Source: a virus. Taken from it: a DNA stretch of 37,139 nt. The DNA lies in IMG/VR virus record IMGVR_UViG_3300024428_000009, positions 1 through 37,139 of that record, one strand, 5' to 3'. Numbering within the stretch: the first letter of the stretch is position 1; the number at the start of each line of letters is the position of its first letter. Positions 1-37,139 of the stretch are shown piece after piece. A model generated the notes under the pieces. That model did no database searches, was not told the DNA's origin, and was given only the letters and a program-made list of their open reading frames with translations. Made by a program: the position numbers and the translations under genes.

Positions 1-1
1 T

Positions 2-505
2 GTTATGTTGTTTGATATTACAGGAAACTCTAATACAACAACTGTTGATCAAGGTAGTACATCAGGCGCAGATGATAATAGAGTTGAGTTTGATATTAAT
101 GGTGACACTAATGTATTAAGCGTCACGCAAAATCATAACAACGGTATAGGAACTAATGGACACTTCTTTGCATTAGATTTAGATGGTGACAACAACAATG
201 TTTTAGCAAGTCAACTCAATGACGGAGATAAAAAAGCATTTCTAAGTGTACAAGGTGACGATAACGACATTGACCTAATACAACAGGGTGCAGGTTCACA
301 CTATGCAGAAATTGCTGTTGGCAGTGATCAAACTGTTGACATCACACAAGACGGCAGTGGACAACATAACGCTTCGGTATCTATGACAGGGTTTAGTGCA
401 ACACTTGACCTTGATCAATCTGGTTCAACAAATCAAACATATTCATTAAATCAAAACTGCCTTAACGCAAATGGTTGTGGTACAACTACTGTAAACCAAC
501 AGTAA
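2..505 (+). CDS. Curlin-repeat-like protein (5' end outside window)
   Basis: The reading frame is open to the left edge, so the gene is 5'-truncated; the first in-window ATG is at 5. The visible 166 residues are rich in Asn, Gln, Asp, Gly, Ser and Thr, with almost no Lys or Arg. They carry an irregular repeat of alternating hydrophobic and polar residues ending in Q..G..N (for example VDITQDGSGQHN, LDLDQSGSTNQ), like the curlin repeats of CsgA/CsgB amyloid subunits. A C.....C pair sits near the C-terminus. Curli-related genes are, from memory, known in pelagimyophages. Surface or virion display is inference; a beta-solenoid fibre protein is the alternative. Confidence 0.5.
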   Translation, partial: VMLFDITGNSNTTTVDQGSTSGADDNRVEFDINGDTNVLSVTQNHNNGIGTNGHFFALDLDGDNNNVLASQLNDGDKKAFLSVQGDDNDIDLIQQGAGSHYAEIAVGSDQTVDITQDGSGQHNASVSMTGFSATLDLDQSGSTNQTYSLNQNCLNANGCGTTTVNQQ

Positions 506-512
506 TAAATAC
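505..512 (+). promoter_or_regulatory. T4-type late promoter motif ATAAATAC
   Basis: ATAAATAC lies three bases before the ATG at 516. It matches the T4 late -10 consensus TATAAATA, and no -35 is needed in that system. The predicted transcription start falls on or next to the ATG. Confidence 0.45.
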
Positions 513-515
513 AGT

Positions 516-944
516 ATGGAACAAAAAAGTCGTTGGCAACGATTCAAAGAATGGTGGACTATTGATCACGTTGTTGATCTTTGTGTTGATGCTTTACTTT
601 TGATATGGGAAGTAGTTTCAAGTCCTATTCTTATTGTTGTTAGAATCATTAGACACTTTATAGGTGATTGGTTTGTTGGCGGACTAAAACGTATTGCAAG
701 AGCAATAGTACATTGGTTTGCACGTAAACGTGAATATCGCAAAGCACATGGTCACGGAATACTTAGGACCTATTGGTGGTTAATTTTATTAAGTCCTTTT
801 ATATTTTTTATCTTGTTTATTTTCCTTGCAATTATTACTGGCGTTTCTCAAGACCTTTCTGTGATGTTAGAATTACTAATACGAGGGTGTGAGTCACTTC
901 AGCCTGGGGCAGAACAATACTGGTGTAATACTGATTTGTGGTAA
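516..944 (+). CDS. Small membrane protein, unknown
   Basis: 142 residues. The N-terminus is Trp/Lys/Arg-rich and amphipathic. A hydrophobic segment spans about residues 22-48, a basic linker with several Arg and Lys follows (about 57-77), and a strong Trp/Phe/Ile/Leu transmembrane segment spans about 85-110. The short tail has two Cys. The ATG follows a late-promoter motif by three bases and there is no Shine-Dalgarno, so translation may start on a leaderless message. I do not recognise a family. Position after the curlin-like gene suggests an inner-membrane partner, but that is only a neighbour argument. Confidence 0.6.
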   Translation: MEQKSRWQRFKEWWTIDHVVDLCVDALLLIWEVVSSPILIVVRIIRHFIGDWFVGGLKRIARAIVHWFARKREYRKAHGHGILRTYWWLILLSPFIFFILFIFLAIITGVSQDLSVMLELLIRGCESLQPGAEQYWCNTDLW

Positions 945-948
945 ATAC
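941..948 (+). promoter_or_regulatory. Late promoter motif GTAAATAC
   Basis: GTAAATAC overlaps the stop codon of the preceding gene and lies about 40 bases before the apparent start of the next coding frame. It matches the late motif seen before other genes in this window. Confidence 0.35.
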
Positions 949-1008
949 AAATAGCAGGGATAGGGCACCTGTAGAAAGTAGGGCATTATAATAGATCCAA
1001 TAAGTGCA

Positions 1009-1470
1009 GTGATGGCCGCTACAACAGCGTTCAGCACCGTAAAGAAGTTTGTTGCCGCAGGGCAAGAGTTTGAACAAGTAGCAGGACAACTTGGCAAATG
1101 GTATACTGCTGTGTCTGATTTTAGACACGCACAACAAGAACAAAAGAAACCTCCAATATTCAAAAAATTATTTGCCGCTGGCAGTGTTGAAGAAGAAGCA
1201 CTTAATTTACTAATACAAGAAAAGAAAATTATGGAACAAGAAAAAGAACTTGCCATACTTCTCAATTTGCGTTTTGGTCATGGTACTATGGACGAACTCA
1301 AAGAAATGCGTCGAAGCATAAGAAAGAAAAGAGAACAAACTGTTTATAAACAAATGCAACGTAGGAAAGCATTGATAGAAGCAATATCAATCGCTGGCTT
1401 ATGTGTATTTTGTCTTCTTATGTTAGGCGGCTTATTATACTTTATTGCGAAAGCGAAAGGAATGATATAG
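1009..1470 (+). CDS. Conserved T4-like marine phage protein with C-terminal TM (IDPISA family)
   Basis: About 153 residues from the GTG/ATG pair at 1009/1012. The frame is open upstream to 982 and encodes IDPISAV directly before that ATG; marine myovirus homologues, as I recall, begin MIDPISA. The true start may therefore be a non-AUG codon (ATA at 988 or 991, or ATT at 985). The middle is a charged helical, coiled-coil-like region (about 65-125), followed by one transmembrane helix (about 128-147). A short AGTAGGG lies before 985. Function is unknown; a membrane-anchored or virion protein is plausible. The end is firm and the start uncertain. Confidence 0.7.
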   Translation: MMAATTAFSTVKKFVAAGQEFEQVAGQLGKWYTAVSDFRHAQQEQKKPPIFKKLFAAGSVEEEALNLLIQEKKIMEQEKELAILLNLRFGHGTMDELKEMRRSIRKKREQTVYKQMQRRKALIEAISIAGLCVFCLLMLGGLLYFIAKAKGMI

Positions 1471-1475
1471 AGTAA

Positions 1476-1778
1476 ATGAAATACACCTATCAGGATTATG
1501 TTTTCGAACATGGTGGCGGTAAAAGTAAATTGTATAAAAATGGACTGCTACTGTTTCACGGAAACTCTTGGACAGGTATTAATATGTTTATAAGTCATAC
1601 GGCTCGTGCAGAACCAGTCCTTGAGATGTTTAGAGCACAATTAGAACAACGTGAAGAAATCAAATTAAAAGCAGAAGCAAAGAAACCAAAAGAACCAGAA
1701 CCACCTGTAATAGAAGAGCCAAAGAAGAAGCCAGTAGTTAGACGCCCAGGACGTGATATAGGTAGAATAGTACGTTGA
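1476..1778 (+). CDS. Hypothetical protein with Pro/Lys/Glu-rich tail
   Basis: 100 residues, ATG six bases after the previous stop. The first 50 residues look globular (YTYQDYVFEHGGGKSKLYKN, then a GNSW segment). From about residue 57 it becomes a charged helix and then a Pro/Glu/Lys-rich disordered tail ending in Arg-rich RRPGRDIGRIVR. I recognise no family. The spacing suggests translation coupled to its neighbours. A basic tail could bind nucleic acid or membrane phosphate, which is inference only. Confidence 0.6.
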   Translation: MKYTYQDYVFEHGGGKSKLYKNGLLLFHGNSWTGINMFISHTARAEPVLEMFRAQLEQREEIKLKAEAKKPKEPEPPVIEEPKKKPVVRRPGRDIGRIVR

Positions 1779-1993
1779 TACATGCATTTATATTAGTAGT
1801 ATTGATTGGTGGAGACTTACAACCATCACCTATGTATTTTAGAAGTATTGATGTGTGTCAATACTATGCTAAACGCATACCAAGACAGTATGGAAACTAT
1901 TCACACAGTAGTTTAGTACCTCCAGAGCATAGAATAACTGCTTATTGTAAGCCTACAAAAGTCCAGGACGGACCTTACATATACGATCATTGA
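1775..1993 (+). CDS. Small Cys-containing protein with hydrophobic N-terminus
   Basis: 72 residues from a TTG start that overlaps the upstream stop by four bases (TTGA). A hydrophobic strand at the N-terminus (IHAFILVVLIGG) is followed by a Cys near residue 28 and a YC pair near 58. The same plan is seen at 9699 and 13382: hydrophobic start, a Cys after about 30 residues, and an aromatic-x-Cys or YxC segment. They may be members of one small phage family. Function is unknown. With so short a hydrophobic stretch, a signal peptide is possible but not clear. Confidence 0.5.
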   Translation: MIHAFILVVLIGGDLQPSPMYFRSIDVCQYYAKRIPRQYGNYSHSSLVPPEHRITAYCKPTKVQDGPYIYDH

Positions 1994-2035
1994 GCCAAAA
2001 AAAACCGCCCATCTTATTTCTAAGTGGACGAACAT

Positions 2036-2095
2036 GTTGGCGCCTTCTCCCAACTTGCGAATTCTGTAGTTGGATTGCCCTCACGCTCCAACTAC
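2036..2095 (+). terminator. Two hairpins in a 200-base gap; probable terminator
   Basis: The gap 1994-2202 has a 5-bp hairpin (GTTGG 2036-2040 with CCAAC 2050-2054). It also has a perfect 9-bp hairpin (GTAGTTGGA 2066-2074 with TCCAACTAC 2087-2095), followed by the A/T run TATTATTTATT. The T-tract is imperfect, so termination is likely but not certain. GTTGG and CCAAC can also pair across the two hairpins, giving alternative folds. The rest of the gap holds the promoter at 2141. Confidence 0.5.
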
Positions 2096-2140
2096 TATTA
2101 TTTATTGAGTAGATAAGTATTTTAAGTACTCGGATAATAC

Positions 2141-2169
2141 TTGACATTTGGTGTACAATACTATATAAT
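2141..2169 (+). promoter_or_regulatory. Sigma70 promoter TTGACA-N17-TATAAT
   Basis: Perfect -35 (2141-2146) and -10 (2164-2169) with a 17-bp spacer, pointing at the metallopeptidase gene. A late-type motif, GTAAATAA (2183-2190), lies in the leader, so the gene may be transcribed both early and late. Confidence 0.85.
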
Positions 2170-2202
2170 ACATATAACGATCGTAAATAAAAGGGTTACA
2201 AA

Positions 2203-2703
2203 ATGTTCTTAAACATCACAGGCGGCACAAAGAAAGAACGTGCATTAGTGGAAAGTTTGACTGTATTTTCAGGCTATTACCTAATGACAGACGCAACTGC
2301 TGACAAGTTAGAAATAGACATAGAACTCATAAACAATCTGTATAAAACTGAAGGTAATCTTGCTGATGTAGTATATGAGGATAGTAATCACAGACCTAAG
2401 GAATTCACAATACGTGTTGATAAGAGTTACTCTTTGCGTAGAATGTTAGAGTCAATAGCACACGAAATGGTACACGTTTCACAGTTTGCAACAGGACGTT
2501 GGGTAGAATTGGAGACCACAAAAACTACAAGATTTGATGGTAAGGAATATAAAAAGTTACCAAATTATTGGGACCGTCCTTGGGAGATAGAAGCACATGG
2601 GCGTGAAGTGGGTCTTTTCTTACAGTGGGTAGAAAAGGAAGGATTACAGAAAAAGCCATGGGCGTGGGACGACTTGGATAAGTACAAAGAAGCATATGAG
2701 TAA
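2203..2703 (+). CDS. Putative zinc metallopeptidase (HEXXH)
   Basis: 166 residues. The motif AHEMVHVSQ (HEXXH, residues 87-91) is the zinc-binding and catalytic motif of zincin metallopeptidases. A Glu-rich segment, WEIEAHGRE (127-135), about 40 residues later could supply the third ligand. The size and the helix-based HEXXH resemble SprT-like and minigluzincin-type phage peptidases. It is first behind a strong sigma70 promoter and overlaps the ClpP-like gene by eight bases (ATGAGTAA). This suggests a co-translated proteolysis pair. The substrate is unknown. The motif is seen; catalytic activity is inferred. Confidence 0.65.
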   Translation: MFLNITGGTKKERALVESLTVFSGYYLMTDATADKLEIDIELINNLYKTEGNLADVVYEDSNHRPKEFTIRVDKSYSLRRMLESIAHEMVHVSQFATGRWVELETTKTTRFDGKEYKKLPNYWDRPWEIEAHGREVGLFLQWVEKEGLQKKPWAWDDLDKYKEAYE

Positions 2704-3262
2704 ACAGAACGAATTCTTTTCAGCCGCTGATGCTATAGATCGTAATCTACTTGATAACGACATTCACTATCTCACTGGAGAAATCACAAGTGAAAATGTC
2801 AGTGAAACTATCAAATGGATCATAAGTGCAAATTTAGTCAAAAAACCAAAACGTACACTTCAATTGTATATCAATACCCCAGGCGGAGATCTCTATGAGA
2901 TGTTTGCTCTTATTGATGTAATGAAGAACAGTTATCACAACATAAGCACTATAGGAATTGGTGCAGTTATGAGTGCAGGATTTTTAATCTTTGCAAGTGG
3001 TAAAGAAGGACAACGATATATTGGTAAAAATGCAGGTAGCATGAATCATCAACACAGTGATAATATGGATGCCAAAATGCATGACATCAAAGCACAAATG
3101 AAAGAGAACCAAAACTGCGAAACAAGATGTATGCAAATATTACGTGACGCAACTGGCATGACTATACAAGAAGTTCGTAATAAGTTTATCAAAAACCCTT
3201 CAGACCAATACTACACAGCCAAACAAATGGTTGACCTTAACATCGCAGATCATATCCTATAA
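2696..3262 (+). CDS. clpP: Divergent ClpP-like serine protease
   Basis: 188 residues of the ClpP/crotonase fold. Family landmarks are LQLYINTPGGD, the nucleophile Ser93 in GAVMSAGF, His118 in MNHQH, and Asp170 in the NPSDQYYTAKQ segment that replaces the usual RD..MSA.EA. The full Ser-His-Asp triad is kept, but the surrounding sequence is far from bacterial ClpP and from the second ClpP at 6938. The N-terminal axial-loop region differs too. ClpP needs an AAA+ partner (ClpX or ClpA), presumably from the host. It may form its own or mixed barrels, or act alone on short peptides such as prohead fragments; that is inference. Confidence 0.85.
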   Translation: MSKQNEFFSAADAIDRNLLDNDIHYLTGEITSENVSETIKWIISANLVKKPKRTLQLYINTPGGDLYEMFALIDVMKNSYHNISTIGIGAVMSAGFLIFASGKEGQRYIGKNAGSMNHQHSDNMDAKMHDIKAQMKENQNCETRCMQILRDATGMTIQEVRNKFIKNPSDQYYTAKQMVDLNIADHIL

Positions 3263-3277
3263 TTGGTAATTTTTTAC

Positions 3278-3306
3278 TTGACTTTTTGATAACAAGGTAG
3301 TATACT
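3278..3306 (+). promoter_or_regulatory. Sigma70 promoter TTGACT-N17-TATACT
   Basis: TTGACT (3278-3283), a 17-bp spacer and TATACT (3301-3306), followed by the gene at 3344 with an AAGG ribosome site. Confidence 0.75.
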
Positions 3307-3343
3307 ATTGTTATAATTTAGACTTGAAAGGCACAATATAGGC

Positions 3344-4033
3344 ATGGAACACTTATTTGATACAACAGAAGTATTAGCGAGAGCATTCGCGGCATATAGA
3401 ATTAACAAAGAAGTTGTTAAGGACACACGTAGGTTCTCTGAGGATACTCCTACTTTGTTTTCTAACAAAGATATTTTAACGAACTGTCTTCAAAACACAG
3501 GTCCTACAGACTTTATCGTAGGAACATACAAGACGTTACCAGAAGATTATGAAAACGTTAAAGAGGCTGTTGCATTCATAAACAAGGATACCGCACTACA
3601 ACAAATTGCAGGCACAATGAGTAACTTTATGGAAACACTTGTAGCACATATGAATAGTAAAGTAATACCAGCACGTGAGTTTGGTGTTGTTGCATTGTTA
3701 CCAAAAGTATACTTTGAACAAAAGCATAAGAAAACTTATAAGAAACAGATTAAACAATCATTTGGTGAAAGCAAACATATTGGCTTACCAGGTGAAGTAA
3801 TTACTGGCGAACTAACAGTGAACGAAATTAAATGGGTTGACAAATTTGGTTGTCATGTTATTAACGGCAACATGGGTGATAACCTTGTTTCGTTCTTTAA
3901 GGATTTTAAACCTGAGGCTGTACTGCCCAAAGTTAATGATGTAATAAAAGTAAAAGCAAAAGTAAAAAGACACGGCGAAAACTTTATTACAAAGTTACCA
4001 GAAACACAATTAAACTATGTTAGATTCAGTTAA
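3344..4033 (+). CDS. Unknown protein with OB-fold-like C-terminus
   Basis: 229 residues. The C-terminal 80 residues (GELTVNEIKWVDKFGCHVI ... NDVIKVKAKVKRHGENF ... ETQLNYVRF) follow the strand pattern of single-stranded nucleic-acid-binding OB folds. In particular the VKRH ... TQLNYV ending resembles the tails of many phage replication-associated proteins. The N-terminal 150 residues are helical and charged, with no motif I recognise. It has its own sigma70 promoter, fitting early expression and a role in DNA or RNA metabolism, but the assignment is inference. Confidence 0.6.
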   Translation: MEHLFDTTEVLARAFAAYRINKEVVKDTRRFSEDTPTLFSNKDILTNCLQNTGPTDFIVGTYKTLPEDYENVKEAVAFINKDTALQQIAGTMSNFMETLVAHMNSKVIPAREFGVVALLPKVYFEQKHKKTYKKQIKQSFGESKHIGLPGEVITGELTVNEIKWVDKFGCHVINGNMGDNLVSFFKDFKPEAVLPKVNDVIKVKAKVKRHGENFITKLPETQLNYVRFS

Positions 4034-4076
4034 GTATATGCAGTACAATATGAAACATTTCGAAGAGGAGAACTAT

Positions 4077-4298
4077 ATGTCTAAAAAAGTTGACCCTGCA
4101 GACTTGGTAGTATTCGAGGATAGTTTAGAGGACGGAGATTGGGGTTTAATCTTTGGTCCAGATGGAGAATTGAAAGGATTGTTTATTCCTGAAGGCAAAG
4201 AGGAACAAATGGTTCCAGAATCAATAATCAAAATCTGTCAGACTTTTTATGGTGTAGATTTGACAGACGATGATAACACAAATAAAACACTACACTAA
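4077..4298 (+). CDS. Small acidic protein, unknown
   Basis: 73 residues. The ATG at 4077 is chosen over an in-frame ATG at 4017, because GAGGAG sits at ideal distance before 4077 and the earlier start would run into the preceding gene. The protein is strongly acidic (Asp and Glu throughout) with segments such as GDWGLIFGPDGELKGLFIP and ends in an Asp-rich tail. I do not recognise it. It is immediately upstream of bS21. Acidic small phage proteins often act as inhibitors or DNA mimics, but nothing here shows this. Confidence 0.65.
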   Translation: MSKKVDPADLVVFEDSLEDGDWGLIFGPDGELKGLFIPEGKEEQMVPESIIKICQTFYGVDLTDDDNTNKTLH

Positions 4299-4316
4299 AA
4301 CTTATAAAGGAGATAA

Positions 4317-4514
4317 ATGGAAATAATCGTAAGAAATAATAACGTTGAAAAAGCACTAAGGCTTATGAAACGTAAAATGAAAAAGAATGGCATGATGCAA
4401 GAACTCAAAGATAGACAGTACTATCAGAAGCCAAGCGAGAAAAGACGTGAAGCCAAGAAGCGTGGTATTGCCAGACGTAAAAAGGAACAAAGAATTGCAG
4501 ACCTCAACAGATAG
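4317..4514 (+). CDS. rpsU: Ribosomal protein bS21
   Basis: 65 residues, the usual length for bS21. Family features are VRNNNVEKALRLMKRKMKK, a YYQKPSEKRREAKKRG segment and a basic helical tail. bS21 sits next to the anti-Shine-Dalgarno end of 16S rRNA and aids initiation on natural mRNAs. Phage copies are known in marine phages and are thought to replace the host subunit and favour phage messages. The gene has one of the strongest ribosome sites in the window (AAAGGAG, spaced about 5 from the ATG). It overlaps the next gene by 20 bases. Confidence 0.92.
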   Translation: MEIIVRNNNVEKALRLMKRKMKKNGMMQELKDRQYYQKPSEKRREAKKRGIARRKKEQRIADLNR

Positions 4515-5262
4515 AAGATTTAAGTATAACGGTCACGGGTGGACTGAAGAAACAAAAGGATATGAAATACGTAAGCCTTTTGGACCTTGCCTTTATTTTG
4601 GAAAGTTCACAGATGACGAAGTAACGTTTTTACGAAAACTATCTGACGATGCACGTTCTATGAAAGACCCTATGGGCAAAAGTCTAAGCGGTAACATCGC
4701 CGGCCAATATGATATGAAGAATGTTGGTACACCAGAAGAACAAAAACAATTTATCGACTTGATGGCAGAACACTGCAACAATTATATTCGCAGTGGATTA
4801 CAGGTAAGCAACCTTGATGAAATGCCAAGCGAAGAAGATCACAATCTTGCAATACAACTATTAGGTTATCCTTGGGTTAACGTAACTAAAGCAGGTGAGT
4901 TTAATCCTATGCATACACACCCGAACAGTTTAATCAGTGCAAGTTTATACATTGACATTCCTGAAGTGATCAAAGAAGAAAAGAAGGAAGTAGAAGAATT
5001 TACAAATCAACCTGTACCAGGAGACATTACATTTTCTGGAGGATTGATTGATGATATATGGCAAAGCAGTGGAGTAAACTACACACCAACAACAGGTGAT
5101 TGTATTTTCTTTCCAGGCGCAATGCGTCATGCAGTATATCCTTATAAGAGTGATGTTGAAAGAGTTACTTTGAGTTTCAATATTGCTTCGTTTGGTTTTG
5201 TTAGCAAGACCAGAAATATAACGCAACCTTATAAAATGTGGTTTAACGATTATGACCGTTAA
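4495..5262 (+). CDS. 2OG-Fe(II) oxygenase (TIGR02466-like)
   Basis: About 255 residues from a TTG at 4495 preceded by AAAGGAA. A GTG at 4447 would overlap bS21 by 68 bases and is less likely. The core matches the phage 2OG-Fe(II) oxygenase family: iron ligands His140 and His142 in NPMHTHPNS, a strand with SASLYIDIP, then FFPGAMRHAVYP (His212), and Arg223 in ERVTLSFNI for 2-oxoglutarate. The iron site appears intact. Such enzymes hydroxylate protein residues or small molecules; the substrate is unknown. Related proteins lie at 24269 (intact) and 10475 (degenerate). Confidence 0.82.
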   Translation: MQTSTDRRFKYNGHGWTEETKGYEIRKPFGPCLYFGKFTDDEVTFLRKLSDDARSMKDPMGKSLSGNIAGQYDMKNVGTPEEQKQFIDLMAEHCNNYIRSGLQVSNLDEMPSEEDHNLAIQLLGYPWVNVTKAGEFNPMHTHPNSLISASLYIDIPEVIKEEKKEVEEFTNQPVPGDITFSGGLIDDIWQSSGVNYTPTTGDCIFFPGAMRHAVYPYKSDVERVTLSFNIASFGFVSKTRNITQPYKMWFNDYDR

Positions 5263-5980
5263 TGTATATTGGACAAGAGCGATTGCTCCTGGTAGTGGTG
5301 AAAGACATTTCATTAGTCCACTACGATTTCAAGAGCCTGAGTTCCTGCACAAGAATATAGATTACAAAGAATACCTTGGCCCGGCACTATTACATTGTCC
5401 TGGCATGGTAGAAGAAATGACTAAAACAGTTGTTATCAAGTCACCAGTAAGTGTTGACCTTGAATACAATGATGATGGACAATTAAAAGTATACAGACAA
5501 GATCCAGAGTTTGGAGCAATATTCTTTGGAGACCCACAAGGCAAGAACGGTGTTCACCAACTTGGCTTTGGTTACATATTTTTTGCAGACAAGCCTTTAA
5601 TGGCTACAAACTTACCACCGTATTATCATAACAACGGGTACACAGAGGCAGTCAATCCTTTATGTGGTAGTTATGACATTGGCAGATGGTTCCGTCCAGG
5701 TGTACGTCCTCTGTTCCAAAAGAAACCTGATGCAACACGTATTAGCATCAATGAAGGTGACCCATTAATGTATGTTAAGTTTAACACAGATGAAAAGATT
5801 AATCTTGTTGAGTTTGACGCACACGAGTTAGATCAATTAGGATTTCATAGTCCTATCAATGCTTGTATTACATTAAAGAATCAACTTCCACCTACACCTT
5901 TACACAAAGCATATGAATACTTTGACAATGCTCGTATGCGACAAAAAGTATTAAAGATTATCAAAAGGAATACAGTTTGA
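5252..5980 (+). CDS. Conserved marine-phage protein of unknown function
   Basis: 242 residues; the ATG overlaps the upstream stop region by 11 bases. Visible segments are a hydrophobic GFGYIFFADKPLMATNLPP, then NPLCGSYDIGRWFRPG, and MYVKFNTDEKINLVEF. These suggest a mostly beta fold. There is no signal peptide or membrane helix. It sits in a tight translational chain with the oxygenase upstream and the GNAT-like protein downstream. I recall similar hypothetical proteins in marine T4-like phages but no function. Confidence 0.7.
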   Translation: MTVNVYWTRAIAPGSGERHFISPLRFQEPEFLHKNIDYKEYLGPALLHCPGMVEEMTKTVVIKSPVSVDLEYNDDGQLKVYRQDPEFGAIFFGDPQGKNGVHQLGFGYIFFADKPLMATNLPPYYHNNGYTEAVNPLCGSYDIGRWFRPGVRPLFQKKPDATRISINEGDPLMYVKFNTDEKINLVEFDAHELDQLGFHSPINACITLKNQLPPTPLHKAYEYFDNARMRQKVLKIIKRNTV

Positions 5981-6468
5981 GCATGAAAAAATTTAAAGAT
6001 AATATTGATGACTTCTTCAAGTGGGTCAAAGGAACAGAACTTGTCGAACTCGATGATATTGATGTAAGTGAGGATCCTGTTAGACCGGAACTTACATTAG
6101 GTTTTAGAATTACAAAAGGACGTAAAATATTTGGATTAAAATACAACGATGAAATAGAAGCAATCGTTTGTATTGCACTATGCCCTGAAGTTCCATTTAC
6201 TGTAAGAGAAATGGATTACATGTCACAGGCGGCTAATCAAGAAGATCAAAGAGGTGAAATTGTAGTTGCATACACAGTTTGGTCACGTAAGCGTGGAGCA
6301 GGTAGAGAAATAATTACAAAATTAAGAGATTGGACTATTGCAAACAAGTTTAGTAGACTTGTTACACTGTCGCCATTAACACCTATGGCAACACATTTTC
6401 ATATTAAGAATGGAGCAAAGCAAGTCCATATTAATGATGAAACACAGAATTTCGAGTATAAACTATGA
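5977..6468 (+). CDS. GNAT-like acetyltransferase fold protein
   Basis: 163 residues from TTG at 5977, with AGGAA six bases upstream; an in-frame ATG at 5983 is the alternative. The second half has the GNAT order: strand GEIVVAYTVW, a basic turn SRKRGAGREIITKLRDW resembling the Q/RxxGxG/A acetyl-CoA pyrophosphate loop, helix, strand RLVTLSPLTP, then HFHIKNGAKQV like the GF...Y end of GNAT proteins. The acetyl-CoA loop is present but not canonical. Probable N-acetyltransferase with unknown target. Confidence 0.6.
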   Translation: MSMKKFKDNIDDFFKWVKGTELVELDDIDVSEDPVRPELTLGFRITKGRKIFGLKYNDEIEAIVCIALCPEVPFTVREMDYMSQAANQEDQRGEIVVAYTVWSRKRGAGREIITKLRDWTIANKFSRLVTLSPLTPMATHFHIKNGAKQVHINDETQNFEYKL

Positions 6469-6713
6469 ACTTCGAGTTTGAAGATTATAGAAAGCGACCA
6501 GAGCCAGAAGACATAGGGCAATGGCCGTTTTACTATGTTCCAGCAAGAATGGTAAAGGCGTATCTTTTTAAGATCTTTGTATTCTTTTATATACTGCCTA
6601 TTTTATTATTTGGAGGATGGTTCGGAAGTTTGGCAACATTTTTTCTTTACTTTGTAGTATGGGATGTGTTAGAATATTATAATATTAAAAAAAGGATATA
6701 CGATGGCGAATAG
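6465..6713 (+). CDS. Small membrane protein
   Basis: 82 residues; ATGA overlaps the upstream stop by four bases. A polar N-terminus with Tyr, Pro and acidic residues is followed by two adjacent hydrophobic segments (about 30-49 and 51-67) separated by GGWFGS, and a charged tail. Probable two-pass inner-membrane protein. No family recognised. It overlaps the next gene by 11 bases. Confidence 0.6.
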   Translation: MNFEFEDYRKRPEPEDIGQWPFYYVPARMVKAYLFKIFVFFYILPILLFGGWFGSLATFFLYFVVWDVLEYYNIKKRIYDGE

Positions 6714-6945
6714 CAGTGTTTACGAAAAGACTTGCATGGTTACATGCACAGACAACGATAAAGTTGTACAAGCGGAAGTTGATAACTTCAGAGAAAAAGA
6801 ATCATTGAATGTATTCATTGCAACAAACAAAATTCATATGAAGTGGAATGGTAGAAGTATCTACATAGGAAATCAGTTTGGATACGAGTTTACCACACCA
6901 GGACCAAAAGAAGTATATAGAACAAGGGAGGGGCGACATGCCTAA
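6703..6945 (+). CDS. Short conserved marine-phage protein
   Basis: 80 residues with AAAAGGA before the ATG. The sequence has a beta-rich look, with [27 protein letters not shown] and [23 protein letters not shown] very similar small protein ending in EFTTPGPK is common in marine T4-like phages, from memory, with no known role. It ends inside the start of the second clpP (eight-base overlap), so the two are likely co-expressed. Confidence 0.65.
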
Positions 6946-7525
6946 TTTAGTACCAGTAGTAATCGAAAAAGAACAACGTGGCGAACGTAGTTATGATATC
7001 TATAGTCGTCTACTCAAAGATAGAATCATTATGTTAGATACAGATGTTAATAGTACATCAGCAAGTTTGATTGTATCGCAGATGCTTTTCTTGGAAAGTG
7101 AAAATCCAAGTAAGCCAATTAACTTTTATATTAATTCACCAGGCGGTAGTGTAACCGCAGGTATGTCAATCTATGACACAATGCAATTTATTAAATCACC
7201 TGTGAACACTATTGTAATGGGTCAAGCGGCCAGCATGGGTAGTTTCCTTGCAATGGCAGGAGAGCCAGGCAAACGTAAAATATTGCCACATGCAAGACAC
7301 ATGATTCATCAGCCATTAGGTGGAACACAAGGACAAGCAAGTGATGTTGAGATCCAATACAAAGAATTACAACATTGGAAAGAAACATTAACTAAACTGT
7401 ATGAAAAGCACACAGGACAAAGTTATGCTACACTTGAAGCAGATATGGATAGAGATAACTTCATGAGTGCCGACGAAGCAGTTAAGTATGGACTTGCAGA
7501 TACGGTAGTCGCTAATCGTGGATAA
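6938..7525 (+). CDS. clpP: ATP-dependent Clp protease proteolytic subunit ClpP
   Basis: 195 residues, the full length of bacterial ClpP, beginning [20 protein letters not shown] as usual for the mature enzyme. The ATG at 6938 is preceded by GGGAGGGG. An upstream extension to 6878 is possible in frame but would lie wholly inside the previous gene. Catalytic Ser99 (GQAASMGS), His124 (HMIHQP) and Asp173 ([12 protein letters not shown]) are all present, with INSPGGSV and EIQYKEL landmarks. Likely forms a tetradecamer with host ClpX/ClpA. No Clp ATPase is encoded in the window. Marine phages often carry clpP; remodelling host proteolysis is the usual suggestion. Confidence 0.95.
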
Positions 7526-8498
7526 ATTTTGCGACCATACCTTTGCTTTATTTGATCACGAGTTTGCTGATCATGCCAGTCATATGTGTATGATCAAAGA
7601 CAAGGCTCGTTGTCAAGGTTTCTTTAGTAGAATTAAAAAACACGCAGAAGGTAAAACTGTAATTGACTTTGGAGCAGGCACAGGATTGCTTGGTATCTAT
7701 GCGTCAATGCAGGGTGCAAAAGAAGTATGGTTCTGTGAGAATCAAACAAGTTTACATGGAACCATTGAAGAACTATGTAAACTAAACAATGTTACAAACT
7801 ATAAAATAATCGCAGATGTTAACGAGGCTCCATCAAATTACTTTGATTTAGTTATTAGTGAAACACTTGGTGACATTGGTATTGAAAGAAACTTTACACG
7901 TATCTATAGCGACTTGATTGCAAGGCAAAAAGGTTGTGTTGCTATTCCAGACAAGATCAACTTGTATCAAAGCACATTATTTTTAGAAGAAGTTGAAAAG
8001 GAAAAACGTTACATTGAACAGTTTCCTATTAACTTAAAGATGGGTATGCTATATCCATTACCAGGATTACGTCCTACACGCATTGACGATCATCCGTTAG
8101 ACAACGAAACACTTATGTTTAGTCTTGATCTAAAGAACTATCCTAAAGATGATGATCTTAGATTTATCATGGAAGTACCAAAGCCAGAAGGACATAACTT
8201 TATGGTGTTCCATTGGAAAGCATACAGTGAAGAATCAGAATTCGTAAATAACAATCCAGGACGTAGCAGTGATAACTTTAATCACTGGTGTCAATTAGGT
8301 TTTCATATACCTAAGGATAAAACATTAGGCATTAAATTAGATATTCAAAGAGGCCCGTTTGTATTGTGTGGTAATCCACACACAGACTTTGTAGACAAAC
8401 CTAAAGAGTATGACGAAAAATATTACGAGCCAAGTCCAGATCAATTCGTGCCAGAAGTGAAACAAGACAAACCAGGTAATATTTTATGGACGGCATAG
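7518..8498 (+). CDS. SAM-dependent methyltransferase, PRMT-like
   Basis: 326 residues from GTG at 7518, overlapping clpP by eight bases. Residues 48-56 (VIDFGAGTG) are the SAM-binding motif I of class I methyltransferases. FCENQ follows at the motif II acid. [11 protein letters not shown] (113-123) resembles the double-Glu loop of protein arginine methyltransferases, and IPDKINLYQ parallels the PRMT post-loop strand. The C-terminal half is beta-rich, as in the PRMT barrel. This points to a protein methyltransferase, perhaps of arginine, but the THW loop is not obvious. It overlaps the next gene by 13 bases. Confidence 0.7.
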
Positions 8499-9304
8499 AC
8501 AATCTATCACAGTTAAGTCCAGCACTTATGAACGACAAGCACGACCTTGTGAAGTTTCACGAGTATATGTTAACTTGTCCGGAGTACAAACCTAACAAGT
8601 CTTTTACATGCGGACCATTCAAAGACAGTGAAGAATGGAATGTAGACCCTAATGGTCCTACACGTTATAACATTAATGAGTATGGCTTTAGAGGCGATTG
8701 GAATCTTGACCTAAGCAGAAAAGTACGTATTGCAGTGTTTGGTGACAGTTGCACATTTGGTGTAGGTGTAGATGAAGAAGATACATTTGTACAACACCTT
8801 AACAAGATGTATCCAAGTTATTCATTGTTAAACTTTGGTATGGTAGGAAGTAGCATAGAGAACATTGCTAAATGCTATAGTGTAGCAAAACGTGTTATAG
8901 AATTTGACTTTGCACTAATGCTATTACCAGACCATGGACGTTTTTGTTGGCCAGTATACAATCACCCAATTTGGCAACACACAAACTTATTACCAGGTCC
9001 TGGATTAGATCCTGATAACAAAGAACATTTAGATTATTTTAAAAGCAACAACGAACTATTAGAAACTAATAGAACAATTAATTACTTGAATTGGATTAAC
9101 GATATTGCTATAGATAAAACTTTAAGCATATGGAGTTGGAGTAAAGAAACCAATAACATAATTGAACAAGTTATGCCTGAAAGTGTATTTGCAAATATTG
9201 ATCCAAAAATTGTAGAAACTGATCATGCTCGGGACCATCAGCACCCTGGGCCAAAAACACATAAACGTATTGCTGAGTACTGGTATGAATCATTGGAGTT
9301 TTAA
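8486..9304 (+). CDS. SGNH/GDSL-family hydrolase
   Basis: 272 residues. Block I is RIAVFGDSCTFG with nucleophile Ser88, block II is NFGMVGSS (Gly118), and block V is DHQHPGPKTH with Asp250 and His253, giving the SGNH catalytic layout. The block III Asn is not obvious. SGNH enzymes are esterases acting on lipids, acetylated sugars or cell-wall acyl groups. In phages they often modify surface polysaccharide or glycan. No signal peptide is seen. The N-terminal 75 residues (including CPEYKPNKSF) are an extension typical of phage members. Confidence 0.8.
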   Translation: MDGIDNLSQLSPALMNDKHDLVKFHEYMLTCPEYKPNKSFTCGPFKDSEEWNVDPNGPTRYNINEYGFRGDWNLDLSRKVRIAVFGDSCTFGVGVDEEDTFVQHLNKMYPSYSLLNFGMVGSSIENIAKCYSVAKRVIEFDFALMLLPDHGRFCWPVYNHPIWQHTNLLPGPGLDPDNKEHLDYFKSNNELLETNRTINYLNWINDIAIDKTLSIWSWSKETNNIIEQVMPESVFANIDPKIVETDHARDHQHPGPKTHKRIAEYWYESLEF

Positions 9305-9601
9305 ATGGATATTAAAAAAGAAATTGCAGACATGAAAGGCATTCCAACTATTGAAGTTTTGAATGAACAACTTCGTAAGGAAGTTTTACAAGTTACATTT
9401 TTAAAATTAGATGGCGACAAACGTATTATGGATTGCACAAAGTCTTATGATGTTATTCCAGAAGAACATAAACCAAAAACTGACAAGCAACCTAAGGAAG
9501 GTACTGTTACAGTTTGGGACGTGAATGCCAAGGGTTGGCGCAGTTTTCGTTACGACAGGGTCCAAGAAGTAGGGTCAGTGCCACCGGCCAGTGATAACTA
9601 A
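9305..9601 (+). CDS. DUF2693-like small SH3-barrel protein
   Basis: 98 residues, starting directly after the SGNH stop. The pattern is VTFLKLDGDKRIMDCTKSYD, then IPE, a Pro/Lys linker, and VTVWDVNAKGWRSFRYDRV. It matches the T4-like small-protein family known as DUF2693 (WYL_2, Sm-like SH3 barrel). Members are widespread in T4-like phages. Function is unknown; nucleic-acid binding has been suggested from the fold. tRNA-Thr follows after nine bases. Confidence 0.7.
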   Translation: MDIKKEIADMKGIPTIEVLNEQLRKEVLQVTFLKLDGDKRIMDCTKSYDVIPEEHKPKTDKQPKEGTVTVWDVNAKGWRSFRYDRVQEVGSVPPASDN

Positions 9602-9610
9602 TAATATTAC

Positions 9611-9686
9611 GCTGGCATAGCTCAGTTGGTAGAGCAACTGATTTGTAATCAGTAGGTCCGCAGTTCGAATCTGTGTGCCAGCACCA
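9611..9686 (+). tRNA. tRNA-Thr(UGU)
   Basis: 76 nt with encoded CCA. Acceptor stem GCTGGCA/TGCCAGC, D-arm with GGTAGAGC, anticodon stem ACTGA/TCAGT, loop TTTGTAA (anticodon TGT), and T-arm with GTTCGAATC. No promoter immediately upstream, so it is probably processed from the read-through transcript. It reads ACA, a codon that is abundant in these AT-rich phage genes. Confidence 0.95.
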
Positions 9687-9698
9687 TTAAGGAGAAAG

Positions 9699-9890
9699 AT
9701 GATGGATATGATTTGGCATATATTGCTTACTGCATGTTTAGGAAATTCTTGTGTCGAACAAGATGTGCAATGGTTTGAGACAAGAGAAGAGTGTGAAGCA
9801 AAGTTACCTGAGTACCTTGCTATTCCGCCGGACAATAATTGGACATCAGTGACTTATCAATGTAAGCCACTTAATTCATTATCAACATAA
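9699..9890 (+). CDS. Small Cys-containing protein with hydrophobic N-terminus
   Basis: 63 residues from ATG at 9699 (AAGGAG upstream); a second ATG at 9702 is equally possible. A hydrophobic start (MIWHILLTACLG), then Cys18, Cys32 and Cys55 in VTYQCKP. The layout resembles the small proteins at 1775 and 13382. A periplasmic or membrane-associated disulfide protein is possible, but the hydrophobic stretch is short. Function is unknown. Confidence 0.6.
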   Translation: MMDMIWHILLTACLGNSCVEQDVQWFETREECEAKLPEYLAIPPDNNWTSVTYQCKPLNSLST

Positions 9891-9908
9891 CTACGAGGAA
9901 AAAACTTT

Positions 9909-10475
9909 ATGATCAAAGGATTTAAAATTCCACAAACAACATTCAAAGTTAGAAATGGCGACTCAGTCTTAGATGATGGTTGCAGTTTTGACGAAGGAAT
10001 GTGGACAACAATGACAACAGACGATTACTTCAAAGGTAGACGTGTGGTGTTGTTTAGTCTTCCAGGTGCATTTACACCAACTTGCACAAGCACACAGTTA
10101 CCTTCATTTGAAGAAAACTATGCTAACATCAAAGAATTAGGTATTGACGAAGTATACTGTTGTTCAGTTAATGATACATTTGTAATGAATGCATGGGCTG
10201 AGATACTTAAAGTAAACAATGTAAAAGTTATTCCAGATGGATCTGGTAACTTTACAAGATTTATGGGTATGCTTATTGGTAAGAACCACAGAGGCTTTGG
10301 TAATAGAAGTTGGCGTTACATGGCTGTGATCAACGATGGTGTTGTTGAGCAGTGGTGGCAAGAACCTGGTATTAACAATAACGGTGAAGATGATGATCCG
10401 TATATTGAAACTACACCAGAAAACATGATGTCTTATTTGAAAGATGTGCATTTTGCACCAAAGGCGGCAGAATAA
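9909..10475 (+). CDS. Peroxiredoxin (Prx5-like)
   Basis: 188 residues. The active-site motif PGAFTPTCT holds peroxidatic Cys59 with Pro52 and Thr56 as in Prx5/AhpE-type enzymes. CSVNDTFVMNAW and the NRSWRYMAVINDG strand with the conserved Arg are further Prx5 landmarks. It reduces peroxides using a thiol donor such as glutaredoxin or thioredoxin. Cys25 and the CC pair before SVND are possible resolving residues. Cytoplasmic, no signal. Its stop overlaps the next ATG by one base. With SOD at 27209 this gives the phage both steps of superoxide/peroxide removal. Confidence 0.9.
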   Translation: MIKGFKIPQTTFKVRNGDSVLDDGCSFDEGMWTTMTTDDYFKGRRVVLFSLPGAFTPTCTSTQLPSFEENYANIKELGIDEVYCCSVNDTFVMNAWAEILKVNNVKVIPDGSGNFTRFMGMLIGKNHRGFGNRSWRYMAVINDGVVEQWWQEPGINNNGEDDDPYIETTPENMMSYLKDVHFAPKAAE

Positions 10476-11050
10476 TGCATCATCAAACAGATACGTTACA
10501 CCCAAGCGAATACTTTAGTGTCTTTCCTACCTGTGTTGGTATGTATGATATTAAAGGATACCACCCAGCAGAGGAACCAAAGACTATGTCTTTGATTCAA
10601 AATGAACAACCAACGGATGTATTAGATACACTACCGTTATTGAAGAAGTCCATTAATGACTGTATCAAAGCATATACTAATGAGTATGGTGTAGATTATC
10701 ATGAAGTGAATGAATCATTTTACGAGGTAATTGAATCTGGTAAAGGAGTTGATTCAAAATCTTATGATAACAGTCTGTTTGTTGGTTACTACTTTCCGAT
10801 AGCAATAAAGGATAGTATTGATTTGATTCTTGAACAACCTTACAAGAATCCAATCGCGGCTCCGGCAGATAAATCCGTGAGCATTTACACAGCACCGAGC
10901 GAGAAGTTTATAATTGACACCGGAAGATGTATTATAACTCCTGCACATTTGGTAAGAAGTATCACACCAAATAAATCGGAGAAGCCTGTGAATATGATTA
11001 CATTTACAACTAAGGTCGTAGACATTGAAAAAATTACTTTCAACGACTAA
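10475..11050 (+). CDS. Degenerate 2OG-oxygenase-family protein
   Basis: 191 residues. Residues 81-122 align without gaps to 92-133 of the oxygenase at 24269 (SFYEVIESGKGVD against SWFNVMEEGGQVD; VGYYFPI against SGAFYPH). PAHLVRSITPN aligns with PSWLEHRTDPN. The iron-ligand positions are changed: His106 to Lys95, His108 to Tyr97, and His172 to Arg161. It is therefore probably not a 2OG-dependent enzyme and may be a binding or regulatory relative. It lies directly after the peroxiredoxin (1-base overlap) and before a terminator-like hairpin. Confidence 0.65.
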   Translation: MHHQTDTLHPSEYFSVFPTCVGMYDIKGYHPAEEPKTMSLIQNEQPTDVLDTLPLLKKSINDCIKAYTNEYGVDYHEVNESFYEVIESGKGVDSKSYDNSLFVGYYFPIAIKDSIDLILEQPYKNPIAAPADKSVSIYTAPSEKFIIDTGRCIITPAHLVRSITPNKSEKPVNMITFTTKVVDIEKITFND

Positions 11051-11059
11051 GAAAGAACG

Positions 11060-11085
11060 AAAGACACTGTTCGGCAGTGTTCTTT
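11060..11085 (+). terminator. Probable rho-independent terminator
   Basis: AAAGACACTG pairs with CAGTGTTCTTT (one bulged T) around a TTCGG loop, ten bases after the stop at 11050. The T-run is only TTCTTT, so efficiency is uncertain. Confidence 0.55.
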
Positions 11086-11119
11086 GGGTAACTAATACAA
11101 CTTTTGGTTACATAAGTGT

Positions 11120-11148
11120 TTGACTTTGTTTGCAAATTAGTGTATAAT
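11120..11148 (+). promoter_or_regulatory. Sigma70 promoter TTGACT-N17-TATAAT
   Basis: TTGACT (11120-11125), 17 bp, and TATAAT (11143-11148). The leader of about 65 bases to the next ATG ends in TAGGAGAAG. Confidence 0.85.
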
Positions 11149-11220
11149 GTAATAGTTGGTAAGGATAGTATCTTTATCGCAAACTTGAGTAAACTTTAAT
11201 TATATATAGGAGAAGTTATA

Positions 11221-11490
11221 ATGACTAAAACTACAATTCAAGAAAGAGTACTTACTGCACTCCAAGACGGTAAAGCACTTACAAGTGCAGATCTTAAGAA
11301 CAGATTTAAGGCTGGTAACCCACAAGCGGTAATCCAAGCACTTAAATTTGCTGGTCACCCAGTGTTCTTAAACACAAGAAAAAACAGCAGAGGTACAAAA
11401 GTATCAAGATACGTAATGGGAACTAAGGCTCCTAAAGCGGTTATCGGTGCTGGTTACAAAGCATTAGCAAAAGGTCTATTAGACAACTAA
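11221..11490 (+). CDS. Small winged-helix-like protein
   Basis: 89 residues with the pattern IQERVLTALQDGKALTSADL, then FKAGNPQAVIQALKFAGHPV and a beta-wing-like NTRKNSRGTKVSRYVMG. This is the order of a helix-turn-helix followed by a wing, common in small phage regulators. The protein is basic, fitting DNA binding. It has its own sigma70 promoter and a strong terminator after it, so it is a monocistronic early unit. Regulator of phage or host transcription is the likely role; the target is unknown. Confidence 0.65.
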   Translation: MTKTTIQERVLTALQDGKALTSADLKNRFKAGNPQAVIQALKFAGHPVFLNTRKNSRGTKVSRYVMGTKAPKAVIGAGYKALAKGLLDN

Positions 11491-11513
11491 TAGCAATTTT
11501 GTTATTTTCTAAG

Positions 11514-11543
11514 ATAGGCGGCCTTTGTGTCGCCTATTTTTTT
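11514..11543 (+). terminator. Rho-independent terminator
   Basis: Perfect 7-bp stem ATAGGCG/CGCCTAT with a 10-base loop, followed by six to seven T. It ends the winged-helix gene unit and isolates the riboswitch downstream. Confidence 0.9.
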
Positions 11544-11544
11544 G

Positions 11545-11552
11545 ACTAAATA
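11545..11552 (+). promoter_or_regulatory. Late-type promoter ACTAAATA before riboswitch
   Basis: ACTAAATA lies right after the terminator T-run. A start about seven bases downstream would be at roughly 11559, i.e. the first base of the riboswitch aptamer. Confidence 0.5.
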
Positions 11553-11560
11553 ATTATACA

Positions 11561-11610
11561 ACGTTCAGCCGATTATAGGCCGGAAGTAAGCATCTATGCT
11601 GAAGGAACGC
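11561..11610 (+). promoter_or_regulatory. Glutamine riboswitch (glnA / Downstream-peptide class)
   Basis: The conserved parts are all present. P1 is CGTTC (11562-11566) with GAACG (11605-11609). P2 is GCC/GGC, followed by the invariant CGGAAGTA. P3 is AGCA/TGCT, then GAAGGAACGC. This matches the three-way-junction glnA and Downstream-peptide RNAs that bind L-glutamine, known from cyanobacteria and marine phages. The ribosome site AAAAAGGAGAG lies 15 bases after the aptamer, so control of translation is plausible. In related marine myophages this class controls small peptides or tmRNA (from memory). Confidence 0.85.
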
Positions 11611-11635
11611 ACTTAACTGTAAAAAGGAGAGTGTA

Positions 11636-11827
11636 ATGAACAGATACGATTACCTACTTAAATCATACCGTGAGCAAAAAATGAGAGAACGCAAGGAGAA
11701 AATCCTTATGAACACTCGCTCTGAAGTAAACGTGTATGGAAATGGTACGACTGGATATACTGTTACAACTGGACCAAACACTGGTAAAGTCTTAAAACAT
11801 ATATCTATCAACCACGACAACAAGTAA
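11636..11827 (+). CDS. Small basic protein under glutamine riboswitch
   Basis: 63 residues. The N-terminal 25 are strongly basic and helical (YREQKMRERKEKILM); the rest is a Gly/Thr/Asn-rich segment (YGNGTTGYTVTTGPNTG). A second in-frame ATG at 11708 has its own AAGGAG, so a 39-residue short form is possible. Glutamine riboswitches in cyanobacteria control small basic glutamine-synthetase inactivating factors. I see no clear similarity to those, but the size and charge make an effector of host nitrogen metabolism a reasonable hypothesis. Confidence 0.65.
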   Translation: MNRYDYLLKSYREQKMRERKEKILMNTRSEVNVYGNGTTGYTVTTGPNTGKVLKHISINHDNK

Positions 11828-11839
11828 CCAAAATAGTAC

Positions 11840-11868
11840 TTGACAATACGGGTGCAATCTTATATAAT
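11840..11868 (+). promoter_or_regulatory. Sigma70 promoter TTGACA-N17-TATAAT for tRNA-Arg
   Basis: Perfect -35 (11840-11845) and -10 (11863-11868). The predicted start at about 11875 is three bases before the mature tRNA. Confidence 0.88.
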
Positions 11869-11877
11869 AATAACTAT

Positions 11878-11954
11878 GCACCCGTAGCTCATCTGGATAG
11901 AGCGTATGTTTGCGGAACATAAGGTAATAGGTTCGAGTCCTGTCGGGTGCGCCA
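11878..11954 (+). tRNA. tRNA-Arg(GCG)
   Basis: 77 nt with encoded CCA. Acceptor GCACCCG/CGGGTGC, anticodon stem TATGT/ACATA, loop TTGCGGA (anticodon GCG), and T-arm GGTTCGAGTCC. GCG reads CGC and CGU directly. Most bacteria use an ACG tRNA deaminated to ICG by TadA, so a genomic GCG is unusual. CGT is a frequent Arg codon in this window. Confidence 0.92.
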
Positions 11955-11958
11955 AAAT

Positions 11959-11966
11959 GATAAATA
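11959..11966 (+). promoter_or_regulatory. Late-type promoter motif GATAAATA
   Basis: GATAAATA directly follows tRNA-Arg. A start near 11973 would place the terminator hairpin at 11984 in the leader of the synthetase-like gene. Confidence 0.35.
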
Positions 11967-11983
11967 ACGAGAAGAAAAGTTAA

Positions 11984-12010
11984 GCCGGTGCTCACTGGCA
12001 AATTTTTTTT
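11984..12010 (+). terminator. Rho-independent terminator after tRNA-Arg
   Basis: GCCGGT (11984-11989) pairs with ACTGGC (11994-11999) around GCTC, followed by AAA and eight T. It ends the tRNA-Arg transcript and lies 25 bases before the next gene start, so it could also act as a leader attenuator. Confidence 0.8.
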
Positions 12011-12035
12011 GACACATAACTCAGAAGGAAAAGAA

Positions 12036-12851
12036 ATGACGCAAATAATATCCCCAAGTAAATTTACAGAAACAGTTGGCCTTTTAAGGTCATTTTTTTT
12101 GGAAAAAGGATTTCTCGAAGTCCACACACAAAATAGATTAAGCATACTGGCGGCATGCGAAGATCCATTTAACGTAGCAACATACAAGTACGCCGGAGAA
12201 ACATGGCCCTTACCGCAAACAGGCCAAATGTGGCTTGAACACGAATTATTAAGTAGCCCCTCTTCGAAGGGGTTTTTTTGTGTCTCCACTTCCTATAGAC
12301 AGGAACCTAATGCAATACCAGGTAGACATGATATAATATTTCCAATGTTTGAATTTGAGATGCCAGGCAACATAGATGATCTTAAAAAGATGGAATACGA
12401 ACTATGTGAATACTTAGAGTTCAAGAAGCCTACAGAAAAAACTTATGCTGAATGGCAGGCAACTTATAATGTAGAAGGCGAACTTACAGCAGAACACGAA
12501 ACTAAAATGTTTAACGATTACACATCAACAATGATTACAGACTTTCCAGAGTTTACAAGTCCTTTCTGGAACATGAGTAGATATGGCGACGGTATACACA
12601 GCAAGAAGATTGATGTGATACTTGGCGGAATGGAAACTATTGGATCTGCAGAACGTAGTTGTGATGTTGATATGATGCGTGATACATTTCATACAATTAC
12701 AAACGGTGAATACTCAGCATTGTTATTCAAACTGTTTGGTAAAGAAAGAGTTGAAGCAGAACTTGAAAAGTTTTTAGAGTTTGAATTCTTTCCAAGAGTA
12801 GGCGGTGGTATTGGTATGACACGTATGATTGCGGCCTTAGATACGAAGTAA
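12036..12851 (+). CDS. AsnRS/AspRS-like class II aminoacyl-tRNA synthetase catalytic protein
   Basis: 271 residues from ATG 12036 (AGAAGGAAAAG upstream); a GTG at 11988 in frame would lie across the terminator. It has the class II catalytic core of the Asp/Asn/Lys group: WPLPQTGQMWLE (substrate loop, cf. AspRS QSPQ and AsnRS SGQ), motif 2 STSYRQEP ... GRHDIIFPMFEFE (Arg88, Glu90, Arg97, His98), and motif 3 GGGIGMTRM (Arg263). No anticodon-binding OB domain precedes the core, so it resembles the stand-alone AsnRS-derived asparagine synthetases (AS-AR/AsnA type). A tRNA with Asn anticodon follows by six bases. It could charge that tRNA, make asparagine, or transfer an amino acid to something else. 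Confidence 0.8.
   Translation: MTQIISPSKFTETVGLLRSFFLEKGFLEVHTQNRLSILAACEDPFNVATYKYAGETWPLPQTGQMWLEHELLSSPSSKGFFCVSTSYRQEPNAIPGRHDIIFPMFEFEMPGNIDDLKKMEYELCEYLEFKKPTEKTYAEWQATYNVEGELTAEHETKMFNDYTSTMITDFPEFTSPFWNMSRYGDGIHSKKIDVILGGMETIGSAERSCDVDMMRDTFHTITNGEYSALLFKLFGKERVEAELEKFLEFEFFPRVGGGIGMTRMIAALDTK
12257..12279 (+). terminator. Terminator-like hairpin inside the synthetase-like gene
   Basis: CCCCT (12257-12261) pairs with AGGGG (12268-12272) around CTTCGA, followed by seven T (12273-12279). It lies in the coding sequence for SSPSSKGFF. By form it is a complete intrinsic terminator; translation would normally mask it. Confidence 0.5.
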
Positions 12852-12857
12852 CAATAA

Positions 12858-12957
12858 TCTGGGGTGGTGAAATTGGTAGACACGCACGATTGTTTCTCGT
12901 GTGATGAATGACGGCAAATTATTTATCGTGGAGGTTCGAGTCCTTCCCCCAGAGCCA
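12858..12957 (+). tRNA. Type II tRNA with GUU (Asn) anticodon
   Basis: 100 nt with encoded CCA. The acceptor TCTGGGG/CCCCAGA gives U1-A72 and discriminator G73. The D-arm (GGTGAAATTGGTAGACAC) is like tRNA-Leu. The anticodon stem CACGA/TCGTG encloses TTGTTTC, i.e. anticodon GTT with U37 and C38. The variable arm is a 7-bp stem (GATGAAT/ATTTATC) with an 11-base loop. T-arm GGAGG/CCTTC around TTCGAGT. The body is leucine/serine-type, but the anticodon, U1-A72 and G73 are those of tRNA-Asn. A normal tRNA-Asn has a short variable loop and A37. It follows the AsnRS-like gene by six bases. Confidence 0.82.
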
Positions 12958-12984
12958 ATTCATACTGTGTTAATGTTCTAAATC

Positions 12985-13066
12985 ATAAATATTTACAGTA
13001 CATTAATTGTACTGTGGACCGCGGTCATAAGACAACCGGCACGTAACTCTAACTTGGAGAAACACG
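12985..13066 (+). promoter_or_regulatory. Late promoter motif and structured leader of pqqA
   Basis: ATAAATA (12985-12991) is followed at once by a perfect 8-bp hairpin (ACAGTACA 12995-13002 with TGTACTGT 13008-13015). Next come the palindrome GACCGCGGTC (13017-13026) and an ACCGGC segment (13035-13040) that can pair with GCGGT. GGAG (13056-13059) is the ribosome site. The leader is far more structured and GC-rich than its surroundings, as expected of a cis-regulatory RNA. I cannot assign it to a known class. Confidence 0.5.
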
Positions 13067-13144
13067 ATGCAATGGACTACTCCACAAATTGTAGAAGTGT
13101 CAGTAGGTTTAGAAATAAACTGTTACGCTTGTGCAGAAATTTAG
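13067..13144 (+). CDS. pqqA: PQQ precursor peptide PqqA
   Basis: 25 codons: starts MQWTTP, ends CYACAEI, with GGAG seven bases before ATG. It matches PqqA in length and plan: N-terminal M.W..P, then VGLEINCY containing the E-x-x-x-Y pair (Glu16, Tyr20) that PqqE cross-links to build pyrroloquinoline quinone. The AEI ending is like Methylobacterium-type PqqA. No pqqB-E genes are in the window, so host enzymes would be needed. PQQ is the cofactor of methanol dehydrogenase and other periplasmic dehydrogenases. The gene sits between the GUU tRNA and a sigma70 promoter. Confidence 0.85.
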   Translation: MQWTTPQIVEVSVGLEINCYACAEI

Positions 13145-13145
13145 G

Positions 13146-13174
13146 TTGACTTTAGATTATTAAGAACATATAAT
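13146..13174 (+). promoter_or_regulatory. Sigma70 promoter TTGACT-N17-TATAAT
   Basis: TTGACT (13146-13151) and TATAAT (13169-13174), beginning two bases after the pqqA stop. The predicted start is near 13181, only seven bases before the terminator hairpin at 13188. Confidence 0.85.
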
Positions 13175-13187
13175 ATAATTTTAACTT

Positions 13188-13221
13188 GGAGCCGACTTGT
13201 AATGAGAAGGCTCCTTTTTTT
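13188..13221 (+). terminator. Intrinsic terminator immediately after a promoter
   Basis: GGAGCC (13188-13193) pairs with GGCTCC (13209-13214) around a 15-base loop, then seven T. Together with the promoter at 13146 it predicts an RNA of about 40 nt, or an attenuator for the small gene at 13237. Confidence 0.85.
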
Positions 13222-13236
13222 ATGAAAGGACCGTCG

Positions 13237-13392
13237 ATGAAAACATTTGGTTTCGAAATAATTTTATTTGGTTGGCTTGCCTATAATATATTTGTAGAGA
13301 TACATGATTATATTGCAGAGTCAATAGAAGAAGACGAGCAAACAATAGTTGCACCTGAACCTGTAAACCCAGGAGCAACCAATGTTAAGTAA
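13237..13392 (+). CDS. Small single-pass membrane protein
   Basis: 51 residues from ATG 13237 (AAAGGA seven bases upstream). One hydrophobic helix (about 4-20, FGFEIILFGWLAYNIFV) is followed by an acidic segment and a Val/Pro-rich tail. A TTG at 13186 would read through the terminator stem and is rejected. It is expressed only if polymerase passes the terminator at 13188, or from a further upstream late transcript. It overlaps the next gene by 11 bases. No family recognised. Confidence 0.6.
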   Translation: MKTFGFEIILFGWLAYNIFVEIHDYIAESIEEDEQTIVAPEPVNPGATNVK

Positions 13393-13570
13393 ATTTATGA
13401 TTATAGTATGGTTGGGATATAACTATGAACAACCTGTATTAATAGGGCATGTAGAAAACTGTGATAACGGAATGAAGATTGCAGAACAGTTACACCCTGA
13501 CCACAAAGCCTATGCTTGTTTCTCAGAAGAACACTGGGAAAAGAACAAGTGGTTTATATTACAGTGGTAG
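13382..13570 (+). CDS. Small Cys-containing protein with hydrophobic N-terminus
   Basis: 62 residues. Hydrophobic start (FMIIVWLGY), Cys27 and a YAC at 44-46, ending in a Trp-rich tail. It shares its plan with the proteins at 1775 and 9699. The ATG lies inside the preceding small membrane-protein gene (11-base overlap). Function is unknown. Confidence 0.6.
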   Translation: MLSKFMIIVWLGYNYEQPVLIGHVENCDNGMKIAEQLHPDHKAYACFSEEHWEKNKWFILQW

Positions 13571-13655
13571 TCTATTAGTACATAGGTACAAACTATTAGA
13601 CTGTACTGCTTTTCTGTGCTATTATAGTTTAAATATAGTAGAAGGAGAGCAGTTC

Positions 13656-14705
13656 ATGCCACCACGTAATCACAAGAGTTGGTTAGCAAAGCCTAACGTA
13701 GAATCAATCAGTAGCGAAGCCTACAACTGTCCAGAAATATTTAAACAAGAAATAGAACGTATCTTTTCAAAGGTATGGGTACCTGTTTGCCATATAAGTG
13801 AAATGCACGAAACAGGAAACTTTAGAACAACACAAATTGCAAACGTGAATGTTATAGTAGTAAATGACTATTATGGTGTACGAGCATTTTTAAATGACAC
13901 AATACAACAAGTATCAGGAACATTAAGTTGTTCGTATGAAGGTACAGAATTACATTGCGAAGTAAAGCATGGAGGTATGGTATGGGTAACACTTGATCCT
14001 AATCCGTCCATGGACGTAGAACAGTGGACCGCAGGTGCATTTGATTGTATAGCAGATGCTATTGACACAGAAGAAATGGAAGTGTTTCATTATCACAAAG
14101 CAATCATAGATACAAACTACAAACTATGGCATGACACAAACAGTGAGTTCTATCACGACTTCATGCATTACTTTAACCGTGTAAGTGGATTCAATGACGA
14201 ATACTTTGCACGTAAGAACATACCGTTTGACAACGGGCATGTGAACGTAAGTTCATTTACTGTAAACTATGAGGAGTACGACGGCTTTGAAGATAGAGGC
14301 GAACTGTCATTTCCTAACCTACCACCCAACCAATGGTATATGGTAGACTTGTTTCCAGGATATAATTTTAATTTACGCGGGAGTGCGTATCGTTCGGACT
14401 CAGTGACTCCATTAGGTCCTAACCGTGTGCTGATCGAGTTTAGGGGATACGGACTAAAAAAAGATACAAAAGAAGAAAGACTGACACGAATCAAACATCA
14501 CAACAGTATATGGGGACCATTTGGTCGAAACCTCCATGAGGATCTAATCGGAGTTGCTGGGCAGGGTACAACTATGCGTGAAGGAACTGAAAATAGACGC
14601 ATACTACATGGTAGACATGAGAACGGTACTATACATGACGAAGTAGGTATGCGACATTATTATACAGAATGGGGTAAACATTTGGATATGGATCCTTATG
14701 CGTAG
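13656..14705 (+). CDS. Rieske-oxygenase-like protein lacking Rieske cluster ligands
   Basis: 349 residues from ATG 13656 (GAAGGAGAG upstream). The N-terminal part (about 22-115) follows ring-hydroxylating oxygenase alpha subunits: PEIFKQEIERIFSKVWVPV, GNFRTTQIANVNVIVVND, VRAFLN, GGMVWVTLDP. However, the CxH...CxxH cluster ligands after VRAFLN are absent. The catalytic domain keeps the mononuclear iron pattern: NYKLWHDTNSEFYHDFMHY (His167, His171) and HEDLIGVAGQG (Asp296). It may use another electron source or be a non-redox relative. The spacing between the two His is three residues, one less than in naphthalene dioxygenase. Confidence 0.75.
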   Translation: MPPRNHKSWLAKPNVESISSEAYNCPEIFKQEIERIFSKVWVPVCHISEMHETGNFRTTQIANVNVIVVNDYYGVRAFLNDTIQQVSGTLSCSYEGTELHCEVKHGGMVWVTLDPNPSMDVEQWTAGAFDCIADAIDTEEMEVFHYHKAIIDTNYKLWHDTNSEFYHDFMHYFNRVSGFNDEYFARKNIPFDNGHVNVSSFTVNYEEYDGFEDRGELSFPNLPPNQWYMVDLFPGYNFNLRGSAYRSDSVTPLGPNRVLIEFRGYGLKKDTKEERLTRIKHHNSIWGPFGRNLHEDLIGVAGQGTTMREGTENRRILHGRHENGTIHDEVGMRHYYTEWGKHLDMDPYA

Positions 14706-14772
14706 ACGATTGTTTAAATTTTTAGATTGGTTATCTCGAGACATAGGTCCTAAACATATGGGTCGTAACTAA
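14698..14772 (+). CDS. Possible 24-residue basic peptide
   Basis: ATG 14698 overlaps the end of the oxygenase-like gene. The frame gives a peptide starting MRRRLFKFLDWL and ending GRN, which is basic and amphipathic. There is no clear ribosome site, only GGAT. It fills the space before the next promoter. It could be a real translationally coupled peptide or chance. Confidence 0.3.
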   Translation: MRRRLFKFLDWLSRDIGPKHMGRN

Positions 14773-14782
14773 ACAAAACTGG

Positions 14783-14811
14783 TTGACTTTAAAACACTTT
14801 GACTGTATATT
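14783..14811 (+). promoter_or_regulatory. Sigma70 promoter TTGACT-N17-TATATT
   Basis: TTGACT (14783-14788) and TATATT (14806-14811) with a 17-bp spacer, 30 bases before the ATG at 14841 (ribosome site AAGGA). Confidence 0.7.
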
Positions 14812-14840
14812 AAATATAATAACAGTTGAAGGATACCCCT

Positions 14841-15020
14841 ATGTGGAAAGATGAATATTGCGAGTTACCTCCAGAAGAAAACAAATATGACAAAATTGCG
14901 TTTTTGGTTGCTATGATAGGAGCCACAACCGTTGCCATTATGCAACCTGATAATCAGTTGTTAGTAGTGGTAGTAGGGTTAGGGCTATATATTGGTATGC
15001 GATGGTCAAGAGCAGTATGA
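14841..15020 (+). CDS. Small two-pass membrane protein
   Basis: 59 residues from ATG 14841, chosen over TTG 14826 because GAAGGA is well spaced to the ATG. A charged N-terminus (CELPPEENKYDK) is followed by two hydrophobic segments (about 21-38 and 43-54). No family recognised. Overlaps the next gene by four bases (ATGA). Confidence 0.6.
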   Translation: MWKDEYCELPPEENKYDKIAFLVAMIGATTVAIMQPDNQLLVVVVGLGLYIGMRWSRAV

Positions 15021-15193
15021 ACATGTGGGAAATTTGGTGTAAAGCGATAGGAGAAAAAGCATATGAAGATAGTAATCGGTCTGACAGAGTTGCAATTATA
15101 CGTAGTTGCTGGGTGGTGTTGCACATTTTTACTTGCCTTGCTATTATCTTAAATGCAATAGCAAATCACGGCTGGGGTTTATTTGGTTTTTGA
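15017..15193 (+). CDS. Small membrane protein
   Basis: 58 residues from ATG 15017 (AAGAG upstream; ATGs at 15002 and 15023 are alternatives). A polar N-terminal half (MWEIWCKAIGEKAYEDSNRS) is followed by one or two hydrophobic segments (CWVVLHIFTCLAIILNAIA, then WGLFGF). No family recognised. Confidence 0.55.
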   Translation: MNMWEIWCKAIGEKAYEDSNRSDRVAIIRSCWVVLHIFTCLAIILNAIANHGWGLFGF

Positions 15194-15204
15194 TAAAAAA
15201 GTTC

Positions 15205-15233
15205 TTGACTTTTTGGAGTAATGATAGTATTAT
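15205..15233 (+). promoter_or_regulatory. Sigma70 promoter TTGACT-N17-TATTAT
   Basis: TTGACT (15205-15210) and TATTAT (15228-15233). The DNA ligase ATG is at 15266, with AGAGAGG upstream. Confidence 0.75.
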
Positions 15234-15265
15234 ATAAACATAATTAGGCATACAGAGAGGCAACT

Positions 15266-16603
15266 ATGAGAACACAACCACAGGACGTAATAACAAAACT
15301 TGAACAACACAATAGCAGATTGGACAAAGAGACTATTCTGTTTGGTGCAATGGGCGAAGGACTTGATGAGTTTTTCGAAGGTGTAACAATGGCACTTGAC
15401 CCACTTGTAACATTTGGTGTAAAACAAGTTCCAGAGAAATCAGAAAACGAAGTACTTTCAGCACAAGGGTGTGAGTGGAAGATATTCAAAGAACTTGCAG
15501 ACAAATTGATTGCAAGAGAACTTACAGGACATGCGGCAAGAGATGCTATTGAACTTGTAATGTCAACTGCAACCGCAGAGCAATGGAATGGTTTCTATCG
15601 TAGAATTCTTATTAAAGATTTACGTTGTGGTGTTTCAGAAAAGACTGTAAACAAAGTTGCTAAAAGATTTAATGCTAAAGGCCAAACAAAATATGTAATT
15701 CCTACATTTACTTGTGCCTTAGCACATGACTCTGCTAACCATGAAAAGAAGATGTCTGGTAAGAAACAGATTGAAGTTAAACTTGATGGTGTAAGAGTTA
15801 TTACAATCATACAAGGTGACAAGGTTGAGATGTTTAGTAGAAATGGTAAACAGTTTCATAACTTTGAACACATCATCGCAGAGATAAAAGAAGTATTAAA
15901 AGAAAAGCCTGCACCATATGACATTGTATTAGATGGTGAGGTAATGAGTGCTAACTTCCAAGACCTTATGAAACAGGTACATAGAAAGAGTGGTGGCAAT
16001 GCCGACGATGCAGTATTGCATTTGTTTGACACTATTCCTTTAGCCGATTTCAAACAAGGTGGTTGGGATAAGCCACAAAGTTTTAGAAGCCTAATTACTA
16101 AACATTGGGTAGAAGAGAACCAGGACGTTTTAAAGCACGTACAAGCACTTGAATGGGAAGATGTAGACTTAGACACTCCCGAAGGTGAGAAACGCTTTGT
16201 AGAGCTGAATAAGACGGCTGTAGACGGTGGTTACGAAGGGGTTATGATTAAGGACGTTGAGGCTCCTTATGAATGTAAACGAACTCATGCATGGTTGAAA
16301 GCAAAACCATTTATTGAGGTAACATTGGAGGTTATGGATGTCGAAATTGGGACAGGACGTAACGAAGGAAGATTGGGAGCATTTGTCTGTGCCGGCAATG
16401 ATGACGGTAAAGATATCAAAGTTAATTGTGGCTCCGGCTTTAGTGACAGTCAACGTGATAGTTTTTGGACTGATCGTAGTAGCATTGTTGGACAACTTGT
16501 TGAAGTGAGAGCAGATGCTATAACACAAAATCAAGACGGAACGTATAGTTTACGTTTTCCAAGATTTAAAACATTTCGTGAGTATAAAGGAGAAAAGTCA
16601 TGA
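15266..16603 (+). CDS. ATP-dependent DNA ligase (T4 gp30-like)
   Basis: 445 residues. Nucleotidyltransferase motifs in order: I IEVKLDGVRV (adenylated Lys172), III MFSRNGKQFHN, IV IVLDGEVMS, V YEGVMIKD, Va HAWLKAKP. A helical N-terminal domain (1-140) precedes them, and an OB domain (ending SLRFPRFKTFREYKGE) follows. Size and order fit T4 gp30-type ligases that seal nicks in replication, recombination and repair. It has its own sigma70 promoter and overlaps the downstream gene by four bases (ATGA). All catalytic residues look intact. Confidence 0.93.
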   Translation: MRTQPQDVITKLEQHNSRLDKETILFGAMGEGLDEFFEGVTMALDPLVTFGVKQVPEKSENEVLSAQGCEWKIFKELADKLIARELTGHAARDAIELVMSTATAEQWNGFYRRILIKDLRCGVSEKTVNKVAKRFNAKGQTKYVIPTFTCALAHDSANHEKKMSGKKQIEVKLDGVRVITIIQGDKVEMFSRNGKQFHNFEHIIAEIKEVLKEKPAPYDIVLDGEVMSANFQDLMKQVHRKSGGNADDAVLHLFDTIPLADFKQGGWDKPQSFRSLITKHWVEENQDVLKHVQALEWEDVDLDTPEGEKRFVELNKTAVDGGYEGVMIKDVEAPYECKRTHAWLKAKPFIEVTLEVMDVEIGTGRNEGRLGAFVCAGNDDGKDIKVNCGSGFSDSQRDSFWTDRSSIVGQLVEVRADAITQNQDGTYSLRFPRFKTFREYKGEKS

Positions 16604-16980
16604 GAGAGTTTATCTACAATAGTTGGAATGGTATAATGGATCACAATAAGAATCCCTTAAGACACATTCCAGACATGCAAGTCAGACATATGGTAATGCA
16701 AGTATTGGCCTTTATGTGGTCAAGTGTATTTGCAATATTGATTGTTGATAGTGTATGGGCATTTGGAGTTAGTGCTATTGGACACGTGGTGTTTGTGTCA
16801 GCAATAGTCATTACAGTTGCAACATTTAAGGTTGCAGAAACGAATCCAGGAGCATTTAAGTTTAGGAAAGGATACCATTCACATGGTAGAGGTAGAAACT
16901 ATACCATCTATCGTGACAAGGCTGGTGTAGTACATAAGGTATATCTGCCCCCAAACGATCCTGGTGGGGAACACGAATAG
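16600..16980 (+). CDS. Conserved phage membrane protein
   Basis: 126 residues, overlapping the ligase stop. A conserved-looking N-terminus (MREFIYNSWNGIMDH..NPLRHIP) is followed by two hydrophobic segments (about 32-50 and 53-75) and a basic, His/Gly/Arg-rich cytoplasmic tail. I recall near-identical proteins in marine T4-like phages, all unannotated. The tail (HSHGRGRNYTIYRDKAG) could bind nucleic acid; inference only. Confidence 0.65.
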   Translation: MREFIYNSWNGIMDHNKNPLRHIPDMQVRHMVMQVLAFMWSSVFAILIVDSVWAFGVSAIGHVVFVSAIVITVATFKVAETNPGAFKFRKGYHSHGRGRNYTIYRDKAGVVHKVYLPPNDPGGEHE

Positions 16981-16988
16981 GAGTAAGT

Positions 16989-17219
16989 ATGAAGATAGCA
17001 ACAAAAGATCCGGGTGATGGTCACTTCGCGGTCAGCATAGTAAAAAGTATATTTAGATTTATAGCGTCTGGATTACTTGCAGTAGCAGGCTATAATTTGT
17101 GGACAGGAGAGATTATGTACACAGATTTTTTTATAACAGAAGTAGGGTTTCTAATGATGCTTTCAGGAGCAATGTTATTCCTTGCTGAAGTACTTGGAAT
17201 TGTAGAGGAGATAGTATAA
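16989..17219 (+). CDS. Small membrane protein
   Basis: 76 residues, ATG with TAGGAG upstream. Two hydrophobic segments (about 19-36 and 48-70). Overlaps the next gene by one base (TAATG). Unknown function. Confidence 0.6.
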   Translation: MKIATKDPGDGHFAVSIVKSIFRFIASGLLAVAGYNLWTGEIMYTDFFITEVGFLMMLSGAMLFLAEVLGIVEEIV

Positions 17220-17410
17220 TGATCGGAGAAGGTCCAATGAAGCAACATCTTGAAAGAGATACTGACGGCATGATCAAAGCAGAGTACACAACATACACAA
17301 TAAAAAATGGTGTACTTCTTAAAGAAACGTCAACAAGACAGTTTCAAAAGAGTGGTGACTACCACGACTCTTTTTACAGTGATCCGTTAGTTCAAATCAA
17401 AGACGAGTAG
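17219..17410 (+). CDS. Small hypothetical protein
   Basis: 63 residues from ATG 17219 (AGAGGAG upstream); ATG 17237 (GGAGAAGG upstream) is a good alternative. Soluble, with a beta-hairpin-like AEYTTYTIKNGVLLKETSTR and a DYHDSFYSDP segment. No family recognised. Part of a short operon between the ligase and the promoter at 17657. Confidence 0.6.
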   Translation: MIGEGPMKQHLERDTDGMIKAEYTTYTIKNGVLLKETSTRQFQKSGDYHDSFYSDPLVQIKDE

Positions 17411-17411
17411 T

Positions 17412-17636
17412 ATGACTACAGATGAACAATCTGAATGGCCCGACTTCTCGACTTTCACACGCCAAAGCAATTGGAGAAACTTTATTCAAGAGATTTGGAT
17501 GAAACACAAAGATGAAGTTATGGCATGGGAACAACGACAAGTTGACTACACTTTACAAGATTATTATCAACAACACAAATGGTTTTTACGAAGACTATTC
17601 AGAGCCGAAGGTGGTAAGGTAAACACCGAAGAATAA
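17412..17636 (+). CDS. Small hypothetical protein, Trp/Gln-rich
   Basis: 74 residues, starting two bases after the previous stop. Helical, rich in Trp, Gln and Arg (FIQEIWMKHKDEVMAWEQRQ). No membrane segment. Last gene before a new sigma70 promoter. Unknown function. Confidence 0.6.
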   Translation: MTTDEQSEWPDFSTFTRQSNWRNFIQEIWMKHKDEVMAWEQRQVDYTLQDYYQQHKWFLRRLFRAEGGKVNTEE

Positions 17637-17656
17637 TAATTATAAGCCATTTTTGC

Positions 17657-17684
17657 TTGACTTTTAATTATTAGACTATATAAT
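17657..17684 (+). promoter_or_regulatory. Sigma70 promoter TTGACT-N16-TATAAT
   Basis: TTGACT (17657-17662) and TATAAT (17679-17684), spacer 16. The next ATG is at 17710, with TTGAGGAG upstream. Confidence 0.75.
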
Positions 17685-17709
17685 ATACAAAACTTGAGGA
17701 GAATTATAG

Positions 17710-19014
17710 ATGGCTTTGACCGCCTTGAAGGGAATTAAAACAAAGAAAAGGAAACCTGTTCGTAGAGCAAAGAGTACGAACAGTGAAGTTACTTGGACAG
17801 AAGAAGATTTAAAAGACTGTAGTCCTGAGAACTTTGGCAGACGTTCGTCACAAGCATTAGATTATTATCGAATGGAATGTAAGTCAGCAGACTTTAAACG
17901 TTGGACGTTAGAATATATGGAAAAGCAAGATGCTTGGCGCCAACACGTTCCTAAATTTAAAAAGGTTCCCGAAAATAGATACAGTAGCACACTTGGCGGT
18001 ATGTGTCGTATGCGATTGTTAGGTAAGCCAGATGTTAACGAAGCATACAACAAGTATTGGGAATCACTTGCAGGTACAATGGGTACACCTAAGCCTATGA
18101 GTGAAAGCATTAATAGATGGCTTGAAGAACTACAGTTCAAAGCAGATGCATTTCACAGACAGCAGGAAGAAGAAAAGAAGCAAGAAGAAAAGAAGAAGAA
18201 TGTTCATGTTCCAACTATCCAAGAACGTATTTGGAATCAAATGTGTATCATGGACGAAAAGCCACAGGGTTGGTTAGATACTTGGGCCGATGATCCTCTT
18301 GCATTTAATCCTAAAGAATTTAATTTTAAGAAACATTTTTATGAGTTTAAGGTAACACAAGCACATGCCAGGAAACTTAAAGAGTGTTACGTAGACGAAA
18401 TCAAGGAACTTTCAGAAGTACTTGACCCACCTAAACTGCCTGCAAATGCAACAGACCAAGAAAAAGATTGGGCGGCACAGTTAAAAGAAGGTTATGCTAT
18501 CTTTAGTAAAACAGATATTAAAAAGAAACTACAAGCACTGAACACGTATATGGGTGCATTAGACGTAGTTATTGAAACTGCTAAGGCATCACGTAAGCCA
18601 CGTAAAAAACGTTCAATTAGCAAAGAAAAACTAATTGCAAAATTGAAGTTTGCAGTTAATGACAGCAAGTTTCAATTGGCAAGTATTAATCCTCTTGAGA
18701 TTCCAGGCTGTAATGAACTTTGGGTGTTTAATACTAAGACACGTAAACTTGGAAAATATGTTGCTAAAACTATTGACCCATTAGGACAGGAACGTGAAGG
18801 TACAGGCCTTAGTATCAAAGGAACTACAATCACGCAGTTCAATGAAGAAACCAGCGTACAAAAGACCTTACGTAAGCCTGAGGAGAAATTAAAAGAGTTT
18901 AAAGACACAGGTAAACGTAAATTAGTTGATTTCTTAGATACTATCAATGCAGTAGATATCAAACTTAATGGTAGGATAAATCCGGATACTATACTTCTTA
19001 AAGCAGTTAGATAA
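17710..19014 (+). CDS. Large conserved marine-myovirus protein, unknown function
   Basis: 434 residues. Basic N-terminus (KTKKRKPVRRAKS), a helical body with WLEELQFKADAFHRQQEEEK and a Lys/Glu-rich linker, and a Lys-rich region (about 298-312). The C-terminal third is beta-rich (ELWVFNTKTRKLGKY, GLSIKGTTITQFNEETSVQK), followed by LKEFKDTGKRKLVDFLD. I recall long homologues in cyanomyophages annotated only as hypothetical. The basic ends suggest nucleic-acid contact. It has its own promoter and precedes the fibre-like gene behind a late motif. Confidence 0.75.
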   Translation: MALTALKGIKTKKRKPVRRAKSTNSEVTWTEEDLKDCSPENFGRRSSQALDYYRMECKSADFKRWTLEYMEKQDAWRQHVPKFKKVPENRYSSTLGGMCRMRLLGKPDVNEAYNKYWESLAGTMGTPKPMSESINRWLEELQFKADAFHRQQEEEKKQEEKKKNVHVPTIQERIWNQMCIMDEKPQGWLDTWADDPLAFNPKEFNFKKHFYEFKVTQAHARKLKECYVDEIKELSEVLDPPKLPANATDQEKDWAAQLKEGYAIFSKTDIKKKLQALNTYMGALDVVIETAKASRKPRKKRSISKEKLIAKLKFAVNDSKFQLASINPLEIPGCNELWVFNTKTRKLGKYVAKTIDPLGQEREGTGLSIKGTTITQFNEETSVQKTLRKPEEKLKEFKDTGKRKLVDFLDTINAVDIKLNGRINPDTILLKAVR

Positions 19015-19018
19015 ATAC
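19011..19018 (+). promoter_or_regulatory. Late promoter motif ATAAATAC
   Basis: ATAAATAC overlaps the upstream stop codon and lies four bases before the ATG at 19023. The predicted start is at or next to the ATG. Confidence 0.5.
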
Positions 19019-19022
19019 TGTT

Positions 19023-20150
19023 ATGCAATATAGTGACATAGACAATAACGAAATTACGAAAATCAAACAGGGGCTGATCGAACTTGGCAATAGCATTGAA
19101 ATCATTGCCGGTAGAGTTGTACCTGTTCAGAGAATTGAAGATCGCCAACTGACTGGTAATGCTATTCAAGGTGGTAAGATTACACAATTTAGAAGTACTG
19201 GTATTACTGACCAAGCAAACAAAACTGTTCTGCTTGTAGATAATGCTGGCGTTACTACAGACACTTTAGTTGTAAAGACACTTGAAGGTGATGTTGATGT
19301 AAATGGCAACATGAAGGTCGACGGACACCTTGAAGTAAACAGCCTACACGTAAACGAATTAACTGCTGACGTTAGACAAGAGCGAAGCAGTTCATTAACG
19401 TTCGATACACAAAACGGGAATTCACCCATAGGCAAAGGCTTAGTATGGCAAGACGGCGACAATGCTAAATCGTTTATTTTACAAACGAATCCAAGTAGAC
19501 TTTGGAGTAGTCATTCAATCGACTTGCACCGCGAAGCAAACTTTTCAATTGACAATGTACCAGTAATCACTGCAACATCATTAGGTGAAACAGTTACTGG
19601 ATCTAAACTTAGATCAGTAGGTAGATTACAAGGACTCGAAGTTGACGGAGACTTAAATGTAGACGATTTTGTTTTCTGGGACAGTGGCGCAATGCGTATG
19701 TCAATTGGTACAGAAGCACCTAACGGACAGTTGAGTATTAGTAGTGAAGTTACAGAATTTATTGTTGAACCAGAATATGAAACAGTAAAACTTGGAACTT
19801 ACAGTACAAGTGAATTAAAAATTATCACTGACAACACAACAAGAATAGGTATATCAGCATACGGACATGTAACAATAGGTCAGAAGGAAAACACTGAAAC
19901 TAAGATTAGCATGTTTGGTAAGGTTGGTATTGGAGTAGCAAATCCAAGTGCGAACTTTGAAGTTGCTGGTCCAATAAAGTTTGAAGGTAAGAAGTTTGCG
20001 ACAGGCAGTGACGCTCCACAAGATGGATTATGGAAAAACGGCGACATTGTTTGGAACAACTCACCAGAAGCGGGTGGTTGGATAGGCTGGATTTGTGTAC
20101 GCGAAGGAACACCAGGACTATGGAAACCATTCGGTAATATCGAAGGGTAG
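19023..20150 (+). CDS. Tail fibre / virion structural protein
   Basis: 375 residues. Repetitive beta strands with DVDVNGNMKVDGHLEVNSLHV and GKVGIGVANPSANFEVAG are typical of trimeric phage fibre shafts. The C-terminus GWICVREGTPGLWKPFGNI is the terminal motif of many marine-phage fibre and appendage proteins. The N-terminus (NNEITKIKQGLIELGNSIE) is helical and may attach to the baseplate. It is preceded by a late motif with no ribosome site, fitting late expression. Confidence 0.75.
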   Translation: MQYSDIDNNEITKIKQGLIELGNSIEIIAGRVVPVQRIEDRQLTGNAIQGGKITQFRSTGITDQANKTVLLVDNAGVTTDTLVVKTLEGDVDVNGNMKVDGHLEVNSLHVNELTADVRQERSSSLTFDTQNGNSPIGKGLVWQDGDNAKSFILQTNPSRLWSSHSIDLHREANFSIDNVPVITATSLGETVTGSKLRSVGRLQGLEVDGDLNVDDFVFWDSGAMRMSIGTEAPNGQLSISSEVTEFIVEPEYETVKLGTYSTSELKIITDNTTRIGISAYGHVTIGQKENTETKISMFGKVGIGVANPSANFEVAGPIKFEGKKFATGSDAPQDGLWKNGDIVWNNSPEAGGWIGWICVREGTPGLWKPFGNIEG

Positions 20151-20153
20151 TCC

Positions 20154-20453
20154 ATGAAAAATAACAAAATTAATAGCCATGTCAAGGCATGGAGTTGGAT
20201 AGGCAAGGTTGCACCACTAACTGCACTCTTGGCCTTATTGCTAATCTTAGTATTTGATTTCAATACTATAACTGAATGGGTAATATGTTTTATTGCTTTA
20301 GCATTTGGTGTAGTAGCATTTACTTGGTGGTGGTGGGTTATCTACGCAGTAAGAGAACTTAACAGGTTACTTACAACTACATCAAATCGTTTTGAGCAAG
20401 TGATGAAAGATATCAGAGATCTTAAAGACGACTTCCGTAAAAATAAAAAATAA
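20154..20453 (+). CDS. Small membrane protein, holin-like
   Basis: 99 residues, three bases after the fibre gene. Two strong transmembrane helices (about 17-35 and 38-65, with a WWWW run) and a C-terminal coiled-coil-like helix ending in a basic tail (DIRDLKDDFRKNKK). Two helices plus a charged tail is the plan of class II holins, but many phage membrane proteins look alike. No endolysin is next to it. Holin is only a suggestion. Confidence 0.6.
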   Translation: MKNNKINSHVKAWSWIGKVAPLTALLALLLILVFDFNTITEWVICFIALAFGVVAFTWWWWVIYAVRELNRLLTTTSNRFEQVMKDIRDLKDDFRKNKK

Positions 20454-20455
20454 TA

Positions 20456-23400
20456 TTAGATAATATCGATTGCTTGTGCGGCAATTACTTGCCAACCGTT
20501 TGCACCATAGATCATTGTAACTGAATCATTAACAGCATCCATTGTAATTGATGTACCGTTTGCAAAGGTAGTTGGAGTAATAGTTGCGTTACCGCCGTCT
20601 ACTACCATTACAATTATTTTCATCTGACCTATTGCACCATTTGCCAATGTAAATGTATCTGCGCCAGTTGTTGTAATTTCAGTGTATAATGTTGTTAGGT
20701 TAATTGCACCTGGACCACTAATAGTTTGTCTACTACCAGTAAAGGCACCTGCCGCTGTTAACGGACCTTGTATGATTACTTCACCTGAAGTTGCTCCAGG
20801 TTCAATAGTAATATCTCCAGCCGCTCCAGCACCCTGTTGTATCTTAGTTGTTGATACATAATGAGAAGTACTTACAGATATTGGCCTGTCAACTGAGATC
20901 CAATTTTGAGTGTCATCAAAGTAGAACATTCTCGTACCGTCTTCGTTGTTAAACTCTAATCTGTTATTGTTATTTGTAATGGTTCCTGCTAAAGTGGCAC
21001 CATCATCACTGTAAAATGCTAAATCACCATTGATCTGAGTATCAACTAAACTTAATGATCCATCTACCTGTTGACGATAAATTTCCCAAGTATTAAGATG
21101 TGTTCTATAGAATGTGTATTCATATATGTTTAAAGAATTTATTGCACTTGAAACAGCACCTAAATCTGTTGGCGTCTGTGTAACACCATTAACTTCTATC
21201 GTAGGAATATAAGCAGTACCACCTTGTACTATATGTATTCTTACACGTCTTACTCTTTGTGTACTTGTTTCAAGTCCTGTAAAGTTTGCAACAAGAGCGC
21301 CGCTTGGTGCGTTCCAATAAACGTTCTGTGTGTCAGTTGTATCAATTTCATATGTTCCAGTTGATACGTTTGTGTACAACATTTTTTCTTGAATACCTGG
21401 ACTTGAACGTAATTCTCTTTCAAGTGTTACCGGACTTGCTATTGTAAAAGGTTGTGCCGCATTGGCTACGTTAGCAAGTTTACCATTTGCGTCTACACCA
21501 ACACCATTATTAAATTTAATAACACCTGTACCTGACATGGTAATTGAAGTATCTGATGCAATAGTTAATGCACCTGTTTTGTTTATGTTTGCATTTACTT
21601 CACCAACTATCTGGTTAGCCGTAGCATCGACTAATTTTGATGTACCGTTCGTTCCGTATGCATCACTCATCATCTTGAAGCCTGTGATGTTACCAGCAGT
21701 AATTGTACCTACAGTATCTGTAAAGGTTCCTATCTCAGCGTTAGCAGTTGTTACTTGTGAGTTATTAACTTCTCCTAATACTGTACCTGTGTTACCATCA
21801 ATAACTGTTGAACTGTCATCAATAGCAAACACTGAACCTTTTAGGTCGCCTACAAATCCTTCGCGAGCAAAAATTGGATTATTAATAAATGGTGTTCTCG
21901 CATCAATACCTGTGTTACCATCAATATATACCGTATTTGTTCCATCTGCCTTTGTTCCAATAAAAATATCATTGCCGCCTTCAGCAATTATATTAATTGT
22001 ACCATTTTCTGCAATAAGATTAAGAAACCCTCCAGTTGTAGCGTTTACGTTTATAGTTCCTGTAGAGTTAAGGTTTATACCACTTGTTGTTGTAGCAGTA
22101 TTAAACTGTGATGAAGTTACAGTAAATGGAGTATTACCTACATTAATATCAGCAGTAAGATAACCGTTGACAGCGTCTACAAGTTGTGTGCTGTCATCAG
22201 CAAATACACTACCAGTTATTTCACCGTCGAATGTTCCTTGTAGGTGTCCGTGGAATGTGTTAGCATAGACATTGTCGTATGGCTCACTGCCTCTACCAAT
22301 GTCATTAACACCAAGTGGTGCAAGGTCACGTGTTCTTACTGTACCAGTACCGCTTTCAGTTCTTAGTACAGGATTATCTGTAATCTCAATTATTTCATAG
22401 TATGCTTGAAGTTCAAGTGTAATAGTTCCTGTGTTACCTGAGATGGTAAACACTGCTCTGTATTGTCCGCCACTGTTATCTGCTTCATTGTATAAGTTTG
22501 AAAACTCGTATGGTACACCTGCTACACCTGAAACTGTATCAAGTGTTGTCCAAGTAACACCGTTAAATCTTTGTATACTTGCCGATACTGCTGTTGCAGA
22601 TGTTCCACTATCTAATTGGTAACCTACTGTATATTGCAGTACGCCTTTAGATGGTTTACTGTTAAATGTAAATGTCTTTGTAACAGTGTTAGATGTAATT
22701 TCTCTTTGATCTATTGCAAGTCTAAGTGCATCGCCTACTGTACCAGTACCTAAAAATTCTGATGTTGGAGAAACAAATCCATCTTCAGTTGTACTGCTTG
22801 TGATGTTTCCAACTTCAATGTCTTGTATGTAAAGTTGGTTAGTAGTAATAGCATTTCTTTTTGTTACAGTATGTAACGTATCTATTTCTGCTACTGCAAA
22901 AGAACCGATTTCAATTTCGCTTCCGTTCTTTCTTGTTAGTTGTATACCACCAGCCGCTGATAATTCAACGTGTGTTGTTGCGGCGTTTACATCTGTTAAT
23001 TCTATTTTTGTTGTTCCTGGAGGTACATCTAAATTGTAATCAACATCAATCATCATAATGTCGTTACCAGCAGTGGTTGTTATAGTACCACCCTGTCCAA
23101 CGTTATCGTGTGATCCGTAATAAAATGTTGTTGGTGCTGAATCGTTTAGTTCAAGTCTTATTTTTCTTGTTGTTGCACCTGTGAATCCAAGTTTGTAATT
23201 GGCCTTAGTTACTGCTACATCATCAAGCAAGTAAGTTACACCTGTTTCGTATTCTTCTCCGCTGATAGCACCACTTACAGCACCGTCGGCTGTGTTACTG
23301 AATACCATTGGACTTAGATAACCACCGTATGATGAGTTGGTAGCATCAGTTTGATCAAAAGTATATACTTGACCTTTTTGAAGTGTAAGTGCTTTTTGCT

Positions 23401-23635
23401 CAACACCGTCAAGGTAGTAAGCACCCATTGCCACACCGCCACCTGTATCAAAACCTACTGTAACAGTTATAGTCGCACCTGGACTTACAGTTGGTACATT
23501 CCAACTGATTCCATCACCTCTGCGAATACTTAAACTATCCTGTGTATTATCTGCTTCAAGTGTTTGCTCCAGAGTTGTACCGTCAGGAGAGTAAAGTTTA
23601 ATGTATCTAAATATATCGTAAATTGCTGTGGGCAT
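20456..23635 (-). CDS. Large tail-fibre-like structural protein
   Basis: 1059 residues on the minus strand. ATG at 23635 is preceded by TAGGAAC and a late motif. Thr/Gly/Asn/Asp-rich beta repeats run throughout. Modules such as TGSVFADDSTQLVDAVNG and GSVFAIDDSSTVIDGNTG are also in the fibre at 35556. The C-terminus (VDGGNATITPTTFANGTSIT ... VTMIYGANGWQVIAAQ) is like tail-tip domains of marine phages. Probable host-recognition or side fibre. It is the only large gene on this strand, which hints at exchange or swapping of adhesion modules. Confidence 0.8.
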   Translation of the reverse strand: MPTAIYDIFRYIKLYSPDGTTLEQTLEADNTQDSLSIRRGDGISWNVPTVSPGATITVTVGFDTGGGVAMGAYYLDGVEQKALTLQKGQVYTFDQTDATNSSYGGYLSPMVFSNTADGAVSGAISGEEYETGVTYLLDDVAVTKANYKLGFTGATTRKIRLELNDSAPTTFYYGSHDNVGQGGTITTTAGNDIMMIDVDYNLDVPPGTTKIELTDVNAATTHVELSAAGGIQLTRKNGSEIEIGSFAVAEIDTLHTVTKRNAITTNQLYIQDIEVGNITSSTTEDGFVSPTSEFLGTGTVGDALRLAIDQREITSNTVTKTFTFNSKPSKGVLQYTVGYQLDSGTSATAVSASIQRFNGVTWTTLDTVSGVAGVPYEFSNLYNEADNSGGQYRAVFTISGNTGTITLELQAYYEIIEITDNPVLRTESGTGTVRTRDLAPLGVNDIGRGSEPYDNVYANTFHGHLQGTFDGEITGSVFADDSTQLVDAVNGYLTADINVGNTPFTVTSSQFNTATTTSGINLNSTGTINVNATTGGFLNLIAENGTINIIAEGGNDIFIGTKADGTNTVYIDGNTGIDARTPFINNPIFAREGFVGDLKGSVFAIDDSSTVIDGNTGTVLGEVNNSQVTTANAEIGTFTDTVGTITAGNITGFKMMSDAYGTNGTSKLVDATANQIVGEVNANINKTGALTIASDTSITMSGTGVIKFNNGVGVDANGKLANVANAAQPFTIASPVTLERELRSSPGIQEKMLYTNVSTGTYEIDTTDTQNVYWNAPSGALVANFTGLETSTQRVRRVRIHIVQGGTAYIPTIEVNGVTQTPTDLGAVSSAINSLNIYEYTFYRTHLNTWEIYRQQVDGSLSLVDTQINGDLAFYSDDGATLAGTITNNNNRLEFNNEDGTRMFYFDDTQNWISVDRPISVSTSHYVSTTKIQQGAGAAGDITIEPGATSGEVIIQGPLTAAGAFTGSRQTISGPGAINLTTLYTEITTTGADTFTLANGAIGQMKIIVMVVDGGNATITPTTFANGTSITMDAVNDSVTMIYGANGWQVIAAQAIDII

Positions 23636-23660
23636 ACCAGTATTGTTCCTATTAACAGTA

Positions 23661-23675
23661 GTATTTATTAAATAT
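23661..23675. promoter_or_regulatory. Back-to-back divergent late motifs
   Basis: The minus strand has ATAAATAC (23661-23668), giving a leader of about 20 bases to the ATG at 23635. The plus strand has TTAAATAT (23668-23675), four bases before the ATG at 23680. The two share one base. Confidence 0.45.
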
Positions 23676-23679
23676 TCGT

Positions 23680-24279
23680 ATGTTAGTAGTAGGCAACGGA
23701 GAAAGCCGTAAAGGCATTGTATTAGACCATATTGACGTTCCTAAGGTAGGCTGTAATGCTATTTTCAGGGAAGCAAAAGTACTTCATATTGTGTGTTGTG
23801 ATCAACGCATGGCTCAAGAAGCAGTTAATAACTTCGTAAACTTGAAGTCAGGTATTTGGACACGTTTAGATTGGTTAGAACATTTTAGAGGTAAACACAA
23901 TGTAAATTGTGTTCCTGGTCTGTGGTATGCAACAGACGAAAAAAGAGATCAACCATTTCATTGGGGTAGTGGATCGTATGCAGTATTAATTGCTTGTATG
24001 CAATCAGCACCTAATGACACAGTTGACTTATTAGGTTTTGACCTTTATGGTATTGATAAAAAAGTAAACAATATGTACAAAGGTTCACGTAACTATGCAG
24101 ATGCAGATTCAAAAGAGATTGATCCAAGTTTTTGGATACACCAAATAGGCAAATGTATGGAACACTACTCACACAAAAAATTTAGAGTATTCAATAAAGA
24201 AGGTTGGGAAATGCCTGACAAATGGAAACTTGATAATGTAGAGTTTCATAATATAACGGAACTTACAAATGTCTTATAA
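23680..24279 (+). CDS. Rossmann-like unknown (sialyltransferase/MptE-like start)
   Basis: 199 residues. MLVVGNGESRKGIVLDHIDV resembles the nucleotide-sugar or pyrophosphate-binding start of DUF115/MptE-like and some sialyltransferase-like proteins (VGNGPS). Later come VGCNAIFRE, LHIVCCDQRMAQEAV, VDLLGFDLYG, and a His/Trp-rich FWIHQIGKCMEHYSHKKF. A glycan-modifying role is possible, given the glycosyltransferase nearby. Overlaps the next gene by 11 bases. Low certainty of function. Confidence 0.55.
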   Translation: MLVVGNGESRKGIVLDHIDVPKVGCNAIFREAKVLHIVCCDQRMAQEAVNNFVNLKSGIWTRLDWLEHFRGKHNVNCVPGLWYATDEKRDQPFHWGSGSYAVLIACMQSAPNDTVDLLGFDLYGIDKKVNNMYKGSRNYADADSKEIDPSFWIHQIGKCMEHYSHKKFRVFNKEGWEMPDKWKLDNVEFHNITELTNVL

Positions 24280-24913
24280 TCAAGAAAACCTATCGTTATT
24301 TCCTACCCTTGTAAGTGCATTTGATCTAACTGGTCATTCCGAAATAAGCACATGCCTTGATATAATCAATAGTCACGAAACTGGAGACCATGCATTAATA
24401 ATTGGTGGTAAAAGCAGTTTCATTAAAGGCGATGAAGAATTTTTGTTCAAACCTGAACTTGCAAAATTAAGAGCAGATATACAAAACTGCATTGACTTGT
24501 ATTGTAAGACAGCAGGACTTGAAGAATCCATTTTAGGAACGAGTTGGTTTAACGTAATGGAAGAAGGCGGACAAGTAGATAAACATAGACACGAAGGTAG
24601 TGTTGTTAGCGGAGCATTTTATCCGCATGTTGCTGACGATAGTTGTCCGTTAATTTTTGAATCACCATTACGTCCTTTAAGAATGAACGATGTTTTTGAA
24701 CAACAAAATCCTTACAGTAGTTATTTTGCAAGTTGTAAACCAAGATCAGGTTTGCTATTGATCTTTCCAAGTTGGCTTGAACATAGAACTGATCCAAATA
24801 CATCATCAAAGAGAATCACAGTAAGTTTTAACACTATGCGTAAGAAATTGATTCCTCTTGTTGCCGCGAAGATGCATCATTATGGTAATTTTCCGGTTGA
24901 CAAACAGGAATAG
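24269..24913 (+). CDS. 2OG-Fe(II) oxygenase (TIGR02466-like)
   Basis: 214 residues. Family layout: LSLFPTLVSAFDL at the N-terminus, SWFNVMEEGGQVDKHRHEGS (His106, His108), VVSGAFYPH, LIFESP, then LLLIFPSWLEHRTDPN (His172) and KRITVSFNT (Arg182). The iron and 2-oxoglutarate residues are present. A protein or small-molecule hydroxylase; substrate unknown. The next sigma70 promoter overlaps its 3' end. Confidence 0.82.
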   Translation: MSYNQENLSLFPTLVSAFDLTGHSEISTCLDIINSHETGDHALIIGGKSSFIKGDEEFLFKPELAKLRADIQNCIDLYCKTAGLEESILGTSWFNVMEEGGQVDKHRHEGSVVSGAFYPHVADDSCPLIFESPLRPLRMNDVFEQQNPYSSYFASCKPRSGLLLIFPSWLEHRTDPNTSSKRITVSFNTMRKKLIPLVAAKMHHYGNFPVDKQE

Positions 24914-24925
24914 ATATTATATAAT
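24897..24925 (+). promoter_or_regulatory. Sigma70 promoter TTGACA-N17-TATAAT
   Basis: Perfect -35 (24897-24902) inside the end of the upstream gene, -10 at 24920-24925. Predicted start near 24932, leaving a leader of about 68 bases before the QueD-like gene. Confidence 0.85.
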
Positions 24926-24942
24926 TAGTGTTATGTTTAACA

Positions 24943-24978
24943 AAGGACTTGGCGTCAACCCTTCTAATTCTGCCGCCA
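24943..24978 (+). promoter_or_regulatory. Possible pseudoknot leader of queD-like gene
   Basis: AAGG (24943-24946) can pair with CCTT (24960-24963), and TGGCG (24950-24954) with CGCCA (24974-24978). The two stems interleave, as in an H-type pseudoknot. It lies 10 bases before the AGGAG ribosome site. The first stem is short, so this is tentative. It does not match the preQ1 consensus sequences I remember. Confidence 0.35.
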
Positions 24979-24999
24979 TTATTAATATAGGAGATAATA

Positions 25000-25449
25000 A
25001 TGGGAAAACATTATAGTACAAAACATTACGGACACAATATAGGACTGTCGGCAGTCTTTAGACAACCAAATGCAGATCATTCACACTGCCATTTGTTGCA
25101 TGGATATTCATTAGCATTTACATTTACTTTTGGTTGCGATGAATTGGATAACAAAAACTGGGCAGTAGACTTTGGTGGACTAAAACAAATCAAAGCATGG
25201 CTTGAAGATCATTTCGATCATAAAGTAGCAGTTGACATCAACGATCCACACATGGATAAGATGAAAGAACTTGAATCACTTGACCTTGCAGAGATTAGAG
25301 TCTTTGATGGTGTTGGTGCAGAAAAGTTTGCCGAACACGCATTTAACTTTGCAGACAAATTGATTAGAGAACAAAGCAATAATCGTTGTTATGTTGTAAA
25401 AGTTGAATGTGCAGAACACGGCGCCAACTCAGCAATTTACGAAGGATAG
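25000..25449 (+). CDS. queD: QueD / 6-pyruvoyl-tetrahydropterin synthase-like protein
   Basis: 149 residues, the family length. Conserved parts: GLSAVFRQ (cf. FEAAHRL), SHCHLLHGYSL (cf. CGRLHGHSF, Cys30), NWAVDFGGLKQIKAWLEDHFDHK (catalytic Asp-His region), and AEKFAEHAFNFADK. However, two of the three usual zinc His are changed: Phe20 for the first, Tyr36 for the last of HGH. His27 and His29 nearby could substitute. QueD makes 6-carboxytetrahydropterin for 7-deazaguanine (preQ) synthesis. The phage protein may be altered in substrate. It has its own sigma70 promoter and AGGAG site. Confidence 0.78.
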   Translation: MGKHYSTKHYGHNIGLSAVFRQPNADHSHCHLLHGYSLAFTFTFGCDELDNKNWAVDFGGLKQIKAWLEDHFDHKVAVDINDPHMDKMKELESLDLAEIRVFDGVGAEKFAEHAFNFADKLIREQSNNRCYVVKVECAEHGANSAIYEG

Positions 25450-25453
25450 TTTA

Positions 25454-26152
25454 ATGAAGAACTATGTTGTATGCCTGAAGTGGGGCGACAAGTATAGTGC
25501 GGAATATGTAAATGTGTTAGCCAACATGGTTAGCAGAAATACCACTGTACCTTACGAGTTTGTTTGTTTTACAGACAACAGTAATGGTATTCAACCAGGA
25601 GTAAGAGTTTTACCAGTACCTAAACTACCTGTAACAGGTTGGTGGTACAAGCCTTACTTCTTTAGTCCACAGTTACCTATCAAAGGAAACATACTTTATT
25701 TTGATCTTGATGTTATTATTTTTAGAAACATTGATAACTTGTTTACATATAATCCAGATAAGTTTTGTATCATACGTGACTTTAATAGACACATAAGACA
25801 AGATTGGAAGAAGATGAATTCAAGTGTTTGGCGTATGAAGTCAGGCACACAAGATCATGTATGGACAAATTTTGAAAAAGATAACTTTGTTGTAACCAAA
25901 AGGTTACATGGAGACCAAGATTGGATATACAGTCAGGTACGTGATAATTTTTGTTTTTGGCCAGATGAATGGATACAAAGTTACAAATGGGAAATGCGTA
26001 ACAAACCACCTATGAGTAGGATTAACGGAGTACGTAATTTTAATGTACCCGGCGAACCAATTATCAAACCCGAAACAAGTGTAGCCGTGTTTCATGGCGA
26101 GCCACACCCTCATAATAGTGTAGATCAATGGTGTAAAGATAATTGGAAATAA
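25454..26152 (+). CDS. Glycosyltransferase (GT-A fold, GT8-like)
   Basis: 232 residues from ATG 25454. An in-frame upstream start at 25403 would overlap queD. GT-A landmarks: YVVCLKWGDKYSAEYVNVL, FVCFTDN, KPYFFSP, then NILYFDLDVIIFRNID with the DxD metal motif (Asp84, Asp86), and HGDQDWIYSQV followed by AVFHGEPHPHN near the C-terminus. It probably moves a sugar from a nucleotide-sugar to a phage or host surface glycan. Cytoplasmic. Follows queD by four bases in one operon. Confidence 0.8.
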   Translation: MKNYVVCLKWGDKYSAEYVNVLANMVSRNTTVPYEFVCFTDNSNGIQPGVRVLPVPKLPVTGWWYKPYFFSPQLPIKGNILYFDLDVIIFRNIDNLFTYNPDKFCIIRDFNRHIRQDWKKMNSSVWRMKSGTQDHVWTNFEKDNFVVTKRLHGDQDWIYSQVRDNFCFWPDEWIQSYKWEMRNKPPMSRINGVRNFNVPGEPIIKPETSVAVFHGEPHPHNSVDQWCKDNWK

Positions 26153-26154
26153 AC

Positions 26155-26183
26155 TTGACATTTAATAATAAAGATTGTATAAT
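26155..26183 (+). promoter_or_regulatory. Sigma70 promoter TTGACA-N17-TATAAT
   Basis: TTGACA (26155-26160) and TATAAT (26178-26183). Six bases separate the -10 from the ATG at 26190, so the transcript would start on the start codon. Confidence 0.85.
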
Positions 26184-26189
26184 ATAACT

Positions 26190-27275
26190 ATGAATAAGAG
26201 AATCGGCTTTGCCTGCAAATACATGCACCCTGATCAGACTCAGAAGAAAAAACTTCTTGAGGAGATTCAGCGTCCACTCAACACAAGAAGTACAACAGTA
26301 CAATGGTTGAACAGGCAAACAAGAGAAGTTGCCGAGCAACGACTGTGGGACATTATGGTTCACAACATACAGTCGTATATGAATTTGATTTCTTATGTAG
26401 GAGGTTTACCTAATGAACTTAGAATGGTACGTCTTGGTAGTGATGTTCTCCCTGTTTACACTCAGTCTGATTGGTCTTATTTCTGGCGCAAGCCTGATGT
26501 ACGTGACTATTGTGCGAAAAACTTTGCGAACGTGGGTAAACGTGCGAGAGACTTGGATGTTCGTCTTAGTATGCATCCTGGTCAGTTTACTGTCCTGGCA
26601 AGTGATAACCCAGATATCGTAAATAGAAGTATAGAGGAGTTTGAATATCATGTTGATTGCATCAGATGGATGGGCTACGGCCAACAATTCCAAGACTTTA
26701 AATGTAATGTCCACATATCAGGCAGGCAAGGTCCAGCCGGTATCATCAATGCTCTCCCAAGATTATCTCAAGAGGCGAGAAACGTTATTACGATCGAGAA
26801 CGACGAAATGTCGTGGGGCATCGATGCGTCACTCGAACTTGAAAAACATGTCGCACTCGTACTTGACATACACCATCACTGGGTGCGTACAGGTGAATAC
26901 ATACAACCCTCCGACGATAGATATCATCGCGTAGTTGACAGTTGGCGTGGTGTACGTCCTGTTATCCATTACAGTGTTTCACGTGAAGACTTACTTGTAG
27001 GACATGATCCTGACGTATTACCTAACATGGACGAACTACTTGAACAAGGCTTTAAGAAAGCAAAACTACGAGCTCATAGCGATATGATGTGGAATAACGC
27101 AGTAAATGACTGGGCTCTACAGTTTAACAACTCTGCAGACATTATGGTAGAGTCTAAACACAAAAACCTTGCTTCGCAGAAACTGTTAGAACATAAGGTA
27201 AATACAGTATGCGATTTAAACAACTTCAAAACTGTGAACGTACCAAAGCAAGAACTTGTCAGTGCGAAAGCCTAA
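26190..27275 (+). CDS. uvsE: UV damage endonuclease UvsE/UVDE
   Basis: 361 residues from ATG 26190; TTG 26175 in frame lies within the -10 region. TIM-barrel UVDE landmarks: [28 protein letters not shown] (His129), [50 protein letters not shown] and [10 protein letters not shown]. The metal-binding His/Glu/Asp are in place. It nicks DNA 5' of UV photoproducts to start repair, useful in sunlit surface water. Its end overlaps the SOD gene by 67 bases. Confidence 0.93.
27198..27205 (+). promoter_or_regulatory. Late promoter motif GTAAATAC
   Basis: GTAAATAC inside the end of uvsE, three bases before the ATG at 27209. TAAATACAGTATG here is identical to that at 506-518. Confidence 0.5.
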
Positions 27276-27763
27276 GAAAACTATCCGAAGCAGAAGACGA
27301 TAAAGTTGTAGCCGTTTGTGACTTAGTCCATTCGGACACTGTTAAGGGAACAATTTTCTTTATGCAAGGCCCAGGCACTGCTACTCTTATAAAGGGTAAG
27401 ATAACTGGGTTAACTGAAGGTGAACATGGATTTCATGTACACGAATTTGGCGATCTATCAAACGGGTGTGAGAGTGCAGGCGGGCATTACAATCCAGACG
27501 GGGTAGAGCATGGAGATCTCAAAAATGGCCATGTGGGTGATTTAGGAAATATCACAGCCAACTCTGACGGGATATCAGAGTTTACAATTAAAGCAGAACG
27601 TATTGATTTAATTGGCGAACGTAGTATTATTGGTAGAGCAATAGTAGTACACGAAGACACAGATGACTTAGGAAAAGGCGGAGACGCTGAATCGTTGAAA
27701 ACCGGAAACGCAGGTGAAAGATTGGCTTGCGGGGTAATTACTCTTACAAACGGAGAAAAATAA
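27209..27763 (+). CDS. sodC: Cu/Zn superoxide dismutase
   Basis: 184 residues from ATG 27209. All metal ligands are present: His76 and His78 (GFHVHEFGD), His93, His101, His108, Asp111 and His148. So are active-site Arg171 and the Cys87/Cys174 disulfide pair. The first 30 residues are basic and Cys-containing with no signal peptide, unlike periplasmic SodC. It converts superoxide to peroxide. The late motif before it suggests expression with virion genes; packaging in the particle is possible, as in chlorovirus SOD. The stop overlaps the next ATG (TAATG). Confidence 0.92.
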
Positions 27764-28014
27764 TGATATCATTTTTAAAATCACTTTTTGGTGCAGGAGA
27801 GAAAAAGACATTGAAACTTTCAGACCACGTGGCTAATAAGAAGCCAAAGTCAGCACCTTTAATTTTGGTTCCATCAAAGGCAGATATGTCTAAGATGACA
27901 AAATCAAAATTAGAAGAGATGGGAAGAACTCACGGCATTGAGTTAGACAAACGTCTTACAAAAGACAAACTTGTAACTCAATTACGTAAGCACATGAACG
28001 CAAAAAACAAGTAA
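27763..28014 (+). CDS. Small protein with SAP/HeH-like helix-extended-helix domain
   Basis: 83 residues from ATG 27763 (GGAGAAAAA upstream). Amphipathic N-terminus [10 protein letters not shown], a Lys-rich middle, and C-terminal KSKLEEMGRTHGIELDKRLT then KDKLVTQLRKHM. This matches the SAP/HeH/Rho-N helix-extended-helix pattern used to bind DNA or RNA. Function is unknown. Confidence 0.65.
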   Translation: MISFLKSLFGAGEKKTLKLSDHVANKKPKSAPLILVPSKADMSKMTKSKLEEMGRTHGIELDKRLTKDKLVTQLRKHMNAKNK

Positions 28015-28025
28015 GGAGAAACTAA

Positions 28026-28187
28026 ATGAAAAATTGGATTCAAAAAAGACTTGACGAAAGAACTTCTTGGGATGGCGCAATGCTTATCGCAGTAGGAGTT
28101 ATTGTCCTTATAGCAGGACCATTTGCTAAATTGGCGGCATACGCGGCTATTGGTTATGGTGCTTGGACTATTTGGAAATCAGAATAA
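28026..28187 (+). CDS. 53-residue membrane protein
   Basis: ATG 28026 with AAGGAG upstream. Sequence: MKNWIQKRLDERTSWDGAM, then a hydrophobic LIAVGVIVLIAGPF and a second hydrophobic stretch AAYAAIGYGAWTIW, ending KSE. Two short transmembrane segments. I recall close relatives in marine phages. Ends one base from the convergent gene. Confidence 0.65.
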   Translation: MKNWIQKRLDERTSWDGAMLIAVGVIVLIAGPFAKLAAYAAIGYGAWTIWKSE

Positions 28188-28475
28188 TTATAATTGATCA
28201 ATTGTAAGTAAACCATCTACGGTAGTGTTTAGTTTGCGCCTTTGTTCTGCACCTTTCTTTTGTGCAAAACGTTTAGGATCGCATTCTGGACACACGTGGT
28301 TATAGGCGTTATCTAAACGTTTAGGATCTACTTGTCCTTTGTCACGTTTAAATTCTTCGTGGCAGTTATCACATTCAAATATAATTACAGTCTTTACACG
28401 CTTGTATGAATGTGGCTTACCCTTTTTAGACTTACGGCTATACCATTTGACTTCTTGTTCTGTTCTACTAAACAT
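28188..28475 (-). CDS. Zinc-ribbon protein
   Basis: 95 residues on the minus strand. CDNC and CPEC (the CxxC pairs of a zinc ribbon) are separated by about 30 residues that include KRDKGQVDPKRL. A basic N-terminal (WYSRKSKKGKPHSYKRVK) and a Lys/Arg-rich segment after the second CxxC fit nucleic-acid binding. Similar proteins occur in cyanomyophages and are annotated as hypothetical, from memory. The ATG is four bases from a late motif on the same strand. Confidence 0.7.
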   Translation of the reverse strand: MFSRTEQEVKWYSRKSKKGKPHSYKRVKTVIIFECDNCHEEFKRDKGQVDPKRLDNAYNHVCPECDPKRFAQKKGAEQRRKLNTTVDGLLTIDQL

Positions 28476-28479
28476 ACAA

Positions 28480-28487
28480 GTATTTAC
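28480..28487 (-). promoter_or_regulatory. Late promoter motif GTAAATAC (minus)
   Basis: GTAAATAC on the minus strand, followed by TTGT and the ATG at 28475. Confidence 0.45.
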
Positions 28488-28515
28488 CTATTTACATTCG
28501 GATTATAAAATATAA

Positions 28516-28523
28516 ACTAAATA
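28516..28523 (+). promoter_or_regulatory. Late promoter motif ACTAAATA
   Basis: ACTAAATA, 16 bases before the ATG at 28540, with TAAGGAA as ribosome site. Confidence 0.45.
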
Positions 28524-28539
28524 ATAGTAAGGAAACAAA

Positions 28540-28866
28540 ATGACAGCAGTAGTACAACTAACAGATAACGCAATAGAACGTATGACAGATATGTTAAACG
28601 AGCATAAACAGAAGGTAGTACGTTTATCACTACAAGGCGGTGGCTGTGCTGGTTTCAAGTACGACTGGGCATTAGATAGTGCATCACAAACAGGTGATGA
28701 AGTTATTAAATTGCCAAACGGAGAGTTTGCTATCGACGATACAAGTGTAATGTATTTGTTAGGTAGTACAATAGATTATAAAAAAGAAGTATTTGGTTCT
28801 TACTTCACAATAGAAAACCCTGCATCAACATCAAGTTGCGGTTGTGGTGAGTCAATAGGATTTTAA
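28540..28866 (+). CDS. iscA: A-type iron-sulfur carrier (IscA/HesB/ErpA-like)
   Basis: 108 residues, the family length. The three invariant Cys are present: Cys36 in GGGCAGFK, and Cys100 and Cys102 in the C-terminal SSCGCGES. LTDNAIERMTDML and VVRLSLQGG complete the match. A-type carriers bind iron or [Fe-S] clusters and deliver them to targets. Phage copies are frequent in marine T4-like phages. Follows a late motif and precedes the giant tail gene by three bases, so it may be expressed late. Confidence 0.92.
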   Translation: MTAVVQLTDNAIERMTDMLNEHKQKVVRLSLQGGGCAGFKYDWALDSASQTGDEVIKLPNGEFAIDDTSVMYLLGSTIDYKKEVFGSYFTIENPASTSSCGCGESIGF

Positions 28867-28869
28867 AAA

Positions 28870-31800
28870 ATGGCAAAAAGTATAATTAACATTGGTGTAG
28901 AAGGTAATGACGCTACCGGCGATAGTATTAGAGACGCCTTTAGTAAAGTAAACGAAAACTTTAGTGAACTTTACGCAGTATTTGGACAAGGCGGTACTAT
29001 TAGATTTACTGCACTTTCAGACACACCAGATGAATTAGGTGCTAATAAGATTCCAGTATCTAACGATGCTGGTTCAACATTATTAATGAAATCAGTTGAA
29101 GGCGGAACTGGTATCTTAATTGATAACACTGATCCAACTAAACTTGTTATTACAAACAGTGGTGGTGCAATTAGTTCAGACTTACAACCAACCATTGGTG
29201 GTTATCTAAATGGTTCAGGTAACTTTACACTTGGTAACATTGGTCCAATCACAGATCAAGCGGCAACAGATTTTAACACAACACATTCAACACAAATTAC
29301 AGTACACGATTTAGTTGCTGATAAAAAATACAACGACAACAGATATCAAATTGAAGGTGCTCCAAATAGAATGAGAGCAGAACCTGCTGATGGTACTGAG
29401 TACGCAAAGGTCATTGGTAGTTTTACAAACAACAACGCCATTGTTGCTCTACACGGTTACGACCACAGCGTTAACGGACAAGGTTTTAAATACACAGTTT
29501 CCGTAGGTGATCCAGCGGCGACTAACTTAACAGACTCTACAGTTTACTACATGAGATACGTAAACGCTAACCAGTTAAGTTTTCACCCAACAGCGGCAGA
29601 CGCCTTAGCAAATACAAACAAAATTTTAGCAAACGCAGGAGCGTCAGGTAACCCAGGTGGTACACACACGCTTACTGACAATGAATACAATTCAGCATTG
29701 TATGGCAACTACTTAACAACAGAAGCATTACCAAGAAGTGCTACAGTACGTAGACAAGGTGATGACATGACAGGTCCACTTTACTTACATGACCACCCAG
29801 GTAACTTGGCAGGCAGTGGTACACCAAACGATGTAGATGATTTACAAGCGGCATCAAAGTTTTATGTTGACAATTCAAGTTTTACAAGTATTGTAGATTT
29901 ATATGTTAGAACAAATGGAGATGACACACAACAATTTTCACCAGTAGGTAAAGAAGGACGTAGTTTACAATTTGCTTATAAGTCAATTGGTAAAGCGGCT
30001 GAGAAAGCAGAAGAACTAATTGATACATCACCGTTAGAGCCAGGTGCTTATGTACAAACAGTTACATATAACAACGGTGCGGCTGACAGTAATATTACAG
30101 CACAAACAATTACATCTGCACATACAGCAGGTGTTCCGGCGGCAACACTACTTAGAGCAAACTTAGATTTTATTAAGAAAGAAATTGTAGCATACGTTAG
30201 TGCAACATATCCTACATTCCAATACAACGAAGCAACTTGTGAAAGAGACATGGGTCTTATTACATCAGGTTTGGCTATTGACATTGAGCAAGGACTAAAC
30301 GCTAACTCACAGGCAATACTTGCTGGTAAGAGATACTTTAGTTCTGTATCAGGACAGATTGCAAGAACAACACAAAAAACAGAAACACTTGCAGGTATTA
30401 ATTACGGTAAAACAATTATTAACTCTATCTTACAAAATGGTACAGTTACACCTGTAAGAAACGTAGATGGTATTACACAAACTATTGATGGATCACAAGT
30501 TGTTACATCAACAGTAAGAAATGCAGTACTTGGTAAGATTGATATTATTACAAATATTATCGACAATGGTTTAGGTGTACTTGATACAACTACATTGATT
30601 GAAGGTTCAACTGTAACACTTACACTTGACAATGGTGGACAAGGTTATGTTGATCAAGGTGCGGCATCAAACGTTGATATACTTCCAGGTAAAATTTTAA
30701 GAGGTAAAACAACAGGTGCGTTAGGTAGAATTGTAAAATATACAAGAGGTGCAAGTACAGATGAGTTACGTGTATTCTTAATTGAACCTAAACAGTTTAG
30801 CACACAAGAAAGAATTGAATACGGTAACTTTGCAATTAAAACACAAATTTGTATTCATGTTGAATCAGGAATTTACGAAGAAGATTATCCAATCAAACTT
30901 CCTGCTAACTGTTCTATTAAAGGTACAGACTTTAGACGTACAATTATTAGACCAAAGAACAGAGGTTCACAATCTAAATGGATTAACACATACTTCTTTA
31001 GAGATGCAGAGTTTGATGGCTTAGATTTGATTCCTACGCAGAATCCAAATGCTGTAGCAATTATCAAAGCAAACAAAGAATTTGTTAAAGACGAAGTTAT
31101 TGCTTGGATTGATTCACAGGTGGCTGGTAACATTTCACCGTTCTCAACTTCATTTGTATATAACAAAGCCAAGTGTGAAAGAGATACAGGAATCATTCTT
31201 GATGGTATTGCACACGATATCAAATACAATGGTAATGCTAAAACTTATCTAAATGCTGGAAGGTATTACGAAGGAACAGTTTCACAGGTTGGTGGACAAG
31301 AAGCACAAACTGCGGCGGCACTTGCTTATGCAAGAAGTGTTGTAGTTGATTATATTTTACCACAAGCATCTTACACAGCATTACAATCTATTACATCACA
31401 AACAACAGGTTTAGCAGTAACTGAAGCAGGACAAACTGCAAGAGTAACAACATTGATGCAGAGCATTGAGAATGTTATTACTAACGGCCTAAGTGTTATG
31501 CCAGACTTGGTAGATCCAAGATACGGATATCATTACACAGCAGATCCAACAAAAATTGTTAACCTTGGATCAGATGCGGCAACCAATCCAGGTAACTTCC
31601 CTAATGCGGCAGAGTTATTAGGACTAAACAAAGACTTTATTGTTGAAGAAGTTATTGCTTGGATCAATGCACAAGTGGCAGGTGGTTCAGGTATTTGGAG
31701 TGGCTTTACTTACAACGAAGTTAAATGTCGTAGAGATACAGGATTAATTTTAGATGCTCATGTTGCTGACTTGAAAAATCCAGCAGGTGGTAGAGTAGAA

Positions 31801-34800
31801 ACTCTTGCAATGCAGAGTGCATACTATTCAGGTGCAGTAGCAGGACAAGAACAACAAACTACAGCGGCAATTAATATTATTAAAACAATTACTCCAAGTG
31901 TGTTTGCTAAAACGGCATTTGGTGCAAGTTTACAAAGTAACGTAACACAGAACACAACTGCAACAGCAGTTTCAGAAGCAGGAGTACAAACACATTCAGA
32001 TGCACTTATCGATTGTGTAGTATTTGCATTTGACGCAAGTTACAATCCACCTAAGAACAACCAAGACATTGATGTGTTTATGATGAATGATTCAAACAGA
32101 ATCATGAACACAAGTATGCAAGGGCACGGTGGATTTGCACAGGTACTTGATCCAGATGGACAGATTCTAATTAAATCTCCTTACGTACAGGTTAACAGTT
32201 CATTTAGTAGATCTGCAAACAAACAAGCATTCCGCGGTGGTATGTACATTGATAACTTTGTTGCTAACTTAACAATGACAGTTAACACTAAAGATGATGC
32301 ATACACACTTAACGTATCAAGCGGCGTAGGTAGTGGACTAAGAATTAGAAGACCACAAACACCATGTCCATTCTTTATTGACGGTGTACGTTATCAAGTT
32401 GATGCTGTTACAAATTATGACCAAGCGGCAGGTACTGCAACATTATTCCTAAATCCAACTTCAGGTATTGCTGGTGCTGGTTTCCAATTTGCAGATGGTA
32501 CAGATATTGTATTACAAACTGCTGGTAACACTTCAATGTTGGCAAACGACTATACACAGGTTAACGACTTAGGTTATGGTATTGTTGTTAACAATGGTGC
32601 ATTAACAGAACAAGTTTCAACATTTACATATTATTGTCATGCGGCATATATGGCAAACAACGGTTCACAGATTAGATCACTAAACGGTTCTAACTCAAAT
32701 GGTAACTTCGGACTTGTTGCTTCAGGATCAGATCCAAACGAAGTTATTGATCAAATTACACTTGAAGAACCTATGGTACAAACTGCTCGTGTTTTCGACA
32801 ATGGTGTTGACGCACTTAACGAAGCAGGGAAAAATATTGTTTATGTTTACGACGTAGGTACTATTCCAAATAACGTTTCAGAGATTGAAATCAATCACGG
32901 TGGTTCGGCTGGTATAGTAAGATACGAAGTTGCAAGTGTACAATCAACAGCATTTTCAGATGTTGCTGGTGCTTCACGTGATGGTAAAATTTACAAACTT
33001 AATATTTCAGGTAACGATGGATTAGCGGCGGCATTAGCAAACAATGACAAAGTTATTATTAGAGCGTTACAAAACTTTATATTTGATGACTTAGAAACAA
33101 CAGCAGTTATTAGACCATCAACTGCTATCGTGTTTGACGAACAAGACACATTTACATATAGAACTATTGCGTTTGGTAGTGCTAACTCAATTGGTACTGC
33201 ACTTCCAGGTGCTAATCAACAGTTAGTTACATTTGACGCAAACTACGATTACATTAGAGTTGTTGTTAACCAAGCGAACATTGCAGGTACAGCCTTTGCT
33301 GGTACAGGTACATCACATGGTAACGCGGCAGGTGACGTAGCAATTTCAATTGAAACAATTACTGAACAAGCAGAGATTGATAGACTTAACAATGGTGACA
33401 TGATTTTTGGTTGGGACGGTAAAGTTCACAGAGTATTAAGTTACGCACAGAAATCAGGTTATGCTATTTTAAGTATTGAAGATGTTAACAACATCAACGA
33501 TGCGGCATTAGGTGATGCTACAGTAGCCGCAGGTTTACAAACACCACTTACAAGTTCAGATACAAGAACATTACGTATTGGTTTGAACAGTGGAGAGAAC
33601 GCAGGACTAACAGTTAATATTTCTGTAGCAAGAGCAACAGGACATGACTTTAATGATATTGGATCAGGTGGATTTAACACAAGTAACTATCCAAGTAAAA
33701 TTTATGGTGCACCACAAGAGCCAGTACAAGCAAACGAAGTACAAGAACGTGGTAAAGGTAGAGTATTCTACGTAAGTACAGACCAAGACGGATTCTTCCG
33801 TGTAGGTAGATTCTTTACAGTTGACCAAGGTACAGGTAGAGTTACATTTGCGGCAAGTATTGCATTAAGTAACTTGGACGGTATTGGATTCAAACGTGGT
33901 GTTGTTATTACTGAATTCTCAAGTGATGATGGAATGACAGATAATGCTGTTGACTCGGCTCCAACTGAATCAGCAGTAAGAGGATATGTAAACAGACGTT
34001 TAGGAATGGACGAAGCATCATTGATTGTTGGCAATCCAATTGGTGCAGGATTTATTTCAAGAGATGGAACCATTGGTCCAAGTGCAAACATTAACTTTAG
34101 TAACAACAATATTACAGGCTTGGGAGATCCAGGTGCAGACTTTGATGGTGCTAACAAACGTTACGTAGATAACAGAACACCATTTGGTGATGAAGCGATT
34201 GGTGTTAATGTTGCTAACAGAGCAAGTGGTGACATTTTATTATTTGACGGTAGCGTTTATGATAATGCAACACCAGTAGGCGACATTGGTATTTCATGGA
34301 ATGCTAACACTGCCGACTTCCAAATTACAGCAGGCGCTATTATCAATGCTGACGTTAATGCGGCGGCGGCGATTGCACAAAGTAAATTAAATCTAAACGC
34401 GGCAACAGTAAGAGCAAACGCAACAGGTATTACACAAAATGATTTAGGTAGTGCGGCATTTGATAATGTAGTGTTTAGTAGCGACAACGGATTTATTAGT
34501 ATTGATAATGGTCAACTACCTATAGCGAAACTTGCAAATATCGCAGACGAACATGTAATTGGTAGAGCAACAGGTGATAGTTCCGACGGTGACGTTAGTG
34601 CTATTCCGTTCTCAACTATTGTTGACAGTGGTGGTACATTTACTACTATTGGTGCTCCAAGTGCGATTGTTAAAACACATACAGATGGTTCGATCAATGT
34701 ACAAGCATTAGATATTGACAGTGCAAGAATTATTGACACTTCAGGTACAACAGTTAACTTTACAAATCCAGGTACAACATTATTCTTAAGTTCACAAACA

Positions 34801-35556
34801 ACAGGTGCTGGTGTTACTAACAACTCAATGACTGGTAACTTAAACATTGGTGCAAGTAGAGCAACAGAAAGTAACTTCCAAGCAAACAGTACATTTGCTG
34901 ATGAGAACTATATTGCGGCAGACTGGGCATACCATTCATTTATTGAAGCACCAGGCGAAGCAGATGCTAACAGTACAGGTATTGGTATTGGTGCTGGAAC
35001 AGGATTTAGTAACGCTGATCAAATTAGTTTTGTAACTGATGGTGCTCAAAGATTAGTAATAGGCACAGCGGCAATGCTACCAGGTACAACAAGTGTGTAC
35101 AACATAGGTAGTGCGGCACTAAAATATAATCAAATACATGCAGTTACATTTGAAGGACAGGCTAACACAGCATTATACGCTGACTTGGCAGAGAATTATC
35201 TTGCAGACGCAGAATACGAAACTGGTTCAGTTCTTGTGTTTGGCGGTGAACAAGAACTTACAACTACAACACACAAAGGCGACACAAGAGTTGCTGGTGT
35301 TGTTTCAGAGAAACCAGGTTACTTGATGAACAAAGGACTTGAAGGTGATCATGTTACAGCGATTGCATTACAAGGTAGAGTTCCAGTGTTAGTAGTAGGC
35401 GCAGTTAAAAAAGGCGACATGTTAGTAACAGCAAGTATTCCAGGTTACGCAATAGTTAATAACGCACCAGGTGTTGGTGAAGTTATTGGTAAAGCAGTGA
35501 AAGACAAGGACGACCCCGGGTATGGAATTGTTGAAGCAGTGGTAGGGAGAGTCTAA
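28870..35556 (+). CDS. Giant tail structural protein (2228 residues)
   Basis: N-terminus SIINIGVEGNDATGDSIRDA then FSKVNENFSELY is the marine T4-like baseplate/fibre attachment signature. The rest is long, Gly/Asn/Thr/Ala-rich and mostly beta. About residues 426-1055 hold three copies of a 100-140-residue helical unit starting (A/L)N..F(I/V)..E(I/V)(I/V)A and containing C(E/R)RD.G.I. Later are DLQAASKFYVDN and GANKRYVDNRT collar-like segments. The C-terminus (YADLAENYLADAEYETGSV ... GDHVTAIALQGRVPVLV) resembles the autoprocessing C-terminal domain of phage fibres. Probably a major distal tail or baseplate fibre. Confidence 0.88.
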   Translation: MAKSIINIGVEGNDATGDSIRDAFSKVNENFSELYAVFGQGGTIRFTALSDTPDELGANKIPVSNDAGSTLLMKSVEGGTGILIDNTDPTKLVITNSGGAISSDLQPTIGGYLNGSGNFTLGNIGPITDQAATDFNTTHSTQITVHDLVADKKYNDNRYQIEGAPNRMRAEPADGTEYAKVIGSFTNNNAIVALHGYDHSVNGQGFKYTVSVGDPAATNLTDSTVYYMRYVNANQLSFHPTAADALANTNKILANAGASGNPGGTHTLTDNEYNSALYGNYLTTEALPRSATVRRQGDDMTGPLYLHDHPGNLAGSGTPNDVDDLQAASKFYVDNSSFTSIVDLYVRTNGDDTQQFSPVGKEGRSLQFAYKSIGKAAEKAEELIDTSPLEPGAYVQTVTYNNGAADSNITAQTITSAHTAGVPAATLLRANLDFIKKEIVAYVSATYPTFQYNEATCERDMGLITSGLAIDIEQGLNANSQAILAGKRYFSSVSGQIARTTQKTETLAGINYGKTIINSILQNGTVTPVRNVDGITQTIDGSQVVTSTVRNAVLGKIDIITNIIDNGLGVLDTTTLIEGSTVTLTLDNGGQGYVDQGAASNVDILPGKILRGKTTGALGRIVKYTRGASTDELRVFLIEPKQFSTQERIEYGNFAIKTQICIHVESGIYEEDYPIKLPANCSIKGTDFRRTIIRPKNRGSQSKWINTYFFRDAEFDGLDLIPTQNPNAVAIIKANKEFVKDEVIAWIDSQVAGNISPFSTSFVYNKAKCERDTGIILDGIAHDIKYNGNAKTYLNAGRYYEGTVSQVGGQEAQTAAALAYARSVVVDYILPQASYTALQSITSQTTGLAVTEAGQTARVTTLMQSIENVITNGLSVMPDLVDPRYGYHYTADPTKIVNLGSDAATNPGNFPNAAELLGLNKDFIVEEVIAWINAQVAGGSGIWSGFTYNEVKCRRDTGLILDAHVADLKNPAGGRVETLAMQSAYYSGAVAGQEQQTTAAINIIKTITPSVFAKTAFGASLQSNVTQNTTATAVSEAGVQTHSDALIDCVVFAFDASYNPPKNNQDIDVFMMNDSNRIMNTSMQGHGGFAQVLDPDGQILIKSPYVQVNSSFSRSANKQAFRGGMYIDNFVANLTMTVNTKDDAYTLNVSSGVGSGLRIRRPQTPCPFFIDGVRYQVDAVTNYDQAAGTATLFLNPTSGIAGAGFQFADGTDIVLQTAGNTSMLANDYTQVNDLGYGIVVNNGALTEQVSTFTYYCHAAYMANNGSQIRSLNGSNSNGNFGLVASGSDPNEVIDQITLEEPMVQTARVFDNGVDALNEAGKNIVYVYDVGTIPNNVSEIEINHGGSAGIVRYEVASVQSTAFSDVAGASRDGKIYKLNISGNDGLAAALANNDKVIIRALQNFIFDDLETTAVIRPSTAIVFDEQDTFTYRTIAFGSANSIGTALPGANQQLVTFDANYDYIRVVVNQANIAGTAFAGTGTSHGNAAGDVAISIETITEQAEIDRLNNGDMIFGWDGKVHRVLSYAQKSGYAILSIEDVNNINDAALGDATVAAGLQTPLTSSDTRTLRIGLNSGENAGLTVNISVARATGHDFNDIGSGGFNTSNYPSKIYGAPQEPVQANEVQERGKGRVFYVSTDQDGFFRVGRFFTVDQGTGRVTFAASIALSNLDGIGFKRGVVITEFSSDDGMTDNAVDSAPTESAVRGYVNRRLGMDEASLIVGNPIGAGFISRDGTIGPSANINFSNNNITGLGDPGADFDGANKRYVDNRTPFGDEAIGVNVANRASGDILLFDGSVYDNATPVGDIGISWNANTADFQITAGAIINADVNAAAAIAQSKLNLNAATVRANATGITQNDLGSAAFDNVVFSSDNGFISIDNGQLPIAKLANIADEHVIGRATGDSSDGDVSAIPFSTIVDSGGTFTTIGAPSAIVKTHTDGSINVQALDIDSARIIDTSGTTVNFTNPGTTLFLSSQTTGAGVTNNSMTGNLNIGASRATESNFQANSTFADENYIAADWAYHSFIEAPGEADANSTGIGIGAGTGFSNADQISFVTDGAQRLVIGTAAMLPGTTSVYNIGSAALKYNQIHAVTFEGQANTALYADLAENYLADAEYETGSVLVFGGEQELTTTTHKGDTRVAGVVSEKPGYLMNKGLEGDHVTAIALQGRVPVLVVGAVKKGDMLVTASIPGYAIVNNAPGVGEVIGKAVKDKDDPGYGIVEAVVGRV
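30145..32040 (+). repeat. Threefold internal protein repeat
   Basis: Units begin near 30145, 31057 and 31615 (residues about 426, 730 and 916). They share F(I/V)(K/V)(K/D/E)E(I/V)(I/V)A, a Y(N)(E/K)..C.RD.G.I motif, and a YY/YF-SG tail. Spacing between units differs, with unlike sequence between 1 and 2. Confidence 0.7.
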
Positions 35557-36983
35557 TGGCACAGAAAAATATAAACATTGGATCAAGTGCTAACAAGGGT
35601 GATGGCGATCCGCTAAGAACCGCATTTAGTAAAGCAGAAGATAACTTTACAGAATTATATTCAAGACTTGTTACAGTAGAAGCACAGTCTGGTATTGCTA
35701 ATCCAGGTGGTGCTGTAATACAACAAAGTATCATTGGTAGCGTTATAGGTGAAGATTCAACTACAATTATTGATCATGCAACCAGCACAATTATTGCAAA
35801 TAAAATCACAGGTGATTTAACAGGTAGTGTAGTTGCAGATGATTCAACTGTATTAATTGACGGAGTTTCAGGAACTATTAATGCAGGAGCATTAACAGGT
35901 GCACTTCCGGCAATAGATGGTTCATCTTTGACTGGTGTTTTAACAGGTTCTAACACAGGTGTTACAAACTATAATGGTGCTACATTAAATTTTGTAAGCA
36001 CTACATTTAACGGTTTAGACTTTAGTGACTTAGGTACAACTCCAACAACCTTAGCAGGTTATGGAATCACAGACGGATTACAATTAGGTACAAGTAGTAC
36101 AACTGCTCTTGCAGGTGACACTGCTTTGTTCTCAGGTGCGTTTGCAGATTTAACAAGCAAACCAACTACAATAGCAGGTTATGGAATTACAGATGCTACA
36201 TCAACTGCTTCACCGGCATTCACAGGTGCAGTAGACTTTACTGGTGCAACAAGTGTAGACTTTACTGGTGCAACAATATCAGGAACAAGTTTCTTAACAA
36301 GTTACACAGAAACAGATCCAGTAGTAGGTGCTATCACAGGAATAGTAAAAGCAGACGGTTCAGGAAACATTTCAGCGGCAGTGGCAGGTACAGATTATCT
36401 TACAACTGTTGCGTTTGCTGACCTTACAGGCAAGCCAACTACAATAGCAGGATACGGAATTACTGATGCATTGGCATTGGGTACAAGTAGTACAACTGCT
36501 CTTGCAGGTGATACCACTTTTAGTTTTGCAGATATTACAAGTAAGCCAACTACACTTGCTGGTTATGGAATCACAGATGCGGCAAACACTTCAGCAGAAA
36601 CAACATTCACAGCAGACGTAAAATTTGACACAGGTGTTGAAGAAGCATTTGGTACACTAACAGGATCAACAGGCGTTGTTGCACACGATTGTGATAACGG
36701 ACACGTATTTTATCACACAGGTGCCGCAGGCGATATCACAGCAAACTTTACGAACTTAGGCTTAACGGCCGAGTACGCAACTAATTTAACAGTAATTATT
36801 AACCAAGGTGCTACACCTTATGAAGTTACCGCTGTCCAGATAGGAGGAGCGGCACAGACCATTAATTGGCAAGGTGGCTCGGCTCCTACAGGAAACGCAA
36901 ACGGAATTGATTCATTCTCATTTACTATATTAAATGATGGTGGAACTTACGTTGTGCTTGGACAGATGGTAGACTTCACATAA
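35556..36983 (+). CDS. Tail fibre with GYGITD repeats
   Basis: 475 residues, overlapping the giant gene by one base (TAATG). N-terminus NINIGSSANKGDGDPLRTAF then SKAEDNFTELYSRL is the same attachment signature as in the upstream protein. Four copies of PTT(L/I)AGYGITD occur (near 36041, 36161, 36431 and 36551), a common shaft or repeat unit in phage fibres. Residues in 35750-35900 carry the TGSVVADDSTVLIDGVSG module also found in the minus-strand fibre. A C-terminal beta domain (VAHDCDNGHVFYHTGAAGD) could be the receptor-binding tip. Confidence 0.85.
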   Translation: MAQKNINIGSSANKGDGDPLRTAFSKAEDNFTELYSRLVTVEAQSGIANPGGAVIQQSIIGSVIGEDSTTIIDHATSTIIANKITGDLTGSVVADDSTVLIDGVSGTINAGALTGALPAIDGSSLTGVLTGSNTGVTNYNGATLNFVSTTFNGLDFSDLGTTPTTLAGYGITDGLQLGTSSTTALAGDTALFSGAFADLTSKPTTIAGYGITDATSTASPAFTGAVDFTGATSVDFTGATISGTSFLTSYTETDPVVGAITGIVKADGSGNISAAVAGTDYLTTVAFADLTGKPTTIAGYGITDALALGTSSTTALAGDTTFSFADITSKPTTLAGYGITDAANTSAETTFTADVKFDTGVEEAFGTLTGSTGVVAHDCDNGHVFYHTGAAGDITANFTNLGLTAEYATNLTVIINQGATPYEVTAVQIGGAAQTINWQGGSAPTGNANGIDSFSFTILNDGGTYVVLGQMVDFT

Positions 36984-37139
36984 TGCCGATATTATCAACA
37001 GTAACAGGTAGTTTTTTCGCAGGACGTAGAGCAAACTCATTTGGGGCGCCACCTTGGTCACCTGCAAACGATATCACTGCCGCACTTTGGTTAGATGCTT
37101 CAGATACTTCAAGTTATTCATTAAGTGGAAGTAACCTTA
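36983..37139 (+). CDS. Structural protein, 3' end outside window
   Basis: ATG 36983 overlaps the preceding stop (TAATG), and the frame is open to the window edge. The first 52 residues include SFFAGRRANSFGAPPWSPA then ALWLDASDTSSYSLSGSN. The ALWLDASD..S...SGS motif marks the start of LamG/concanavalin-like adhesion domains in marine phage tail proteins. Likely a further adhesin or fibre tip. Confidence 0.7.
   Translation, partial: MPILSTVTGSFFAGRRANSFGAPPWSPANDITAALWLDASDTSSYSLSGSNL

Follow-up and report, generated by a model that had tools for sequence, protein, structure and literature searches.

Results and Discussion

In the viral genome fragment analysed here, which comprises 37,139 nucleotides and is referred to as the window, a gene for a stand-alone, class IIb aminoacyl-tRNA-synthetase-like catalytic core is directly followed by the gene of a type II tRNA with the asparagine anticodon GUU. 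Marine T4-like phages and their relatives probably select the two genes together as a unit; they are found side by side in nearly all of the sampled viral loci that encode the enzyme and have sufficient downstream DNA. We tentatively interpret them as a phage-borne pair that may put asparagine on a dedicated tRNA via acceptor-end identity, a reading that we regard as possible rather than probable.

Organization of the locus

The enzyme is encoded at 12036..12851 on the plus strand (271 aa), and its stop codon, which ends at 12851, is separated by a gap of 6 nt from the tRNA gene starting at 12858. Upstream, a putative sigma-70-type promoter (TTGACA, 17 nt, TATAAT; 11840..11868, plus strand) was predicted by consensus match alone, with 12/12 matching positions, and is followed by an ordinary tRNA-Arg gene with the anticodon GCG (11878..11954, plus strand; ARAGORN; Rfam 61.5 bits) as the first gene of the presumed unit. 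Because the predicted promoter, the tRNA-Arg, the enzyme and the type II tRNA are arranged consecutively on one strand, they are likely to be expressed as one transcript.

Several further elements were detected in the window. A glutamine riboswitch (RF01739) is located at 11560-11613, about 0.4 kb upstream of the enzyme gene, and is also present near the enzyme/tRNA pair in some relatives (L003, L004 and L021). Inside the enzyme reading frame, a terminator-like hairpin with a T run (12255-12280) might attenuate transcription of the downstream type II tRNA; when the first 80 viral loci were scanned with a loose pattern for such an internal hairpin, 14 matched. No pyr genes adjoin the pair in this genome fragment. 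An open frame of 1059 aa on the minus strand (20456-23635), which runs opposite to the direction of its neighbours, has no Pfam match.

The tRNA combines a type II body with an asparagine anticodon

The gene at 12858..12957 (plus strand) encodes a genuine, complete type II tRNA. Its acceptor stem (UCUGGGG/CCCCAGA), which begins with the pair U1-A72, is followed by G73 and an encoded CCA; the D stem consists of 3 bp with GG, and a T arm is present. The anticodon arm reads CACGA-UUGUUUC-UCGUG, with the loop (positions 32-38) at 12890..12896 (plus strand), GUU at 12892-12894 and U37 at 12895, and the variable region (12902..12929, plus strand) of 28 nt contains a 9-bp hairpin. An earlier note on this DNA, which was made from the sequence alone, had described the long variable arm, GUU, U1-A72, G73 and U37, and had suggested an Infernal run as a check. 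Both the cloverleaf and this run, in which the Rfam tRNA model matched 12858-12954 with 44.7 bits (gathering score 29) and aligned GUU with the anticodon, corroborate the description. A covariance model of our own, whose training includes the window sequence via L001, gave 94.6 bits.

The variable region spans 11-38 nt across the enzyme-linked tRNAs. ARAGORN labels the window tRNA as tRNA-Glu with the anticodon CTC because it shifts the anticodon loop, and this label was ruled out by the Rfam alignment; in relatives with shorter variable arms, ARAGORN itself gives tRNA-Asn (GTT). An ordinary tRNA-Leu or tRNA-Ser with a misread anticodon, which the earlier note had named as a result that would speak against its view, was ruled out, since all 98 distinct copies have paired arms, GUU and G73 and also carry U1-A72. 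Genuine Leu tRNAs that were picked up by the same covariance model have A73, unlike the enzyme-linked tRNAs. Likewise, covariation of the cloverleaf ruled out a tRNA pseudogene: in 50 diverse copies, 99.7% of the base-pair cells are paired and double-sided changes occur in 19 of 23 pairs, and none of 500 shuffles was as good. Among the features of a tRNA-Asn, GUU and G73 are thus present in 98/98 distinct enzyme-linked copies, while the type I body with a short variable loop, U33 and A37 do not characterize these tRNAs. To our knowledge, the combination of a type II body and an asparagine anticodon is known from no ordinary genome.

The acceptor end is fixed and the anticodon loop is relaxed beside the enzyme

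When we compared the enzyme-linked tRNAs, U1-A72, G34-U35-U36 and G73 were unchanged in all 98 distinct copies of the forward search, and U1-A72 and G73 were unchanged in 92/92 copies of the reverse search among the matches listed. Among the 98 copies, the anticodon loop has U37 in 89, A37 in 5 and C37 in 4, and C33 in 9; the 36 other tRNAs in the same viral loci all have U33 and a purine at position 37. Type II GUU tRNAs also occur without the enzyme. Among the matches listed, there are 34 distinct solo tRNA-Asn of this type on other viral contigs (e.g. L315, L320, L331, L342, L343, L348 and L400), which have GUU, G73, a short variable arm and, in 34/34, A37, and of which 27 have a U-A and 7 an A-U pair at 1:72. 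In the reverse search, again among the matches listed, U37 was found 62 times with and never without the enzyme, and A37 28 times with and 34 times without it (p=2e-13, a value that is partly confounded and inflated by the common descent of the phages). Despite this caveat of descent, the type II GUU tRNA alongside a separate second enzyme branch (L096, L158) has U37 as well.

Enzyme and tRNA are conserved together in viruses

Relatives of the enzyme are encoded on at least 598 viral stretches. We sampled 168 viral loci in a forward search and looked for a tRNA within 500 nt after the enzyme, using a scanner that only required a type II body and left positions 1/72, 34-36 and 73 unpreset. In 153 of the 161 loci with sufficient downstream DNA a type II tRNA was found, its anticodon was GUU in all 153, and the median gap between the enzyme stop codon and the tRNA was 8 nt. 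In a reverse search by the tRNA pattern alone, 92 of 126 decidable distinct type II GUU tRNAs among the matches listed were located behind the enzyme and 34 had no enzyme in the fetched stretch; the remainder were contig edges, and these proportions are approximate and pattern-dependent. The conservation of the pair in relatives, on which the earlier note had made its view depend, was hence recovered from both directions. In the Prochlorococcus phages P-SSM7 and P-SSM5, an annotated 'tRNA ligase' is directly followed by an annotated 'tRNA-Asn'. The record of P-SSM2 (L082, AY939844.2) places tRNA-Asn about 2 kb off the actual type II tRNA, which is located directly 3' of the 'tRNA ligase' gene, and this placement is probably a coordinate error.

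A few loci deviate. In L158, a contig of a Methylophilaceae bin, the type II GUU tRNA beside the enzyme (6077-6167) is mispaired at 1:72 and 2:71 and has A73, and is degraded or recombined. On two contigs of 89 kb and 187 kb of one enzyme-bearing phage (L037, L038), no type II GUU tRNA was found by pattern, and the tRNA may therefore not be strictly required. Viral scans with two giant-phage homologs as queries returned nothing or two loci, with the tRNA in neither. Alphaproteobacterial-type (permuted) tmRNA genes are located near the enzyme in L036 (2559-2932, minus strand), L058 (1072-1437), L066 (964-1329) and L069 (1212-1842, minus strand), hinting at alphaproteobacterial hosts.

The enzyme is an AsnRS-like class IIb core outside the AsnRS clade

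The only Pfam match of the enzyme is PF00152 ('class II D, K, N'; E=3.7e-15), which spans residues 13-268 of the 271 aa and thus leaves the protein without an OB-fold. Consistently, its AlphaFold2 model (pLDDT 93.9; alignment of 66 sequences) opens with a helix at residue 7 and not with an N-terminal OB-fold. The protein also matches phrog_29758, annotated as 'unknown function'. As had been proposed, a class II core that lacks an anticodon-binding domain is hence encoded six bases upstream of the tRNA.

The best structural match of the model is human AsnRS (Z 27.2, 2.1 A over 246 residues; VIA-align), followed by archaeal AspRS, EpmA and archaeal asparagine synthetase with Z values of 23-26; AsnRS and AspRS lead the 961 PDB chains that reach a Z of 8 or more. 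Since values of 23-27 are too close together, the class IIb families are not separable by structural match. In the phylogenetic tree, the enzyme family forms its own clade (support 100/99) outside AsnRS, AspRS, LysRS and EpmA, and AsnRS is separate with 100/99; AsnA was represented by one very divergent E. coli sequence with a branch length of about 5, which calls for a long-branch warning. With 26.1 bits, the window enzyme does not reach the asnS cut-off of 342.6 bits (TIGR00457). A degraded full-length AsnRS was ruled out by the separate clade and by the lack of any trace of an OB domain.

Invariant residues of the family are E42, Q64, E68, R88, H98, E106, E108, R207 and R263. These include the class II arginines of motif 2 (R88) and motif 3 (R263) in an antiparallel class II fold, and two positions of the asparagine pocket which align with AsnRS, i.e. 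E68, the glutamate of SGQLxxE, and the side-chain arginine R207; AspRS carries a lysine one position before the glutamate that aligns with E68. The motif 2 loop is present, with IF where AsnRS has EF, so that the EF glutamate is missing. Motif 3 (GGGIGxTR) has no acidic residue before the arginine and is close to GGGIGQSR of AsnA, and together with C41-E42 it resembles E. coli AsnA more than AsnRS. The enzyme is therefore AsnRS-like in fold and pocket and AsnA-like in motif 3, and by the tests made it could be assigned to neither. The label of an AsnRS-like protein that it had received from its sequence holds for fold and pocket, but not for family membership or for the signature, which is non-canonical.

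Cellular homologs are linked to pyrimidine genes

Homologs with 50-64% identity to the enzyme are encoded in bacterial and archaeal genome assemblies and, except for a few phage-like contigs, have no type II GUU tRNA alongside. In 20 genomes with a cellular homolog, this tRNA was absent by pattern, with only chance-like matches; raw covariance-model matches in cellular genomes were rejected, as the loci inspected were tRNA-Leu. The tRNA-less homologs adjoin pyrD, pyrF or pyrE (L087-L166, e.g. L122, 4965-5834; genomes G001-G020 and G089-G177). Pfam searches of 60 co-directional neighbours of cellular homologs identified pyrF in 7, pyrD in 6 and a phosphoribosyltransferase in 3 cases.

Among 199 genomes of one order, 8 have the homolog. 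An ATCase match is missing in 8/8 of these carriers and in 16/191 of the others (p=1.4e-8), and a DHODH gene is located within about 0.4 kb of the homolog in 8/8; for one of the eight (G177) the lack of ATCase was read from its absence among 175 matches listed. ATCase was over the cut-off in 0/12 tested carriers, 1 of which belongs to that order, and in 14/14 positive controls. The p-values for the ATCase link are only indicative because neighbouring sequences are not independent. PyrC of the dimeric type was found in 0/12 carriers, and the multi type was over the cut-off in one genome and below it in three large ones. Judged by these genomic associations, i.e. the neighbouring pyr genes and the absence of ATCase, the older function of the enzyme family was probably metabolic and pyrimidine-linked, and the cellular homologs are candidates for a missing enzyme of pyrimidine synthesis. 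Phage and cellular proteins share 68 positions that are invariant in both groups, including the catalytic ones, and a comparison of the two groups revealed no gained basic residues in the phage clade that would mark a tRNA-binding surface. The phage P-SSM7 carries pyrE, and no pyrD, pyrB or pyrF was found in its annotated parts that were examined.

Comparison with known systems

The enzyme shares its core fold, the SGQLxxE glutamate and the side-chain arginine with the catalytic domain of AsnRS (TIGR00457), but differs from it in lacking the N-terminal OB-fold, the EF glutamate of motif 2 and an acidic residue in motif 3, and in forming a clade of its own. Like the phage enzyme, AsnA and the archaeal AS-AR (PDB 3p8t/3reu/3rex) stand alone as class IIb cores and lack an anticodon domain; the AS-AR structure matches the model with a Z of 23.6, and E. 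coli AsnA shares with the phage enzyme the motif 3 pattern GGGIGx(S/T)R and the CE dipeptide; AsnA is, however, not accompanied by a tRNA. EpmA/GenX, a LysRS-like protein which lysylates EF-P, is likewise a stand-alone class IIb core (Z 23.7), but its clade is separate from the phage enzyme and adjoins LysRS; EpmA modifies a protein and has no tRNA partner. A parallel in gene arrangement is provided by pyrrolysyl-tRNA synthetase with tRNA-Pyl and other dedicated pairs, in which an oddly shaped tRNA is encoded beside a class II enzyme. PylRS does not need the anticodon for recognition. In contrast to tRNA-Pyl, the phage tRNA has a sense GUU anticodon and a type II body, the pair is viral, and there is no sign of a new amino acid. 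An altered anticodon loop is also a feature of phage tRNAs that evade tRNA-targeting defences (PMC10264068, PMC11555353); those reports describe no synthetase-like gene dedicated to the tRNA, and the body type of the present tRNA differs.

Possible functions of the pair

According to the reading that we tentatively prefer, the minimal class IIb enzyme would activate asparagine by adenylation and load it onto the adjoining type II tRNA. Recognition would rely on the long-armed body together with U1-A72 and G73 at the acceptor end; the anticodon would be left unread because the enzyme has no domain to read it. GUU would be retained so that the charged product can decode AAU and AAC, and an altered loop (U37, sometimes C33) might be tolerated in this type II tRNA because recognition of the loop by the host would no longer be needed. 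A likely benefit would be the evasion of those enzymes or nucleases of the host that recognize the anticodon loop of tRNA-Asn. The adjacency, the co-occurrence in both search directions, the fixed acceptor end and the relaxed loop are all explained by a charging pair. Left unexplained are the active site, which is unchanged, and the odd decoding fitness of U37 and C33. These two bases are poor for ribosomal decoding and thus count against a charging pair, as do the cellular homologs, which share all catalytic positions, are pyr-linked and lack the tRNA, the missing gain of basic residues in phages, the mispaired, A73-bearing tRNA of L158 and the enzyme without tRNA in L037/L038.

The main rival is a metabolic (auxiliary) gene of the pyrimidine-linked family, next to which an independent type II tRNA-Asn would serve translation. 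In cells, adenylate chemistry on aspartate, asparagine or a derivative could replace ATCase and perhaps dihydroorotase, in accordance with the pyr neighbours, the ATCase-less carriers with a nearby DHODH gene, the identical catalytic positions, the AsnA-like motif 3 and CE dipeptide, pyrE in P-SSM7 and the occurrence of type II GUU tRNAs without the enzyme. We nevertheless consider this reading rather unlikely. It accounts for the enzyme family but not for the tRNA, as it leaves unexplained why only enzyme-linked tRNAs have U37, why their U1-A72 pair never changes and why 95% adjacency persists over very diverged phages; the lack of pyrD, pyrB and pyrF in the examined parts of P-SSM7 also speaks against it. 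Alternatively, the tRNA would be a non-decoding carrier, loaded with asparagine by the host AsnRS, or by ND-AspRS and GatCAB, and kept off the ribosome by its poor decoding (U37, C33), from which the phage enzyme would take asparagine for metabolism, e.g. for pyrimidine precursors. According to PMC9976931 and PMC4206432, U1-A72 is an amidotransferase determinant and U20a an antideterminant, and the invariant GUU, G73 and U1-A72 of the phage tRNA correspond to the identity set given there for ND-AspRS/GatCAB; U20a appears to be absent from the phage tRNA. A carrier also agrees with the finding that position 37 is relaxed exclusively in enzyme-linked tRNAs, with the family's link to pyrimidines and with the alphaproteobacterial-type tmRNA in several carriers of the enzyme, which hints at such hosts. 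However, it requires a release step that is purely hypothetical, the host's own tRNA-Asn could do the same job, and AsnB, over the cut-off in 12/19 tRNA-less carriers, is not consistently present, which makes a carrier quite unlikely in our view. A more specific form of this reading, in which the dedicated, non-decoding type II tRNA would carry asparagine or hand it over to an AsnRS-related enzyme in a pyrimidine pathway yet to be described, with dihydroorotate made in the absence of ATCase, so that charging feeds nucleotides for viral DNA, is in itself a distinctly improbable proposal. Very unlikely, finally, is an uncharged decoy or regulatory RNA, which would titrate a host enzyme or nuclease that reads tRNA-Asn or would regulate the enzyme. 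Its aberrant anticodon loop and the proposal that phage tRNAs with anticodon-loop changes resist tRNA-targeting defences (PMC10264068) are in line with such a role, but the full cloverleaf, G73 and GUU under strong covariation argue for a charged tRNA, a decoy does not need a synthetase core next door, and it is only beside the enzyme that the identity elements of the acceptor end are fixed. Of the three roles suggested in the earlier note, the charging pair and an enzyme with a tRNA cofactor hence survive, and the plain decoy has become weaker.

In the open-access literature we found no published description of the enzyme/tRNA pair beyond genome annotations, and none of a synthetase-like pyrimidine enzyme. 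The pair can be described as a synthetase-like enzyme with a dedicated tRNA, and it would be categorically new if a coupling to a carrier function or to pyrimidines were shown. Found in hundreds of viral contigs, the class II synthetase core and the tRNA that accompanies it represent a candidate orthogonal pair, in which the enzyme is predicted to be independent of the anticodon and the tRNA is a type II tRNA-Asn. The pair makes the reason why phages carry tRNAs testable, and the cellular homologs do the same for the idea that a relative of the synthetases replaces ATCase in bacteria without it.
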